From Thiofilum flexile DSM 14609 (GTDB lineage Bacteria > Pseudomonadota > Gammaproteobacteria > Thiotrichales > Thiotrichaceae), in NCBI RefSeq assembly GCF_000380185.1, contig NZ_KB904758.1:62001-126000 (forward strand): DNA of 64,000 nt, in the 5' to 3' direction. Below the pieces are notes generated by a model. That model searched no databases. It saw nothing but the letters and a program-made list of their open reading frames with translations, and had not been told where the DNA came from. How positions within the stretch are numbered: position 1 is the stretch's first letter; each line of letters starts with the position of its first letter. Position numbers and translations under genes: made by a program. Below are positions 1-64,000 of this stretch, one piece after another.

Positions 1-204
1 GAAGAAAACGAGAATGACGAAGACGTAAATAGAACCTTGTTGGGCGAACCAAAAGCCTAGTTTATAACCGCCTAATTTGATGCTGTTCATTGGCTCAACT
101 AGTAAAATGCCAAACCCAAACGAAACAACAAACCAGATAACTAAACATATCGTCAGCAAACGCACGTTTGCAGCCCAGTATGCCGATGCATTATCAGAAT
201 TCAT
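1..204 (-). CDS. DUF4212 sodium:solute symporter small subunit (partial)
   Basis: The 68 visible codons begin at an ATG (complement of 202-204) and run off the left edge, so the C-terminus is missing. The start is preceded by a strong GGAGGAG ribosome binding site. The protein has a short polar N-terminus, a hydrophobic segment ending FGFGILLVEP, then LGFWFAQQGSIYVF and the start of a second membrane segment. This pattern is characteristic of the DUF4212 family, the two-span small subunit usually encoded just before an SSS-family (acetate/solute:Na+) permease. The permease should lie to the left, outside the window. Its substrate cannot be read from this fragment. Confidence 0.85.
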   Translation of the reverse strand, partial: MNSDNASAYWAANVRLLTICLVIWFVVSFGFGILLVEPMNSIKLGGYKLGFWFAQQGSIYVFVILVFF

Positions 205-846
205 CGATAGGACTCCTCCATTAAAAACCTCAAACAGTTAACGTCACATGCACATCACTTAAATAGGCGTTTTACACCTACTTAAGTGATGTGCGTCTAA
301 AAATTGACCATACTTTACCCTACATTTCTCATGTATTATGAAAAAGATACGGTTGAATCAATCAACTAGCTAATGTGGTGTGTGTATTATGATAACTATT
401 AATTTGACTTATCACAAAATCTGACCTCAAGGCCAGTATCTTGCGCTTGCCCTATGAGGCAATTTTAATTTTATGGGTGCTGTGTCGGCTATCCTAATAG
501 ATACAGGGTAGGTAGGCAAGCGTTTAGAATTTTAAATCTAAGCTTAGTGCTGAATTCTGAACCAGACATGAAGCGCATACGGTCTATTATTCACTTAAAA
601 AATTTAGTAATTTAGTAGAAAATTAATTATAACATCTTAATTAACCTACCGCTTAGCGGCCTTCCTTACTATTTGCACAATATAGCCTCCACACTTGCTA
701 CACTTTATGGAACAACAAAACACAACAGCAGCGGCAGTGATACAAACTGTCCGTTTTTAACGATTCCGACTTGAGTCCCTAATCCGGTTGAACTGTAATT
801 TAAATATTTTAAAACCTACGCGAAGTCCGACTTAGGAGAATACTAC
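205..846. other. Gene-free stretch between divergent genes
   Basis: No open frame in this stretch looks coding. It holds the upstream regions of the DUF4212 gene (left) and of the repeat-protein gene (right), and the long inverted repeat at 250-294. CCGACTT occurs twice within the last 85 bases before the right-hand gene. I recognised no riboswitch or RNA gene. Confidence 0.6.
250..294. repeat. 18-bp inverted repeat upstream of DUF4212 gene
   Basis: The arms at 250-267 and 277-294 match at 17 of 18 positions around a 9-base spacer. The repeat lies 46 bases upstream of the DUF4212 start codon. Neither side has a T-run, so it does not look like an intrinsic terminator. It could be a regulator-binding site, an mRNA leader hairpin or a dispersed palindromic repeat. 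Confidence 0.6.
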
Positions 847-1341
847 GTGAATATCAAAACTTTATTAGTAGCCGGTCTAACTACTTTTGCATTAACCAGC
901 TTCCCTAGTGCATGGGCTGGAAGCGACAATGTTTCTTGGAGTATCACTATTGGTAGTGGTGGTGGAGGTCATGGAGGCCATTACCGTCCTTATCATCGCC
1001 CACGCCCGGTCTACCATCGTCCACGTCCCGTCGTCGTTGTACAACATCGCCCACGTCCGGTCTACCATCGTCCGCGTCCTGTGTATGTTCAACCACGTCC
1101 TGTGTATGTTCAACCCCGCCCGGTCTACATCCAACCACGTCCGGTTTACCGTCCACGTCCCGTTGTAGTCGTACACCAGCGCCCTGTTTACCGTCCACGT
1201 CCCGTTGTGGTTATTCAATCACGCCCTAATTATCACCACTACCGTCGCCCGGTTGTAGTCGTGAATAAAGGGGGTTATGGTCATCGTGGTGGATATCGCT
1301 ATCAAGGTGGTTGCTATCAAAAATCTCGCTGCAACTATTAA
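847..1341 (+). CDS. Secreted Pro-Arg-Val-Tyr repeat protein, function unknown
   Basis: This 164-residue protein starts at GTG with a purine-rich TAGGAGA site about 8 bases upstream. Residues 1-25 form a signal peptide (Lys at 4, a hydrophobic core, cleavage after AWA). Residues 45-140 are built from about a dozen copies of short RPRPVY, QPRPVY and RPVVVV units, and the end is rich in Gly, Tyr and Cys. It is strongly basic with almost no acidic residues. I recognise no enzymatic family. A polyproline-like, cationic extracytoplasmic protein could coat or bind an anionic surface, but that is inference. The DNA is itself a tandem repeat, which keeps several shadow frames open and may make copy number vary. 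Confidence 0.8.
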   Translation: MNIKTLLVAGLTTFALTSFPSAWAGSDNVSWSITIGSGGGGHGGHYRPYHRPRPVYHRPRPVVVVQHRPRPVYHRPRPVYVQPRPVYVQPRPVYIQPRPVYRPRPVVVVHQRPVYRPRPVVVIQSRPNYHHYRRPVVVVNKGGYGHRGGYRYQGGCYQKSRCNY

Positions 1342-1351
1342 ACCATAGGCC

Positions 1352-1383
1352 TGTGGGATGATACGTTAAAATATCATCCCACA
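1352..1383. terminator. Bidirectional hairpin terminator
   Basis: The arms 1352-1363 and 1372-1383 form a perfect 12-bp stem with an 8-base loop, followed on the plus strand by a T-rich stretch. It lies between two convergent genes (repeat protein and hrcA) and probably stops transcription from both sides. Confidence 0.75.
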
Positions 1384-1402
1384 ATTATTTCTTGTTCTTT
1401 CC

Positions 1403-2467
1403 CTAATCCCGTTGCATAGCCATGCTTAATAATTTAGCGGTTAAATCTACAATAGGAATGACTCGCTCATAAGGCATACGTTTCGGGCCTATCACCCCTA
1501 ATACCCCAATATGCTCATCTTCTAATGAGTAGGGAGCCGTTACTAAACTGCAATCATCAAACACCTCAAGCCCTGCTTCGCGCCCAATAAAAATTTGCAC
1601 GCCATCAGCTTGAATACTTTTATCTAATAACGACAATAGCTCGCGCTTTTTAGTAAAGGCTCCAAATAAATCCCGCAGCTTACTCACATCCGACAAATCA
1701 TCATAAGACATTAAATTAGTTTCACCGGCGATCACACAGTCCTCTCTGGACTCTGTTTCGGCTTGGTCAAACGCTTTTTCACCTAATTCAATGGCGGAGA
1801 GCATTAAGGCATTCATGGCCTCACGATCTTGATTCATGGCCTGTAATAATACTTCACGGGCTTGATGCAGTGTTTTACCTGTTAAATACTCATTTAAAAA
1901 GCTAGCCGCTTGATGTAATTCTGTTGTCGTAAAAGGCTGATCCACTTGGATAATACGGTTTTGTACCTCATTACGTTCTAAAACGAGGACGACTAATACT
2001 TGATGAGTGGAGAGGCGTACAAACTCAATTTGCTTAATCAGCGCAGGCTGACGCCTAGGTAGCGTTACCACGCCGGTTAATGAGGTAATCATGGACAACA
2101 TACTAGAGGCCGATTGTACCAACGAATGAGCATCTAGCTGGGTACTAAGGCGTCCTTGTAATTGTTGAATATAAAACGCCTCTAAGGGTTTGACTTGGAC
2201 TAGGGTATCGACAAAAAAACGATAGCCATGAGAGGTAGGAACACGCCCGGCGGAGGTATGAGGTGAATGGATATACCCCATTTCCTCTAAATCTGCCATG
2301 ACATTACGAATCGTCGCAGAGCTTAAATCTAAGCCACTACGTTTAGCTAAAGTACGTGAACCTACTGGCTGACCGTCTTGAATATACTCCTCGATCAATA
2401 CCTTTAAAATACGTTGTGCGCGTTCATTTAAAGGCGGCATTGCTATTGAAGATTGCATTGGCTTCAT
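1403..2467 (-). CDS. hrcA: Heat-inducible transcription repressor HrcA
   Basis: At 354 residues this is close to the usual family length. The N-terminal winged helix covers about residues 11-85, with LNERAQRILKVLIEEYI, PVGSRTLAKRSGLDLSSATI and a RNVMADLEEMGYI segment; the GAF-like and dimerisation regions follow. HrcA represses class I heat-shock genes by binding CIRCE elements and responds to GroE availability. In many gammaproteobacteria it sits near grpE-dnaK, but here it stands alone between convergent neighbours. I saw no CIRCE palindrome (TTAGCACTC-N9-GAGTGCTAA) upstream, so autoregulation through CIRCE is not supported in this window. Confidence 0.95.
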   Translation of the reverse strand: MKPMQSSIAMPPLNERAQRILKVLIEEYIQDGQPVGSRTLAKRSGLDLSSATIRNVMADLEEMGYIHSPHTSAGRVPTSHGYRFFVDTLVQVKPLEAFYIQQLQGRLSTQLDAHSLVQSASSMLSMITSLTGVVTLPRRQPALIKQIEFVRLSTHQVLVVLVLERNEVQNRIIQVDQPFTTTELHQAASFLNEYLTGKTLHQAREVLLQAMNQDREAMNALMLSAIELGEKAFDQAETESREDCVIAGETNLMSYDDLSDVSKLRDLFGAFTKKRELLSLLDKSIQADGVQIFIGREAGLEVFDDCSLVTAPYSLEDEHIGVLGVIGPKRMPYERVIPIVDLTAKLLSMAMQRD

Positions 2468-2635
2468 AACCTATTCGACTTCATTCAGTTCTTTACCTAA
2501 CATATTAACTATTCTATCCCCATCAAGCAGCTATCTGCTTAATCTATTGGTTTTTCTCCTAATCTTTGCCCTATTTTATAGCTCTTTCCGGCTTAAGTGG
2601 GTATAACAAGAGAATGTTAAACTGCTGGATTGCTC

Positions 2636-2905
2636 ATGGACTGCCAACCGCATTGCGGAGCTTGTTGTATTGCTCAATCAATCTCTAGTCCCATCCCTCT
2701 CATGCCAAACGGTAAACCTGCTGGGGTTAGTTGTGTACACTTATTAGCCGATCAACGTTGTGCTCTCTTCGGACACGCTGAACGCCCTAAAGTATGCGCT
2801 GATTTTAAACCAGAACCGGCTATGTGCGGCCATGGACGCATTCACGCACTGCACTATCTGACAGAGCTTGAATATTTAACCCAGCCTACAAATAAAGCTC
2901 TCTAG
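2636..2905 (+). CDS. YkgJ-family cysteine cluster protein
   Basis: A small protein of 89 residues with the CxxxCGxCC-type N-terminal cluster (CQPHCGACC), then CVHL, RCALFG and a late PKVC. This set of eight or so cysteines is typical of YkgJ/UPF0153 zinc- or iron-cluster proteins of unknown function. ATG at 2636 is chosen over a TTG two codons upstream. The gene converges on acpS: both stop codons lie within one CTAG palindrome (2902-2905), so the genes overlap by four bases. Confidence 0.8.
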   Translation: MDCQPHCGACCIAQSISSPIPLMPNGKPAGVSCVHLLADQRCALFGHAERPKVCADFKPEPAMCGHGRIHALHYLTELEYLTQPTNKAL

Positions 2906-3282
2906 CCTGCACTTAATACCACGAAAGCCACCGCATAATGACGCTCATCACTGACCGCTAACTGATAGTGTTGTATGCCTAAGGCTTGCGCCGTTTGCAG
3001 TGTTACCCCATGTAAAGTGAGATAGGGCTTGCCTGCTGAGGTATAGCACGTTTCAATCTCTTGTAGGCGTGCCTGTTCCCCTATTCCGGTGCCCAAGGCT
3101 TTTGCGACCGCCTCTTTCGTGGCAAAACGTTTAGCCAACCAAGGAGCCGGATTCACTAAGGTTTTAAAGCGCTCTAATTCATTCAGGTGCAATAAGCGCT
3201 CCACAAAACGCTGGGATGACCCCACCAAAATCCGTTCAATACGGGCAATCTCAACAATGTCGGTGCCGATACCTATAATCAT
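2902..3282 (-). CDS. acpS: Holo-[acyl-carrier-protein] synthase
   Basis: The 126-residue protein transfers 4'-phosphopantetheine from CoA to acyl carrier protein, an essential step in fatty-acid synthesis. It begins MIIGIGTDIVEIARIERI, which carries the Mg-binding Asp, and has the second signature WLAKRFATKEAVAKALGTG. An upstream frame extension to 3312 is rejected because the ATG at 3282 matches the family N-terminus and overlaps the stop of the preceding gene as ATGA, implying translational coupling. In related bacteria acpS directly follows pdxJ; here two extra genes separate them. Confidence 0.95.
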   Translation of the reverse strand: MIIGIGTDIVEIARIERILVGSSQRFVERLLHLNELERFKTLVNPAPWLAKRFATKEAVAKALGTGIGEQARLQEIETCYTSAGKPYLTLHGVTLQTAQALGIQHYQLAVSDERHYAVAFVVLSAG

Positions 3283-4169
3283 GTACAACTCGGAAACATA
3301 TTTAGATTCCACGCTTCAGCTTTTTGCTTTAACGCTTGAAACATTGTAGTTTGGCAGAGATCATTTTTACTAAAGGCTAATCTTAATAACTTAGCAAGCT
3401 CCTCAGAACTAACACCTTTCTTGGGCTTACAAATCTCTCGAAACGCAAGGCAAATTAAATTCAGCGTATCGTGCCCCTGACAAATCTCTTGGTCAGGATA
3501 AAATAAAAGCTCATCATATTTCTGATCGATATAACTACGATCAATACTCGTCTTATCACAAAAGTCTTTTTTTAATCTTTTGCAATCAAAAGCAAGGTTC
3601 TTGCCTCCCACATATTTATTAGGCATTAAAGCATTAAAACTAAATACTTCTCTATCCTTATCATACATAGGGCTATGATCACTATATATATGATAATGCA
3701 AATAACGAAGCACCCCAAATATTCTAGAATATTCTAATATAAAACTTAATGGCGATTTTCCAAACTTTCTCTCAAACTTTTCTTGACAGTTTTCTTCATC
3801 AAAATACTCTAACTGTACTTGTGCCAAAGCACTACTATGTAGTAATAAAATTTCAAGATCATGCATATCGGTGAGAACAATACGATCTGAATAAGTTACT
3901 CTATTAATGCGATCAAAGTCAGCATCCACTACTCCGAGTACCCTTTGATCTTTTTGGCTATCTAAAATATTGGAAGCTTCAATTATATTATTTTTCCCAT
4001 CAGCCTTAAGTATGTATTCTTTTTTAACTACTTTAGTCCAAAGTCTGACATCACTGTCACCCTCTACTAAAAGAAAGCCACCGTCAAAAACGTTTCCTAA
4101 CAGAATAGCTTCGTTAACTATCTCACGAACATTATAAACTAAGTGTTGCGCTTTACTAAGATCTGACAT
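3279..4169 (-). CDS. DUF4435 TOPRIM-like protein, PARIS AriB-like effector
   Basis: This 296-residue protein has the layout of the DUF4435 family. LLVEGDSDVRLW at residues 33-44 carries the TOPRIM glutamate (Glu36). GVVDADFD at 79-86 gives the acidic DxD motif (Asp82, Asp84), and a further DMHDLE motif sits at about 101-106. In the PARIS anti-phage system AriB is a DUF4435 TOPRIM nuclease held by the ATPase AriA and released when the phage anti-restriction protein Ocr is sensed. Gene order (ATPase first), spacing (2 bases) and size fit that model. An AGGAAG site precedes the start. Codon and base composition are AT-rich compared with pdxJ and acpS, suggesting acquisition by transfer. It could belong to another ATPase/TOPRIM system such as an OLD-like pair. 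Confidence 0.75.
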   Translation of the reverse strand: MSDLSKAQHLVYNVREIVNEAILLGNVFDGGFLLVEGDSDVRLWTKVVKKEYILKADGKNNIIEASNILDSQKDQRVLGVVDADFDRINRVTYSDRIVLTDMHDLEILLLHSSALAQVQLEYFDEENCQEKFERKFGKSPLSFILEYSRIFGVLRYLHYHIYSDHSPMYDKDREVFSFNALMPNKYVGGKNLAFDCKRLKKDFCDKTSIDRSYIDQKYDELLFYPDQEICQGHDTLNLICLAFREICKPKKGVSSEELAKLLRLAFSKNDLCQTTMFQALKQKAEAWNLNMFPSCT

Positions 4170-4171
4170 AG

Positions 4172-5248
4172 CTAGGCAACTTCCTGCTGTATATTGGATT
4201 TAAAAGCTACCATCAGGTTAGAGTGATCATTAATAATACTAGGTGAATGAGTGGCTAAAACAATATCAAATGAATTTAACTTTATAATACCTAAAAAATC
4301 ATCTACTAGCTCGCGCTGCCAACTAATATGCAAAGAAAGCTCTGGCTCATCAATTAAGACTAAAGTATTAGGCTCCACCTTTAGTAGCAACTCATATATT
4401 AAAACAAATAAATGCTGCTCTCCTGATGATAAAGAGTCCCATGTTAATTCTACATCATTAGAGTTTCGTATGACTAGTCCATTTTTATGTTCTAAGAAAA
4501 CTTTTTTATTTTTTAATTTATGATTTAATATTGCTATCAATTTTTCAATCTTAGTGGCTAGTGGCTCTAATATATCTAATTTCGCTTTAGTATCTTTAGC
4601 ATATAATGTCATGGTTGTATATTGCTCAGGCTTAAGATTAGCCAGCTCAAACTCATTATCACTAAATTGATCACTTGCCTCTAATAACCCAATTGATTGA
4701 TAGCGTTTACGTTGCCAATCAATTTGTGAGAACATTTTCATTAGCGTATTTTTTTGAAAGTTTTCCTCTAATACTGTGGTTTTAATTAGACGAATTGGAA
4801 AACTCTGATCTAGCGACTGAGAATACTCACTATAGCTGACTTTAGCTTTATCAATTTTTTCTGACAAATGATTAACTAGTTGTTTTATTCGATGAACTTT
4901 ATCACTTGTATCACACAAACGCTTTACATCAATAAAATAGGTGGGATAAGGTAGATTAGGAATATCCTTACTTTCTAACATTTTCCCTCTGAAAGCAGCT
5001 TGCTGACCATCATTAAAAATGACAAATACCTCTTTAAATAACCCAGGATTAGCACTATTTCTACTTAGAAATACGTTGATCGCTTGTAAAAAAACCGTTT
5101 TTCCGACCCCATTCGGTCCATGAATAATCGTTACACGCTCATCCTTGAGCTTGACAGTATGATCATATAAACCAAACAGCCCTTTCACACCAATCTCTAC
5201 CACACGAACTGGCTCTTGAATATCAGTTTCATTGACTACTTGATTCAT
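4172..5248 (-). CDS. AAA/ABC-type ATPase, PARIS AriA-like
   Basis: The 358-residue ATPase has Walker A GPNGVGKT at residues 44-51, an ABC-like signature LSSGEQ near 273-278, Walker B LVLIDEPE at 296-303 and the His switch ATHSP near 332-336. The middle is a long helical insertion. This is the AAA_15/AAA_21 (RecF/OLD-like) architecture used by AriA of PARIS and by other defence ATPases. A strong AGGAGAG site sits before the ATG, 16 bases after pdxJ ends. It is probably co-transcribed with the essential operon upstream. I infer that it holds the downstream TOPRIM protein inactive until infection; the trigger is unknown. It is shorter than I would expect for a canonical AriA, so this may be a divergent subtype. 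Confidence 0.75.
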   Translation of the reverse strand: MNQVVNETDIQEPVRVVEIGVKGLFGLYDHTVKLKDERVTIIHGPNGVGKTVFLQAINVFLSRNSANPGLFKEVFVIFNDGQQAAFRGKMLESKDIPNLPYPTYFIDVKRLCDTSDKVHRIKQLVNHLSEKIDKAKVSYSEYSQSLDQSFPIRLIKTTVLEENFQKNTLMKMFSQIDWQRKRYQSIGLLEASDQFSDNEFELANLKPEQYTTMTLYAKDTKAKLDILEPLATKIEKLIAILNHKLKNKKVFLEHKNGLVIRNSNDVELTWDSLSSGEQHLFVLIYELLLKVEPNTLVLIDEPELSLHISWQRELVDDFLGIIKLNSFDIVLATHSPSIINDHSNLMVAFKSNIQQEVA

Positions 5249-5264
5249 ATATCACTCTCCTAAT

Positions 5265-6002
5265 TCATTGCCTAGCTCGTGCTGACTGCATCAAAGCCAA
5301 CATCTCAACCGTCGCTTGGCGAATCCCCACGAAAATCGCGCGGGCGACCATCGCGTGTCCAATATTGAGTTCACGCATCTCTGGAATTTGGGCAATCGCT
5401 ACCGTATTTTGATAATCCAAGCCATGCCCTGCATTCACTCGAATCCCTAAACTATCTGCTAGCTCCGCCGCTTTTTGAATACGTTCTAACTCCCGTAATT
5501 GCGCATCACCTTTAGCATTCGCATAGGTTCCGGTATGTAGCTCAATCACTGGCGCACCAATATCTGGCACACGACGAATATGTTCTAAATCCGGCTCAAT
5601 AAACAGTGATACCCGCATACCCCCAGCGAGTAAACGCTGAGTGCAATCTTGAATACGGGCAAAATGATGAATCACATCTAGCCCACCCTCAGTCGTCACC
5701 TCTTCGCGCTTTTCGGGGACTAGGCAAATATCCTGCGGGACGACATCACACGCAATTCGCACCATTTCCTCGGTCGCCGCAATTTCTAAATTAATGCGTT
5801 TCGTACACAGCCGTTTAATATCATAGACATCTTTGTCTTGAATATGGCGACGATCTTCGCGCAAATGAATAGTGATCGCCTGAGCACCCGCCTCTTCAAC
5901 TAAACGCATGGCCTCCATGAGATCGGGATACGGGGTGCCACGGGCTTGGCGTAAGGTGGCGATATGGTCAATATTGACCCCTAGTTCAAGTGGATGAATC
6001 AT
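5265..6002 (-). CDS. pdxJ: Pyridoxine 5'-phosphate synthase
   Basis: PdxJ condenses 1-deoxyxylulose-5-phosphate with the amino-acetone phosphate made by PdxA to give pyridoxine 5'-phosphate. The 245-residue TIM-barrel protein begins LGVNIDHIATLRQARGT, contains ITIHLREDRRHI with the catalytic region, and ends with the phosphate-binding NAGHGLDYQN and LNIGHA motifs. Its start overlaps the recO stop as ATGA. It partners with pdxA, which lies far away at 60.1 kb. Confidence 0.97.
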   Translation of the reverse strand: MIHPLELGVNIDHIATLRQARGTPYPDLMEAMRLVEEAGAQAITIHLREDRRHIQDKDVYDIKRLCTKRINLEIAATEEMVRIACDVVPQDICLVPEKREEVTTEGGLDVIHHFARIQDCTQRLLAGGMRVSLFIEPDLEHIRRVPDIGAPVIELHTGTYANAKGDAQLRELERIQKAAELADSLGIRVNAGHGLDYQNTVAIAQIPEMRELNIGHAMVARAIFVGIRQATVEMLALMQSARARQ

Positions 6003-6694
6003 TGCAGTAATTGCCTTGCATAAAGTGTTTTACCATTGAGGTGATAATACATCATTTGATCGAGGACTTGGCGTAACTCGTGACGTTGTTCAGGGGTTAA
6101 AGTATCCGGCTGGCGTAACGCACAGAGCAATTGACCAGAAATAGCCACACCCTTGTCCTTCAGCACCGTCGACAGCGGTACAATGCCATGCTGAGGGTAA
6201 AAGCGGTAGCCCTGCTCTGGGTCTAAGGCCGCACCTGTTAAGTCATCCGTGGCTAAATTTAAGACTTGATTATGCTGCTCTAAAAACGCCAGTTCAAATT
6301 GATTTAATAGCGAACTATTCGGCTGTTGATTTAAAGCGATTAATAACGCCTGATACCACTGAAATAATTCGGCTTGCTCTTGCCCTAGTTCCAAACCACG
6401 CAATAATATTTCGGTTGCATAGGTGCCTTGTATCAGAGCCGCCGCTTTCAAAGGAAAGCGCTGCACCTCATCCACATCAAATAGAGTAAATACCTCACCA
6501 CACCCGCGCCAGCGTACTTCTAATAAGCGCAAAGGCTCAAAGATAGCCCGCAACCGATCCGCTTGCGCCTTGGAATATTTAGCAATACAAGTTATTTTGC
6601 CATGCGATTCGGTGAATAAATCCAATAATAAACTCTGATCCCGAAACGGTTTACGGCGTAATACAAAAGCTAGGGATTGATGATCTTGGGACAC
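5999..6694 (-). CDS. recO: DNA repair protein RecO
   Basis: RecO anneals single strands and, with RecR, loads RecA in gap repair. The 231-residue protein has the N-terminal OB-fold start AFVLRRKPFRDQSLLLDLFT followed by HGKITCIAKYSK, and a helical C-terminal domain. The usual zinc cysteines seen in some RecO proteins are not evident. It follows era on the minus strand after a 174-base gap that holds a palindromic element, and overlaps pdxJ by four bases. Confidence 0.93.
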   Translation of the reverse strand: MSQDHQSLAFVLRRKPFRDQSLLLDLFTESHGKITCIAKYSKAQADRLRAIFEPLRLLEVRWRGCGEVFTLFDVDEVQRFPLKAAALIQGTYATEILLRGLELGQEQAELFQWYQALLIALNQQPNSSLLNQFELAFLEQHNQVLNLATDDLTGAALDPEQGYRFYPQHGIVPLSTVLKDKGVAISGQLLCALRQPDTLTPEQRHELRQVLDQMMYYHLNGKTLYARQLLQ

Positions 6695-6746
6695 TATACT
6701 GGCCTCTTCAGAAATTACGCCAAGGCTACAACGCTCTCAGGGCTAA

Positions 6747-6860
6747 GTAACCAGCTAGGGGTATTGTTTTGGAGAAGTCTTGTCGGCATGGATGCCGACT
6801 TGAAGCGTACAAGGATGTATTCACAGCGTCTTCGGAAAAATAATACCCCTCGCTGGTTAC
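6747..6860. repeat. 114-bp palindromic (ERIC/MITE-like) element
   Basis: The ends carry near-complementary arms: GTAACCAGC at 6747-6755 matches GCTGGTTAC at 6852-6860. Pairing continues inward through an AGGGGTATT/AATACCCCT stretch for about 30 bases with a few mismatches. Inside is a perfect 8-bp hairpin at 6782-6799 (GTCGGCAT and ATGCCGAC, 2-base loop). It lies eight bases past the era stop, between era and recO. The architecture is that of a non-coding intergenic repeat able to fold in mRNA. I found no second copy in this window. Confidence 0.65.
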
Positions 6861-6868
6861 GATATTGT

Positions 6869-7753
6869 CTAGCGACTAATACCCAACTGCTGTAAATGCT
6901 TAGGACTATTTTCCCAATTCTCTTCTACACGCACCCAGAGCTTCAGCATTACTTTGCGCTCTAAAAAGCTTTCAATCGAAATACGGGCTGAACTACCAAT
7001 CCGCTTTAAGGATTCGCCTTTATGACCAATAATAATCCCTTTTTGGCTCTCACGGCTGACCCAAATAGCGGCATCAATTTCAATCACTTTACCCTTGTCT
7101 TCAAAACGCTCCACCTCTACAGCAGTAGAATACGGCAACTCTTGATGCAAATAGGTCATCAACTGCTCACGCACTAACTCACCACAAATAAAGCGGGTGG
7201 ACTGATCGGTAATATCATCATCCTCATACGCCCACTCACCTTCTGGCATCAACTCCAATAAGGTACGCTGTAATTGTGCGGTATTAATTTCCTTAGTCGC
7301 CGAAAGCGGAAATACCTCTTTAAACTCGCGCTGAGCACTGACCGTTTGCAGCCATGCTAGGAGCATTTCCTTATCGGATACTTTATCTACTTTATTAGCG
7401 ATTAAAAACACCGGACAAGTCACATGCGCTAAGCGTTGTAGGACTAACTCATCCTCCTCCGTCCAACGCATCGCCTCAACCAACATTAATACCGCATCAG
7501 CCTCTTCGAGTGCTGCTACAGCTTCTAGATTAATGGTTTTATTCAGTAAGCTCTTACTGGTTTTATGAATACCGGGCGTATCCACAAACACAATTTGAGT
7601 ATCACCTTCAGTCAAAATCCCACGAATATTATGGCGGGTAGTTTGCGGTTTATTGGCAATGGCGGATACTTTCGCCCCAATCAAATGATTCATGAGTGTG
7701 GACTTGCCAACATTAGGGCGTCCTGCGATGGCTATTACACCAAATTGCTTCAT
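6869..7753 (-). CDS. era: GTPase Era
   Basis: Era is an essential GTPase that binds the 3' end of 16S rRNA during 30S assembly. The 294-residue protein has G1 GRPNVGKST, G3 DTPGIH, G4 NKVDKV, a SATKE G5 element and a C-terminal KH domain with IIGHKGESLKRIG. Its start overlaps the rnc stop by four bases (ATGA), the classical rnc-era coupling. Confidence 0.97.
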   Translation of the reverse strand: MKQFGVIAIAGRPNVGKSTLMNHLIGAKVSAIANKPQTTRHNIRGILTEGDTQIVFVDTPGIHKTSKSLLNKTINLEAVAALEEADAVLMLVEAMRWTEEDELVLQRLAHVTCPVFLIANKVDKVSDKEMLLAWLQTVSAQREFKEVFPLSATKEINTAQLQRTLLELMPEGEWAYEDDDITDQSTRFICGELVREQLMTYLHQELPYSTAVEVERFEDKGKVIEIDAAIWVSRESQKGIIIGHKGESLKRIGSSARISIESFLERKVMLKLWVRVEENWENSPKHLQQLGISR

Positions 7754-8415
7754 AAGGTTCTCACTATTTCAAAGGCTTGCCCTGCGGCATCCTGCTCGGC
7801 TTTGCGCCGACTATTCGCTTGTCCTTCGGTACGGATTTTTAGGGCGGGAATCACACACTCAGCGCGAAAAGACTGCTTATGCGCCTCACCCGTCACATCC
7901 AATAAATTATATTGGGGTAAATCCATACTACGAGATTGCAAGTATTCTTGCAGTCGACTTTTGGGGTCTTTTAAATCGTCTTCAGTCGGTAATTCTTTTA
8001 GACGCTGCTGATAAATAGTCAGCACAAAATTTTGTGCCTCCGTTAAACTACGCTCTAAATAAATACAACCAATCAAAGCTTCTAACGCATCGGCTAAAAT
8101 CGACTTACGCCTAAAGCCCCCGCTTTTTAATTCACCAGGGCCTAAACGCAAAAAATCACCTAAGCGAATTTCACCGGCTAGCTGTGCCAAAGCATTTTCA
8201 TTGACTAAGGAGGCACGTAGCCTGCTTAAGTATCCCTCACTCGCACGGGGGATACGTTTATAAAGCTCCGTGGTGATAATAAGCCCCAGCACACTATCAC
8301 CAAGAAACTCCAAGCGTTCGTTATTTTTACCATCCGCACTGCGATGAGTAATGGCGCGTTTAAAACTATCACCCGCCATTAACTCACTGTCTATTAATTT
8401 ATCCAATCGTTCCAC
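7750..8415 (-). CDS. rnc: Ribonuclease III
   Basis: RNase III cuts double-stranded RNA, including rRNA precursors. The 221-residue protein has the catalytic signature NERLEFLGDSVLGL near residues 32-45 with the acidic Mg ligands, a second acidic site in ADALEALIGCIYL, and a C-terminal dsRNA-binding domain (KSRLQEYLQS to AEQDAAGQAF). It lies between lepB and era in the conserved order. Confidence 0.97.
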   Translation of the reverse strand: MERLDKLIDSELMAGDSFKRAITHRSADGKNNERLEFLGDSVLGLIITTELYKRIPRASEGYLSRLRASLVNENALAQLAGEIRLGDFLRLGPGELKSGGFRRKSILADALEALIGCIYLERSLTEAQNFVLTIYQQRLKELPTEDDLKDPKSRLQEYLQSRSMDLPQYNLLDVTGEAHKQSFRAECVIPALKIRTEGQANSRRKAEQDAAGQAFEIVRTL

Positions 8416-8451
8416 ACGACACTCTCTATCCTAGATGTGGGAAGTGGGATT

Positions 8452-9225
8452 TTATTCAATCCCACCTGCGCGCGATAAGGAAGGCCAAGTGCTGCCAATA
8501 TTCCAATGCAACCAGATAAATACTGCCTTACCTACTAAATTTTCTTCCGGTACAAAGCCCCAATAACGACTATCATTACTATGATCGCGATTATCTCCCA
8601 TCATAAAATAATGCCCCGGTGGCACCATAATATCTTGGATAGGGCTAGATACATTCGGGTCAATCAAAATATCATGCAGTTTACCATTTAACGTTTCACT
8701 TAAACGTAAGGCTTGATCATCGCCCTGATCGCCTCCAGCAATCGGTATATAGTCTCCCTTAGAAACTCGCTCCACAGGGATACCATTCACACTTAGCACC
8801 TTATCATTAATCGTAATCCGATCACCGGGTACACCAATCACACGCTTGATAAAATCAATACTAGGATCTTGTGGGAAGCGAAATACCGCTACATCCCCTA
8901 CTTTCGGTTCACCTGTCTCAATAATCTTGTTATGCAGTAACGGTAAGCGTACTCCATAAGCAAACTTATTCACTAAAATAAAGTCGCCGATTTCTAAGGT
9001 AGGTAGCATAGACCCGGACGGAATCCGAAAGGGTTCCATAATAAACGAGCGTAAGACTAATACCACAAATAATACCGGAAAGAAGGATTTAGCATAATCC
9101 ACTATCACAGGATCTACTTTACCCGCAGGCTGATTACGTGTTTTTAACCAATACCCTAACCAAATCAAGCCCGATACTACGGTCAAAGTGACTAGAATTA
9201 ATTCTAAATCCAGCAAACTTCTCAT
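8452..9225 (-). CDS. lepB: Signal peptidase I
   Basis: LepB removes Sec and Tat signal peptides at the outer face of the inner membrane. The 257-residue protein has two N-terminal membrane segments (about residues 5-28 and 47-66). The catalytic Ser lies in FRIPSGSMLPTL, the Lys in FIKRVIGVPGD, and the conserved C-terminal box is GDNRDHSNDSRYWG. It follows lepA by about 25 bases in the usual lepA-lepB-rnc order. Confidence 0.97.
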   Translation of the reverse strand: MRSLLDLELILVTLTVVSGLIWLGYWLKTRNQPAGKVDPVIVDYAKSFFPVLFVVLVLRSFIMEPFRIPSGSMLPTLEIGDFILVNKFAYGVRLPLLHNKIIETGEPKVGDVAVFRFPQDPSIDFIKRVIGVPGDRITINDKVLSVNGIPVERVSKGDYIPIAGGDQGDDQALRLSETLNGKLHDILIDPNVSSPIQDIMVPPGHYFMMGDNRDHSNDSRYWGFVPEENLVGKAVFIWLHWNIGSTWPSLSRAGGIE

Positions 9226-9249
9226 ATTCGTTTTATTTCCTATTATTAA

Positions 9250-11058
9250 CTACTTATCGCCCACTTTAAGTACTGCCAAAAAAGCTTCCTGCGGAATTTC
9301 AACACTACCGACTTGTTTCATACGTTTCTTACCCGCTTTTTGTTTTTCGAGTAACTTACGCTTCCGGCTCACGTCGCCACCATAACATTTAGCCAATACG
9401 TTTTTACGTAAAGCTTTGACGGTAGTACGTGCAATAATATTCGTACCAATGGCCGCTTGAATGGCGACCTCAAACATTTGGCGTGGAATAATCTCTTTCA
9501 TGCGCTCGGTTAAATCACGCCCCCGCTGTTGGGCAAACGATTTATGTACCATTAGCGACAAGGCATCCACTCTATCCCCATTGATTAAAATATCAACTTT
9601 AACCATCGGTGCTTCTTCAAAGCGGTCTAATTGATAATCAAAGGAGGCATAGCCACGGCTGACAGATTTGAGGCGATCAAAGAAATCTAATACCACTTCA
9701 TTTAAGGGTAAATCATAATTCAGTGTGACTTGATTACCCAAAAACTGCATTTGTTTTTGTACGCCGCGCTTTTCCACACACAGATTCATAACATTACCCA
9801 CATATTCTTGTGGTACTAGAATCGTGCCGCGAATAATCGGCTCACGAATTTCTTTAATACTCGTCACACTAGGTAACTGAGCAGGATTGTGAATCTCAAC
9901 CACTTCATCAGCCGTGGTCAAAACTTGATAGATAACGGTAGGAGCAGTAGTGATCAGATCTAAATCATACTCACGCTCTAAGCGCTCTTGTACGATTTCC
10001 ATATGCAGCATGCCTAAAAAGCCACAACGGAAACCAAAACCTAAGGCTTGTGAAGTCTCTGGCTCATAATATAAGGCCGAATCATTCAAATTAAGCTTTT
10101 GTAGCGCTTCGCGTAGATCCTCATAATCATCCGACTCAACCGGGAAAATACCGGCGAATACGCGCGGCTGGATTTCTTTAAAGCCGGGTAAAGGTTTATC
10201 AGCAGGCTTTTGGACATCCGTAAAGGTATCACCCACCTTAGCGCCATCTAACTCTTTAATCCCGGCAATGAGGAAACCTACCTCGCCCGCACGCAGTACA
10301 TCTCTATCGGTCATTTTAGGGGTAAAAATCCCCACTCGCTCTACTTGGAATTCGCGACCGGTCGCCATGGCTTTGATTTTTTGCTTTTTGCGAATCTCGC
10401 CATCCTTAACTCGAATGAGTGATACCACACCCACATAGTTATCAAACCATGAGTCCACAATCAGTGCTTTAAGCGGGGCGGAAGGATCACCTTTAGGCGG
10501 AGGAATCCGCTCAACAATTTGCTCTAAGACCTCCTCAATCCCAATCCCTGTCTTCGCACTACAAACCACCGCATCCTGAGCATCTAGGCCGATGATTTCC
10601 TCAATCTCTACCTTGACGCGATCAGGATCTGCCGCAGGCAGGTCAATCTTATTGAGTACCGGAACCACTTCGAGATCAAGATCAATCGCGGTGTAGCAAT
10701 TCGCTACACTCTGCGCTTCAACCCCTTGAGAGGCGTCTACGACTAGTAAAGCCCCCTCACACGCCGCTAAAGAGCGTGATACCTCATAGGAAAAATCCAC
10801 ATGACCGGGGGTATCGATGAAATTCAGCTCGTAGGTTTCCCCTGTTTTTTTGCTGGTATAGTTTAAGGAAACACTTTGCGCCTTAATGGTAATACCGCGC
10901 TCCCGCTCTAAGTCCATAGAGTCGAGCACCTGCTCAGACATTTCCCTATCAGTTAGACCACCACACACTTGAATAAAACGATCAGACAAGGTGGATTTAC
11001 CGTGGTCAATATGGGCAATAATGGAAAAGTTACGGATATTTTGATTCGCTTCACTCAT
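9250..11058 (-). CDS. lepA: Elongation factor 4 (LepA)
   Basis: LepA is a ribosome-binding translational GTPase related to EF-G. The 602-residue length is standard. It starts with [16 protein letters not shown] (G1), [20 protein letters not shown] (G3) and NKIDLP (G4), and has the characteristic C-terminal domain with [18 protein letters not shown]. Its start overlaps the end of the preceding glutaredoxin-like gene by eight bases. Confidence 0.98.
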
Positions 11059-11305
11059 GCTGCAATGCTAGCCTCAATGCCTGCTCATCAAAAAAGTGAT
11101 AACACAACACTTCGCCCTCGTACTCCACCACGGGAATATCCACATGATAGCGCTGGCGCAGCATAGGTTCGGCTTGATCAATGTCAGACAGTTTAATGTC
11201 AAAATTCAGTTCACCTTGCAAATTCTGCAAAGCCGCTATCATATCATCACATAAATGACAGCCGAGGCGATAATACACGGTTACGAGGTTTTTTGCTTGA
11301 ATCAA
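11051..11305 (-). CDS. Glutaredoxin-like thiol protein
   Basis: A small protein of 84 residues with the thioredoxin-fold start [16 protein letters not shown], where CHLC is the redox-active CxxC, and a cis-Pro region [10 protein letters not shown]. It matches the glutaredoxin-like DUF836 proteins often encoded near lepA and mucD. The partner is unknown. It overlaps lepA by eight bases on the same strand, so it is very likely in the same operon. Confidence 0.8.
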
Positions 11306-11321
11306 TCACTGACTACTCGGT

Positions 11322-12710
11322 TTAATTAACTTTGAGGGCAATAAAACGGGACACACCTTGACGATTAACCAATAATGGCACCATGCGGGGTGGTTTTAGT
11401 GCTTGTATTAGACCCCGTAATTCTGCGCGAGAACGAATCTGTTTACCATCCATTAAGGTGATAACATCCCCCTCCTCGACTTTAGCCGAACGCGCAGGCT
11501 CACTGAGCACCCTATCTACTAGCACTCCCTCAGTGATTTTAAGTGTTTGTTTAATTTGCTCATCTAGCTCACTTAACTCCATACCTAAAAGACTAGCATT
11601 AGATGAAGCATCTGGCTGAGTCGGTGACATTAAATCTTCTACGGGTAACTCTGGCGCAGGTAACTCGCTTAAGGTAAGCGTAATCATTTGGCGTTGCCCC
11701 TCGCGCATAATCGTTAAATGAACGGGTGTACCTGCTGCTGTCATACCGACCATAGACGGCAATACCGTAGCATTAGGCACAGCACGTCCATTAAACTCTA
11801 AAATCACATCCCCTATCTGAAGCACCCCTTCGGCAGGGCCTCCTGCGGTGACTTGAGCGACGAGTGCGCCGGTAGGCTTGAGTAAATTAAAAGACTCGGC
11901 TAACTCTTGATCAACCTCTTGAATATAGACCCCTAGCCACCCGCGTGATACATAACCTTTGGTTTTTAATTGCTCAATCACACCTAGTGCTACTTTAATG
12001 GGAATCGCAAAGGATACCCCCATGAACCCACCGGAACGACTATAAATTTGCGAGTTAATGCCAATAACCTGCCCCGCTAAATTAAATAAAGGCCCACCAG
12101 AATTACCCGGATTAATGGCAACATCGGTTTGAATAAAGGGGACATAATTATCACTAGGTAAACTACGCCCTAACGCACTCACAATGCCAGAAGTCGCACT
12201 ATGATCAAACCCAAACGGTGAACCGATGGCTAATACCCACTCTCCCACTTCGAGACGGTCTGAATTGCCCATTTTGACCGTGGGTAGGTTTTTAGCACTA
12301 ACCTTAAGGAGTGCGACATCCGTACGTAAATCACTGCCAATGAGCTGGGCTTTAAACTCACGCCTATCGCTGAGTCTCACTACAATCTCACTCGCTTTGG
12401 CGACTACATGATGATTGGTTACAATATAACCATCTGATGAGAGAATAAATCCCGAACCACGGGGATTAGTGTCAAAGGGAAGTGACTGACCGCGCTCATC
12501 AAAAAAACGCCGGTATAACTCATCAAATAACTGATCCGAGGTATCAGGCTCTGTTTGGTCTAGGGCTAATTGGCTGCGCGTTGTAATATTAACCACAGCG
12601 GGGCTGGCACGCTTTACTAGCTGAGTGAATTGCGGCAGATTATGCGCCCATACCGAATGAGTGACTAACCATACCCATAAGATTAAGCCAAGCCAATAGT
12701 GATACATCAA
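11322..12710 (-). CDS. Periplasmic serine protease, DegQ/MucD family
   Basis: This 462-residue HtrA-family protease has an N-terminal signal peptide ending at about WAHN. The trypsin-like domain carries the triad: His in VTNHHVV, Asp in LRTDVALLK and Ser in NPGNSGGPLF. Two PDZ domains follow, from about residues 255 and 370. HtrA proteins degrade misfolded envelope proteins. Its place after rseC in the rpoE operon is that of MucD in Pseudomonas, where it also feeds back on SigmaE signalling. Confidence 0.94.
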   Translation of the reverse strand: MMYHYWLGLILWVWLVTHSVWAHNLPQFTQLVKRASPAVVNITTRSQLALDQTEPDTSDQLFDELYRRFFDERGQSLPFDTNPRGSGFILSSDGYIVTNHHVVAKASEIVVRLSDRREFKAQLIGSDLRTDVALLKVSAKNLPTVKMGNSDRLEVGEWVLAIGSPFGFDHSATSGIVSALGRSLPSDNYVPFIQTDVAINPGNSGGPLFNLAGQVIGINSQIYSRSGGFMGVSFAIPIKVALGVIEQLKTKGYVSRGWLGVYIQEVDQELAESFNLLKPTGALVAQVTAGGPAEGVLQIGDVILEFNGRAVPNATVLPSMVGMTAAGTPVHLTIMREGQRQMITLTLSELPAPELPVEDLMSPTQPDASSNASLLGMELSELDEQIKQTLKITEGVLVDRVLSEPARSAKVEEGDVITLMDGKQIRSRAELRGLIQALKPPRMVPLLVNRQGVSRFIALKVN

Positions 12711-12771
12711 ACTGCTCCCGACTGCCTATTCGTCTCAATGCGTACTTTAGGCTTATTATTATTTTATGCTG

Positions 12772-13260
12772 TTATTTCAGGTTAGCGCTATGAAAGTGTA
12801 TCGTTTGAACTTCATTTTGTTTACGTAAGATGACGGGTTGAAAGTGTTCTAAGTACTTAGACCAATTAGCAAAATATTGTGCCAATCTCAGTCCCAGCCC
12901 TAAGCCCAAAGTACCCGCCAACAACGCTCCCATATCGCTATTCATATTAAACAGATCAAATATATAAAATCCTAATAAAGCAGCGATTAACAAACTTATC
13001 AAAGGCAAAGCATAGGCGAGAACAGAGTAAAATAAGAAAGCCTCACTATTTAAGCCTACAACGACTTGCTCACCTACTTTAGCATAGACCGGATTCATCA
13101 CTTTAACCGCCTGCTGTTTAGGGCGAAACCAATCCATTAATGACACAGAGGAACAGGCACTTTTCGTACTAGCACAAGACTGACAATCCGCACGCTCATA
13201 GGGCATAACCCAAGCATATCGCGACTCATTAGCAACAATCACCGCATTTTGTTCAATCAT
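12772..13260 (-). CDS. rseC: SigmaE regulator RseC/MucC family
   Basis: The 162-residue inner-membrane protein has the RseC pattern: an N-terminal cytosolic part with a cysteine cluster (CQSC, then SACS), a short beta-rich region and two adjacent membrane helices at about residues 76-98 and 109-126. RseC modulates SigmaE activity and has been linked to Rnf/SoxR reduction in some bacteria. It is the fourth gene of the rpoE-rseA-rseB-rseC set. Confidence 0.9.
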   Translation of the reverse strand: MIEQNAVIVANESRYAWVMPYERADCQSCASTKSACSSVSLMDWFRPKQQAVKVMNPVYAKVGEQVVVGLNSEAFLFYSVLAYALPLISLLIAALLGFYIFDLFNMNSDMGALLAGTLGLGLGLRLAQYFANWSKYLEHFQPVILRKQNEVQTIHFHSANLK

Positions 13261-13345
13261 GATCCGTACCCTAGTATTGTTGTTATTAGCCAGCTATTTA
13301 ATCGTAGGCAGATGATTATCCTCAATAGGGATAGTAGAACGGCTG

Positions 13346-14302
13346 TTACGACTTAGGTAGGTATTTAAGTCCTTTTAGAATAATTTCTAAGGTCGACTCT
13401 GGTACTTCCCCCATTAAGGTGATCATATAGTCGCCAACTTCACTGGTCAATATATTCATAGCGCCTGACGTATAGCGCGAGGGTGTAACCAGATCCTCCC
13501 CCTGCCCTTTAGCATCTACAAAAATGGAAACCGAAGTCATGCCATCAGAAACAATGATTTGTGTGTGTGTAGTAGATTGTTGAATTTCTGCGATTTTCTC
13601 AAAACCTAAGGGGAGTTTAGTAAATCCCCAATTATTCGTCTTAATATTGGTTTCGGCAGGAGTAGTCTCAGTCGAGGCGGAAGCAGAAGGAACGGCGGCT
13701 AAAACCATGGAATCTGTCATCTTTGCTGCTGAGGTAGCCGCTGCACTAGACTCCGCTTCAGCTTCGTCAGTATCCAGCTTTATTTCAGTAAACATCAATT
13801 GCTCTACGACTTCTTTACTGCGATCTATCAGCGAATATTTCAATAACATTCCCGTTTGAGGATCGATGCAATAGCGATGCAAATAACGCATAGCATCTTT
13901 AGGGCGGGCGACAACGACTTGGCACTCAATATTAGCAACCCACTCTTTAGCACCTAAATCAAAAGAATAAGCCTTTTGGGTTTGAGGTTGGAGTTTATTA
14001 TAGGTAGATAAAGAAAAGCTTTTAGTCTCTACGGGGGAATCTTTAGAGTCGCGCCCCGTTTTAGGGTCAAGGTAAACTACGCTTTCTTCGCCCCCTTGTG
14101 AGGAGTGCGTCACTCTAAAGGTAGAGAGGTTATTATCTTGTTGATAAACTAATTTGCCTTGATAATTTAATTGCCGTGCTGAGGACTGCATTAATTCTAA
14201 TAATTCTAAAGCTGAATCTGCTGCTAATAACGGCGCAGTACTCACACCCAGACATAGTCCTAGCGTGGCTAACAAGGATACTCTATTCACACTATTACTC
14301 AT
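13346..14302 (-). CDS. rseB: SigmaE regulatory periplasmic protein RseB/MucB
   Basis: RseB binds RseA in the periplasm and senses mislocalised lipoproteins and LPS. The 318-residue protein has a signal peptide (cleavage after PLLA), the LolA-like N-terminal domain with LNYQGKLVYQQ, the RYCIDPQTGMLLKYSL segment, and the C-terminal RseA-binding domain (WGFTKLPLGFE). A Ser/Ala/Thr-rich linker near residues 180-225 is longer than I would expect. Start and rseA stop overlap by four bases. Confidence 0.93.
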   Translation of the reverse strand: MSNSVNRVSLLATLGLCLGVSTAPLLAADSALELLELMQSSARQLNYQGKLVYQQDNNLSTFRVTHSSQGGEESVVYLDPKTGRDSKDSPVETKSFSLSTYNKLQPQTQKAYSFDLGAKEWVANIECQVVVARPKDAMRYLHRYCIDPQTGMLLKYSLIDRSKEVVEQLMFTEIKLDTDEAEAESSAAATSAAKMTDSMVLAAVPSASASTETTPAETNIKTNNWGFTKLPLGFEKIAEIQQSTTHTQIIVSDGMTSVSIFVDAKGQGEDLVTPSRYTSGAMNILTSEVGDYMITLMGEVPESTLEIILKGLKYLPKS

Positions 14303-14892
14303 TGGTTATACGACACGGCTCGCACGGTAGGCACCACACTGGTGGTCGAAGCATACCGAATATGATCCTCAATATAAGATCTTAATAAGGCTTGTGTTTT
14401 TGGGTCAAGCCGGCTAATAGGGCGTGCTGTTTTAACAGGCGGGGTAGGCGTTGTAGCGTTAAAAGCAACGGGTTGAATCACGGGTGGATTAGTCGCTAGA
14501 TTCGCAGTAGGAGCCTCCTCGACGCGGTTTAAGACAAAACCTGCTGCTATTACAGCCCCTATACTCGCAGCGGCACCATACTGCATCACCACACGCCAGA
14601 GAGGAGTAGCCACCTTAGGTGGGGGTAACTCTGCAACCACTGGGGCTTTTACTATGACGGGTGTTGCAACCTCATCTTCCTCTAGTGCTGCATGAATGCC
14701 GGCTAAAAAATCGCGCTTTTTATTCAGGACAGTAGGATTATTACGTAATACCTCTCCTGCTAAGGCATAACGCTGCCAAACGCCGACTAAAGCCTCATCT
14801 TGTTTTAATTCATCTAGCAGGCGACGGCGCTCGAAATCACCTGCTTCATCATCCCATAAAGCTGATAATAATTCCTGTTTAGTCACATTCAT
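14299..14892 (-). CDS. rseA: Anti-sigma factor RseA/MucA
   Basis: RseA holds RpoE at the inner membrane until cleaved by DegS and RseP. The 197-residue protein starts with the anti-sigma domain (LSALWDDEAGDFERRRLLDEL), has one membrane segment near residues 106-121 (YGAAASIGAVIAAGFVL) and a periplasmic tail. It follows rpoE by 37 bases and precedes rseB. Confidence 0.93.
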   Translation of the reverse strand: MNVTKQELLSALWDDEAGDFERRRLLDELKQDEALVGVWQRYALAGEVLRNNPTVLNKKRDFLAGIHAALEEDEVATPVIVKAPVVAELPPPKVATPLWRVVMQYGAAASIGAVIAAGFVLNRVEEAPTANLATNPPVIQPVAFNATTPTPPVKTARPISRLDPKTQALLRSYIEDHIRYASTTSVVPTVRAVSYNQ

Positions 14893-14929
14893 TTGTATTT
14901 CACCTAGTTTTTATCACCACTAACACTAG

Positions 14930-15508
14930 TCAATCTTCTAGTAGTGGTTTAAGTACTTTATCAATCGCTTCTCGAGCACGGAAAATCCGCGAACGCACGG
15001 TACCGATAGGGCAATCCATGACTACGGCAATTTCATCATAGCTCATACCCTCAATCTCTCGTAGCATGATGGCCATCTTCAAATCTTCAGGTAAAGTATC
15101 AATAGCGGTACTAACGGCCAGCTCAATTTCCTCGCGTAATAACTCATGTTCGGGCGTCCCATATTCCTTTAGAGCAGACTCACCCTCATATTGTTCCGCT
15201 TCATCGGCATCAATATCGACACTCGGTGTGCGCCGCCCCTCTGATACTAAATAATTTTTGGCTGTATTTATAGCAATCCGATACAACCAAGTATAAAAGG
15301 CACTCTCACCGCGAAAATTTTTCAACCCTCGATACGCTTTAATAAAGGCCTCTTGTGCCACGTCGAAAGCCAGATCATCATCCCGCACATAACGATGGAT
15401 TAGACTAACGACCCGATGTTGGTATTTCAAAACCAATAGATCAAATGACTTTTTATCACCCGCCTGAACCCTCATGACAAGTTCTAGGTCGGTTTGGCTT
15501 TGCTCCAT
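14930..15508 (-). CDS. rpoE: RNA polymerase sigma factor RpoE (SigmaE)
   Basis: An ECF sigma factor of 192 residues. Region 2 includes YQHRVVSLIHRYV, DVAQEAFIKAYRGL and FYTWLYRIAINTAKNYL; region 4 includes LPEDLKMAIMLREIEGMSYDEIA and GTVRSRIFRARE. It directs transcription of envelope-stress genes and opens the operon rpoE-rseABC-degQ, with its promoter in the 126-base divergent space before nadB. I could not identify a clear GGAACTT/TCTGA-type SigmaE promoter there. Confidence 0.97.
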   Translation of the reverse strand: MEQSQTDLELVMRVQAGDKKSFDLLVLKYQHRVVSLIHRYVRDDDLAFDVAQEAFIKAYRGLKNFRGESAFYTWLYRIAINTAKNYLVSEGRRTPSVDIDADEAEQYEGESALKEYGTPEHELLREEIELAVSTAIDTLPEDLKMAIMLREIEGMSYDEIAVVMDCPIGTVRSRIFRAREAIDKVLKPLLED

Positions 15509-15634
15509 CCGGACGCTGCTCCTTAATTATATTTCTACCCGCACAATCAACGTGCTTATTTATTAGTGCTATATGCTAACCTGTCGTCACTAAGAATAGA
15601 ATATAACCCACCACCCAGTTGAGGCATAAAATAT

Positions 15635-17242
15635 ATGTATGATGTACTAATCATCGGCAGTGGCGCTGCTGGCTTAACCTTAGCATTAGGTTTACCTCAA
15701 ACGCTCCATATTGCCATACTCAGTAAGGAAAACGCTCAAGAAGGTAGTACCCTTTATGCCCAAGGGGGTATTTCGGGCGTTATGGATGAGGAAGACAGCT
15801 TTGCCGCTCATATTGCTGATACCTTAGATGCGGGCGCTGGGTTATGTGATCCCGATGCAGTGCGCTTTATTGTGGAAAACAGCCGCAAAGCCGTGCAATG
15901 GTTAGTCGATATTGGCGTACCTTTTACCCGTCAAAGTAATCAATCGAATTCCCCCTTACACCTCACACGCGAGGGTGGGCATAGCCATAGACGGGTAGCA
16001 CATGCTGCGGATGCTAGTGGTGCAGCGATTGAAACCACCTTATTAGGTCTAGTCAGACAACGCGCTAATATCGACTTGCTAGAGCACCATATTGCGATTG
16101 ACCTGATTACCACGCGTAAATTAGGCAAGCGTATTAATCGCTGTGTAGGGGCTTATGTTCTGGACAGAAAGCACGATGTGATTAAATCGATTGGCGCACA
16201 AGTAACTATTTTAGCCGCCGGTGGGGCTAGCAAAGTTTATCTATACACCAGTAATCCTGATGGAGCCAGTGGCGATGGGATTGCTATGGCGTGGCGAGCC
16301 GGGTGTCGGGTGGCTAATATGGAATTTATGCAGTTTCATCCCACTTGCCTCTATCATCCTAAGGCCAAATCACAGCTCATATCAGAAGCCGTACGCGGCG
16401 AGGGTGGATTATTATTGCTACCCGATGGTACACGCTTTATGTCCAATTTTGACCCTAGAGCTGAACTAGCTCCTCGCGATATTGTAGCGCGGGCGATTGA
16501 TCATGAAATCAAACGCTTAGGTATTAATAGTGTCTTTTTGGATATTAGCCATAAACCGCGTGATTTTATTATTCAGCACTTCCCTAACCTATACGAAACA
16601 TGTTTAAGCTTTGGCTATGACATGACTAAAGAACCCATTCCGGTCGTACCCGCAGCACACTACACCTGTGGAGGGGTGATGACCGATCTAACCGGACGTA
16701 CTGACCTACCCCAGCTCTATTGTATTGGTGAGAGTGCTTATACCGGCTTACACGGGGCAAACCGTTTGGCGAGTAACTCCTTATTAGAGTGCATTGTACT
16801 AGGACAAGCCGCCAGCCAAGATATTACTAAACAACTCCATAATAAAGTTTTCCCCACTATCCCTCCCCTCCCTGCGTGGGATGATAGTCGGGTGACGGAC
16901 TCGGATGAGAATATTGTGATTCATCACAATTGGGACGAGGTCAGGCGTTTTATGTGGGATTATGTTGGGATAGTCCGTTCCAATAAGCGCCTACAACGCG
17001 CCCAGCATCGCGCTAATTTATTGCTGAGCGAAATCAATGAATACTATGCTCATTTTTCCCTGACCAGTGACTTAGTCGAGTTACGCAATCTAACCTTAGT
17101 CGCCTCCTTGATTATTCGCTCTGCTTTAATGCGCCATGAAAGTCGCGGTCTACACTATACCCTTGACTACCCAGAACGAAATCCTCAATTTGATGGACTA
17201 CCCACCATCTTAGATCCGCTGAGCGCCTACTATTGGCATTAG
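15635..17242 (+). CDS. nadB: L-aspartate oxidase
   Basis: NadB oxidises L-aspartate to iminoaspartate, the first step of NAD synthesis, with FAD. The 535-residue protein has the Rossmann dinucleotide motif IGSGAAGLTLAL near residues 7-18, STLYAQGGISGVM, the HSHRRVAHAADASG active-site segment, and GLHGANRLASNSLLEC near the FAD-binding end. It is divergent from rpoE, the usual arrangement in gammaproteobacteria. Confidence 0.97.
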   Translation: MYDVLIIGSGAAGLTLALGLPQTLHIAILSKENAQEGSTLYAQGGISGVMDEEDSFAAHIADTLDAGAGLCDPDAVRFIVENSRKAVQWLVDIGVPFTRQSNQSNSPLHLTREGGHSHRRVAHAADASGAAIETTLLGLVRQRANIDLLEHHIAIDLITTRKLGKRINRCVGAYVLDRKHDVIKSIGAQVTILAAGGASKVYLYTSNPDGASGDGIAMAWRAGCRVANMEFMQFHPTCLYHPKAKSQLISEAVRGEGGLLLLPDGTRFMSNFDPRAELAPRDIVARAIDHEIKRLGINSVFLDISHKPRDFIIQHFPNLYETCLSFGYDMTKEPIPVVPAAHYTCGGVMTDLTGRTDLPQLYCIGESAYTGLHGANRLASNSLLECIVLGQAASQDITKQLHNKVFPTIPPLPAWDDSRVTDSDENIVIHHNWDEVRRFMWDYVGIVRSNKRLQRAQHRANLLLSEINEYYAHFSLTSDLVELRNLTLVASLIIRSALMRHESRGLHYTLDYPERNPQFDGLPTILDPLSAYYWH

Positions 17243-17292
17243 AATTGCTGTATTATGTCGCCCCCTGCACTGATATAAGTATATAGGCTTAA

Positions 17293-18663
<1,371 letters not shown>

Positions 18664-18677
18664 ATACCCCTCATTAG

Positions 18678-18707
18678 ATAAGCTTTAATACCCCTATTAA
18701 AGCTTAT
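18678..18707. terminator. Hairpin after purB
   Basis: A perfect 13-bp palindromic stem (18678-18690 with 18695-18707) encloses a CCCC loop. A T-run is displaced to about 18715. It probably terminates purB transcripts, although the AT-rich stem and late T-run make it atypical. Confidence 0.55.
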
Positions 18708-19266
18708 TCATTATGTTTTTATTAAAGGCTGCTAATTTTTAGACCATATAGTTTATTAATAATAATTGACTATTTAGTTAATAGGTTTATCATACCTAAT
18801 AGGGGTATTTACTTTATGGGCTGTTTGTCCTCTTTACACTTAAGCTGTCCAATATGGATGGATTAAACGCACTAAAACCACTTATTTTCATAAATAATAT
18901 TAATTAATATAATACAAGATTTATGCATATAAATGGAAGTGTAAAATATATAATGAAATCATACTATTAGCGCAATTAATATTCTATTTTAGTTTTTTTA
19001 TAGCCTGTAACAACATCCCGCTAACTAGAGCTGTGTTTGGGTTATTTCAGCCATAAAATTAAAGTTATAAAAAAAATATATAGGTTTTAATAAACCATAT
19101 TAATCAATACTTGATTGGGAGTATTAATGTTAAATTAAGGTAAATTTATTTACCATGCACACCTTTACAATAGTTTTTTTGATACTCCCCTAATTTAACT
19201 TTTGAACTTTAAAATTGGGGGGTATGGGCTGAGCGCCATTTAAAATCTTGCTGACAGGGGAATGTT
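18708..19266. other. AT-rich gene-free stretch
   Basis: I see no convincing coding frame or RNA gene here. The stretch is very AT-rich, with several small palindromes such as the one at 19139-19154 (GGTAAATT mirrored). The right end must hold the promoter of the PepSY-like gene. Confidence 0.5.
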
Positions 19267-19554
19267 ATGACGCATAATGTAATTATTCGCTCCATAAGTG
19301 TGCTGCTATTTGGGTGTGTCATGTGGCATACCGCACAGGCTATTGATGCAGGAGCTGAAAAAATTGATTTGAAGCGAGGTCCCAGTGGGGCTGCACTGAC
19401 GAAAGGAGATGTAGTGATGGAAATCAAACGACAGAATCTAGGCCGTATCTTATCCATTAGTAAAGACAAAAAAGGTGGAGAAGATTGTCATGTGGTCAAA
19501 CTACTCACACCGATTAGTGAGTTTAAGACCATCCATGTGACCTGCCAGTTTTAA
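19267..19554 (+). CDS. PepSY-like periplasmic protein
   Basis: The 95-residue protein has a signal peptide ending at about HTAQA and a short domain resembling PepSY: an initial GDVVMEIKRQNLGRILSIS, then CHVVKLLTPISEF and a final beta strand KTIHVTCQF. PepSY proteins often lie beside two-component systems, and a PhoPQ-like pair follows 357 bases downstream on the same strand. A role in modulating that sensor is inference. The match is by pattern only and is weak. Confidence 0.6.
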   Translation: MTHNVIIRSISVLLFGCVMWHTAQAIDAGAEKIDLKRGPSGAALTKGDVVMEIKRQNLGRILSISKDKKGGEDCHVVKLLTPISEFKTIHVTCQF

Positions 19555-19911
19555 ATTTAAAAACTGAGTTTTGCATTCATAAGCTCATCAAATCTAGAGC
19601 TTTAATAGCTTACCTAGGTACAATGTTCAATACTATCGGGGGTGCTATGCTAGTTGCTCCCTTTTTTATCACTTCCAATCAAAAATTATTCATTTTGCTT
19701 ATCTAAGGCATCAATAAGAATTATTAATATAATCATCAAGTTGCTTTAAGTGAGGAAAAGCGGTAATAGCTACAAATCATGCTTGATAGTTTTTTATTCT
19801 GAATCAAGCGTGTATGATTAAGCTAAATGCAGGTCTTTCAAGGGGTGAAGACTGTGTTTAAGCGAACTATGCCAAAAATAAATTTTTTATTAGTAATAAA
19901 GATATAAAGCT
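19555..19911. other. Gene-free stretch with hairpin before two-component genes
   Basis: No coding frame is evident. A 10-bp stem with one wobble pair at 19778-19787 and 19803-19812 has a T-rich 15-base loop. It could be part of the leader of the response-regulator gene or a terminator for the PepSY-like gene. I saw no clear PhoP direct-repeat box. Confidence 0.45.
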
Positions 19912-20595
19912 ATGCGCGTACTTGTTGTTGAAGATATTGCCCTCTTACGGGAAAAAATTGTAGAAGATCTAAAACGGGCTGGGTTCACAGTGGATTCCGC
20001 TGCGGACGGTGCTCAAGGTCTTTATATCGCCACTGAATATCCGATTGATATTGCTATTGTAGATCTAGGTCTGCCGCATGTATCGGGGATTGATATTATT
20101 CGCAGTGTACGAGCCAAAGGGTTAGATTATCCTATTGTGGCACTCACGGTGCGGGAGCGCTGGGAATCTAAAGTGGAAGTGTTAGAGGCCGGTGCGGATG
20201 ATTATCTAGTCAAGCCAGTTCACGCTGAAGAACTCTCGGCGCGATTAAAAGCACTACTACGACGCAAAACAGGCTGGACTCAAGCGGAGCTATGTTGCCC
20301 ACCGATTCGTCTGAATACCTCCGAGCAACGGGTGTATATTGACGAGCGTGAGATTATTTTAACCGCTTACGAATATCGCGTATTAGAATATCTAATACTG
20401 CATGCAGGCGAAGTGGTCTCGAAAACACGTCTCACCGATAGCCTATATGAAGAAGATACCGACCGTGATAGTAATGTGATTGAGGTATTTATTCGTCGCT
20501 TGCGCCTGAAATTAGATCCTGATGAAGTCATTAAACCGATTGAAACCTTAAGAGGTCGTGGTTATCGCTTTACGCTAGAGAGGACTAATCCCTAA
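19912..20595 (+). CDS. OmpR-family response regulator, PhoP-like
   Basis: The 227-residue protein has an N-terminal receiver domain (acidic pocket VVEDIALL, phospho-acceptor Asp in AIVDLGLPHVSG, switch Thr in ALTVRE, Lys in VKPVHAEEL) and a C-terminal winged helix ending RLRLKLDPDEV and TLRGRGYRF. The missing leader residues and the ELSARLKALLRR linker resemble PhoP/QseB. It is followed after two bases by its kinase. Confidence 0.9.
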   Translation: MRVLVVEDIALLREKIVEDLKRAGFTVDSAADGAQGLYIATEYPIDIAIVDLGLPHVSGIDIIRSVRAKGLDYPIVALTVRERWESKVEVLEAGADDYLVKPVHAEELSARLKALLRRKTGWTQAELCCPPIRLNTSEQRVYIDEREIILTAYEYRVLEYLILHAGEVVSKTRLTDSLYEEDTDRDSNVIEVFIRRLRLKLDPDEVIKPIETLRGRGYRFTLERTNP

Positions 20596-20597
20596 TC

Positions 20598-22061
20598 ATG
20601 AGCAGTTCACTGCGTAGCCGCCAGCTAGTCAGTGGTTTTAGTATTATCGTGGTAGGCATCTTAGTACTAGGGGTATTATTACACCTCAGTCTTTATGAGC
20701 GCAAAAAGGAAGAGTCCGGTCAAGCCTTACAAAGTACCGCCCTCACCCTTTTAGGCTACTTAGAGTTCGATCATGGTTACTTTAAAATCACTGATAATCT
20801 AGCGGAGGAAGCGGCTAATTTTATTAGCAATGGGCGCTTAGATACCTCTGGAGAGCGCGAACGTTTTGCCTATATTTATGACTTAACCACTCAACAAGTG
20901 GTGTGGACTTCTCATGATCGCAATAATATCAGTGATAGTATTAGAGCGGTGGTAGCCTACTTTGACTTTGACAAGATTCGTGAGGATGAGGAGTTGAAGA
21001 ATGCCAAGCCCAAATCGATTGTGCGGATTCTTCAGCCTGTTAACAAACCGAATGCGAATGGCACACCTAGTAATTGGGATAATAGCAATCTAGCTACTGA
21101 GTACCAAGTCGCACTACAGCGCTTTACCTATAGCTATGGCGATTATATTTTCGTGGTGGCTCAGTCGCTAGAAGCGGTCAATAAAGAAATGAGCGATCTA
21201 CGGGTACGCTTTGCCGTCTTGTTTTTTGTATCGGTGGTGCTGATTTTAATTGCCCAACTCGCTTCTAGTTTTTGGGTGGTATCGCCTATTAAAGAATTTG
21301 AAGAAGAAGTCCATTCCATTCAATTAGGTGAACAAGAGCTAATCACCGATGATTATCCCGAAGAGCTAACACCTATTAAAAATACCATTAATGCCTTGAT
21401 TAGCCATGAGTCTGGACAAAAGCAACGTTATAAGGACTCCTTAGACGATTTAGCCCATAGTCTTAAAACACCTTTAGCGGCAATCCGCTCCCAAATTGAA
21501 GTAGGTAATCAAATGCCGGAGCGTCAACAGGAAGTATTGACGGACATCATAGGGCAAGTCGATTACATGCAGGAGATTATTTCCCGTCAACTGCGTAAGG
21601 CGATGGTCACCAGTCACAGTGCTATTATTATTTCTCAGCCCATCCGTCCGATACTCTTGCGCCTTGCCGAAACCATGAAAAAGGTCTATCGGGATAAGAC
21701 ACTTGAAATCCGTATTCTGGTGGATGACTATGCTAAATGCCGTCTCGATGCAGAAGACCTGATGGAGTTAATGGGTAATCTAATCAGTAATGCCTGTCGT
21801 TTTTGCGATCAACTCGTAGAGGTCTCAGCTCATATCCGTGAAGGTATGCTAATTGTGGATATTGATGATGATGGCATGGGCTTTCCGAGCGAAAACCCCT
21901 CCAAACTATTACAACGTGGCATTCGTGAAGACAGTAAAAGCGAAGGACAAGGGATAGGACTTGCCGTAAGCACTGAAATCATCGCTGCAGTAGGAGGAAG
22001 GATTGAGCTACTCGTTTCCCCTCAGGTCGGGGCACGAGTACGCCTTCACCTCCCTATCTAA
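20598..22061 (+). CDS. Sensor histidine kinase, PhoQ-like
   Basis: The 487-residue kinase has membrane segments at about residues 9-32 and 203-228, with a periplasmic sensor of about 170 residues between them. A HAMP-like region follows, then the H-box DDLAHSLKTPLAAI, N-box NLISNACRFCDQ, G1 DIDDDGMGFP and G2 GQGIGLAVS. PhoQ-type sensors respond to divalent cations, acid or peptides; the actual signal is unknown. It converges with the alpha-2-macroglobulin gene with two bases between the stops. Confidence 0.88.
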   Translation: MSSSLRSRQLVSGFSIIVVGILVLGVLLHLSLYERKKEESGQALQSTALTLLGYLEFDHGYFKITDNLAEEAANFISNGRLDTSGERERFAYIYDLTTQQVVWTSHDRNNISDSIRAVVAYFDFDKIREDEELKNAKPKSIVRILQPVNKPNANGTPSNWDNSNLATEYQVALQRFTYSYGDYIFVVAQSLEAVNKEMSDLRVRFAVLFFVSVVLILIAQLASSFWVVSPIKEFEEEVHSIQLGEQELITDDYPEELTPIKNTINALISHESGQKQRYKDSLDDLAHSLKTPLAAIRSQIEVGNQMPERQQEVLTDIIGQVDYMQEIISRQLRKAMVTSHSAIIISQPIRPILLRLAETMKKVYRDKTLEIRILVDDYAKCRLDAEDLMELMGNLISNACRFCDQLVEVSAHIREGMLIVDIDDDGMGFPSENPSKLLQRGIREDSKSEGQGIGLAVSTEIIAAVGGRIELLVSPQVGARVRLHLPI

Positions 22062-22063
22062 TG

Positions 22064-25000
22064 TTACTCCTCTCGGATGATAAAGCGCTCAGCACCTGCA
22101 CCAATACCTAAACGTTCGGGATAATTCATATCGGTTACCATACTTGGGGGCTGTCTAAACGCCCCCTGAGATACGATCCGAGCTAAATAAAACAAATGAT
22201 GGGGTGATTTCTTATTGACTGGCAGCACTGCCCAATAACGGTCATTAGCTAATTGCTCTGTTAATAAGGGGCTAGTTTCTAGTAATTCACTAATGGGTTT
22301 ACTCATTCCGTCTAAAATTAAAGTACCTAGCTCAGGTAAATGACGGAGCGAGCGTCGATCCAGCACCCACCCGCCGGGCAATAAATCCATTACTAAAGCT
22401 TGCGCTACATCTTCATTCGCACTGACTTGTAAATGCACTATGATTAAATCACCGACTCGCAAAGAGTTTAAAGATTTGGTATTCCCTTGCGAATCAAATA
22501 GGGCACGCTGAATCTGGAAGAAATCCTTTTTCTCAGCCAAAGGCGGCTGTGGATATCCTTGCACCTCTAAGGTGGCATGCACAGTGGAGTTAGGATCGGC
22601 TTTTACCGCCACTCCCGCATTGAGTTCTCGCTCAGAAATATCCAAACGATAAGCGCCTTTTTGATTAACACTCAGTGCTCTGGATTGCAGCAAAAGCTGA
22701 GCACCCCAAGTGGGGAAAGATTGCGTTATATTAAGCTGCAGACCCAATTGGAAAAAAGCCCATTGCTCTTGGGTCGTATAGTAATTGCGCATATAAATCT
22801 GGCGATTTAACTCTTTCAATCGCCCCTCTAAATCAGGAATGTCATGCCTATAATGCAATAATAAGGCTAATAACCAAGCCTGATCACGAATAGGACTGCC
22901 ATAATCACCTAATTGCAAAGTCTCATCGCGTTTAAAGGCCAGCGCCCGTTCAAAAGCCTCACGGCTACGTTTAGAATCTGTGCGTTGATAGAGCGCTAAT
23001 CCCATTTGTACTAAGGGCAAGCCTGATAAAGCTTTTTTACTATCCTGATCATACCACGTTCTTAAATTTCCTAAGCTCACTCGGTTAACTCTCGATAATA
23101 CATAAGAGCCATAGGCTTTAATCGCAAAAGCTAAATGATCAGGATTATCGATACCTTTATTCTCTATATTTACTACCCCTAAAGATAAAAGTGCTTCTAG
23201 ATAATCCAATACCCCATTTAATAAATAGTGTGGGACAGCAAATCCTTGCTCACGCGCATCCAAGAGAAAATCAGCCGCATAAGCACTTAACCAAGGATCC
23301 GCTTGCATTTTACCACTCCAAGCCGCAAAACCGCCGTTAGCGAGTTGTAAACTACTCAGTTGCACTAGTGCATTACGAACACTAATTTCTCGACTGGTTA
23401 AGGATAACGGTACTAAGCCTAGATTAGTGGCCCACGCTGGACTTAAAAATAGATAGGGGTAGTTTTTACTTATAATCGACTCTAGTGATATATAGGGATA
23501 CGCTAATAAATCATCTAATGCTGCCCGCACACTCAGCTCAGGGATACTACTTAATGTCAGTCTGGCTCGTAAAGAATCGGTCTGTAAATTTTGAATAATC
23601 GTTTTATCCAACGTTACTGCACTATCTTCACTACTAATCGTATATAAGCGCGAACGCTGTAAACGTGGATAGGCTGCCCGTACTAATATATTTAGCTTAC
23701 GATGTATAGTAAAACCCTTACCCTCTAATACTAGCTCAATCATGCCCTGTCCAAAACGTCGACTCGCTTTTATGGGCAAGTTAATAGACTTAGTAATTCC
23801 TTTTTCTAATATATACTCATGATTAGTGGAGGTCGCTAAATGTAAAAACTCATTGGCCTCTATACGTAAGTTAACCGTTTGGCTTTGCTCAGACTTATTC
23901 TCTAAAGTCACACTGAGTTTAGTATTATCTTCTGCCGCTAAAAAGCGGGGAGCCATGGAGGTCATTTCAACGGGGGCTTGTACCGTGAGAGGCTGGCTGA
24001 CGGCTCCTAATTGTTGTTCACCTAAGGCGACTGCCATTAATGTTAAAGTACCCGACTCACTAGGCATGGTTAATTTAATATTTGCCTCACCTTGTGCATT
24101 AAAATTTACTAGGCTACTCATTAACGGCTGAATAGTAGGCTGATTAAAACGCTGCTGCGGTTTTACTATCACAGGCGACTGATTAGATAATGGAGGGGTA
24201 AAAAACTTACTAATATCACTACTTAGGATTTTAGCATAGCTATCATATTGCTCTACCCCATAACGCTTAGCAGAGAAATAATAATTTGCCGGATTTATCT
24301 CAGAACTATTAACCGCACTCATTAACTGACTATTTATAGCAGACAGAAATACCAAGGCACTGCTATCTTTCAAGTTTTCGGCCTTAACGGTAAAGGTTAC
24401 TGCTTGCTCAGGTAGAATCTTATTAGGTGCTGCAATCGTTAGTTTTAATTCCCGCTCTGAACGATCTAAGGGTAAATGAATAATACCCAACGCTCTATTA
24501 GGAGGAGTACCTTGTGCTTTATCCGCTGGAATTAATAATAAAGTATTAATATAAAGATCATGACGACGCCAATTACTATGTATCGGGATATTAAAGGTTG
24601 CACCTTGAGCGGGTATATGTACTTGCTTAAACCATAATAACTCATCACCTTCAACAGTAAGAATAGCCTCACCGGCTGATGGCGGAATAATATGAACTCT
24701 AGCAACCTCACCTACCCTATAACTAGGCTTATCCAAACTCATTTTAACATCATAAGGTTGTACAGCAGCATTAACATTTTGCCAACGCCAATCCGCCACA
24801 AAACGATAAGCGGCCTTAAGCCTAGTAATGGAGTCTTCAACCTCTAACCAATACTCTCCCGAACCTACTTTAAACTCTACCGTCGTTACCTCGTTCTCTG
24901 CTAGAGAAACGGTCTGTTGCCGTATAGGAATGAGCTGTTCATTAGCCGTTTTTTTCCAACCCATTTCGGGAGTATAACTCCAAGAATAATGCTGCTCTGA

Positions 25001-26908
25001 TTTTAATAACGTTACTGCTACCTTTTGAGCTGAGACTTGCTTACCTTTTTTATCCCATTTAGCTAATTCAAAACGTACTGTTGTATTCGCTTCTAATGCA
25101 TTTTCTTTAAATAAGGGTTTAATCCCTATTAGAGCAGTAGCAGGCCAATAAGATTGCTGTAAGTGTTGCTCTACCTTATAGCCTGTTGGTTCGGAAAGCT
25201 GAGCGGTAAAATTAAATTGTAATGGGGTATTGAGCTGGACTTGACTCATATCCACCTCCCAAAACCCACCACCTGTTCGGTTTAAGGTTAGATTTGATTC
25301 TGCTTGAGCAGGTAAATGCTTGCTATCGCGAGGATCACCAAAGTAAAAATCCGTATTAAAAGGTTGTCGATTTAACTGGGTTGTTTGTAATAGCTTAACA
25401 GGATAACCACTCGCTAAACGATTCTTAAAGGTTTCACCTTGCAAGGCTAAAATAATTTTTTTACTATTACTAGCCTCTTGTGTAGAACCACTTAATTGGA
25501 GCTTTAACCACTCCGGCGTATAATATTCTACCGAAAAATTAAAGCGATTAAGTGGTTCGGGATCCGTTTCTTTTAAACGTACCTCTATCGACCATATACC
25601 AGTTGGTGCATCACTAGGTAATTCAAAGCTATCTTTAAATAAACCTAAATTATCTTCTTGAGCGTTTAGCTTTTGTTCGTAAATGACTTTCTGATCGGGG
25701 CGTTTTAATTTAAGGTATGCCTCCTGAGCATTTATCGGTAAACCATCCCGATCTCGCACTAAAAACATCAGCTCAACTATATCTTTAGGGCGAAATAAAC
25801 GATGGCTACTATAGAAGAATATATCGACTGCCTGATCATATCTGCCCATTGTGACATTTTTAGGTAATTGTAGAGCTGGATCTCTTAAATCAATAAAAGC
25901 CAAATCATTTTCACGTATTGCTGTAACTAAAAAGGCACCTTCAGGAGGATTATCAAAATGGGCGCGTCCGGTCGCATCGGTGCGCTGGGATAGCACTTGT
26001 TTATCCGCACCATAGAGTTGTACAGTTAAATCTTTAACTATTTGCCCCGTTGTTAGCGTATGGGCAAAAACCTCTATTTGCTGAGCATAACGTCTTACAT
26101 GTAAAGCTAAATCAGATACTAGAAAATAGGTCACTCGATAGGCTTGCTCATCAAAAGTACCGGGCTGGCGCATTACTACAAAATAGACCCCTTGAGCCTG
26201 TAAAGTATTAATATTTTCTACGGGAATAATATTTTCCGTGACCATATTTGGCTGGGAATGCGTGAGAAAACGCATACTATGGACACTACGGGTAAACTGT
26301 CGAATAGCACTTAGGTCATGAACATTAAAACCTTCATCTAAATTTAATTGCTCTAATACAGAGGGTAAATGTTGCGGCGTAACTTGTAGAAACTCTAAAT
26401 CTAGCTCTGGTACATTAATGCTACGAATAGATAAACCGGCTGTTAAGCGAGTCGGTAAAATGCTTGCCCGCATACTAAAATCAAACTGAGGTTCTAGTAC
26501 TTTCGTTTGGATACTAATATCAATCGGTAAACGTTGTACTAAGTGATTATCTGCAGATTTTAAACCCGGACGAATCTGTACGCGATAGTTGGTATTAGGA
26601 TTAATATTATCAAAATATAAACGTCGAGGATCACGGTCTATATGCCACGTCCCTTTTACCTGCACACCATTGGAGGTGGTGGTAATAAAATCAGTATGCT
26701 CTTGATATTCGTATAAAGGCTGTGAGTATGTTAATACTAACACGGGTTTATCATTAATGGTTTGTTCGGTAAGATCCATTAAAACCAGTTCAGTTAAAAC
26801 CGTATGATTATCAAGGGGTGTTTTTGGCTCTGCATAATTAGGGGTGGCTATTAACCATAAGCCGAGTATTAGTATTATGGATAATATTTTTCTGCTACTC
26901 ATGCACAC
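22064..26908 (-). CDS. Alpha-2-macroglobulin family protein lacking the thioester motif
   Basis: The 1614-residue secreted protein has a cleavable signal peptide (cleavage after NYA; no lipobox cysteine, so it should be soluble or otherwise retained). It shows the bacterial alpha-2-macroglobulin order: N-terminal beta-sandwich (MG) domains, a bait-like region, the A2M domain, and an all-helical thioester-type domain from about residue 1120 that includes LQLANGGFAAWSG. Such proteins trap proteases in the periplasm. In thioester members the motif is YPYGCxEQ; here near residue 1140 it reads YPYISLES, so Cys and Gln are absent. That places it with thioester-less forms such as YfaS/MagD. No pbpC lies nearby. 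Confidence 0.88.
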   Translation of the reverse strand: MCMSSRKILSIILILGLWLIATPNYAEPKTPLDNHTVLTELVLMDLTEQTINDKPVLVLTYSQPLYEYQEHTDFITTTSNGVQVKGTWHIDRDPRRLYFDNINPNTNYRVQIRPGLKSADNHLVQRLPIDISIQTKVLEPQFDFSMRASILPTRLTAGLSIRSINVPELDLEFLQVTPQHLPSVLEQLNLDEGFNVHDLSAIRQFTRSVHSMRFLTHSQPNMVTENIIPVENINTLQAQGVYFVVMRQPGTFDEQAYRVTYFLVSDLALHVRRYAQQIEVFAHTLTTGQIVKDLTVQLYGADKQVLSQRTDATGRAHFDNPPEGAFLVTAIRENDLAFIDLRDPALQLPKNVTMGRYDQAVDIFFYSSHRLFRPKDIVELMFLVRDRDGLPINAQEAYLKLKRPDQKVIYEQKLNAQEDNLGLFKDSFELPSDAPTGIWSIEVRLKETDPEPLNRFNFSVEYYTPEWLKLQLSGSTQEASNSKKIILALQGETFKNRLASGYPVKLLQTTQLNRQPFNTDFYFGDPRDSKHLPAQAESNLTLNRTGGGFWEVDMSQVQLNTPLQFNFTAQLSEPTGYKVEQHLQQSYWPATALIGIKPLFKENALEANTTVRFELAKWDKKGKQVSAQKVAVTLLKSEQHYSWSYTPEMGWKKTANEQLIPIRQQTVSLAENEVTTVEFKVGSGEYWLEVEDSITRLKAAYRFVADWRWQNVNAAVQPYDVKMSLDKPSYRVGEVARVHIIPPSAGEAILTVEGDELLWFKQVHIPAQGATFNIPIHSNWRRHDLYINTLLLIPADKAQGTPPNRALGIIHLPLDRSERELKLTIAAPNKILPEQAVTFTVKAENLKDSSALVFLSAINSQLMSAVNSSEINPANYYFSAKRYGVEQYDSYAKILSSDISKFFTPPLSNQSPVIVKPQQRFNQPTIQPLMSSLVNFNAQGEANIKLTMPSESGTLTLMAVALGEQQLGAVSQPLTVQAPVEMTSMAPRFLAAEDNTKLSVTLENKSEQSQTVNLRIEANEFLHLATSTNHEYILEKGITKSINLPIKASRRFGQGMIELVLEGKGFTIHRKLNILVRAAYPRLQRSRLYTISSEDSAVTLDKTIIQNLQTDSLRARLTLSSIPELSVRAALDDLLAYPYISLESIISKNYPYLFLSPAWATNLGLVPLSLTSREISVRNALVQLSSLQLANGGFAAWSGKMQADPWLSAYAADFLLDAREQGFAVPHYLLNGVLDYLEALLSLGVVNIENKGIDNPDHLAFAIKAYGSYVLSRVNRVSLGNLRTWYDQDSKKALSGLPLVQMGLALYQRTDSKRSREAFERALAFKRDETLQLGDYGSPIRDQAWLLALLLHYRHDIPDLEGRLKELNRQIYMRNYYTTQEQWAFFQLGLQLNITQSFPTWGAQLLLQSRALSVNQKGAYRLDISERELNAGVAVKADPNSTVHATLEVQGYPQPPLAEKKDFFQIQRALFDSQGNTKSLNSLRVGDLIIVHLQVSANEDVAQALVMDLLPGGWVLDRRSLRHLPELGTLILDGMSKPISELLETSPLLTEQLANDRYWAVLPVNKKSPHHLFYLARIVSQGAFRQPPSMVTDMNYPERLGIGAGAERFIIREE

Positions 26909-26993
26909 AACCAGCCTGATTTCTTATGATTCAAGGAGGCTATTATAAAGCAGTCATGCAGAAGTTGAAAATTATATGAATGACGAGAAGGTG

Positions 26994-27069
26994 TGGCGTC
27001 CCTACGGGGATTCGAACCCCGGTACTCGCCGTGAAAGGGCGATATCCTAGGCCACTAGATGATAGGGAC
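26994..27069 (-). tRNA. tRNA-Glu (TTC), copy 2
   Basis: A 76-base cloverleaf with encoded CCA. The 5' end reads GTCCCTATC, the anticodon loop is CTTTCAC (anticodon TTC) and the T-arm has GGTTCGAATCC. It is identical by eye to the copy 26 bases upstream in the same direction. Confidence 0.97.
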
Positions 27070-27095
27070 TTAACGAATTGTAACAAACACTAAAA

Positions 27096-27171
27096 TGGCG
27101 TCCCTACGGGGATTCGAACCCCGGTACTCGCCGTGAAAGGGCGATATCCTAGGCCACTAGATGATAGGGAC
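27096..27171 (-). tRNA. tRNA-Glu (TTC), copy 1
   Basis: A 76-base tRNA with encoded CCA and anticodon TTC. It begins nine bases after the stop codon of the small membrane-protein gene, so both should be on one precursor with tRNA-Ala. The cognate synthetase gene gltX lies just upstream on the same strand. Confidence 0.97.
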
Positions 27172-27180
27172 ACTGCTTTA

Positions 27181-27381
27181 CTATTTATTTCCTTCACGTG
27201 GCGCAAACAATACTATCGTTGCTAAACCTGCAAATGTTATTACAAACCCTGCTGGAATCACCATAAATAGTAAAGTTGCTAATTGATCATAGTTCATAAA
27301 CATAGCACTGAACCCGCCGATAAAACTAAGCACAGTGATAATTAGACCTAAAACCAATCCAATCTTACCCGCCAGAACCAT
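27181..27381 (-). CDS. Small two-span membrane protein within tRNA cluster
   Basis: A 66-residue hydrophobic protein with two predicted membrane helices (about residues 4-28 and 36-59), a short loop MNYDQLA and a charged end PREGNK. A GAGG site lies seven bases before the ATG. It sits 23 bases after tRNA-Ala and nine bases before tRNA-Glu on the same strand, an unusual position inside a tRNA operon. I do not recognise a family. Good start signal and clean helices argue that it is real. Confidence 0.7.
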   Translation of the reverse strand: MVLAGKIGLVLGLIITVLSFIGGFSAMFMNYDQLATLLFMVIPAGFVITFAGLATIVLFAPREGNK

Positions 27382-27404
27382 AATAACCTCGTTCTGAGAT
27401 AAGT

Positions 27405-27480
<76 letters not shown>

Positions 27481-27522
27481 ACATAAAGGAAGCGCGTATT
27501 CTTCCTTAATCGGTCATTCATG

Positions 27523-28938
27523 TCAAGCACTAGATGCACTATTTTTTACAAACTCAATAAAAATATTAATGCGTTGCAATACAGTGTCCTTGCTTAACAG
27601 CTTCAGAGTCACATCTAGCGCGGGTGAGGAGGTTCCTCCGGTCGTTGCCAGTCGTAAAGCCGGCCCTACTTTGCCTAATTTGACTTGTAACTGCTCACAG
27701 CTCGCTGTAATAGCCTCATGAATAGCGGCCTCATCCCAAACCTGTAAAGCACCTAAGTGTTCAGCGACCACTTGCAAATAATGCGGTGTCTCAGCAGAGA
27801 CTTGTTTTTTCATAGCCGCTGCATCGTAACTGTTCACTGGCTCATAGAAATAACGACTCGCTGCCACTAATTCCACTAAGGTTTTAGCTCGCTCCCGTTG
27901 TGCCTCTATTACATCTACTAGTGCAGGGCCTCGACTCGTGTCTAAATTTTGTTGGGTTAAATGCCATTGCAACTCAGCAGCAATCCGCTCAGCGGGTAAG
28001 GTCTTAATATAATGCTGATTCAGCCACAATAATTTATCGGGACTAAAACTAGAGGGTGCGCGATTAATATTTTCAATTTCAAAGAGCTGAATCAGCTCAT
28101 CGCGGGAGAAAACTTCCTGATCGCCATGTGACCAGCCTAAACGCACCAAATAATTCAATAAGGCTTCGGGTAAATAGCCCTCATCTCGATATTGCATTAC
28201 CCCTACCGCCCCATGCCGCTTCGATAAGCGTTGCCCATCATTACCTAAAATCATCGGTACATGAGCAAATTTAGGTAAGGCCGCACCTAAAGCACGCATA
28301 ATATTAATTTGGCGCGGGGTATTATTAATATGATCATCACCACGAATCACATGGGTGACATTCATATCAATATCATCCACCACCACACATAGATTATAAG
28401 TAGGCACGCCATCAGAACGCGCAATAATCAGGTCATCTAGCTCGGCATTGGCAATGGTAATTTTGCCCCGCACTAAATCCTCAAACTCCACCACCCCATC
28501 CAGCGGATTTTTAAACCGAATCACGGGCTGCACACCTGCAGGAGGGGTAGCAGTAGAATCGCGCCAACGCCCGTCATAACGCGGTTTTTCTTTGCGCACC
28601 ATTTGTGCTTCACGCAGGGCATCTAGTTCTTCTTTGGAGCAATAACAACGATAGGCTTGACCATTATCCAATAATTGTTGGATAACCTCGCGGTAACGAT
28701 CAAAACGCTGAGTTTGATAGAAAGGCCCCTCGTCATAAGCCAAATCCAACCAATCCATTGCTTCTAAAATGGCATCAATAGAGGCTTGGGTAGAGCGTTC
28801 TAAATCAGTATCTTCAATCCGTAAAATAAAATCCCCGCCCGTTTTACGTGCATACAACCATGAGAATAATGCGGTACGAGCACCCCCGATGTGTAATAAA
28901 CCAGTGGGGCTTGGTGCAAAGCGGGTTCTGACTTTCAT
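27523..28938 (-). CDS. gltX: Glutamyl-tRNA synthetase
   Basis: GltX charges tRNA-Glu with glutamate. The 471-residue class I synthetase starts MKVRTRFAPSPTG; this ATG (28938) is preferred over an in-frame upstream start because it matches the family. HIGG replaces HIGH in LLHIGGARTALFSW and the KMSKS-type loop is GQRLSKRHG. A zinc-like CYC segment (RCYCSKEELD) is present. Two tRNA-Glu genes lie directly downstream. Confidence 0.97.
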   Translation of the reverse strand: MKVRTRFAPSPTGLLHIGGARTALFSWLYARKTGGDFILRIEDTDLERSTQASIDAILEAMDWLDLAYDEGPFYQTQRFDRYREVIQQLLDNGQAYRCYCSKEELDALREAQMVRKEKPRYDGRWRDSTATPPAGVQPVIRFKNPLDGVVEFEDLVRGKITIANAELDDLIIARSDGVPTYNLCVVVDDIDMNVTHVIRGDDHINNTPRQINIMRALGAALPKFAHVPMILGNDGQRLSKRHGAVGVMQYRDEGYLPEALLNYLVRLGWSHGDQEVFSRDELIQLFEIENINRAPSSFSPDKLLWLNQHYIKTLPAERIAAELQWHLTQQNLDTSRGPALVDVIEAQRERAKTLVELVAASRYFYEPVNSYDAAAMKKQVSAETPHYLQVVAEHLGALQVWDEAAIHEAITASCEQLQVKLGKVGPALRLATTGGTSSPALDVTLKLLSKDTVLQRINIFIEFVKNSASSA

Positions 28939-28992
28939 GCAAACAAATCCTGAGTTACCAATAGGTGACACAGATTACCAGTTAAACCCAAA

Positions 28993-29044
28993 AACGACTA
29001 GTTAGACACCTAAAGCATATAACCTAGTCGTTCAAAATAGGTGT
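28993..29044. promoter_or_regulatory. Crossing inverted repeats, possible pseudoknot upstream of gltX
   Basis: AACGACTAG (28993-29001) pairs perfectly with CTAGTCGTT (29024-29032), and ACACCTA (29006-29012) pairs perfectly with TAGGTGT (29038-29044). The two stems interleave, which is the order of an H-type pseudoknot. It lies 55-106 bases upstream of the gltX ATG, so it may be in the gltX leader, or be two nested DNA operators. Confidence 0.45.
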
Positions 29045-29065
29045 TATCAATCGATAAAATAGGTA

Positions 29066-29248
29066 AGAGTAGCCAAAATATTCAGCAATAATTCATGCCT
29101 AACTGGCTATTCTGTGATCAGTTCTTAGGGCTAAAGGGGTTAAGCACCTAGACGAGAAGGTAGGAAAATATCTACCAGTTTAGACAAGTTCCAATAAAAA
29201 TAAGTCAGCTCTTTAAGAGCCTTCTATCAACGAGATAGAGGGCTTTTT
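29066..29248 (+). ncRNA. Candidate small RNA with intrinsic terminator
   Basis: No protein is encoded on the plus strand here, yet a complete intrinsic terminator ends the segment. Upstream are a 10-bp stem (29066-29075 with 29104-29113) and a 6-bp stem (29059 block analogue at 29159-29164 with 29171-29176). All three stems contain one G-U wobble that is allowed only in plus-strand RNA. TTCAAA (29031) and TAAAAT (29055) with 18-base spacing form a plausible promoter placing the start near 29066. I could not match it to 6S, tmRNA, RNase P or Rsm RNAs. Confidence 0.4.
29218..29248 (+). terminator. Intrinsic terminator of candidate small RNA
   Basis: The arms 29218-29228 and 29234-29244 form an 11-bp stem with one U-G wobble and a 5-base loop, followed directly by TTTTT. 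The T-run is on the plus strand only, although both flanking protein genes are on the minus strand. Confidence 0.7.
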
Positions 29249-29336
29249 GCTTTACGAACCCATCACCATTCTAAGGCTAAACTTAACTATTTAGCTAGTT
29301 CTATCTCACCTGAATAACGATGCAATGCTCACTAAC

Positions 29337-29828
29337 TTAACTAGCCAAGATTAAATAGGCTAAAAGCTGTAAGCTCACCCACGCCATTACACCCGCTAAG
29401 ACATCATCTAACATAATACCTAAACCACCGGGTAACTGGCGATCGACCCATTTAATAGGCCAAGGCTTAACAATATCAAAAAACCGAAACAGGATAAAAC
29501 CGCCTAAAATCTCCCATCCCCCCCCTGCTGGAGCCGCTATCATGGTAATCCAAAACCCTACAAACTCATCCCATACAATCCCACCATAGTCATGCTCACC
29601 TAAGAGCTGAGCTGATCGACCACAGACCCATACACCTAATACAAAGGCACATAATACTACCCATAGATAGGTGCTGAGTGACCACTGAGCCATGATTAAA
29701 TAAATAGGGATAGCGGCTAAAGTACCAAAAGTACCGGGCGCTTTAGGAGCCAACCCACTCCCTAAACCGAAAGCAAGAAAGTGAATAGGCGAAGAAAATA
29801 CGGTACGAGCCGAAACCATAGTCGTCAT
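29337..29828 (-). CDS. pgpA: Phosphatidylglycerophosphatase A
   Basis: PgpA dephosphorylates phosphatidylglycerophosphate to phosphatidylglycerol at the inner membrane. The 163-residue protein has the family start FGLGSGLAPKAPGTFGTLAA, the acidic DYGGIVWDEFVGFW segment, FRFFDIVKPWPI and a final LDDVLAG. Several hydrophobic helices are evident. Here it follows an HD-GYP gene by 36 bases rather than thiL, its usual neighbour. Confidence 0.95.
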   Translation of the reverse strand: MTTMVSARTVFSSPIHFLAFGLGSGLAPKAPGTFGTLAAIPIYLIMAQWSLSTYLWVVLCAFVLGVWVCGRSAQLLGEHDYGGIVWDEFVGFWITMIAAPAGGGWEILGGFILFRFFDIVKPWPIKWVDRQLPGGLGIMLDDVLAGVMAWVSLQLLAYLILAS

Positions 29829-29864
29829 ACTAGTGGCCTTATAACGATTAAAAAGACAGTCTAC

Positions 29865-30947
29865 TTAGTCAGCTCTTACAATTAAATCGTCAATTTCTTG
29901 CACTTGATAGCGAATACGCCGCATCACAGGTAATAGCCCTAGAAATATATCTAACAAATAGGGGTCGAAATGTTTACCTCTTTGCTCCAACATTAATGCA
30001 ATCGTCTCTTCCTCACTCAAGGCTAGCTTATAAACCCGCTCATGCACTAAAGCATCATACACATCCACAATGGTAGTAATACGAGCAGTAATGGGAATAT
30101 CTTCCCCCGCTAACCCCATAGGATAACCTGAACCATCCCAACGCTCGTGGTGGCAAAGGGCAATATCGGCCGCCATATCAAGGGTAGGAATATGCGAATG
30201 CTCTAACATTTTGGCACCAATTTCGGTGTGGCGCTTCATAATGCTAAACTCGGCTTCGGTTAATTTACCTGCCTTCAATAAAATCCGATCTGGCACACCA
30301 ATTTTACCAATATCGTGCATAGGCGCTGCGACACGAATATCATCAATACGCTCTTGTGACCAATTTAAAGCTTTAGCCATAGCAGCAGCATATAAACCAA
30401 TTCGCCTTACATGCGCCCCCGTTTCCTCATCTCTAAAGCTGGTTAAGCTTACGAGCTTGATAGCAATCTCTTCTTCACGCTGTTTAATTTTTAAAGTACG
30501 CCGCTGTACTTCCAGTTCTAACTCTTCACGTACTAATAAACCATTACGCATTAATTGTAAGCGCTCTACTTCTTGATAGTACTCCGACCCCATGCGTTGA
30601 ATAAATAAAACGGGTTTATCCTCGACCCATACCGCCCCGGCCTCTAAGACTAACTCTTGATGTAACTCATCTATTTCAATCCAAGGCCCTGAACGCAAGG
30701 GCGCTAAGGCTGACTGTTTCCAGTGCTCCTCGGCATCGGGCATGAAATAAGACAAATAGGAAAACGCTTCTGTTAAGGCATAGTTCTGCTCTTGGCTTTG
30801 GGAAGGTTGGGCTAATTTAAGCCAAAACTGACTCCAAGCCGGTAAATCTGACACCGCTTGGAATAAGCCGCACGGCTGGCGCACAAAGATGACCATATCT
30901 AACGCGCTATAAAGGGCTGGTAAAACCTTTGATACTACCGTAGTCAT
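29865..30947 (-). CDS. HD-GYP domain protein, probable cyclic-di-GMP phosphodiesterase
   Basis: The 360-residue protein has a variable N-terminal half of about 165 residues ending in a coiled stretch (EELELEVQRRTLKIKQREE) and a C-terminal HD-GYP domain. Metal-binding motifs are intact: ETGAHVRRIG, MHDIGKIGVPD, KRHTEIGAKML, CHHERWDGSGYP and ITTIVDVYDAL. HD-GYP enzymes hydrolyse cyclic-di-GMP. It is the last gene of the operon with the Rab-like GTPase and the OmpA-type protein (12-base gap), suggesting that their output includes second-messenger turnover; this is inference. Confidence 0.9.
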   Translation of the reverse strand: MTTVVSKVLPALYSALDMVIFVRQPCGLFQAVSDLPAWSQFWLKLAQPSQSQEQNYALTEAFSYLSYFMPDAEEHWKQSALAPLRSGPWIEIDELHQELVLEAGAVWVEDKPVLFIQRMGSEYYQEVERLQLMRNGLLVREELELEVQRRTLKIKQREEEIAIKLVSLTSFRDEETGAHVRRIGLYAAAMAKALNWSQERIDDIRVAAPMHDIGKIGVPDRILLKAGKLTEAEFSIMKRHTEIGAKMLEHSHIPTLDMAADIALCHHERWDGSGYPMGLAGEDIPITARITTIVDVYDALVHERVYKLALSEEETIALMLEQRGKHFDPYLLDIFLGLLPVMRRIRYQVQEIDDLIVRAD

Positions 30948-30959
30948 ATTACATACCCC

Positions 30960-31457
30960 CTAGACCTCGATCATTCGTTCAGCCAACGCCTGAAACATAG
31001 CGTCAACCCCCAAACCATCTTTAGCACTTGTTTTAATAATAGGTAACTGAAATGCCGCTAATTGATTTAAATGCTTATCTTCTAATAACCATTTTTCTTT
31101 AAGATCACATTTATTAAGCGCAAAAAGTACGGGAATATCCCCAGCATGCTCTTTAACGCGCCCATGCAGCATTAAAGCCACCTCGAAGGTATTAGGGCGG
31201 GTGGTATCGACTACAATAATGCAGCCCCCCGCTCCGCGTATGTAGGTGGGTTTTAGCGTGGTATAGTCATCCTCACCCGCCACATCCCAAATCATTAAAG
31301 TTAGAGCTTTGTCGCCGACAGAAACCAGCTTTTTATCGATCTTCACGCCTACCGTAGTATGGTATTTATCGCTATATAAACTACTGACATAACGCTTAAT
31401 TAAACTGGTTTTGCCTACTGCAAAGGCTCCTAATAGACATATTTTTTTTTGTATCAT
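30960..31457 (-). CDS. Rab/Ras-like small GTPase
   Basis: The 165-residue protein is a compact Ras-superfamily GTPase of eukaryotic style: P-loop GAFAVGKTSL at residues 10-19, switch I region YHTTVGVKI, G3 WDVAGEDDY, G4 NKCDL and G5 TSAKDG. The ATG at 31457 gives a standard MIQKKICLLG start, so an in-frame TTG at 31478 is rejected. Relative to Ras, the Gly12 position is Phe and the catalytic Gln61 position is Glu, so intrinsic hydrolysis is probably slow and GAP-dependent. No MglB is encoded nearby; the neighbouring membrane protein may regulate it. Confidence 0.88.
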   Translation of the reverse strand: MIQKKICLLGAFAVGKTSLIKRYVSSLYSDKYHTTVGVKIDKKLVSVGDKALTLMIWDVAGEDDYTTLKPTYIRGAGGCIIVVDTTRPNTFEVALMLHGRVKEHAGDIPVLFALNKCDLKEKWLLEDKHLNQLAAFQLPIIKTSAKDGLGVDAMFQALAERMIEV

Positions 31458-31481
31458 ATCGATTCGCCCAATCTGCAACTG

Positions 31482-33275
31482 CTAGGAGCTGGTTTGTGGA
31501 TCTAACGCTTGTAAATCCACCTTTAGAGTCACACTACGTTGCCCCTCAGACGTAGCTATTGGAGAGGTATTCGCCGCAATAGCGATTACTAATAAAGCTT
31601 TAGACACTCCAAAATTTAATAATTGGTCGACTAAACCTTGAGCACGAGCTAGACCTAGTTGTCGATTAAAATCCTCCGCACCACTGCCATCTGTATTCCC
31701 CATTAAAGTGACTTGAACGCTTAGTTGTTGTTCAGCCGCTAGTTGTTCAAGGCGCTTTAAATTTTCTGCTAGAACAGGGACTTGAATACTACCCAGTTCT
31801 GATAGCTCTGATTTGCCCCGCTCAAATAAAAACACTGTATTTTTAATAGTATTAATGGTCTGTGTTAAAGGTGTCTCTATGTCTTGGCGTATTAATTGGC
31901 TAGTATCTAGACCTTCTAAGCCCAGACTATAGTGCCAACCTTGCTCTAAACGCGTTATCCACGCTGAATCCGCACTACCACTTACTTTTAAGGTACTGCC
32001 CTCAAGGTTTAGCTCTACCCCTGCTGGGGGTTGTAATAATTGCTGTGCTCTTTGTAACGCTAGGCTCGGTTCGGCTGAAACATAAGGTTGCCATTCAAAG
32101 ACTGGATTAAATGTGGTGCGCACCTGATCGTCGAGAGTAATAGCAGTATCCGCTACTAAAGGATCACGCAAACCTTTTACTTGATAGCCTTGCTCCGTAG
32201 GCTGTGAATCTAGAATGACCACACCGGGTTGGGCATCCCATTGTGCTACGGTTTGCTCCCATAAACGTTGCTTAGCTAATAGACGTTGCTGTTCAGCATA
32301 ATTACTATAAGCCCAATACCCTAGGCCTGCTAACAATAAACCCAATAGCCCATAGGCTAACCAAGGTTTTTTACGCTGGGTCTGGGATGTTTGGCGTTGC
32401 GCTTGTAGACACTGATTTAGTAACGGCTGAGTCGTGCTAAAGGGCTGACTATCGCCGGAATAATTCTTTAGTAAACCATCATAACGCTGATGAATCGTTT
32501 CGACGGTTTGAATCAATAAGGAACGCAATTCGGCAGGCGGCGCACCCCGCACAACGGCAGCAATAGCGACATAAGGGCCTTGCTCAATTAAAACACTCAA
32601 ATCACCAAGACGTAAGGCATTTAATGAGCTTTCATTAGTAAATGAATCTGCCATAAAATCCTGAATCGCACTGAGCATACTACTCACCATATCAGGATCT
32701 TTAGCAATGGCTTGCTCTGAAACAACGTGCTGCAGCAACAAGCTAGTTTTACGATGAATTAAGAACACCTGCTCGACTTGATAGACCAAAGTCTTCATTA
32801 ACACAACTTCGGAATATTTACGTCCGGTGCGCCACGCATCAAAACGCCACCGAATCGAACGGGGTGATAAACTTTGCTCAAGTAGCTGATTAAATGTTTC
32901 TAAGGTTTGCGTGAGGGTCTCATGAATCGATTTACGAATCGCAGGCCCCATCACTGGATAGAGGGCATTGGCGACTAATTGCGGATCACGATTAATAAAA
33001 TGCTCCACCGCCTTATCCATATTGGGTGCTAAGGCTTGGGTGATGGCATTATCAGAATGAGAACGCATCTGTATTGCTTCAGCCAGTACTGAGGCTACAC
33101 GAGCGGTATAGAGATTCACATCCTGAAGCTGATTTTTAAGTGCTAATAAACCAATATAATCAGAACCTAGCAATAATAGCCGTAAACGCTCCAGATCATC
33201 GCTATCCGTCGACATAGTAGCAGCCGCATTCAATATAGAAGAGGCCTTTGTGCGCTCAGCACTCTTCATTACCAC
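31482..33275 (-). CDS. Inner-membrane OmpA-family protein with large cytosolic domain
   Basis: The 597-residue protein has a cytosolic part (residues 1-303), one membrane helix (about 305-323), a periplasmic part with BON-like repeats (about 345-470) and a C-terminal OmpA/MotB peptidoglycan-binding domain (about 478-590, with GNTDGSG and LARAQGLVDQLL). Residues 165-270 show alternating strands and helices (VEQVFLIHRKTSLLL, MLSAIQDFMADSF, LRLGDLSVLIEQGPYVAIAAVVRG) that resemble a roadblock/longin-like fold, a known type of small-GTPase partner. GTG at 33275 is favoured by GGAG six bases upstream; ATG at 33269 is the alternative. It lies between the coiled-coil gene and the GTPase with three-base gaps. 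Confidence 0.8.
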   Translation of the reverse strand: MVMKSAERTKASSILNAAATMSTDSDDLERLRLLLLGSDYIGLLALKNQLQDVNLYTARVASVLAEAIQMRSHSDNAITQALAPNMDKAVEHFINRDPQLVANALYPVMGPAIRKSIHETLTQTLETFNQLLEQSLSPRSIRWRFDAWRTGRKYSEVVLMKTLVYQVEQVFLIHRKTSLLLQHVVSEQAIAKDPDMVSSMLSAIQDFMADSFTNESSLNALRLGDLSVLIEQGPYVAIAAVVRGAPPAELRSLLIQTVETIHQRYDGLLKNYSGDSQPFSTTQPLLNQCLQAQRQTSQTQRKKPWLAYGLLGLLLAGLGYWAYSNYAEQQRLLAKQRLWEQTVAQWDAQPGVVILDSQPTEQGYQVKGLRDPLVADTAITLDDQVRTTFNPVFEWQPYVSAEPSLALQRAQQLLQPPAGVELNLEGSTLKVSGSADSAWITRLEQGWHYSLGLEGLDTSQLIRQDIETPLTQTINTIKNTVFLFERGKSELSELGSIQVPVLAENLKRLEQLAAEQQLSVQVTLMGNTDGSGAEDFNRQLGLARAQGLVDQLLNFGVSKALLVIAIAANTSPIATSEGQRSVTLKVDLQALDPQTSS

Positions 33276-33278
33276 GCC

Positions 33279-33878
33279 CTACTCCTTCACGCCATCGTAG
33301 AGTTGCTTAGCCACACCCTGCAGCATAACGGCTAAGGCTTTACGGTCGGGTTTGTCTTGGCGTAATTGTTCAATCGCTTGCTCTAACTGAGATTGGAATT
33401 GCTCACGCGTTTCGTTGAGAGTACGCTCAATGCGCTCAATACGTAGCGCCTCTTTTTGTAATAACCCTTGAGCCTCTTCAGAGTGAGACAGATGCTTTTT
33501 ATCCAGCTCGGCTAACTGCCGTCCCATTTCATCTAAACGATTCTTAATACCCTGAATATCATCACGGCGGGCTTTAGTCTCGTCTTGTAATAACTCTTTC
33601 AGCAGTTGAATTTCACGCTGCACCTGATCAAAGCGTCTTTGGGTATCTTCTGACCAAGCATTGATCGATACCCGTACAAAACGCTCTAGGGCTGCTTGAC
33701 GCTTTTCATTTTCACGTACCTGCTCGCCAAACAGAATATTCCTGACCATATCCAGATTTTGCTCTGTACCACTCACTTGAGTAGCGATCTCTGAAGTACG
33801 GCTGTTACGGATAAAATCTTTATTAGGGTCGACAGGGGCTGCTGAGGGTACGGTAGGGTTTGCTTCAGTCGTACTCAT
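33279..33878 (-). CDS. Coiled-coil protein of GTPase/OmpA operon
   Basis: The 199-residue soluble protein has a disordered Pro/Ala-rich N-terminus, a distinctive MVRNILFGEQVRENEKR stretch, and then a long coiled coil from about residue 60 to 175, ending in a short RKALAVMLQGVAKQLYDG helix. ATG at 33878 has an AAAGGAG site; an upstream in-frame start is rejected. No function is known to me. It is the first gene of the four-gene operon and may link the OmpA protein or the GTPase to a scaffold. Confidence 0.8.
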   Translation of the reverse strand: MSTTEANPTVPSAAPVDPNKDFIRNSRTSEIATQVSGTEQNLDMVRNILFGEQVRENEKRQAALERFVRVSINAWSEDTQRRFDQVQREIQLLKELLQDETKARRDDIQGIKNRLDEMGRQLAELDKKHLSHSEEAQGLLQKEALRIERIERTLNETREQFQSQLEQAIEQLRQDKPDRKALAVMLQGVAKQLYDGVKE

Positions 33879-34004
33879 AGGGACTCCTTTATTTTTATCA
33901 TGGGCAAAGGTCAAGCGGGGTATTTTTTCCACGTTAATGACCTTTATTTTTAGCTGACCATGTTTCTATAAATCCTATCAATACTCTTATAAAAGTGGCA
34001 CTTT

Positions 34005-34442
34005 TTAAGATATATGGTTGAGTACCGCGCTATCCTCCGTAACGGGGATTAGCAGTATGGGTAATATCCGAGCAGATAAAGCATTAAATGCCTTAGTTTT
34101 TTGTTGGTAGTGTGCCGTCGAGTGATGCGAATGGCTATTGAGTGGTTCGACTAATGATTTACTACAGCGTGTTAACAATAAATGTTTGACCATTTCATGT
34201 TGCGCACGTGGGGTATTGCAGTACAGATCATGGACGCAAATATCCCCTCGCTCCAAGCATTCGGTGACTTCCTCCCCCTCAAATTGGGTAATCACATCTC
34301 CCGAATCTCGATCAATTATACGAATATAAGGCTTAGGACGATCTAACCAAGCATCGATATATAACACGCTGCTACTCCACATAGGATAGGGTTTAAAAAG
34401 CCCCATTACATCACTCACCTTGATGCAATGGGGTGCATTCAA
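34005..34442 (-). CDS. Hypothetical protein
   Basis: A 145-residue soluble protein without signal peptide or membrane segment. The N-terminal half is beta-rich (YIDAWLDRPKPYIRIIDRD, then GDVITQFEGEEVTECLERGD), the C-terminal part helical with a His-rich patch near residue 103-110. I recognise no family. It lies just before the GTPase/OmpA operon on the same strand, with 126 bases between, so a link is possible but unproven. Regulation is unclear apart from a Fur-like palindrome 143 bases upstream. Confidence 0.6.
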   Translation of the reverse strand: MNAPHCIKVSDVMGLFKPYPMWSSSVLYIDAWLDRPKPYIRIIDRDSGDVITQFEGEEVTECLERGDICVHDLYCNTPRAQHEMVKHLLLTRCSKSLVEPLNSHSHHSTAHYQQKTKAFNALSARILPILLIPVTEDSAVLNHIS

Positions 34443-34584
34443 TCCCTACCCAATGTGTAATCCACTTATTGTGATATGAGTATACGATTACAGTGGCAAA
34501 TGCGTTAAACCTTGAAGGAGATTCAATCATCGAGCAGGGTGTTAAGAGCCAAATGCAGTATAACCCTAACCTAAGATTAAATGC

Positions 34585-34599
34585 AAATGATTATCATTT
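34585..34599. promoter_or_regulatory. Fur-box-like palindrome
   Basis: AAATGAT-T-ATCATTT is a perfect 7-1-7 palindrome and matches the core of the Fur consensus (AATGAT-ATCATT). It overlaps the last codons of the 34594 gene and lies about 143 bases upstream of the 34442 start, further than usual for a simple repressor site. Confidence 0.4.
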
Positions 34600-35022
34600 A
34601 CTATTATGTTTACAGATTGCGGAATCATCAGGTTGCTCCACACTAGCTACAATGACCTCCAAAAACTGATTCAGCTCTTCCACACTCAATACCGACAAAA
34701 TACGATTCACCATATCAGGATCAACCTTGGCAATAGTTTGTTGACCATTGGCTAATTGCAAATACAAACCTACGGCACTGCTTGCTGTCTCATCCTCTAC
34801 CTCATGCTCGGTGGCATATTGGTCCTCCAAACTTAAGGCATCGAATACCTGATCCAACGCATCCCAAATGGCAGGATCAATCGCCTCGCTCACCTTAAAT
34901 ACGGTGGCTCCCTGCACAGCTTCCTGCTCTTCTTGCCAAGTCAGTGCATAGTGCTGTAAACAGCGCCTAAACTCTTCGGCGGCGGCGGGGGTAAAAAATA
35001 AATACTCAATCACACCACTCAT
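34594..35022 (-). CDS. Hypothetical protein
   Basis: A 142-residue acidic soluble protein (TWQEEQEAVQGATVFKVSE; EDQYATEHEVEDETASS). It has alternating helices and strands and no membrane segment. The start overlaps the stop of the SDR gene by four bases (ATGA), so they are translated together. No family recognised. The N-terminal MSGVIEYLFFTPAAAEEF resembles small cytosolic proteins of unknown role. Confidence 0.7.
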   Translation of the reverse strand: MSGVIEYLFFTPAAAEEFRRCLQHYALTWQEEQEAVQGATVFKVSEAIDPAIWDALDQVFDALSLEDQYATEHEVEDETASSAVGLYLQLANGQQTIAKVDPDMVNRILSVLSVEELNQFLEVIVASVEQPDDSAICKHNSK

Positions 35023-35876
35023 GTCGCTCCTCCTTGATTTTCCTCTTTCGATACCCGCAATAGCACCTTATCCATCCAACGGCTCGTCAATAAGCGTTTT
35101 AAGATGGCAAAGAGCTTAGTCGGTTTCGTCACACGATAACGCACTTTAGGCTGTGGATTTTGTAAGGCATCCAGCACACAACTTAACACCGCCTCCGGTG
35201 GCAAAGTAAAAGGGGCAACAGACCCTACCTTTTCTAAACGTGCAATCGCGCCTCGATACTGATCACGGAACACACTAGCCTCAATATTGACCTTAGCTCG
35301 CAACATTTTTAACGAGTTTTTACGGAATAAACTCGTAATCGGCCCCGGCTCAATCAAAACCACTTTAATATCCGTATTAAACAGCTCCAAACGTAAGGTA
35401 TCGGCTAGCCCCTCGACCGCATGTTTACTGGCGTTATAAGCGCCACGAAACGGCAAACTAATGAAACCCAATACCGAACTATTATAAATAATCCGCCCCT
35501 CATTCTTTTGGCGCATCATGGGTAGCAGTAAAGTAGTTAGTTGATGCCAACCAAACACATTGACTGCAAACTGATACTCCAAAGCTTCCCGCGTTATATC
35601 CTCCAAGGCTCCCGCCTGCCCAAAGCCACCATTATGAAATACCGCATAAATTTCACTATTCGTACGCAGCATTAACTCATAAACGCAGTCCTTAACACTC
35701 TGCTCACTTGCTAAATCAAGGGGAATAACCCGAAAGCCCTCACTCTCTAGCCGCTCAATATCCTCCGGCTTACGTGCGGTCACATAGACCTGATAGTCCA
35801 CTACTTCACGCAAACCTTTAGCCACACAATACCCAATCCCACTCGATGCTCCGGTGACTAATACATTCCGTGCCAT
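35019..35876 (-). CDS. Short-chain dehydrogenase/reductase (SDR)
   Basis: The 285-residue classical SDR has the NAD(P)-binding motif VTGASSGIG near residues 6-14, NSSVLGFISLP with the catalytic Ser region, and YNASKHAVEG with the catalytic Tyr and Lys. ATG at 35876 follows an AAAGGAG site and is preferred over a TTG seven codons upstream. The substrate cannot be told from sequence. It forms a two-gene unit with the acidic protein downstream. Confidence 0.9.
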   Translation of the reverse strand: MARNVLVTGASSGIGYCVAKGLREVVDYQVYVTARKPEDIERLESEGFRVIPLDLASEQSVKDCVYELMLRTNSEIYAVFHNGGFGQAGALEDITREALEYQFAVNVFGWHQLTTLLLPMMRQKNEGRIIYNSSVLGFISLPFRGAYNASKHAVEGLADTLRLELFNTDIKVVLIEPGPITSLFRKNSLKMLRAKVNIEASVFRDQYRGAIARLEKVGSVAPFTLPPEAVLSCVLDALQNPQPKVRYRVTKPTKLFAILKRLLTSRWMDKVLLRVSKEENQGGAT

Positions 35877-35992
35877 ACCCTCTCCTTTATTCGCCAAAAC
35901 CCAATCAATAAATGAATGTAACGAGGGTTATTGAATTTTCCAAGTACTACACCCATTATGCGCAGCAGATCAACTTATTAGGACTCTTAACC

Positions 35993-36265
35993 ATGCCCAT
36001 TTATGCCTATCAATGCCAAGCTTGTGGTCACAGCCTAGAAGCATTACAAAAAATCAGCGCCCCCGCCCTCACCGATTGCCCCGCTTGCCACGCGCCCAGC
36101 TTACAAAAACAAGTAACTGCTGCTGCGTTCCGCCTAGGGGGTGGGGGTTGGTATGAAACTGATTTCAAAAAAGATAATAAGAAAAACCTAGCCACCCCAG
36201 AAACCGCACCCGCAACGCCAGCACCTGCACCCGCTTGTGGTCCTTCGGGCTGTAATGCGGCCTAA
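35993..36265 (+). CDS. FmdB-family zinc ribbon protein
   Basis: A 90-residue protein starting MPIYAYQCQACGHSLEALQK, with zinc ribbon CxxC pairs at residues 8-11 and about 29-32 (CPACHAPSL), a GGGGWYETDFK segment and an Ala/Pro-rich tail. This is the FmdB/CxxC regulatory family. In many gammaproteobacteria it lies directly upstream of aspS; here about 3 kb of envelope genes separate them. ATG at 35993 is preferred over a longer in-frame start. Confidence 0.88.
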   Translation: MPIYAYQCQACGHSLEALQKISAPALTDCPACHAPSLQKQVTAAAFRLGGGGWYETDFKKDNKKNLATPETAPATPAPAPACGPSGCNAA

Positions 36266-36473
36266 AACAAGGATACTCCTTCAGAACGAACGGTGGGATA
36301 ATCAGTATTAGATAGTTAATGTTTTAATAAAGATTAATAAAATTAATATCTTAAACCTAAAAAACACATAACTATTTGATCTAGGCTACACTCAGTCAAG
36401 ACGCTAGTCCCATCCCACCCATGAGGATAGCCAGTCCCTTAGCCAATAATAAATGTATGGAGAATCCCCAATA

Positions 36474-37550
36474 ATGAAGCAACTATTGAATAGTCTGGGT
36501 ATTGGATTGATTTTATTAACCAGCCTAATCACCACACCCGCACATGCAGCGGCAGCGCGTGGTATTCAAGATAAAGTCACCGTCATTGCCATGACCAACC
36601 CGGATCAAAAATTTGAAGTCGCCGCCAAACTGCAATGGAATGCTAGTTATAAACGCTGGGATCGTATCCTAGTCACTTATAATGGTCATCCGACTCCACC
36701 GCTGTCTCATCCGGTTTGGAGCTATTTGTCGAATATGCGCATCCCCACTCAGGCAGGTACTAAACCGGGTGAAAATCGCCTCTATAAGGTATTTTATTCA
36801 CAAGCCTATTGTAATGGCCTTACCCCTCTTGGTAGTGGTCGTCCTATGGTGATTAATTTTGAAAATGACACGCCGGGCACTTATGATCAACGTGAATTTT
36901 TCCGCGACTGGAATTGCCCCAATTGGAACGCCCCCGGCATGCGTCAGGTGAGTATTGTCAAAGGCAATGGCGGGCAGGTCATGCAAATTAATTTACCCCA
37001 AGGTCATGCCGGTTGCGCCGAGCGCGGGGGAGATAGTTGTGCGCAATGGAAAGCTCATATTGGCGCTCGCCTAGACACCCTCACCTATAGCTATCGGATT
37101 CGTTTTGCACCTAATTTTGACTTTGCCGCTGGTGGACGCCTACCGGGTATCGGCAGCGTTGTCCCCCACCTCGAAGGCACTAAGCCCAATGGTACGAATA
37201 GCTGGAGTGTGGGTGCAGCGTGGCGGGGCGATGGCACCGTTGGACAATATGTCTATCATATGGGACAGCCACGCTCTAGTGGTGACTATTGGGCTTGGAA
37301 TACCGGAGCGCTGACTCCCGGACAATGGTATCAAGTAAAAACTACTGTCAGAGTGAATAGCCCACAACAAAGCAATGGCTCCATTGTAACCACCCTCAAT
37401 GGCAAAACTGTACTGAGCAAAAGTGGATTACGCTTCCGCCAAACGGATAAACTGAGTATTGAGCGTTTATTATTCAATATCTATTATAGTGGACGTGCAC
37501 CTAGTAAGGCGAATCAAGTTTATATTGATGACTTTCAATTAAACCCTTAA
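36474..37550 (+). CDS. Secreted polysaccharide-lyase-like protein (PL14-type fold)
   Basis: The 358-residue protein has a signal peptide (cleavage near THA/AHA). From about residue 120 it has the beta-sandwich pattern of polysaccharide lyase family 14-like domains: LTYSYRIRFAPNFDFAAGGRLPGIG, WSVGAAWRGDGTVGQYVYH, and the C-terminal VYIDDFQL strand. ATG at 36474 with TGGAGA upstream is preferred over the ATG at 36453. It probably acts on a uronic-acid or amino-sugar polymer in or around the envelope; substrate unknown. It is followed by a terminator and then two OMP genes. Confidence 0.7.
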   Translation: MKQLLNSLGIGLILLTSLITTPAHAAAARGIQDKVTVIAMTNPDQKFEVAAKLQWNASYKRWDRILVTYNGHPTPPLSHPVWSYLSNMRIPTQAGTKPGENRLYKVFYSQAYCNGLTPLGSGRPMVINFENDTPGTYDQREFFRDWNCPNWNAPGMRQVSIVKGNGGQVMQINLPQGHAGCAERGGDSCAQWKAHIGARLDTLTYSYRIRFAPNFDFAAGGRLPGIGSVVPHLEGTKPNGTNSWSVGAAWRGDGTVGQYVYHMGQPRSSGDYWAWNTGALTPGQWYQVKTTVRVNSPQQSNGSIVTTLNGKTVLSKSGLRFRQTDKLSIERLLFNIYYSGRAPSKANQVYIDDFQLNP

Positions 37551-37581
37551 TAATCCCACTATTAATAAAAAGTTATTTATC

Positions 37582-37611
37582 TAGGCACAATATAAGTTGT
37601 GCCTATTTTTT
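37582..37611 (+). terminator. Intrinsic terminator after PL14-like gene
   Basis: The arms 37582-37590 and 37597-37605 form a perfect 9-bp stem (TAGGCACAA) with a 6-base loop followed by TTTTTT. It ends the lyase-like transcript. Confidence 0.85.
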
Positions 37612-37779
37612 ATTCTTTTTGATTATTTTTAAGTCAATTTAAAACCATTTACTTATTGTATACGTTTTATTACCTTCCCCCATTTATCCGAAAAAACTGT
37701 GTTATCGCCTCGTTCGCCTTAAAATCAGCAACAATATTATAAACCCAACCTCAACGAAAAAATAATACAGGGTGTCACT

Positions 37780-38394
37780 ATGAAATTAATTCATTGGGCT
37801 ACTGCCTTAGCCACTACACTCTTGGTCACCACCCAAGTTTATGCAGGTTCTCTATCTGATGATTATACAGATGACTCGGCTCCATTACTGGGCAATTACC
37901 AAGCTGGTAAAGTCTATTTTGGGGGTGCTATGGGCTATCTATCTAGTACTAGCCAAAGTGGCGGTTTAACTTGCAATACTGCAACGTGTACCGACCTCGC
38001 CTGGAAAGCCTATGCTGGTTATCAAGTGACTGAAAAAGTAGCTGCCGAACTGACCTATCATAACTTTGGACACTACGAATCTCAGGTCACTATCAGTGGC
38101 ACCACCGCTACTACAAACTCTGACCCTACTGGTTTGAGTGCTACCGCTAAAATCTCCAGTGGACTCTTTAAGCAAGCAGATGTCTTCGGGCGTGCCGGAT
38201 TCTTAGCTTGGAATGCTGCCACGGAGGCAAGTACCAGCACCACTATCGATCATAGCGGTACTGACTTACTGATTGGGGTAGGTGCCGATTATAAAATCAA
38301 TGAGAATTTAATGGTGCGGGGTGAATATGAAAGAGTGGGCGGTGATTTGAATGCCCATATATTCTCTCTGGGTGCTAATTATAAAACCTTTTAG
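37780..38394 (+). CDS. Outer-membrane beta-barrel protein, copy 1
   Basis: The 204-residue protein has a signal peptide ending VYAGS and an 8-stranded OmpA-like barrel (about residues 45-204): alternating strands such as KVYFGGAMGYLSS, AWKAYAGYQVTEKVAAELTYHNFG, and a final GEYERVGGDLNAHIFSLGANYKTF with terminal Phe. Two Cys form a possible disulfide in NTATCTD. It is a paralogue of the next gene, sharing order and the VAxELxYHNxG segment. Confidence 0.85.
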   Translation: MKLIHWATALATTLLVTTQVYAGSLSDDYTDDSAPLLGNYQAGKVYFGGAMGYLSSTSQSGGLTCNTATCTDLAWKAYAGYQVTEKVAAELTYHNFGHYESQVTISGTTATTNSDPTGLSATAKISSGLFKQADVFGRAGFLAWNAATEASTSTTIDHSGTDLLIGVGADYKINENLMVRGEYERVGGDLNAHIFSLGANYKTF

Positions 38395-38407
38395 TTATAA
38401 TACCATT

Positions 38408-38432
38408 AAGAGGGTTTAACCATAACCCTCTT
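38408..38432. terminator. Hairpin between the two OMP genes
   Basis: A perfect 9-bp stem (AAGAGGGTT at 38408-38416 with 38424-38432) and 7-base loop without a T-run. It may attenuate or stabilise the first OMP message. Confidence 0.45.
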
Positions 38433-38474
38433 CAATGATAATAAGATAATAATAAAATAATAATAAGGGCAATT

Positions 38475-39059
38475 ATGAAATTAGTTCTACCTTGGTTAGC
38501 AGCGGCTGCTATTAGCTTATTAGCCCCCTTTTGCTATGCTGATTATTATAGTGATGCATTTGACTCCTCCGAACCTAGAAAACCAGATATAAACCTCAGT
38601 GGTCTCTATGCGGGGGCTAGTGCAGGCATTTATCAAACTGGCTGTTTGCTCTCTGACGACAACTGTAGAAGTGGGGCGTGGAAAGTCTATGGCGGCTATG
38701 ATATTACCGAAAAAGTCTCGCTAGAATTGGCGTATCACAATCTAGGTACTATTGAAGATCTAGATATAACCGGTACAGCAGCTAGTGGTGTGGTCACCTT
38801 ACCCACCAAAAAACCGGGGCTTTCTATGATTGGTAAAGTAGGTGCCATAAAACTCAATGCCAAAGGCGATGTAAACGTAGCAGTAGGTACATCCGTGATT
38901 ACTACTGGCGTCAAAAAATCGCTCACCGGCCTACTCATCGGAGGCGGTACAGAGTTTGAGGTGGATGATAATTGGAAAATCCGCACTGAATACGAACATA
39001 TTGGCGGCGATCACAATCTAGGTTTATTTAGTGTGGGGGTGGGTTACTCCTCACTCTGA
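38475..39059 (+). CDS. Outer-membrane beta-barrel protein, copy 2
   Basis: A 194-residue paralogue of the preceding protein: signal peptide to about residue 22, YYSDAFDSSE linker, then a barrel with GAWKVYGGYDITEKVSLELAYHNLG and a last strand GGDHNLGLFSVGVGYSSL. The shared order of strands and CxxD pair (LLSDDNC) indicates tandem duplication. Ligand and function are unknown. Confidence 0.85.
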   Translation: MKLVLPWLAAAAISLLAPFCYADYYSDAFDSSEPRKPDINLSGLYAGASAGIYQTGCLLSDDNCRSGAWKVYGGYDITEKVSLELAYHNLGTIEDLDITGTAASGVVTLPTKKPGLSMIGKVGAIKLNAKGDVNVAVGTSVITTGVKKSLTGLLIGGGTEFEVDDNWKIRTEYEHIGGDHNLGLFSVGVGYSSL

Positions 39060-39088
39060 TTTTACCTCTAAAATCTCTGCTCATTTTT

Positions 39089-39121
39089 ACACTGTTAGTA
39101 TCTTTGATCTAACAGTGTTTT
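39089..39121 (+). terminator. Intrinsic terminator after OMP pair
   Basis: A 10-bp stem ACACTGTTAG (39089-39098 with 39109-39118) and 10-base loop, followed by TTT. It ends the OMP transcript before aspS. Confidence 0.75.
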
Positions 39122-39273
39122 GCTGAAATTCCTACGCATTATCTTGCACCCAAGGCTTGCAACGCTTACCATGTTTGGTTTTCCAAGTGCCTCTCATAAT
39201 AAGCCAATTAATAATAGGGCCCGTTTCTAGAGGCGCATGAGCCAACTCAATACATGATTGTCAGGAACCATAT

Positions 39274-41046
39274 ATGATGCGCAGCCATTATTGCGGGCAA
39301 GTCGATGAAAGCTTGCTAGATCAAACCATTACCTTATGCGGCTGGGTTAACCGTCGACGCGATCACGGGGGCGTGATTTTCGTTGATTTACGGGATCGGG
39401 CGGGATTAGTCCAAGTGGTGTTTAATCCCGATCTACAGGATGTGTTTGCTAAGGCAGAGCGGGTGCGTAATGAGTATGTGCTGCAAGTCACAGGTGTGAT
39501 ACGTCTACGCCCAGTAGATGGTATAAATCCCAAATTATTCAGCGGTAAAATTGAAGTAATAGCTAAAGAACTCACTATTCTCAATGAAGCTGCCACCCCA
39601 CCCTTTCAACTCGACGAAGAAAATGTGGGCGAGGAGACCCGTTTAACCTATCGCTATATCGATCTGCGTCGTCCTGAAATGCAACAACGCTTTCAAACTC
39701 GCGCTAAGGTAACAGGATTTATTCGGCGCTATTTAGAGGATCATGGCTTTCTAGATATTGAAACGCCTATGCTCACTAAAGCTACACCCGAAGGTGCTCG
39801 CGACTATTTAGTCCCTAGTCGTACTCATCCGGGATCATTTTTTGCTTTGCCACAATCACCGCAATTATTTAAACAATTGCTGATGATGGCGGGTATGGAT
39901 CGTTATTATCAATTTGCGCGTTGCTTCCGTGATGAGGATTTACGGGCGGATCGCCAACCCGAATTTACTCAGATTGATATTGAAACCTCGTTTATGGACG
40001 AGAACGATATTATGAATCTGATGGAAGGGATGATGCGTGCCACTTATAAAGAAGTGTTGAACATTGACCTACCCAACCCCTTCCCTCGTATGCCTTACTC
40101 CGAGGCTATGCACCGCTTTGGCTCGGATAAACCCGATATGCGTAACCCGCTGGAGTTTATTGATGTCAAAGATTTAATGCAGGAAGTGGAATTTAAAGTC
40201 TTCGCCGTTCCCGCGAAAGACCCGAATAGCCGTATTATCGCACTGCGTGTACCGAAGGGTGATCAATTATCCCGTAAAGATATTGATGACTACACCAAAT
40301 TTGTAGGGCGCTATGGAGCCAAAGGGCTTGCTTATATTAAGGTCAATGATCTGAGTGCGGGCATGGAAGGTTTACAGTCAACGATTCTGAAATTCTTACC
40401 CGACCAAGTGGTGAAGAATATTCTAGAGCGCACACAAGCTCAAAATGGTGATGTGATCTTCTTTGGTGCCGACAAAGCACGTATTGTGAATGACGCTATG
40501 GGTGCGCTACGCCTAAAAGTCGGTCAAGATTTGAATTTATTACAAGGGGATTGGGCGGCGCTGTGGGTCGTAGATTTCCCTATGTTTGAATTTGATGACA
40601 AAGAAAATCGCTGGGTCGCTATCCATCACCCCTTCACTGCACCTAAAGGGGATGACTGGATGACGAATCCGGGAGAAGCCCTGTCACGCGCCTATGATAT
40701 GGTTTTAAATGGTACAGAAGTCGGTGGTGGCTCGATTCGTATTCATAGCATGGAAATGCAAAAGCAAGTCTTTAATTTATTAGGTATTTCAGACGAAGAA
40801 GCCGAACAAAAATTCAGTTTCCTACTCAATGCCCTAAAATACGGTTGCCCTCCACACGGTGGTTTGGCCTTTGGTTTGGATCGTTTAGTGATGCTAATGA
40901 CCGGCAGCCAGTCCATTCGTGATGTGATGGCTTTCCCTAAAACACAAACCGCAGCTTGCCCATTAACAGATGCTCCGGCAGAAGTCCCGGCTAAACAATT
41001 GCGTGAACTCAATATTCGCGTGCAATTACCCGAAAAACAGGCTTAA
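39274..41046 (+). CDS. aspS: Aspartyl-tRNA synthetase
   Basis: AspS charges tRNA-Asp (or Asp and Asn). The 590-residue class II synthetase starts with an OB-fold anticodon domain ([34 protein letters not shown]), has motif 2 [20 protein letters not shown], the GAD insertion and motif 3 [15 protein letters not shown]. Two adjacent ATGs exist; the first is used. The length matches bacterial-type AspS. Confidence 0.98.
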
Positions 41047-41069
41047 CGTTTACTTAGTCTTTTAGCTTT

Positions 41070-41100
41070 AAAAAACCCGCTGTAATAAGCGGGTTTTTTA
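41070..41100 (+). terminator. Intrinsic terminator after aspS
   Basis: AAAACCCGC at 41072-41080 pairs with GCGGGTTTT at 41089-41097 around a short loop, and a T-run follows. This is a clean rho-independent terminator. Confidence 0.9.
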
Positions 41101-41203
41101 TTGCAATCAAATATAGAGGGCAGTGAGTCAAACTTTTGGCTTTTGCCGGTTTTGGTATAGACGATACCCACAAGACTTGGAGTTTTCTATACTTTACCTT
41201 CAT

Positions 41204-41623
41204 TTACTCAAACCAGTTTTCCATTTGCAATCCAGAAAAACCAATGAAATCATTTACATTCCGGGTCACTAATACCAACTCATGCTGATAAGCAATAGCG
41301 GCAATCATACCATCTGCAAAAGCAGGCGTTTGCCCAAGAGCCGCCAAGCGAACCCGCTCTTTGGCGTGCCACTCCGCTGCTGGCTGTGTATAGGGAAGAA
41401 TTAGTAAACCTGACAACTGCAAATCCTGAAAATAGGCTTCAATCTGGCTGCGTCTACGGGACAGGGGTAAACGTTGACAACCAAATAGCAATTCATGCCA
41501 AACAACACTGGCTGTCGCAATCTGGTAACGCTCCTGCTCCAAGTATTGCATTACCTTTGGATTAGGATTGGGTTTAATCGGCTCAGACAAAATATTGGTA
41601 TCTACCAAATAACGGATGGTCAC
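41204..41623 (-). CDS. vapC: PIN-domain toxin, VapC-like
   Basis: The 139-residue protein has the PIN ribonuclease acidic residues: Asp in YLVDTNILSE (residues 6-15), Glu in VVWHELLFG, Asp in AFADGMIAA and Asn-Asp in TRNVNDFIG. VapC toxins cleave specific tRNAs or rRNA. The start overlaps the antitoxin stop by four bases (ATGA). It lies between terminators, an isolated small cassette. Confidence 0.9.
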   Translation of the reverse strand: MTIRYLVDTNILSEPIKPNPNPKVMQYLEQERYQIATASVVWHELLFGCQRLPLSRRRSQIEAYFQDLQLSGLLILPYTQPAAEWHAKERVRLAALGQTPAFADGMIAAIAYQHELVLVTRNVNDFIGFSGLQMENWFE

Positions 41624-41868
41624 AGCACTACCTCACGTCCTGCTGAACGATCACGAACATCAGCAAAAACATCCTCATTCTCTGGATAATCAGCAAGATT
41701 TATCTGTTGGCGGAAACGTTCGATAGCCTGCCATACATCATGGGTTTCATTGGCGGCCTCTACTTCGCGCACTGCAATTTCAATGGTCTTGCCATTGAAT
41801 AATAATTTAAGGGCTTGCAGAAAATTATCATTCAAATCAGCCGGATTGAGTTTGTATAGGGTATACAT
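41620..41868 (-). CDS. vapB: VapB-like antitoxin
   Basis: An 82-residue protein with an N-terminal MYTLYKLNPADLN, a short GKTIEIAVRE strand that may be a DNA-binding part, and a C-terminal segment VFADVRDRSAGREVVL that would wrap the toxin. ATG at 41868 follows AGGAG and replaces an upstream start. Its sequence type is not one I can name precisely; VapB function is inferred from position before VapC. Confidence 0.75.
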   Translation of the reverse strand: MYTLYKLNPADLNDNFLQALKLLFNGKTIEIAVREVEAANETHDVWQAIERFRQQINLADYPENEDVFADVRDRSAGREVVL

Positions 41869-41912
41869 GGCTATTGCTCCTATCATGTGATGCAATGGTT
41901 AGTAGTATAGTG

Positions 41913-41942
41913 ACTCCCACTTTTTCGTGGTGGGGGTTTTTT
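41913..41942 (+). terminator. Orphan plus-strand terminator
   Basis: ACTCCCAC (41913-41920) pairs with GTGGGGGT (41930-41937) with one wobble, followed by a T-run. Both neighbouring genes are on the minus strand, so the T-run faces the wrong way for them. Confidence 0.55.
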
Positions 41943-41950
41943 ATTTCCTA

Positions 41951-42568
41951 TTAACGTTGCTCTGCTGTTGCTAAATTTAAACCCAATCCCACAAAAGCTG
42001 CTGCAAACCCCCGTCTTAACCAATCTTGTACTGGCACAGACTCAATGACTAACTGCCTGAAGGCATTGGCAATCAATCCATAAATCACAAACACTACAAA
42101 AGTCATCAGCATAAAGACTAGGCTTAATACGACTAACTGTGTCAGCGGTGCTGCACTATCAGCAGAAATAAATTGCGGCAAAAAAGCTAAAAAGAAAATC
42201 GAGAGTTTAGGGTTCAAAATATTCAGCAATAATCCTCGTACTACTAATTTAGTAGCAGAATCTTTAGCCACACTGCTATCTATTTTGAAAGCGCTTTTAT
42301 CACGCCAAGTCATATAAGCCAAATAAAACAAATAAGCCACACCGGCATATTTTAATAATTGAAAGGCTACAGCACTGGTATGTAAAATAGCAGCAAGTCC
42401 TAATAGCGTAGCGATTAAATGGGGGACAATACCTAAAGTATTACCAAAAGCAGCATAAATACTAGCTACTTTACCGTGAATTAAAGCCGTAGAAATTGTG
42501 TAAATCACTCCCGTACCCGGAATAAGTACCACTATTAAGGATGTAAGTAAAAAATCTAATGTTATCAT
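41951..42568 (-). CDS. LysE/RhtB-family amino-acid exporter
   Basis: A 205-residue inner-membrane protein with five or six helices and the family pattern: PGTGVIYTISTAL near residues 17-29, AAFGNTLGIVPHL and LLLNILNPKLSIFFLAFLPQF. Members export amino acids or homoserine lactones; specificity is unknown. It stands alone. Confidence 0.9.
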   Translation of the reverse strand: MITLDFLLTSLIVVLIPGTGVIYTISTALIHGKVASIYAAFGNTLGIVPHLIATLLGLAAILHTSAVAFQLLKYAGVAYLFYLAYMTWRDKSAFKIDSSVAKDSATKLVVRGLLLNILNPKLSIFFLAFLPQFISADSAAPLTQLVVLSLVFMLMTFVVFVIYGLIANAFRQLVIESVPVQDWLRRGFAAAFVGLGLNLATAEQR

Positions 42569-42864
42569 AAACTAACCTTAATTTTTATGACTGGAAATAA
42601 ACTGCTGTTTATACATGAATCATGCCAGTATTTATACTGCTTTATGATTCAACCTAGCAGCTAATAGAATAAGGTTAGATTTACGCTATAGCCTTACTAT
42701 TAGCCGAGCACTCTAATCCTCTATTTGTCAGGCAAACCTCATGGGCTTGAATTTAGTGCCAGATTAATCATCAAGTTTCTTGAGAATTCTTATCGAGTAA
42801 TATATTATTTAAATAAGTTTATATATAAAAATAATTAAAATAGCCTGTACTGGAGTACAACTAT

Positions 42865-45800
42865 ATGTATCTCAACCATCCCCGTCATCAGCTATTTTCA
42901 CTGATAAGAGCATTGATGGTATACCTCATACTTTGCCCATTATTCTATATATCCAGTGCGATAGCCTCTTCCTCAACTCTATCGACTGTCGTCACTCCCT
43001 ATGTTGATACGGCGGTTAAAAATCTTCAAGCTATTGATATTCGGCAAAAAACCAACCATACCTTACAGCTCATCTCACATGGGCAAGCGGGTCAGTTATT
43101 TATCGAAGGCCAGTGGCGTGATGCCCCTAGTATTGCTCGCTGGCTGCGAGATAGTCATCGTCTTCAGGGTGTGACCCATATCAATATCTATGGCTGTAAT
43201 TTTGCCAAAGGTACACAAGGCCGGGCTGCCGTTGCCTACCTTGAGAAAGAACTCGGTGTTTCTATTGCTGCCTCCGATGATGTCACAGGTCATGACGGTG
43301 ATTGGATGTTAGAAGTGGGTGATGCATCATCGGCGATTGCCCTTCCTGAATGGAGAGGTAATCTTGCGTTAGATATTGATGAGGATAATGATGGTATCAC
43401 CAATGTAACGGAAGGAATGACTTGTACAATACCTAGCGATACCTTCAGTAATCTTGAAGGACTCACCTATTATGCCTCTGCTACGACTACATCAGATCGA
43501 GTTACCCCTGCTAATTCTAGTGCTACTTATGTCCCCAAAAATGCTATTGATGGTATTTTAAACAATCAAACAGCCTACGAAGGCGCTCCAGAACCCTTTA
43601 ATCCTCCGTTAGATATCACTATCACCAATATCAAGCCTATCGATACCAGCGCTTTATATCTAGTCAATGATATGGGAGCCAATGGAGATGGTATCAAAGA
43701 CTTTACCATCGAATTTTTCGATACCAAGGGTAACTCGCTTGGTATCGAAACTATGCTGGGTTCTGGAATAGCGAATATTCAGACACTGGGCTTTTCTAAA
43801 ACCTATAATGCGGTTAAATCCTTTAAACTCTTGATCACCACAACAGGCCCTGGCGGCGGCGGGGTTGCTGGTGCGGTACAAATTCGGGAAATGGCTTTAT
43901 ACGGGCGTATAGCCTCCGAGTGTAGTGGCCCCGACACAGACGCTGATGGCATTCCTAACTATCAAGATCTAGATGCTGATAATGATGGTATTCCTGATAA
44001 TGTAGAAGCCCAAAGTACGGTCGGCTATATCGCACCTAGTGGTATCGATAGTGATGGCAATGGCCTCGATGATATTTATGAAACCTCCCCCGGTGCCGGT
44101 CAGGGCTTAACACCTGTAAATACCGATGGCACTGATAATGCGGATTATATCGATCTAGACAGCGACAATGACGGCTCCACCGATCTGGCTGAATCGGGTC
44201 TCAATCGCCCCGATGCTAATAGCGATGGCAAAACAGATAACGCTGTGGGTAGCAATGGTTATGACAATACCCTTGAAAGCGCCGATGACTACAGTGACCC
44301 GAATGGCTCCATCAATACCCCTCTGGTCAATTTACCCGACCTTGATAATGATGCTGCTGCGGGTATCCCACTTAGCCAAGATGTGAATTACCGGGATGCG
44401 ATACTCAATGTAGACTATAGTGATGCGCCTGCAAATGGCTCTGCTGCTCCGAATGGTACAGCTACGACCGCCTATGGTGTTGCTAGCCACATTTTCTCTA
44501 GTCTCCGTCTTGGCGCTACTATCACCACTGAGACTAGCGCTCTTGTAGGAGCCGATAATGCTTCTGATGATGGTGTCAGCGCACCGACCCTAGTTAGGGG
44601 ACAAGCAGCCAGCCTTGTGGTCAAGGTGACCGAACCCACCATAAGCACGGCCTATCTACAAGCGTGGGTTGATTGGAATGGGGATGGTGATTTTGCCGAT
44701 ACCGTTGATGGTATCTCTGAACGGATTAGTATTAATGCTCAAGATAATATTGCGCTGGTCGCGGGTCGTACTTCTGATACGGATACTATTGCGGGGCAAA
44801 TTACTTTAGCCATTACCGTACCCGCCTCCGCTATTGCAGGTGTCCCCACTGTTGCTCGTTTCCGCTGGTCGAGTATTATGGGACTTAATAGTGTGAGTGC
44901 TGCCACTGATGGTGAGGTGGAAGACTATCCTTGGATAATACTCTCCCCACCCACTTTAACCACTAATGGTGGCAATGCTATTACTCTCTCTACTCCTGAG
45001 TCTATCTCTAGTAGTGATCTTCCTGCTTTGCTAGTTGATATAGATGCGGATGATATCGAGGATGGCTCAGAACTCGCTCTGACTTATAGTTTATCGGGTG
45101 TTGATGCCGCCCTTTTCACCCTACAAAATGATGGCAGTATTAGTTTTAACAATAATCCCGACTATGAAAACCCACTCGATGCCAATGGGGATAATCAATA
45201 CGAGATCACGGTAACTGTCACCGACAGTGATAATATGACCGCCTCACAAACTATCACTATTCAGGTCAGCAATGTGGATGAAGACCGCGATGGTGATGGA
45301 TTACTAGATTCAGTAGAGGCTCTTCTAGGCACTGATCCTCTGGATGCCGATTCTGATGATGACGGACTCAGCGATGGTGCAGAAGATGCCAATAAGAATG
45401 GAACCGTAAATAGTGGCGAAACCAACCCCTTGGATCCCGATACAGATAATGACGGCTTACAAGATGGTACAGAACGTGGCGTGAGTGCTCCTATTACTGG
45501 AACTAACAGTACGCTCTTTACTCCCGATAGTGATCCCAGCACCACCACGAACCCACTTAATCCAGATAGCGATGGCGGAGGGGTTTGTGATGGTAGTCTT
45601 GCGGTCAGTGGCGTTTGTCGCGCGGGCGAGGATGCCAATAATAATGGCAGACTAGATAGCGATGAAACCAACCCCAATCAAACAGTGGACGATCCACCCG
45701 TAGCACTAAAACTGCGTCTACGCGCCTTCTTACAAGGAGCCTATAACACAACCAGGGGACTCATGCAGGATAATCTACGTGTTAAAGGGCTATTACCGCT

Positions 45801-46476
45801 TCTACAACCCTATTCCACCGCTGCGTATGCCTATAATGGAACAGAAACAGCTACAAGCACCTTATTAGCGGTTACGGAGAATGATGCGGCGGTAGACTGG
45901 GTATTAGTGGAACTATGGGATGCTAGTGGCACTACCGTTTTGGCGCGTCAAGCAGCTCTACTCCAACGCGATGGCGACGTGATGAATAGCACAACAGGTG
46001 GACGAGACCTATACTTCCCTAACCTAGCCGCTGGTAATTATCAGATCGCATTACGTCATCGTAATCATCTAGATATTCGTACTCTGAATGCAGTTAGCCT
46101 GAATACTAACACGACAACACTGGTGGACTTTACGCTGCCCACTACCCTCACCAAGGGGGAGTATTCACAGAAAACATTGGGAAATATTACGCTAATGTGG
46201 ATGGGAGATATTAATGCTAGCCAAGCGATTATTGGTGCAGGGCCTGATCTCGATACTAGTGTGATCTTTGGGCAAGTGTTTATGGCACCCGAAAATACCA
46301 ATATTAATAGCAACTATATCTTGGAAGGCTATTACACAGGTGATTTAAATCTGGATGGTAAGACTATTTTTTCGGGGCCTGATAATGATGTGAACTTGAT
46401 TCTAGCCAATATTATGATGCACCCATTGAACCTTACTCTTGCAGCCAACTATGTTATCAGTGGAGGATTGAGATAG
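42865..46476 (+). CDS. Large surface protein: DUF4347, TSP3-type repeats, GEVED, cadherin-like and dockerin-like end
   Basis: The 1203-residue secreted protein has a signal peptide (to about residue 35) and an N-terminal DUF4347 domain (residues 45-160). It then has Asp-rich thrombospondin type 3-like calcium repeats ([22 protein letters not shown]), a GEVED domain ([13 protein letters not shown]), a cadherin-like domain ([21 protein letters not shown]), more TSP3 repeats, and a C-terminal pair of EF-hand-like repeats ([26 protein letters not shown]). The layout suggests a calcium-stabilised adhesin or surface protease. No sorting LPXTG or type 1 secretion RTX block was seen. It has no operon partner. 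Confidence 0.8.
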
Positions 46477-46493
46477 GCGCAGAATACTATAAT

Positions 46494-46518
46494 CCGAGCC
46501 ATGCAAAGGCTGGCTCGG
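46494..46518. terminator. Hairpin after surface-protein gene
   Basis: A perfect 7-bp GC-rich stem CCGAGCC/GGCTCGG at 46494-46500 and 46512-46518, without a T-run. It probably ends or protects the long surface-protein message. Confidence 0.5.
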
Positions 46519-46626
46519 CCTTGGGCTAGATCAAGGTGGGTGAGTTTTTAGCAGTGTATAATGAGTACGTTTAGTAGTATGTTATTACTAAAATTTATAA
46601 AAACTAGCTCATAGGGAGTTGAACTC

Positions 46627-48183
46627 ATGAACAGAAGACAATTTTTGGCTCAAAGCATTGGCACTGCTCTAGCTTTAGGTTGGGTAGCACGCACACCCGT
46701 ACACGCTGAGAGTATGCCTATGGATCATAGTATGCATATGATGCATGGTGGGGATGCCCCAGCAATGCCTGCGATGGCGATGCCGGATATGCCCATGATG
46801 AATCCTGCGGGCATTGATCTTACTAAACTCAAAAGTGGTGAACCCTTAAAAGCGTTTACGCCCATTGTGTTTAACCAAGGCAAAGCCGATTTAATGATTC
46901 AACCGACGGAACAAGTCTGGCTTAAATCGGGTAGTAGTACACCTTTATGGGGCTATTCTAGCGCGGGCAATAGTCTGATTGATGCGACTGAAGGTGATAC
47001 TTTAAGCATTAATGTGATGAATCATTTACCGGAAGATACTACGGTGCACTGGCATGGGGTAGATGTACCGAGTGATCAAGATGGGCACCCACATATGCCT
47101 ATTGCGTCTAATCAAAGCCATACTTATCAATTCACCTTACCTGCTGATAGTGCAGGTACTTACTGGTATCACCCTCACCCACATAAGCGTACCTCATTTC
47201 AGGCCGCTCAAGGCTTAGCCGCTCCCATTATTATTCGTAGTAAAAACGATCCTTTAACCGCTCTCAATATTCCAGAACAGTTGCTCTTTTTTACGGCACC
47301 GGAATTAGATGCAGAAGGAAAAATCGCTCCTATCAGTATGAGCGAGCAAATGAATGGGCGCATTGGTAATGTGGTATTAGTGAATGGTCAATACCAACCT
47401 GTGCTTACCGTAGCACCCAATAGTATGCACCGTTTACGTTTAGTCAATGCGACCAATGCACGCTATTTGCGCTTAAGTTTTGGGAAAACCGCCATGGTAC
47501 AAGTGGGTACTGATGGCGGCTTACTCACTAAGCCCTTAGCACCACAAACGGAATTATTGTTAGCACCAGCTGAGCGGGCAGAGGTGTGTGTCACCTTTAC
47601 CGAGGCAACGACTTTACAAGCCCTTTATTATGATAAGGGTTGGATGGGCGGTGGTATGGGCTGGTCAGAACCTAAAAGTGATCAGACTCACTTACTCGCT
47701 ATCCAGTTAAGTGGTGATGCGGCTACTCCACCCAAGCTACCGGAGCAATTACGCCCGATTCAAGCGCTTGGCGAGCCTAAAGTGACACGGCAATTCGTCC
47801 TCGGTGAAAAGATGGCGATGAGCATGGAAAATGGTAAGCACAGCATGACGATGGACTTTCTGATTAATGATAAAGCCTTTGATATGAAGCGTATCGACTT
47901 TACCGCTAAAGCCAATGAGGTAGAGTTATGGGAAATTATTAATAATACCGATATGGATCATCCCTTCCATATTCATGGTAGTCAGTTTCAAGTCGTGTCT
48001 ATTGAGGAAAACGGTAAAGTCACTGACTTCCCCTATCTCGCTTGGAAAGACACGGTCAATACTAAAAAAGGCCAAACCGTGCGCCTTAAAATCATGCAAG
48101 ATCTTAAAGGATTACGCATGTATCACTGCCATGTCTTAGAACACGAAGACTTAGGCATGATGGGACAATATAACGTTCTATAG
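46627..48183 (+). CDS. Multicopper oxidase, copper-tolerance type
   Basis: The 518-residue protein has a Tat-type N-terminus (NRRQFLAQSIG) and a Met/His-rich stretch near residues 30-60 (MDHSMHMMHGG, MPAMAMPDMPMM) that likely binds copper. It has all four copper-ligand motifs: HWHG, YHPHPH, HPFHIHG and HCHVLEHEDLG. This is the CueO/CopA group that oxidises Cu(I) in the periplasm. A TATAAT-like -10 lies near 46557. No copper regulator is adjacent. Confidence 0.93.
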   Translation: MNRRQFLAQSIGTALALGWVARTPVHAESMPMDHSMHMMHGGDAPAMPAMAMPDMPMMNPAGIDLTKLKSGEPLKAFTPIVFNQGKADLMIQPTEQVWLKSGSSTPLWGYSSAGNSLIDATEGDTLSINVMNHLPEDTTVHWHGVDVPSDQDGHPHMPIASNQSHTYQFTLPADSAGTYWYHPHPHKRTSFQAAQGLAAPIIIRSKNDPLTALNIPEQLLFFTAPELDAEGKIAPISMSEQMNGRIGNVVLVNGQYQPVLTVAPNSMHRLRLVNATNARYLRLSFGKTAMVQVGTDGGLLTKPLAPQTELLLAPAERAEVCVTFTEATTLQALYYDKGWMGGGMGWSEPKSDQTHLLAIQLSGDAATPPKLPEQLRPIQALGEPKVTRQFVLGEKMAMSMENGKHSMTMDFLINDKAFDMKRIDFTAKANEVELWEIINNTDMDHPFHIHGSQFQVVSIEENGKVTDFPYLAWKDTVNTKKGQTVRLKIMQDLKGLRMYHCHVLEHEDLGMMGQYNVL

Positions 48184-48191
48184 TGCAAAAA

Positions 48192-48230
48192 AGTAAACGG
48201 GTATTTCTGGAGAAGAAATATCCGTTTACT
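48192..48230. terminator. Hairpin between convergent genes
   Basis: A 16-bp stem (48192-48207 with 48215-48230) has one G-T wobble and a 7-base loop. It separates the multicopper oxidase from the convergent metallophosphatase and probably stops both. Confidence 0.7.
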
Positions 48231-48235
48231 GTAGG

Positions 48236-48871
48236 CTAGCTAGTTAGCTCGGCGACAATGGGTGGGTTTTTAAATTGATAATCCTCGTTTAATGAGCAAG
48301 CATTAATAAACAACGTCCCCTCTTGTTCTAGCGTGTTATAGCCTTCGTGAATATGACCGAACGCGTGAATCCGTGGTTTAACCCGCTCTACCGCGACTAA
48401 TAGCGCCTCACACCCCACATGCACACCGTCATAACAAACATCTAAGATGCCATAGGGCGGTGTATGGGTAATCAGCACATCGGTATAATCCGGTATTTTC
48501 AGCCAATGCTCCTGCAATACCTCACCGCGTGGGCGATTAAATGCCCAATGGCAGAAAACGGGCTGAATAGGCGACCCCCAAAAATGGTAGCCATTAATAT
48601 CAATACCGGAATCATGCAAATAAATAACCCCATTCTCTTTAAATAAGGTTTCCGCCTCCATACGACGGTCATCCTCAAGACTCCAATCATGATTCCCTGC
48701 AATCACGATCTTATGTTGAAATTTTTGTTTTCCCATAAAAATGGCAAAATCCTCTATCTCATCCAGCTCACCCATGGTACTAAAATCACCACAATGGATC
48801 AGCGCATCGCCCCCTTTTAGGGTTAAAAACGCATGCTTACCATGAGTATCAGAGATAAAAGTTAATTGCAT
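48236..48871 (-). CDS. Calcineurin-like metallophosphatase
   Basis: The 211-residue protein has the phosphoesterase motifs: FISDTHGKH, HCGDFSTMGELDE, IAGNHDWSL, LITHTPPYG and FGHIHEGYN. ATG at 48871 follows GAGGAG and is preferred over an upstream start. Substrate unknown (nucleotide or phosphoester). Confidence 0.9.
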   Translation of the reverse strand: MQLTFISDTHGKHAFLTLKGGDALIHCGDFSTMGELDEIEDFAIFMGKQKFQHKIVIAGNHDWSLEDDRRMEAETLFKENGVIYLHDSGIDINGYHFWGSPIQPVFCHWAFNRPRGEVLQEHWLKIPDYTDVLITHTPPYGILDVCYDGVHVGCEALLVAVERVKPRIHAFGHIHEGYNTLEQEGTLFINACSLNEDYQFKNPPIVAELTS

Positions 48872-49197
48872 ACGGCACTCCTCTCTTATGCTGCTTATCA
48901 ATTATAGCTTTAACCACTAAGCCTTGCAGGAGTCATACCAACCAGCCGTTACCATCTCACTATGCTTTGAAAAAATACTGGCAGCGCTATACGGAGTCCG
49001 AGCGAATTACGACAGAGAATCTATTGTTATTGGGATGGTGAGCACTTAATCATTCACGGTGCCTCACCGAAGCAGAGCGGATTAAACCTAATTCTTGATT
49101 AAGCTACACTACCCTCAAATCGTTGAAAATAATTTTCACAACTTTATTATCTACCAGTACAATCACCTTACTCTTTAAATACTACTGAAGATATCTT
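48872..49197. other. Gene-free stretch upstream of AlaX-like gene
   Basis: No start-bearing frame is convincing. A hairpin with GGTGAG/CTCACC arms lies at about 49037-49065. The last 100 bases are AT-rich and must hold the promoter of the AlaX-type gene. Confidence 0.45.
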
Positions 49198-50412
49198 ATG
49201 AATCTTTTTTTACAAAACGCGTACACCTCTACCTGTGAAGCGACTATTCATAGTTTAACTGAAATAGATGGCTTCACAGCTATTACTCTCAATGATACGA
49301 TCTTTTTCCCTGCGGGTGGAGGGCAATTAGATGACAAGGGCTTTATTAATGATTATGAGGTAACTCAGCTTAAGAAGAAGGATAATGTGGTTCATCATTT
49401 TATCCGCTTGCCTAATCAATTAAAACTCGGAGATATAGTAACCTGTAAAATAGATTTCAATAGACGCTTTGATTTAATGCAACAGCATACCGGACAGCAT
49501 ATATTGTCCCAATGTATTTTTAGAGTACTGCATGCTGAAACACTTTCCTTTCAAATGAAAGAAGAAACCTCTACGATACAGATAGCGCTAACAGATATTT
49601 CTGATTTAGCTGCTGCTCTAATGGAGGCTGAAAATCTTGCTAATCAAATTATTACTGATAACCTTCCTATCACTATTTTAAATATCCCTATTCAAGATAG
49701 TCTTCATTATAATCTTAGGAAAGAACCACTTACCCAACATATTGATGAAAAAGGCCAAATCAGAATTGCTAAAATAGCTGATTTTGAGGTTATTCCTTGT
49801 GGTGGAACACACTGCACGACAACCTTAGAGGTTGGACTAATCAAAATTACTGATATAAAAAAGCAAAAGGATAAAATTACTATAGATTTTTTATGTGGTC
49901 AGCGCGCACTAAAAGACTATCAAGTTAAATCCGATCTACTCAAATCAATCACAGCTTTATTTAATACTAACTTAGCTGAAGTAGAGCAACGAATTAAAAA
50001 ACAACTATTAGAACTAGAAACACTAAAAGGTAACTTAGTGCAAAAGAATAAAGAACTTCTTAGCTACAAAGCTCAATATGCCATGAACAGTAGCTTAGCT
50101 CTTGGAGACGATACTCAGCTAGTCAACCAAGCCTTTAATGATCTAACTTTAAATGATTTAAAATTAATAGCAAAAACCATGATTCAAAACCAAGGCTATA
50201 TAGTGCTATTAACCAATAATAACGATTTTATAATTGCTAAATCGCCTAATCTAGCGTTAGATATCCAAGCCATTTTCACTAAAATCTCTCGCCTATTAGC
50301 CATTAAAGGCGGTGGAGATACCAATATGATACAAGGCTCCACCACTCACCTAAGCGAGTTTACTCAGCAATTTGTCCAAGAACTAAGCAATATTACCGCA
50401 TCCTCACACTAA
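49198..50412 (+). CDS. Alanyl-tRNA editing protein, AlaX-L type with DHHA1 domain
   Basis: The 404-residue protein has the editing-domain zinc ligands HTGQH (QQHTGQHILSQ, near residue 96) and CGGTHC (VIPCGGTHCTTT, near residue 200), then a coiled linker (EVEQRIKKQLLELETLKG) and a DHHA1-like domain with a Gly-rich end IKGGGDTNMIQG. AlaX proteins hydrolyse mischarged Ser- or Gly-tRNA-Ala. The DNA is AT-rich for this window (about 22 of 60 G+C in the line starting 49321), suggesting later acquisition. It converges with the downstream kinase gene and overlaps its end by nine bases. Confidence 0.9.
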   Translation: MNLFLQNAYTSTCEATIHSLTEIDGFTAITLNDTIFFPAGGGQLDDKGFINDYEVTQLKKKDNVVHHFIRLPNQLKLGDIVTCKIDFNRRFDLMQQHTGQHILSQCIFRVLHAETLSFQMKEETSTIQIALTDISDLAAALMEAENLANQIITDNLPITILNIPIQDSLHYNLRKEPLTQHIDEKGQIRIAKIADFEVIPCGGTHCTTTLEVGLIKITDIKKQKDKITIDFLCGQRALKDYQVKSDLLKSITALFNTNLAEVEQRIKKQLLELETLKGNLVQKNKELLSYKAQYAMNSSLALGDDTQLVNQAFNDLTLNDLKLIAKTMIQNQGYIVLLTNNNDFIIAKSPNLALDIQAIFTKISRLLAIKGGGDTNMIQGSTTHLSEFTQQFVQELSNITASSH

Positions 50413-51468
50413 ACGCGGCAAGCTCACCCGAAAAACAGTCCCGCCTCCTTCTCGATTCAGGCAAGCCACCTCGCCCCCGTGTCGGGTGGCAATTTGCCGT
50501 ACCAAACTCAAGCCTAATCCCCAACCACCTTGCCCTTCACCATGCCCTGCGGGTCGATAAAAAGGCTCGAAGACCTGCTCTAATGCTTCAGCAGGAATAC
50601 CCTTACCACGATCACTAATCGTCAATAATAAGCTCTGCGGGGTTTGAGCCACTAAATGCGCCTCTATCGGCTCCCCGCCATGACGCTTAGCATTTTCTAA
50701 TAAATTACGAATCAAACGGCGTAATAAACGTGCATCACCCTCAGTTTGTACGGCCTCAGCCTCACAATCTAACCCTAAACGTGCGCATTCCTCAGCTAAT
50801 AATGCGGCTAAATCCACCAGCTGCGTAGTCAGAGGAATTTCTAAGGTATTCAAGCGGCTCGCTAATAAAATCTCCTCTACCAATTGATTGAGTTCAGCCA
50901 TATCATGGCGCAATGCTTGTACAGAGTGTGTCTCTTCTAGCTCATATTGCTCAGCTAGCATGGCTAATCCCATTTGCATCCGCGCTAAGGGGGAGCGTAA
51001 TTCATGCGAGGCATTGGCTAATAATTGGCGCTGTGAAGCGAGTAGCGCTTGAATGCGTTCTGCTGAGTGATTAAAACTCGTCGTTAATATCGCCACTTCA
51101 TCACACCCTCTCACGGGTAGGCGCGTATCTAGCTTACCCTCTCCTAAGGCCTCAACCCCTTGTTTGAGTTGTTCTAGGCGACGGGTTAAACGTTTAGAAA
51201 TGGGATATGCCCCCAACGACACGATCAACGCGGATAACACTAAAAAAGGGAAAATCGGGACATGCTTGTCAGGATGTTGGGCTTGTAAATGAAAGGCCGT
51301 GGTTGCTACCAAAATCGATACCACAATCACACTACCTACCACAACGGCATAAATCTGTAAAAACAATCGTTTACGCAGCCGTCTAAAACTACCTATGTCT
51401 CTGTCCCTGCGCCGACAAGCCAACTCATGCCTATGATGCCTAGATCTAAAACGTTTAAAGGGTCTCAT
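50404..51468 (-). CDS. cpxA: Histidine kinase, CpxA-like with minimal periplasmic loop
   Basis: The 354-residue kinase has membrane helices at about residues 35-57 and 72-88 separated by only about 14 periplasmic residues (HLQAQHPDKH), so it lacks the usual sensor domain. HAMP, H-box ANASHELRSPLARM, N-box NLLENAKRHG, G1 DRGKGIP and G2 GGWGLGLSLV are intact. The response regulator gene overlaps it by four bases, and a Cpx-type operator lies upstream, supporting the Cpx name. Confidence 0.75.
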   Translation of the reverse strand: MRPFKRFRSRHHRHELACRRRDRDIGSFRRLRKRLFLQIYAVVVGSVIVVSILVATTAFHLQAQHPDKHVPIFPFLVLSALIVSLGAYPISKRLTRRLEQLKQGVEALGEGKLDTRLPVRGCDEVAILTTSFNHSAERIQALLASQRQLLANASHELRSPLARMQMGLAMLAEQYELEETHSVQALRHDMAELNQLVEEILLASRLNTLEIPLTTQLVDLAALLAEECARLGLDCEAEAVQTEGDARLLRRLIRNLLENAKRHGGEPIEAHLVAQTPQSLLLTISDRGKGIPAEALEQVFEPFYRPAGHGEGQGGWGLGLSLVRQIATRHGGEVACLNREGGGTVFRVSLPRLV

Positions 51469-52175
51469 AAGCCATCATCACCATCTTGACTACGCGCAAA
51501 AATATACCCCGCGCCGCGTAAGGTCAGAATACGCCGTGGATGTTTAGGATTATCTTCAATCGCTGCTCGCAACCGTGAGATATGCACATCAATCGAGCGA
51601 TCAAACGCCTCTAAGGTTTCCCCTTTCACTAAATCCATGAGTTGCTCACGGCTCAATACCCGCCCTGCTCGTTCTGCCATCGCTACTAACAAATCAAACT
51701 GATAGCTTGTGACTTCACGCACTTGCCCATCAAGGCGAATTTCTCGCGCTTCTCGATCAATCTCTAGACGTCCAAATTGTAAGGTGGGTAAATGTTCTTG
51801 ATTACGTACCCCACGGCGTAAAATAGCTTTAATCCGTGCTTTTAATTCGCGTGGCTCAAAGGGTTTAGGAAGATAGTCATCCGCCCCTAGCTCTAAACCA
51901 ATAATACGGTCGGTAGCATCCCCGCGTGCGGTGAGCATGAGAATAGGTATAGCCGCTGTACTACCACTACGTAATTCACGACAGAGGTCTAAACCATCCG
52001 CATCGGGTAGCATTAAATCGAGAATAATCAGTGACCATGCTTGTTGGCGTGCGAGTTGTAGGCCGCTTTTTCCGGTATAAGCTGCGCTGATCTGATAGCC
52101 TGCCGAGCCTAAGTATTCGGCGAGCATTTGACTCAGACGTACATCATCATCAATGACTAATAAGGACTCTGGCAT
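51465..52175 (-). CDS. cpxR: OmpR-family response regulator, CpxR-like
   Basis: The 236-residue regulator has a receiver (VIDDDVRLS, Asp in LIILDLMLPDADG, MLTARGD, KPFEPREL) and a winged helix ending RAAIEDNPKHP and LTLRGAGYIFA. ATG at 52175 with GAGG upstream replaces a longer in-frame start. The 52848 GTAAA-N5-GTAAA box upstream of the small His-rich gene of the same operon matches the CpxR consensus and suggests autoregulation. Confidence 0.8.
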   Translation of the reverse strand: MPESLLVIDDDVRLSQMLAEYLGSAGYQISAAYTGKSGLQLARQQAWSLIILDLMLPDADGLDLCRELRSGSTAAIPILMLTARGDATDRIIGLELGADDYLPKPFEPRELKARIKAILRRGVRNQEHLPTLQFGRLEIDREAREIRLDGQVREVTSYQFDLLVAMAERAGRVLSREQLMDLVKGETLEAFDRSIDVHISRLRAAIEDNPKHPRRILTLRGAGYIFARSQDGDDGL

Positions 52176-52196
52176 AGTGCTACCTCGTAAATAGTG

Positions 52197-52264
52197 AAGG
52201 GGGCGAACCAAATGATTCGCCCCCTTATGCTTACCCCCTCTAGCCTTGAGGAGCATGGGGTAAG
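52197..52264. promoter_or_regulatory. Tandem hairpins between CpxP-like and cpxR-like genes
   Basis: AAGGGGGCGAA at 52197-52207 pairs perfectly over 11 bp with 52216-52226, and CTTACCCC at 52230-52237 pairs with 52257-52264. The structures fill the gap between the small protein gene and the regulator gene and may reduce or terminate part of the transcription. Confidence 0.6.
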
Positions 52265-52300
52265 GTTATATCCCTACCAGCATTATTATCATATTAACAT

Positions 52301-52735
52301 TTAATACACTAAATCAGCCGCTTTCGCGCGTTGTTCTGGGGTCGCTTGAATGCTATCTAAAATCGCACTCAACGGTTTTGGTCTTTCGCCCGGAACTACA
52401 ACCGTAGCTTGCTCACCCATCATGCCATAATGACGGTGATGATGATTACTCGCTTTACCAGCCATTAAACCTAGAATAAATATTAGCACAGCACCACCAA
52501 TCACTTTCCAACGACGGCGACCATGACAGCCGCCTTGCTCATGGCAGTTACCATGATGATGACGTCCCATCCAAGGTCCGCGTCCACCCCGTCCCCAACC
52601 GCAACGACCTTGAGGAGCCTCAGTATTCGCTTGCGCATCATTAGGTGCGGTATTTTCCGTATTGGTTTGAGCCGTACTCGTGTTAGTGTTTTCTGTTGTA
52701 GTGTTTTTTTCGTTAGGTTTATTTAAGTCAGTCAT
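52301..52735 (-). CDS. His-rich small membrane-anchored protein, CpxP/Spy-like tail
   Basis: A 144-residue protein with a low-complexity Asn/Thr/Gln N-terminus, a Gly/His/Cys-rich block (MGRHHHGNCHEQGGCHG), one hydrophobic segment VIGGAVLIFILGLMAGK, a short His patch and an end SATPEQR-type segment typical of the start of a CpxP/Spy domain (TPEQRAKAADL). The domain stops there, so it looks truncated or shortened. The His-rich part may bind metal. ATG at 52735 has GGAG at seven bases; the ATG at 52741 lies too close to it. Confidence 0.65.
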   Translation of the reverse strand: MTDLNKPNEKNTTTENTNTSTAQTNTENTAPNDAQANTEAPQGRCGWGRGGRGPWMGRHHHGNCHEQGGCHGRRRWKVIGGAVLIFILGLMAGKASNHHHRHYGMMGEQATVVVPGERPKPLSAILDSIQATPEQRAKAADLVY

Positions 52736-52847
52736 GTTCATACTCCAATATTAATTTTTAGTGTGTTAATCGATTTGCATCGAGCGCCAATCGTTCTCGG
52801 CATGGGTGTAGTATGAAAGTTTGCCTTTGCTGGAATGTGGTGAGTAT

Positions 52848-52862
52848 GTAAAGAAATGTAAA
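52848..52862. promoter_or_regulatory. CpxR-type operator
   Basis: GTAAA-GAAAT-GTAAA matches the Cpx consensus GTAAA-N5-GTAAA exactly. It lies between the divergent His-rich gene (113 bases away) and the 52970 gene (108 bases away), so it may control either or both. Confidence 0.65.
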
Positions 52863-52969
52863 GTTAGGCGCTAGCGCTCTATTGCATGATGGTTATTGGC
52901 GGATGCTGTTAGGCTCGGTATGGTGTACACTTTTCCCGTCACATTATGACTAAAAAAAGGGGTTTATTT

Positions 52970-53206
52970 ATGCCTTATTATGTGTACCGAATCACTCAAC
53001 CAACCCCCATTATGAAAAGCCTAGCACTCCAATCAATTTTTGAAACCTATCCTGATGCACGTCAGGCCGTGCGTGGACTACGTATGAATGCAGCCGTTGA
53101 TGATAGTGCCACTTATAAACTGGTGCATGCAGCTAGCGAATTAGAAGCGGAAACCTTACTGCAAACTCCGCGCGAAAAGCCCGTGCTAATGGAGTGGGAG
53201 AAATAA
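52970..53206 (+). CDS. Small hypothetical protein upstream of cysG
   Basis: A 78-residue soluble protein starting MPYYVYRITQPTPIMKSL, with an alpha/beta pattern and no known motif to me. ATG at 52970 is preferred over an upstream start. The stop lies only five bases before cysG, suggesting co-transcription. Its role with siroheme synthesis is unknown. Confidence 0.7.
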   Translation: MPYYVYRITQPTPIMKSLALQSIFETYPDARQAVRGLRMNAAVDDSATYKLVHAASELEAETLLQTPREKPVLMEWEK

Positions 53207-53211
53207 AACTC

Positions 53212-54654
53212 ATGAACCATTTTCCCGCTTTTTTAAATTTACAGGGGCATCAGTGCCTTGTGGTCGGGGGTGGCCCCGTTGCCGAGCGTAAGATCACTAC
53301 CTTATTGCGTTACGGGGCTAAGGTACACATTATTTCCCCCCAACTCACGCCTAACCTAGCCACCTTACTCACCGAGCAATCGCAAGCGCTGTGTTTAACG
53401 CATCAAGCCAAATACTTTGAGGATAGCGATTTATACGGCTGGTTTTTAGTGCTGGCGGCAACGAATCAGTTTGAAGTGAATCGTCATATTGCCGAATTGG
53501 CGATGGCACGCAATATCTTGGTTAATGTAGCCGATAATCCAGAAGCTTCCAGCTTTATTATGCCCGCCATAGTGGATCGTTCTCCGGTTACGATTGCCGT
53601 CTCTACCGGAGGTGCCTCTCCCGTATTAGCGCGGCAATTAAAAATGAAACTAGAAACCCTCATTCCTTCTAGTTGTGGACAATTGGCAGCGATTACTGAG
53701 GAATATCGCGACAAAGTTAAACAGCATTTTGCTACCCCAGAAGAGCGCAAACAATTTTGGGAGCAGGCGCTAAAAGGTGTGGTCGCCGAACTAGTCTACG
53801 CGGGGCAACTCACCCAAGCACGGGCGCAATTAGATCAAATGCTAGCCACACCTAGCACTAAACCCGATCTAGGTGAGGTATACCTAGTGGGTGCAGGGCC
53901 GGGGGATCCTGATTTACTCACATTCCGTGCATTACGCCTCATGCAGCAAGCCGATGTGGTGATTTATGACCGCTTAGTAGCCAAGTCGATTTTAGCCATG
54001 ACTAATCCAGAGGCTAAACGTATTTATGTCGGTAAAGAAAAAGCCAACCATGCTGTAGGTCAGGACGGGATTAATGATTTACTGGTGCAAGAAGCCAAAG
54101 CGGGGCGACGTGTCCTACGTTTAAAAGGTGGTGATCCCTTTATTTTCGGACGCGGTGGGGAAGAAATTGAAACCCTCGCAGAGCATGGCATTCCCTTTCA
54201 GGTCGTCCCCGGTATTACCGCCGCCTCCGGTTGTGCCTCTTATGCGGGTATTCCTTTAACCCATAGGGATTATGCCCAATCCTGTACCTTTGCCACCGGG
54301 CACTTAAAAAATGGCAGCATTGATTTGGATTGGGACAAACTCGCCCAGCCTAAACAAACGGTGGTGTTTTATATGGGCTTAACGGGTATTGAAGTGATTA
54401 GTCGTGAATTGATTCAGCATGGTATGCCTGCTGATATGCCTGCCGCTTTAATCGAACAAGGCACTACACGCAATCAGCGGGTTCATATTGGCACCCTAGC
54501 CACTTTGCCTCAATTAGTACAAGAGCGGGATGTGCATGCTCCTACCTTAACTATTGTCGGTGAGGTAGTACGTCTACATGACAAACTCCATTGGTATCAA
54601 CCGGAGCGCCATGTCACCGCGAGTGAATTTAGCCGCAATACCGCACGGGAATAA
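53212..54654 (+). CDS. cysG: Siroheme synthase CysG
   Basis: The 480-residue bifunctional enzyme has an N-terminal precorrin-2 dehydrogenase/ferrochelatase domain (HQCLVVGGGPVAERKI, IIAVSTGGASPVLAR) and a C-terminal SAM-dependent uroporphyrinogen III methyltransferase (VYLVGAGPGDPDLLT, RLKGGDPFIFGRGGEE, VPGITAASGCA). It makes siroheme for sulfite and nitrite reductases. ATG at 53212 matches the family start. Confidence 0.96.
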   Translation: MNHFPAFLNLQGHQCLVVGGGPVAERKITTLLRYGAKVHIISPQLTPNLATLLTEQSQALCLTHQAKYFEDSDLYGWFLVLAATNQFEVNRHIAELAMARNILVNVADNPEASSFIMPAIVDRSPVTIAVSTGGASPVLARQLKMKLETLIPSSCGQLAAITEEYRDKVKQHFATPEERKQFWEQALKGVVAELVYAGQLTQARAQLDQMLATPSTKPDLGEVYLVGAGPGDPDLLTFRALRLMQQADVVIYDRLVAKSILAMTNPEAKRIYVGKEKANHAVGQDGINDLLVQEAKAGRRVLRLKGGDPFIFGRGGEEIETLAEHGIPFQVVPGITAASGCASYAGIPLTHRDYAQSCTFATGHLKNGSIDLDWDKLAQPKQTVVFYMGLTGIEVISRELIQHGMPADMPAALIEQGTTRNQRVHIGTLATLPQLVQERDVHAPTLTIVGEVVRLHDKLHWYQPERHVTASEFSRNTARE

Positions 54655-54658
54655 GTTG

Positions 54659-55039
54659 ATGAATGAAGTACGCCTGAGTGTTGAGCAAGCTTTTAAACAG
54701 CATGATTTAATCCAAGGCCTCAGTGAGGGCAGTAGTTGCTCCGAGGCTGAGCCTTTTGCTCTACAGGTACTCGATGATAGTATGGAGCCGGAATTTAATA
54801 CGGGTTGCATTATTATTATTGATCCTAGCGGTCATGCTAAAGAAGGCGCTTTTGTGTTTGCCAAAGATAATCAGGGTGAATATATCTTTCGGCGCTTACG
54901 CAGGATGAATAATGAATACTTTCTAGAGCCGCTTAATCCAGTCTATGAGACGCTTAAAATAAGCGGACTAAACCAAATTTCAGGCGTGATTACCCAACGA
55001 GCAGGTAAACGACGCTCCTATCACAAATGGTATGACTAA
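54659..55039 (+). CDS. S24/LexA-like protein lacking the catalytic lysine
   Basis: A 126-residue protein with the S24 peptidase core only: VLDDSMEPEF (Ser41 equivalent) and GAFVFAKDNQGEYIFRRL, where the catalytic Lys position is Arg78. The LEPLNPVYE segment and the final strand are typical. There is no DNA-binding domain. It may be an inactive or non-peptidase relative. It lies four bases after cysG and its stop overlaps the next start (TAATG). Confidence 0.75.
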   Translation: MNEVRLSVEQAFKQHDLIQGLSEGSSCSEAEPFALQVLDDSMEPEFNTGCIIIIDPSGHAKEGAFVFAKDNQGEYIFRRLRRMNNEYFLEPLNPVYETLKISGLNQISGVITQRAGKRRSYHKWYD

Positions 55040-55386
55040 TGATCAAACTCTACGGCATTGCAAATTGCGACACCATGAAAAAAGTCCGCCAATGGCTGAC
55101 TGATCATGGTGTTGACTACGAATTTCACGATTATAAAAAACAAGGGGTGAACCCGGTACTGCTGCGTGAATGGGTAGCAGAATTAGGTTGGGAAGCACTG
55201 ATTAATCGCAAAGGGACGACTTGGCGCAAATTACCAGACAATACACGCGAGCAAATGGATGAGACCCTAGCTATTGCCGTGATGGAAGATCAACCCAGTA
55301 TTATTAAGCGCCCATTGTTAGATAACGGTAAGGAGCGGGTATTAGGTTTTGATGTGGAACGTTACCAACGCTTATTTTTGCATTAA
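55039..55386 (+). CDS. ArsC/Spx-family reductase, YffB-like
   Basis: The 115-residue protein starts MIKLYGIANCDTMKKVRQWL, giving the single Cys-x-x-Met of YffB-like proteins rather than a redox CxxC, and has the LINRKGTTWRKL and IKRPLL segments. It adjoins dapE as in Escherichia coli. Function is uncertain, with glutathione-dependent thiol chemistry proposed for homologues. Confidence 0.9.
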   Translation: MIKLYGIANCDTMKKVRQWLTDHGVDYEFHDYKKQGVNPVLLREWVAELGWEALINRKGTTWRKLPDNTREQMDETLAIAVMEDQPSIIKRPLLDNGKERVLGFDVERYQRLFLH

Positions 55387-55408
55387 ACTACGCCGCCTCA
55401 TTAACTAG

Positions 55409-56548
<1,140 letters not shown>

Positions 56549-56632
56549 TTAATCATTAATCCTATCCACTCTCTAGCTAGAGTCACTCCATTACGGTATC
56601 GGTTTGGATACTCTAGTTAGTCATTGACTCAC

Positions 56633-57055
56633 TTACTTCAATGTTTTGCGCGGACGGCCTCGTTTACGTTTATAGACCTCTCCCTCTTGTAACTCAGCCG
56701 TTGCCCAATCTAATAAGGTCGTATGTAAATGGTCGGCTACCTCATGGAGTCGATCTTTAAGCGCGATACGATAGGATTCTTCACGTTTACGCGTAATATT
56801 AAGCGCCTCACGTAACTCCTCTAATTCTCTTTGATAATGCTCCTCGACCTCTTGTAATTGCTGGCGTAAATCGGCAATTTTCTCCTCTAAATGATCACGT
56901 AACTGCCGTTTTTCCTCTGCCGCTTGAGCACGTACCTCAGACAAAGAGGCTGAAGTTGCACCCTTAGGCCGACCACGCCGCCGTAATGGGATATTTAGAC
57001 TAGGATAGTAATCAGTATTATTACCATCAACCCGCATTTGCTCAGACTGTCTCAT
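56633..57055 (-). CDS. Twin AT-hook coiled-coil protein
   Basis: The 140-residue basic protein has AT-hook-type motifs at both ends: RRRGRPKGA near residues 25-33 and KRGRPRK near the C-terminus. Between them is a charged coiled coil (about residues 44-100) with long E/Q/R heptads. This would be a dimeric or oligomeric bridging protein for AT-rich DNA. I know no named family. It is divergent from a 750-base AT-rich region and lptD. Confidence 0.75.
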   Translation of the reverse strand: MRQSEQMRVDGNNTDYYPSLNIPLRRRGRPKGATSASLSEVRAQAAEEKRQLRDHLEEKIADLRQQLQEVEEHYQRELEELREALNITRKREESYRIALKDRLHEVADHLHTTLLDWATAELQEGEVYKRKRGRPRKTLK

Positions 57056-57805
57056 TTTTTCAAACCACTCTACTTATTAGAATACTTCCACCTTGGAAAT
57101 TCCCTCTTAACGAATAAATACTATACAAATTAAAAACCATTGTAAAATATCTTAAGTATTTCAAACCTTAATTATTGAGTGAAATTTACACCATTAATAG
57201 GTATTAATTATAGATAGTATCGATAGACGAAGCCCTACAACTCTTGAAAAAACTTAATCATCTAGCAATCTTTTTTCAAAATAATCATTTATATTGCTAT
57301 AAAAAACTTTTCAGGCAGAAGACTAAATAATAAACTATGCAAAACTTCAGCAAAAATGAAGTAACTTTTTACAAGTGACCGTCACATTATTTTTTCAAAT
57401 AACGTTTTAAATAAAAAATATTTATAATCAGTTAGTTATAATAGTGCTTATTAAATATTCTAATCAATAGGTTAAGCAAAACTTAACACAAAATTAATAT
57501 AGCTATAATTCATCAAAAACAGCTTAATTTTCAACTAGTTTATGTGGTTTTATTCACCTAAAATTCAGTATTAGTGATCAATGACTCGCATTTAAGTCAC
57601 ATCGCGTCACATAAACAGAATTGTTAGGCAATTAAGATCCTTTTCAGCCAGTTAAAGTTAAGCTGCTCTTGGCATGGGCGTTGTCTGTCTAACGAGAGTA
57701 TGAGAAGGTTAGCACCTTATTGATAAGGGGTTGTGATGGGTTAATCCGCCCGATCAATGGATCTAAGACGACTTATCCTAGGTCGATTTATAATGGAGAA
57801 TAATA
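57056..57805. other. AT-rich gene-free region between AT-hook gene and lptD
   Basis: No coding frame is evident in 750 bases. The first two thirds are very AT-rich, with many A- and T-tracts. Near the right end lie a short palindrome around 57715-57728 (CCTTAT/ATAAGG) and a CGAC/GTCG pair. It holds promoters for the divergent AT-hook gene and lptD; I did not find a clear SigmaE promoter. Confidence 0.5.
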
Positions 57806-59977
57806 TTGCCGCTCTCATCCTTGCGTTACTTAGCCTTGAGCTTAGCGATTAGCCCAGCGCTTACCTTGGCTGCGACTCCTGATAATTGGAAGGTGTGCCC
57901 ACCTACGCCACGCGCTAATACTATTCCCAAACCCAGTCAGCTTGATCCCGAAGCCACTTACGTGGAAGCCGATAGTGCGCTTCTGCAAGAGCAAGGCGAT
58001 TCCGTGCTAGAGGGCGATGTTATTATTGCTCAAACCAAACAAGCCCTACGCGCAGGCAGAGCCACCTATAACAAGCAAACTCAGCAAGTGAATGCTAGTG
58101 GTAAAGTACGCCTCGAAAGTGAAAAACTCGAAATCAATAGTGAGCGTATTAATTACAATCTAGGCACCGAGGCAGGGGAAATTTTTGATGTTTATTATCG
58201 TTTCCCTAGCTCCGATGCGCGGGGTCGTGGCGCTAAAATGATTCGTGAAGGTGAGCGTCTCACGCAACTCAACGCTGCTTCCTATACCACTTGCCCACCC
58301 CAAAATGAAAGCTGGCGCATTGAAGCCGATCAGATTGAACTGCATCATCAAGAAAATCGTGGGGTTGCACGTAAGGTCAAATTTAAAATTAAAGATATAC
58401 CAGTTTTTTATTTCCCTTATTTTTCTTTTCCTTTGGAAAATAAGCGTAAATCCGGTTTTTTAGTCCCTGAATTTAAAAGTGATGATAACTCAGGGTTACA
58501 AATCAGCTTTCCCTATTACTTTAACTTAGCGCCTAATTATGATTTAACAGTGGCTCCCGCCGTATTAAGTCAACGTGGCTTATTAGTTAAAAATGAATTT
58601 CGCTACTTACAACCTCAGTATAAAGGCAAGTTTATTTTTAACTTTCTGCCTAGTGATCGTAAATATGAGGATAAGTTACGCTATCAGTTTGATATTGATC
58701 ATAGTATGCAATTCGATCAAGGCAAAAAAGGCTCTCTGACCCTAAAAGCAGGCGGTGTCTCGGATAATGATTATATTGATGATTTTGGCGGCTCACTAGC
58801 GGCTACTAGCACAGTCAATCTTGAGCGTAAATTGACTTATAACTTAAACGGTAGGAATTGGTCATTCAATGCGGTAGCACAAGATTTCCAAATTTTAACT
58901 ACCGATACAGATGCTTACACTCGCTTGCCGCAATTCACCTTTAACTTTACACCCAAGCAAAAACCTTTGGGTTTTCAGCTACAAACCGCTACCGATTACA
59001 CTTATTTTTATAGTAAAAACCAACCTAAAACCCAACGCTTTCATACCAAAATAAAAGCGACTAAACCTATTGAAAAAGAATGGGGGTTTATTCGTCCGAG
59101 TATTAGTCTAGATCATACTAGTTATGCTATTGATCGCGATGATAAAAGTAATATTAGCCGTACACTACCGACTCTTAGTTTAGATAGTGGTTTAATTTTT
59201 GAAAAACGCCGGGCGGATAATATTATTCAGACCTTAGAGCCTCGTTTATTTTATACTTATACCCCCTATAAAAATCAGGCTGATATTCCTATTTTTGATA
59301 CCTCAGAAAAAACCTTAACTTATGATGAGCTATTTACTGAAAATCGTTTTACGGGGAAAGATCGTATTAATGATGCCAATCGTTTAGCAACTTCACTGAC
59401 TACCCGCTTTCAAGATACTAAAACCGGGCGTGAAAAATTACGGGCGAGTATTGGACAAATTACTTATTTTGATGATCGTCGAGTCACACTACCCGATCAA
59501 GACGCTCAAACGGGTAAACGCTCTGAAGTAGTCACAGAGTTATCCGGTGAATTAAATGCGCGGACGCGTGTGACGAGTAGTGTGTTTTATGATACCAAGA
59601 CAGGCTCGCTGACTGCCTCCCAAGCCGAGCTGAACTATAAAGACCCGCGCGGGCGTTTATTGAATCTGACTTATGGCAAGCGCAAGGATAATTATGAGGC
59701 ACTAGGCTTCACCACCCTGACGCCCATTAATAATCGCTGGAAGGCGGCAACAGGTTGGGATTATGACCTTAAAAATCAGCGTACCTTAGAAACGGTAGGC
59801 GGTGTACAATACGAAAGCTGTTGCTGGAAAACGCGCATCGCTGCCCATCGGTACTTACAAAGCGACTCTACCGACTATGACCAAGCTATTTTTCTAGAAT
59901 TTGAGCTAAAAGGTCTAGGGAATTTTGGCAGCAGCGCACGAACCCTATTACAAAATCGTGTTACTGGCTTTGAGTAA
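57806..59977 (+). CDS. lptD: LPS-assembly protein LptD
   Basis: LptD inserts lipopolysaccharide into the outer leaflet. The 723-residue protein starts at TTG with GGAG upstream; the ATG at 57792 meets a stop at once. It has a signal peptide, the periplasmic OstA domain (AQTKQALRAGRATYNKQ and ASGKVRLESEKLEI) and a C-terminal barrel. A CC pair near residue 670 (ESCCWKTRI) and an early Cys suggest the conserved disulfides. It is shorter than the Escherichia coli protein by about 60 residues. pdxA follows it directly; surA is not in between. Confidence 0.94.
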   Translation: MPLSSLRYLALSLAISPALTLAATPDNWKVCPPTPRANTIPKPSQLDPEATYVEADSALLQEQGDSVLEGDVIIAQTKQALRAGRATYNKQTQQVNASGKVRLESEKLEINSERINYNLGTEAGEIFDVYYRFPSSDARGRGAKMIREGERLTQLNAASYTTCPPQNESWRIEADQIELHHQENRGVARKVKFKIKDIPVFYFPYFSFPLENKRKSGFLVPEFKSDDNSGLQISFPYYFNLAPNYDLTVAPAVLSQRGLLVKNEFRYLQPQYKGKFIFNFLPSDRKYEDKLRYQFDIDHSMQFDQGKKGSLTLKAGGVSDNDYIDDFGGSLAATSTVNLERKLTYNLNGRNWSFNAVAQDFQILTTDTDAYTRLPQFTFNFTPKQKPLGFQLQTATDYTYFYSKNQPKTQRFHTKIKATKPIEKEWGFIRPSISLDHTSYAIDRDDKSNISRTLPTLSLDSGLIFEKRRADNIIQTLEPRLFYTYTPYKNQADIPIFDTSEKTLTYDELFTENRFTGKDRINDANRLATSLTTRFQDTKTGREKLRASIGQITYFDDRRVTLPDQDAQTGKRSEVVTELSGELNARTRVTSSVFYDTKTGSLTASQAELNYKDPRGRLLNLTYGKRKDNYEALGFTTLTPINNRWKAATGWDYDLKNQRTLETVGGVQYESCCWKTRIAAHRYLQSDSTDYDQAIFLEFELKGLGNFGSSARTLLQNRVTGFE

Positions 59978-60095
59978 CCCTATATCACTTTGTCGTAAAG
60001 TATTGGTGAGTATTTAGGCTTTCGAGTACTTTATTATTAATCGCAACTCTAATTTTTTTGCGCCTTGAGTGCCCATTAAAACATTAGGAACTGTT

Positions 60096-61097
60096 ATGAG
60101 TGTACGTCCGCGTATTGCCCTCACCTGTGGTGAACCTGCTGGTATTGGTCCAGATATTATTGCAACCCTAGCTAGTCGTATGACTTGGCCTGCCGATATG
60201 GTGGTAATTGGTGATCCTGATGTACTCGCTTCTCGTGCTAAGCGCTTAGGGCTTAATTTGCGTCTGCGCCCTTATCAACCCCATGAAGCTGTACGCCCCT
60301 GTCGAGCTGGCGAAATTTTTATTGATGCTGTGGATTGTCCGGCTCCCGTGATTGCTGGGCAGTTGAATGTGCAAAATGCTAAAGCCGTGTTACAAACTTT
60401 AGACCGTGCCACTCAGGGTTGTTTAAAGGGTGAATTCGCTGCCATGGTAACCGCCCCCCTCCATAAGGGGATTATTAATGATGCGGGTATCCCCTTTACG
60501 GGGCATACTGAATACCTTGCCGAATTAACTCGCGCCCCACTGCCGGTGATGTTATTGCTAGCAGGACGTTTACGGGTCGCTTTAGCCACCACGCATTTAC
60601 CCCTTAAAGCCGTGAGTGAAGCCATTACTTATCAGGGCTTACAACAAGTCATTACTATTTTGGCTCATGATTTAGAGCGCCGCTTTGGCATTCCCAATCC
60701 CCGTATTTTGGTGTGTGGCCTGAATCCCCATGCGGGCGAAGGCGGACATTTGGGTCGGGAAGAGATTGATACCATTATTCCGGTGATTCGTGATCTGCAG
60801 CAGCAAGGTTTTAATGTAACAGGCCCTCTACCTGCGGATACCTTATTCACTCCACGTCATTTAGAAACTACTGATGCGGTATTAGCCATGTTTCATGATC
60901 AGGGTTTGCCGGTATTGAAATATGCTGGATTTGGGCAAGCGGTGAATATCACTTTAGGTTTGCCCATTATTCGTACCTCGGTTGATCATGGTACAGCATT
61001 AGATCTCGCTGGTACGGGTATGGCTGATACAGGAAGTATGTCAACCGCTATACAATTAGCCTTAGAGATTACGCAGCGGCAGGTAATGGCGCTATAA
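60096..61097 (+). CDS. pdxA: 4-Hydroxythreonine-4-phosphate dehydrogenase
   Basis: PdxA oxidises 4-phosphohydroxy-L-threonine, supplying the substrate of PdxJ. The 333-residue protein has [12 protein letters not shown], the metal-binding His residues in FTGHTEYLA and [13 protein letters not shown], and [14 protein letters not shown] at 60096 is chosen over an upstream start because AGGA precedes it. Confidence 0.97.
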
Positions 61098-61478
61098 TAC
61101 CCAGAAATTAAAAGGGGCATCACTTGCAGATGCCCCAACCGCTAGGAGGATATGTGAAACCCACTGTGTTCAGCAGACTTCCTCTATTCCCCTCATCAAT
61201 GCTATGACAGCTTCCTAAACCAAAAATTCCCTATTAAAATTAGAATTTTATAATATACTACTTAAGATACCGATTTTAGTCCTATTAAGCAATACCGTAT
61301 ACCCTTAAAATTACTCGGATTTTCCCACGATATTCCTAATCATTGCCCTTAGTTAGTGTATTTGAGATTAGGTTAACTTCTATCTTTTATGTCAGAATAA
61401 CGCGCCTTAAATGAAAGCAAGCTGAAATTTGACATTCCTCAATGGTGAATATTTCAATAATTTTTATGATGACCCATA
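61098..61478. other. Gene-free stretch with hairpin before rnf operon
   Basis: A perfect 8-bp GGGGCATC hairpin at 61115-61137 (loop of seven) follows pdxA, but its T-run is on the minus strand. The rest is AT-rich and should hold the rnf promoter; no regulator site was recognised. Confidence 0.5.
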
Positions 61479-62060
61479 ATGACTGATTATCTCCTCATTT
61501 TAGTTAGCACCGTGTGGGTGAATAACTTTGTGCTCTCCCAATTTCTGGGATTGTGTCCCTTTATGGGGGTATCACGCCGCCTTGATACTGCTATGGGTAT
61601 GGGGTTAGCCACGACCTTTGTACTGACTCTCGCCTCTACCCTGAGTTATATGGTAAGTACTTATTTACTAGCGCCTTTTGGCTTAGACTACTTACGTACT
61701 ATTAGCTTTATTTTAGTCATTGCCGCCATAGTAGGTTTCACCGAAATGGCCATTCGTAAAACCAGTCCTGTACTGCATAATGTGCTAGGTATCTATCTCC
61801 CATTGATTACCACCAACTGCGCAGTATTAGGTGTTTCGCTACTCAATGTACAAAAGCAACATAGCTTTATTGAGTCTGCACTATATGGAATGGGAGCCGC
61901 GTTAGGTTTTACCTTAGTGATGATTTTATTTGCCGGTATCCGTGAGCGTATTGCGGTCAGCGATGTACCTGAAGTCTTTCGAGGTAATGCGATTGGTTTA
62001 ATTACAGCAGGTCTTATGGCCTTAGCCTTTATGGGCTTTTCAGGATTAGTTAAAACTTAA
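61479..62060 (+). CDS. rnfA: Electron transport complex subunit RnfA/RsxA
   Basis: The 193-residue integral membrane protein has six helices and the family segments [29 protein letters not shown] and the final [10 protein letters not shown]. It forms the membrane core of the Rnf Na+/H+-translocating ferredoxin:NAD oxidoreductase. First gene of rnfABC here. Confidence 0.97.
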
Positions 62061-62061
62061 T

Positions 62062-62640
62062 ATGATCAGTGCGATTATTATTATCGGGAGCTTAGCCGCT
62101 ATCTTAGGCTCCTTATTGGGTTATGCTGCGCTTAAATTTAAGGTCGAAGGCGATCCACTCGCGGATAAAATCGATAAGCTCTTACCCCAAACCCAATGCG
62201 GTCAATGTACCTTTCCGGGCTGTCGTCCCTATGCGGAGGCTATTGCGAAAGGCGAGGCGGATATTAATCAATGCCCCCCCGGCGGCGAAGATACGATGCA
62301 AGCACTCGCTGAATTATTAGGGGTAGAGCCTAAGCCTTTGGGTGAGGAACATGCCTCTAAACCGATCCCCCTCGTTGCCGTGATTGATGAGAACATTTGT
62401 ATTGGTTGTACTTTGTGTATTAAAGCCTGCCCCGTGGATGCCATTGTAGGCACCTCTAAACTCATGCATACCGTTATTGAGAGTGAATGTACTGGCTGCA
62501 AACTGTGTTTACCGCCCTGCCCCGTGGACTGTATTAGTATGGAGCCTCAAACTATTGCCCCCGATACTTGGAAATGGCCTTATCCGGTCTATGAGCTACA
62601 CCCTACGACGCCCACTCTCCCCGTGGAGCAAACCACATGA
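62062..62640 (+). CDS. rnfB: Electron transport complex subunit RnfB/RsxB
   Basis: The 192-residue protein has an N-terminal membrane helix, a Fe-S box [17 protein letters not shown] and two [4Fe-4S] ferredoxin motifs ([32 protein letters not shown]). It starts one base after the rnfA stop and overlaps rnfC by four bases (ATGA). Confidence 0.97.
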
Positions 62641-64000
62641 GCATCTGGGCTTTACCCGCCGGTTTGAAGCTTGCCGATTATCATAAAACCGCTTCTAGTC
62701 AGCACACGACTCAAACCCTCATTCCACAACAGGGGGAGCGCTTCATTATTCCCCTACAACAACATACGGGTACTAAACCCCATCTAGAGGTCGTAGTCGG
62801 TCAATATGTTTATAAGGGGCAGATACTGGCTAGACCTCAAGATAAAATCAGTGCTGCCATCCATGCCAGTACCTCCGGGGTTATTCTTGCCATTGAGCCA
62901 CATACGATTGCCCATACGTCGGGCTTACCGGATTTATGTGTCGTCATTGAGGCCGATGGTTTAGAGGACTGGGGTAATAGTCGTTTTCCTAGCTTAGATT
63001 ATTCGCATACTGATTTAGCGACTTTAGTCACGCGAGTACGTGACTGTGGTGTAGTAGGTTTAGGGGGGGCAGTCTTTCCAACCGATATCAAACTCAATGT
63101 CCCACAACCCATACCTACCCTCATTCTCAATGGGGCTGAATGCGAGCCTTATATTACCTGCGATGATCGCCTCATGCAGGAACATGCGGATGAGATTGTG
63201 GCAGGTGCTAAAATCATCATGCACATGCTACAAGCACAAGTGTGCAAAATTGGCATTGAAGATAATAAGCCTGCCGCTATTGCAGTCATGCAACAGGCGG
63301 TAGAAACCGCTCAACTACCTTCTATTGAAGTGGTGACGATTCCCACTATCTATCCCTCTGGTGCTAAAAAACAACTTACCTATATTCTAACCGGCAAAGA
63401 AGTACCGAGTGGTGGGCGCGGGGGTGATGCCGGTGCATTATGCGTCAATGTAGGTACTGCCCGTGCGGTCTATCAAGCAGTGGTAAAAGGCGAACCATTA
63501 ATTAGTCGCTATGTGACGATTTCTGGGGATGCGATTAAGCAAGCGGGTAATTTTGACGTACCTTTCGGCCTCCCCATACAGCGCCTCGTGGATGCCGCTC
63601 AGGGCGCTACTGTAACCAATCCCGTACTCAGTATGGGTGGCTCAATGATGCCCCTGCCCTTACACTCTTCTACTACGCCTGTAGTCAAGGCAACAAATTG
63701 TGTATTAGTTCGCACGCCGCCTAAGCCCGAAACCATCATGCCCTGTATTCGTTGTGGACATTGTGCCGAGGTATGTCCGGTGAATTTACTCCCACAACAA
63801 CTCTATTGGCATGCCCGCGCTAAAGATCTAGAGCAAACCGAGCGCTATCACCTCTTTGACTGTATTGAATGTGGCTGTTGTAGCTATGTATGCCCCAGCC
63901 ATATTCCACTGGTGGACTATTACCGTTTTGCCAAAGCGGAAATTAAAACCCAACGCGAAACCCGTCAAAAAGCCGAGATAGCTAGAAGTCGTCATGAATT
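62637..64000 (+). CDS. rnfC: Electron transport complex subunit RnfC (partial)
   Basis: The frame opens with ATG at 62637, overlapping the rnfB stop, and runs off the right edge after 454 codons. It shows the NADH/FMN-binding Rnf region ([43 protein letters not shown]) and two C-terminal [4Fe-4S] motifs ([24 protein letters not shown]). The Ala/Lys-rich C-terminal extension common in this subunit begins at the edge. Confidence 0.97.

Follow-up and report, generated by a model that had tools for sequence, protein, structure and literature searches.

According to PMC7695739, VadR of Vibrio cholerae is an Hfq-dependent small RNA (sRNA) that is activated by VxrAB (WigKR), with a link to beta-lactams; ahead of the −10, its promoter has three conserved elements that match the VxrB motif TTGACAAAA-N2-TTGAC with an 11-base period. 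A further direct repeat from cell-wall damage signalling, the cre/blr-tag TTCAC-N6-TTCAC of the response regulators CreB and BlrA, is described in PMC3660660. The DNA analysed here, referred to as the window, was a stretch of 64,000 nucleotides from Thiofilum flexile DSM 14609 (contig NZ_KB904758.1, positions 62,001 to 126,000, forward strand), in which a plus-strand sRNA very probably lies between gltX and pgpA. VadR is its closest working analogue. In both, half-sites repeated every 11 bases precede the −10, and a third, inverted one occurs in most copies of the sRNA from Thiothrix; the half-site here is ATTCAG, however, and the RNA would measure ~129 nt as against ~85 nt for VadR. The VxrB motif, searched as TTGAC-N6-TTGAC with up to two mismatches, had 0 matches in the 3.4 kb around the window copy (locus L001). 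From the cre/blr-tag, the repeat TTCAG-N6-TTCAG found here differs in the last base of each half-site, that is by two mismatches, while the direct orientation and the 11-base period are the same. Only at two mismatches did the box match the tag in the window copy and in that of genome G080, and such sites occurred nearby at chance level.

Both flanking genes, gltX (27523-28938) and pgpA (29337-29828), were assigned by open reading frame (ORF) and synteny and lie on the minus strand, opposite to the sRNA. All large ORFs between 22064 and 33275 of the window, these two included, are on the minus strand; plus-strand ORFs of that region are mechanical ones only, of at most 121 aa, and the nearest (28769-29005, 78 aa) is antisense to gltX and ends 210 bases before the terminator. 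Past gltX, the glutamyl-tRNA synthetase gene, stand two tRNA-Glu (TTC) and one tRNA-Ala (GGC) genes (26994-27171 and 27405-27480, minus strand), and a search of the whole window against Rfam 15 returned only three tRNAs at the gathering threshold. Beyond pgpA, a gene for an HD-domain protein (29865-30947) is adjoined by one for a Ras/Roc-like small GTPase (30960-31478, minus strand; Pfam Ras, E 3e-33).

The intrinsic terminator was located on the plus strand at 29215-29248, with the stem 29215-29228/29234-29247, the loop 29229-29233 and the T-tract 29244-29248. This hairpin with its TTTTT end folds at −19.4 kcal/mol (z −5.9), a value reached by 0 of 200 shuffles, and hairpins with a T-rich end stand in the same place in 14 other copies. 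Since the large ORFs of 22064-33275 are on the minus strand, no evident plus-strand gene is there to use it, and a preliminary description of this DNA, which had noted a strong plus-strand terminator with no plus-strand gene to serve, was borne out. A simple terminator scan did not list the hairpin at 29215-29248, apparently because the stem can extend into the T-tract. It is very unlikely that only an orphan or bidirectional terminator is present, serving minus-strand pgpA or stray plus-strand transcription with no dedicated RNA. The hairpin does form on the minus strand as well, pgpA ends 89 bases away, and the 78-aa ORF antisense to gltX lies upstream; on that strand, however, the fold is weaker (−13.5 kcal/mol), contains a C·A mismatch and has no T-run past the stem, and such a reading would leave unexplained both the layout from box to −10 shared among copies and the cross-genus conservation of the box, the 5′ segment and the A-rich stretch, which are set out below.

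For the comparison, 57 genomes including the window's own were searched at the DNA level. The best match outside the genome itself, in G033 (E 0.001), and a match in G014 both fell into the gltX-pgpA gap, and the parts common to these two and the window were ATTCAG-N5-ATTCA, AGGGCTAAAGGGGT, an AAT-rich stretch and the terminator GCCTTC...GGCTTTTT. Other copies were collected by pattern and from pgpA loci, 30 of 59 pgpA matches being taken up as loci. A homologous plus-strand RNA was thereby found in 14 of the 16 genomes of one genus (g2), most probably Thiothrix, which belongs to the same family as the window's genome, itself of a different genus. Every one of the 14 copies, ten found first and four added later, lies between gltX and pgpA. 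The remaining two genomes of the genus (G074 and G083) are without the RNA and have a gltX-pgpA gap of only ~40 bases; no such RNA was present in the gaps of ~85-105 bases at the opened loci of three g5 genomes (G069, G071, G073). The conserved stretch, its strand and its terminator are thus established by genome comparison, and the plus-strand sRNA that the preliminary description had proposed for this gap is strongly supported by its conservation in the same gap of a related genus.

A model, R1, was built from 10 of the 15 copies, with the window copy and four divergent copies kept out as tests. It matched 14 of the 16 genomes of the genus at E-values from 6.6e-29 to 0.056, the four divergent Thiothrix copies at 2.6e-10 to 0.0014. 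Its best match in the window, 29119-29248 on the plus strand, scored 20.4 bits (E 0.028 for a search space of 121 kb) and the runner-up in the window 13.0 bits; over the whole genome of the window, the same match had an E-value of 0.91, so that the model alone would not settle homology. Weak matches were also obtained in other genera, in G002 (E 0.007), G058, G020, G003 and others, with E-values up to 1. The window gap was also aligned with six of the 14 Thiothrix gaps and compared with dinucleotide shuffles: the summed local alignment score was reached by 0 of 1000 shuffles, and that of single pairs by 0-5.

Conservation was then read segment by segment against seven of the 14 Thiothrix copies. 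In the box (29080-29098), 16 of 19 positions are invariant among the seven, and the window matches 12-13 of the 19; the terminator has 17-22 of 33 bases in common with them, and the middle 50 bases have 12-16. Conservation accordingly peaks at the box, the 5′ segment, the A-rich stretch and the terminator and drops between them. The window copy has diverged from the Thiothrix copies, to judge by these counts, and can with good confidence be taken as homologous to them.

No Rfam 15 family accounts for the sRNA. The segment 28900-29400 gave three matches at E ≤ 10, far below gathering, and nine loci with Thiothrix copies gave five matches at E ≤ 5, all below gathering; a known Rfam RNA was therefore rejected for the window locus and these nine. 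Among the titles and abstract beginnings of open-licence articles in PubMed Central, none described a small RNA of Thiothrix, of Thiotrichales or of the gltX-pgpA gap. The sRNA appears to be a new family of a familiar kind. A named collection, which perhaps lacks the record of the window itself, yielded six loci with the exact pattern of box plus segment, five from Thiothrix and one from a gammaproteobacterial MAG. When 276 genomes of the class were scanned under stricter filters with a model that included the window copy, the genome of the window was the only one to match; no Thiothrix copy was returned, the sample apparently being without Thiothrix.

The proposed sRNA extends on the plus strand from about 29120, as deduced from the −10, to 29248, with a length of ~129 nt. 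Upstream of it, a tandem box with an 11-base repeat, ATTCAG-CAATA-ATTCA(TGC), occupies 29080-29098 and covers the −35 region, and the −10, TATTCT (29108-29113), was read by eye from the spacing, 9 bases past the box; there is no good −35. TATAAT, CATAAT, CACAAT and others stand at the −10 of the Thiothrix copies, and the hexamer is poorly conserved (0-3 of 6 bases match in the alignment). In the window, in G033 and in several more copies, 8-9 bases separate it from the box and 12-13 from AGGGC. The start that the preliminary description had put at 29066 found no support, the likely start being ~29120. Its promoter, TTCAAA-18-TAAAAT (29031-29060, plus strand), is present, but it is one of six sites of this kind in 2.5 kb, against an expectation of 5.4 ± 2.7, and has only 3-14 of 30 bases in common with the seven Thiothrix copies; it was discarded as an unconserved scan match at chance level. 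Both stems given there with one G-U pair each can be drawn (29066-29075 with 29104-29113; 29159-29164 with 29171-29176), and the second was retained within the transcript. The first lies upstream of the likely start and is most likely outside the transcript, because it overlaps the conserved box and the −10; its arms, moreover, are poorly conserved, 5-6 of 10 bases matching the seven Thiothrix copies in the 5′ arm and 0-3 of 10 in the 3′ arm, and it was rejected as a transcript part. In shuffle tests, 29120-29248 without this stem (z −2.87) was as stable as 29066-29248 (z −2.85).

The transcript would begin with a conserved 5′ segment, the proposed seed AGTTCTTAGGGCTAAAGGGGTTAA (29120-29143), of which 18-19 of 22 bases (29120-29141) match in each of seven Thiothrix copies; AGGGCTAAAGGGG is common to the window and the Thiothrix RNAs, and the exact AGGGCTAAAGGGGTTAA is present in G014. 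An internal hairpin is predicted at 29159-29176 (29159-29164/29171-29176, the second stem above), and hairpins are predicted at this place in the Thiothrix copies too, with unconserved sequence. Most of these copies have a GGGG...CCCC hairpin here and, just past it, a run rich in T (TTCTTTTT or the like), and because this is terminator-like, a shorter form of ~70 nt is possible. Four A-R-N triplets, AAU-AAA-AAU-AAG, follow at 29193-29204, a proposed site for the distal face of Hfq, with 8-11 of 12 bases (29192-29203) matching the seven Thiothrix copies. The consensus structure in Thiothrix has 24 pairs, with 98% of cells paired. Both-sided changes occur in 2 of the 24 among ten sequences (nine distinct), and 100 of 500 shuffles did as well; when the structure was slid by 1-3 columns, 0-1 pairs had such changes. 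The case for the sRNA is one of conserved sequence, place, promoter layout and terminator, and not of covariation.

The window transcript contains no ATG, GTG or TTG, which further supports the free-standing RNA of the preliminary description, and the copies of G014 and G079 are equally free of them. In the other 12 of 15 copies, short ATG, GTG or TTG frames occur, none of which is common to all 12, and the 15 copies thus show no conserved reading frame, as is typical of Hfq-dependent trans-acting sRNAs. A leader of, or a message for, a very small protein was considered in view of these frames, in particular of a TTG frame of 12 codons that recurs in G080, G081 and G082 and a TTG frame that runs into the terminator in seven copies. 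With no start codon in three of 15 copies, no frame common to the others and no plus-strand gene downstream, such coding is extremely improbable, and it was rejected as unlikely.

Promoters that depend on activators of the PhoB/OmpR family have a tandem 11-base repeat at a fixed distance from the −10 and no −35, and the box upstream of the sRNA is likely the binding site of such a response regulator. Most Thiothrix copies have, upstream of the two direct half-sites, an inverted one (ACTGAAT); the window has neither this nor the G that ends the second half of the box. The pattern TTCAG-N5-ATTCA-N10..12-TANNNT was searched in 23 genomes (the window's own, 16 of g2 and 6 of g5) and gave 65 matches against 4 for the reversed pattern. 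Within the window's own genome, the enrichment was slight, with three matches against one reversed, and the box alone with one mismatch occurred 78 times against 53 reversed. This sRNA was caught by the pattern in three of the 15 carrier genomes (the window's, G033 and G079), most copies being missed because their −10 begins with C or differs otherwise.

By position, 17 of the 65 matches are the promoter of a second RNA, treated below, and 15 loci with the box were opened. Four of these lead to an M23 peptidase gene beside a gene reading as tyrS (three genomes of the Thiothrix genus and one of g5; Pfam scan on three), three to an NlpC/P60 gene (Pfam on two) and four to a glycosyltransferase gene (Pfam on one); the rest comprise two that precede a stretch beside ysxC, one before a 470-aa frame without a Pfam match and one without an evident gene. 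By likeness to the listed sites, the M23 site is found nearly unchanged in 10 genomes of the Thiothrix genus and as a variant in 2; those of the NlpC/P60 and glycosyltransferase genes recur in 10 and 9 genomes, respectively. No peptidase gene behind the box was found in the window's own genome, and none of the opened loci (two sets, of 17 and 15) had a response regulator gene directly behind the box. At four loci (L111, L128, L133 and L140, in G074, G001, G076 and G083), the box, exact or with one mismatch, was also seen before a membrane-anchored-looking protein of ~166 aa in L111, without a Pfam match. In the window's own genome, a tandem ATTCAG-N5-ATTCA at G000:C35:17565-17580 (minus strand, L170), upstream of a gene reading as rpoS, may be a chance occurrence.

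The genes that share the box, like the box itself, were recognised by comparison, and they bear on the signal to which the regulator would respond. Cell-wall or envelope stress is most likely, because in relatives the box precedes M23 and NlpC/P60 genes and another structured RNA. That the RNA is real and its box is served by a regulator unrelated to the cell wall, a nutrient-sensing one for example, is rather unlikely: glycosyltransferase genes and genes without a Pfam match also stand behind the box, as does the gene reading as rpoS in the window's genome, but the recurrent Thiothrix sites include two peptidase genes of peptidoglycan-hydrolase families.

Under the same box stands a second conserved structured RNA of ~139 nt with the terminal stem AACTTCAGC...GCTGAAGTT, followed by a conserved hairpin with the loop motif ATTGGGGA. 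At E ≤ 0.001, it was detected in 29 of 63 genomes of the family, the window's own included (G000:C71:98235-98422, minus strand, locus L242, with the box just upstream); the loci of relatives are L217-L232 in the Thiothrix genus, where it is located downstream of another M23 gene, and L233-L241 in g5. An alignment of 23 of the 29 matches (L243-L245 were off the motif, and the near-duplicates L228, L230 and L231 were left out) had 33 consensus pairs, of which 5 change on both sides. The second RNA had no Rfam match in four opened loci, and an identity with 6S RNA was rejected, RF00013 scoring over the cut-off at a different place in all 7 genomes searched. In G074 and G083, which lack the sRNA, a degraded box precedes the second RNA, a box-plus-−10 match is absent, and box-like repeats occur elsewhere in both genomes; control may have changed in this branch.

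The third exact box-plus-−10 match of the window's own genome lies at the end of ysxC (engB; G000:C9:58734-58766, minus strand, L255), with a counterpart in G017:C10 (L277). Behind it is a hairpin-forming stretch of ~40 bases, AACCCCGGCCAAACAGGGGGTCTAAAAGCCGGGGT, which is nearly identical in G017, a genome of another genus, has no Rfam match at gathering and is possibly a third noncoding RNA. Each of the three exact matches in this genome stands before an apparently noncoding stretch: one before the sRNA, one before the second structured RNA and one before the segment next to ysxC. Other gammaproteobacteria have Spot 42 or ErsA beside engB (ysxC). These two resemble the present case as free-standing gammaproteobacterial sRNAs, and another box promoter of the window's genome is likewise beside ysxC; unlike them, the gltX-pgpA sRNA is at a different locus, and the ysxC stretch has no Rfam match at gathering.

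The second RNA also contains a conserved G-rich stretch, TTGGGGTTTGTGG, which bears on the mode of action of the first. It is unlikely that the gltX-pgpA RNA, being real and box-controlled, uses repeated GGGG-containing motifs to sequester a protein or some other RNA and does not pair with mRNAs. GGGCTA or GGGG motifs do recur within single copies (G077, G021, G027, G008), and the co-controlled second RNA has the G-rich stretch; in the window transcript, however, GGA occurs only once (29163-29165, bordering the loop of the internal hairpin), whereas sponges of the CsrB/RsmY type have many GGA sites, and A-rich triplets together with a U-tail are in keeping with a pairing RNA bound by Hfq.

We consider it probable that the sRNA is an Hfq-type, trans-acting one of ~129 nt, activated by a PhoB/OmpR-family regulator of an envelope response. 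In the mechanism that we infer, which extends to transcription, the regulator and its signal, Hfq binding and targets, a response regulator of this family, most likely answering to cell-wall or envelope stress, would bind the tandem box and bring RNA polymerase to the −10 at 29108. The RNA would then be bound by Hfq at its A-rich triplets and U-tail, and its conserved 5′ segment, GGGCUAAAGGGG, would form base pairs with the mRNAs that it targets. The A-R-N stretch and the U-tail are suggestive of Hfq binding, and all 4 genomes searched for Hfq, that of the window among them, encode it (PF17209 over the cut-off). Sites complementary to the 5′ segment, perfectly or with one mismatch, numbered 38 in 16 genomes, 12 of them exact, and 11 of the exact ones were the sRNA loci themselves. 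In the Thiothrix genomes, these complements were not enriched, the reversed control being higher in 13 of the 16, and for this reason no target is named.

The findings point to an sRNA family of filamentous sulfur bacteria that apparently has no earlier description, and the box appears to place the sRNA in one regulon with the second structured RNA and with peptidase genes. The loci offer concrete sequences for testing whether sRNAs also serve cell-wall stress responses outside Vibrio. It is a tentative and somewhat doubtful extension that, in Thiotrichaceae, one response regulator for envelope homeostasis has both peptidoglycan hydrolases and a set of noncoding RNAs under its control. If it is true, these bacteria would have an RNA-heavy cell-wall response built from parts other than VxrAB/VadR, with RNAs that share G-rich conserved motifs.

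Follow-up and report, generated by a model that had tools for sequence, protein, structure and literature searches.

The four-gene operon at positions 29,865 to 33,878 of the window (the whole stretch of 64,000 nucleotides that was analysed) is, judged from its genes and motifs, a Group 1 Rup signalling operon with an HD-GYP output. The system is real, widely conserved and already named; the additions made here are the HD-GYP output and the assignment of a longin fold. The first-pass annotation knew no named system with this set of genes. This statement does not stand, since Group 1 Rup was described in 2014 as a neighbourhood predicted from genomes (Wuichet & Sogaard-Andersen 2014, PMC4316618).

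The operon and its conservation

The genes lie on the reverse strand in the order coiled coil, OmpA protein, GTPase, HD-GYP. The features are as follows:

33279..33878, reverse strand: coiled-coil gene (ATG at 33878, 199 aa; no Pfam match above cut-off)
31482..33275, reverse strand: longin/TM/OmpA gene (597 aa; from the N-terminus a helical region, the predicted longin domain, a single membrane helix, a periplasmic stretch and the OmpA-like end)
32388..32789, reverse strand: predicted longin domain, residues 163-296 (AlphaFold2, VIA, Foldseek)
32304..32369, reverse strand: membrane helix, about residues 303-324 (PWLAYGLLGLLLAGLGYWAY; sequence and predicted helix)
31542..31826, reverse strand: OmpA-like peptidoglycan-binding domain, residues 484-578 (PF00691)
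30960..31457, reverse strand: Rab-like small GTPase gene (Group 1 Rup; 165 aa; PF00071, 3e-33)
29865..30947, reverse strand: PAS-HD-GYP output gene (360 aa; Pfam HD_5, 6e-39)
30456..30947, reverse strand: residues 1-164, predicted PAS-like domain with a signalling helix (AlphaFold2; the helix bears the conserved Gln131 and Arg134)

Open reading frames, Pfam matches and motifs confirm the set that had been read from the letters, namely a coiled coil, a one-span OmpA protein, a Ras-family GTPase and an HD-GYP protein. Of the gaps of 3-12 bases given with it, the spacing between the OmpA and GTPase genes has to be corrected. Relatives of the GTPase begin at M(I/L)QKK and its start was moved from TTG 31478 to ATG 31457; the gap is therefore about 24 bases, and the figure of 3 was an effect of the chosen TTG start. 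A single reading frame holds all four genes, the first three of which end in TAG. This looks like chance; the start-to-stop spacing is different in one relative (L025) at least.

As described in 2014, the neighbourhood consists of a coiled-coil protein, a protein in which an unknown domain is followed by a transmembrane segment and OmpA, a Rup GTPase without the G3 Gln, and an output protein with a conserved N-terminal Gln; at that time no Rup member had been experimentally characterised (PMC4316618). All four components are common to the window operon. Its GTPase is a single-domain Ras-family protein of 165 aa (below the limit of 240 aa used for Group 1 Rup) with complete motifs G1-G5 (GAFAVGKT, TTVG, WDVAGED, NKCD, TSAK). 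The G3 motif contains the Asp (Asp58), in which it differs from MglA, and lacks the catalytic Gln, the position of which is taken by Glu62. The coiled coil, the domain with a transmembrane segment and, as is often the case, OmpA, and the output gene are all present. Gln131 would be the N-terminal Gln that is invariant among the outputs, and is a candidate for the Gln of the 2014 logo. HD-GYP is not named as an output in that paper, whereas the output in the window is an HD-GYP protein. Moreover, the 'conserved domain of unknown function' of 2014 is assigned a longin fold from our model, and only the present analysis gives the output N-terminus a predicted PAS fold. In the open-licence literature no other paper on Rup GTPases was found.

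The synteny survey proposed by the first-pass annotation showed that the gene order is conserved across phyla. The loci were collected via the OmpA protein: 80 came from a scan of named genomes, and with 40 more the total reached 138. Counted as neighbours of the OmpA-protein gene and not of the GTPase gene, the coiled coil is directly upstream at 129 of the 138 loci and the GTPase directly downstream at 112. A chance cluster is thereby ruled out. At the 17 loci found in related genomes, the OmpA-protein gene has the coiled coil as a neighbour in 16 cases and the GTPase likewise in 16, and the output gene is next in 15; the misses are partly contig ends. The 80 scanned loci belong to Gammaproteobacteria, Cyanobacteria, Desulfobacterota, Acidobacteriota, Alphaproteobacteria, Planctomycetota, Bacteroidota and Latescibacterota. 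Among sampled genomes the OmpA protein is present in 24/274 of the organism's own class, in 25/194 Cyanobacteria, and in 5/198, 11/247 and 8/149 of the phyla of a Desulfococcaceae, a Bacteroidetes and an Acidobacteriota genome, respectively. In a second, divergent subfamily from Cyanobacteria and Bacteroidota the gene order is unchanged in most cases. Pairwise distances among the four proteins correlate with r of 0.60-0.80, values that common host descent alone could yield. Four loci (L053, L055, L071 and L247) have the longin/OmpA gene and an output without an adjacent GTPase.

The OmpA protein and its predicted longin domain

A model of residues 25-335 was calculated with AlphaFold2 from 72 sequences (mean pLDDT 86). 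Residues 163-296 (model residues 139-272) have the strand order b1-b2-a1-b3-b4-b5-a2-a3. The best VIA matches include Sec22b (Z 14.7 over 124 residues, rmsd 2.4), Ykt6 (Z 13.7) and Fuzzy, a Rab23 GEF subunit (Z 13.2). These values are well above background, since best Z scores of 7-8 are common without a true match. With Foldseek the six best matches have E values of 2e-4 to 9e-4. The combined match list contains longins, adaptin sigma/mu subunits, TRAPP, Mon1-Ccz1, SR-alpha and Fuzzy; MglB appears further down among the Foldseek matches (E about 6e-3), and longins rank above it. A short helix precedes b1 in the model, and the roadblock order has a leading helix. By strand order, residues 163-296 are predicted to have a longin rather than a roadblock fold. 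They nearly coincide with the cytosolic roadblock/longin-like region previously placed at residues 165-270. The fold search envisaged there led to a predicted fold that is common to GTPase partners (longins, TRAPP, Mon1-Ccz1, Fuzzy).

In sequence comparisons no similarity between the window longin and eukaryotic longins was detected. Pfam gave neither a longin nor a roadblock match for the 72 family members, an absence that weighs little as these families are very divergent. Likewise, no longin was matched when PDB sequences were searched with the longin-protein family, which is subject to the same divergence. The large fold group to which longins belong also contains PAS/GAF domains that bind ligands (PMC4917890; PMC3521125). 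Longins themselves are discussed mainly for eukaryotes and Asgard archaea in the open-licence literature, and the table of one review enters 'Longin/Roadblock' jointly as present in bacteria. The literature covered was open-licence, and bacterial longins may have been reported earlier in subscription journals; the longin assignment is therefore only possibly new.

The longin domain may bind the GTPase; the fold it has in common with longins does not by itself imply binding. Eukaryotic Rab-longin GEF modules (TRAPP, Mon1-Ccz1, Fuzzy-Inturned/Rab23) also combine a Rab-like GTPase with a longin fold, whereas the predicted longin of the operon stands alone, in an envelope protein with one membrane span, and its GEF role is hypothetical. 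In the conservon (CvnA-D) and in MglA-MglB a Ras-like GTPase gene likewise adjoins the gene of a roadblock/longin-type partner. The conservon encodes a histidine kinase beside the GTPase, and kinase outputs occur in Rup loci elsewhere. In contrast to both systems, the putative partner in the operon is a predicted longin by strand order and is tied to the membrane. The GTPase differs as well, being Rup-like and having the G3 Asp, and the set is extended by a coiled coil, an OmpA end and outputs of several kinds.

In 112 homologues, the number of Lys and Arg residues near the membrane helix has a mean of 3.6 upstream and 2.1 downstream; the upstream count is larger in 72 of them and the downstream count in 27. 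The OmpA-like domain scores 27.2 bits (5e-6) with PF00691, which is exactly the curated cut-off (27.2) and therefore borderline. Within this fold, NTDGSG...LARA at residues 527-546 provides the Asp and the Arg that a diaminopimelate site should have. A motif resembling this peptidoglycan site is found in 90 of 137 homologues. The OmpA end is absent in L033, L034, L035, L037 and L041, while the longin part is conserved there; since some relatives have lost it, wall anchoring is not essential everywhere. In L031, L036 and L038-L040 the middle of the periplasmic part has given way to a coiled-coil-like stretch. As judged from these sequences, a wall tie by the OmpA end is common rather than universal. 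The peptidoglycan-binding OmpA end reported by the first-pass annotation is thus supported in the window (PF00691, NTD/LARA) but is not a constant part of the system.

GTPase, output and coiled-coil proteins

The best PDB sequence match of the GTPase family profile is Rab23 (5e-40). Of the 122 GTPases compared, 112 lack the G3 Gln. According to the 2014 study Rup GTPases are closest to Rab/Ras/Rho, and none is coupled to a roadblock (MglB) partner (PMC4316618). That Rab23 is the best match of the GTPase family while the longin model matches Fuzzy of the Rab23 GEF is suggestive only. Covariation between the GTPase and the longin protein placed 25 of the 60 top pairs in the switch regions, compared with a background of 23%. 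When the four-protein set was analysed, the coiled-coil control reached 17/60, the same as the longin protein, and the output protein 24/60. Elsewhere in the genome, several large proteins of about 850-980 aa on contigs C1, C10, C13, C14 and C46 match the Ras family; these are possibly Roc-type GTPases.

The metal-site motifs of the HD-GYP domain (HDIGK, HHERWDGSGYP) are intact and agree with HDIGK and HHExxDGxGYP of known c-di-GMP phosphodiesterases, so that a c-di-GMP phosphodiesterase is predicted. It differs from other HD-GYP phosphodiesterases by a dedicated PAS-like N-terminal domain that is common to other Rup outputs. Residues 1-165 were modelled by AlphaFold2 with a pLDDT of 94. The model matches PAS/LOV domains (best Z 8.4), which points to a PAS fold, with Gln131 and Arg134 on the long signalling helix. 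The first 140-160 residues of the output protein are found again, either at the beginning or further inside, in outputs of other classes, including kinases, GGDEF/EAL proteins, adenylate cyclase, sigma-54 activator and SpoIIE phosphatase. Among 89 non-redundant output genes there are 33 with HD-GYP, a class whose share is inflated by the denser sampling of relatives of the window, 33 with HATPase, 12 with GGDEF and 7 with EAL; sigma-54 activators (3), nucleotide cyclases (3) and SpoIIE (2) are rarer. One PAS-like domain with many outputs agrees with an input module able to drive any output joined to it. For the divergent outputs, HMM-HMM comparison with the PAS domain gave a probability below 2%; most of these outputs keep a Gln within a similar motif at the PAS end, which is the only similarity left.

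Gln131 is kept in 82 of the 88 outputs that have a residue at this position. The authors of the 2014 study speculate that the N-terminal Gln of the output makes up for the absent G3 Gln (PMC4316618). Two related loci, in which the operon lacks the GTPase, have Lys at output position 131. At three further loci, where G3 carries Lys/Arg, this position is Arg, Arg and Gly. All these loci represent few, related events. Eight Leucothrix-type GTPases possess the G3 Gln, and their outputs retain Gln131 too. Strict complementation is weakened by these loci with both Gln residues, and in this form is not supported. In L071 and L247 Gln131 is retained without an adjacent GTPase.

The coiled-coil protein has the motifs VRNILFGEQ (residues 45-53) and LRxDKxDRKxLA (near the C-terminus). 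An N-terminal motif is common to this protein (VRNILFGEQ, about 33720-33746) and the longin/OmpA protein (LRLLLLGSD, about 33165-33185). A loose pattern, written post hoc, occurs in 123 of 130 coiled coils, 100 of 138 longin proteins and 15 of 1664 other open reading frames; a profile alignment over 27 columns gave a probability of only 16%. A common docking site is possible.

Proposed mechanism and wider meaning

The reading to which we give a cautious preference, and which we hold to be somewhat probable, is that the longin/OmpA protein controls Rup, which in turn acts on the PAS-HD-GYP protein. The longin/OmpA protein would span the inner membrane and be tied to peptidoglycan. By analogy with the longins of TRAPP, Mon1-Ccz1 and Fuzzy-Inturned, its longin domain would bind the Rab-like GTPase and thereby position it or alter its nucleotide state. 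GTP-bound Rup would then engage the PAS domain and the adjoining helix of the output, which would change the HD-GYP activity and consequently the local level of c-di-GMP. The output may also lend Gln131 in trans to a GTPase with Glu at the catalytic Gln site; if so, engagement of the output would also terminate the signal. The coiled-coil protein presumably acts as a scaffold or localiser. Both the binding and the direction of the signal are inferred.

It is unlikely that the longin/OmpA protein instead serves as a wall-tied landmark and brings the GTPase to a site such as pole or septum, as for MglA in Myxococcus, with HD-GYP as one of several clients and the nucleotide state set elsewhere. 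The MglA-roadblock precedent (PMC4316618), the coiled-coil component and the many outputs carried by the same module would fit such a landmark; in many loci, however, the output gene is as near to the GTPase gene as the longin gene is, and the outputs have one dedicated N-terminal domain in common. PAS domains usually sense ligands, and in a reading with reversed flow the sensor-like output protein would control the GTPase, which would then itself be the output. The 2014 authors liken the system to the conservon, for which they posit the GTPase as the output (PMC4316618). We regard this reversed flow as quite improbable, because the catalytic part varies between c-di-GMP, cAMP, kinase, phosphatase and transcription outputs, as would rather be expected of the last step in a pathway.

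A comparably low probability is given to the longin-like domain being a small-molecule or lipid sensor that does not bind the GTPase, the partner of which would be the coiled coil. The fold group does include ligand-binding PAS/GAF domains (PMC4917890; PMC3521125), and covariation does not favour the longin region. Nevertheless, the model matched longins, adaptins and subunits of TRAPP, Mon1-Ccz1 and Fuzzy (Z up to 14.7) and not PAS or GAF domains, and the pairing with a Rab-like GTPase is constant.

A longin domain in the protein encoded next to the GTPase, if confirmed, would be the partner that Rup GTPases had been missing and would give bacteria a Rab-longin pair. It would also mean that one switch links cell-wall attachment to the control of c-di-GMP, cAMP, phosphorelay or transcription. 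The system is testable, since it occurs in cultivable genera, e.g. Thiothrix, Nostoc and Mesorhizobium. A bacterial ancestor of Rab/Ras/Rho was proposed in 2014 (PMC4316618). As a speculation that we consider rather doubtful, the membrane-spanning longin could be a dedicated regulator of Rab-like GTPases in many phyla. The Rab-longin pairing known from eukaryotic traffic would then have been present in bacteria as a signalling module of the envelope, and eukaryotes may have acquired it with the Rab/Ras/Rho ancestor.
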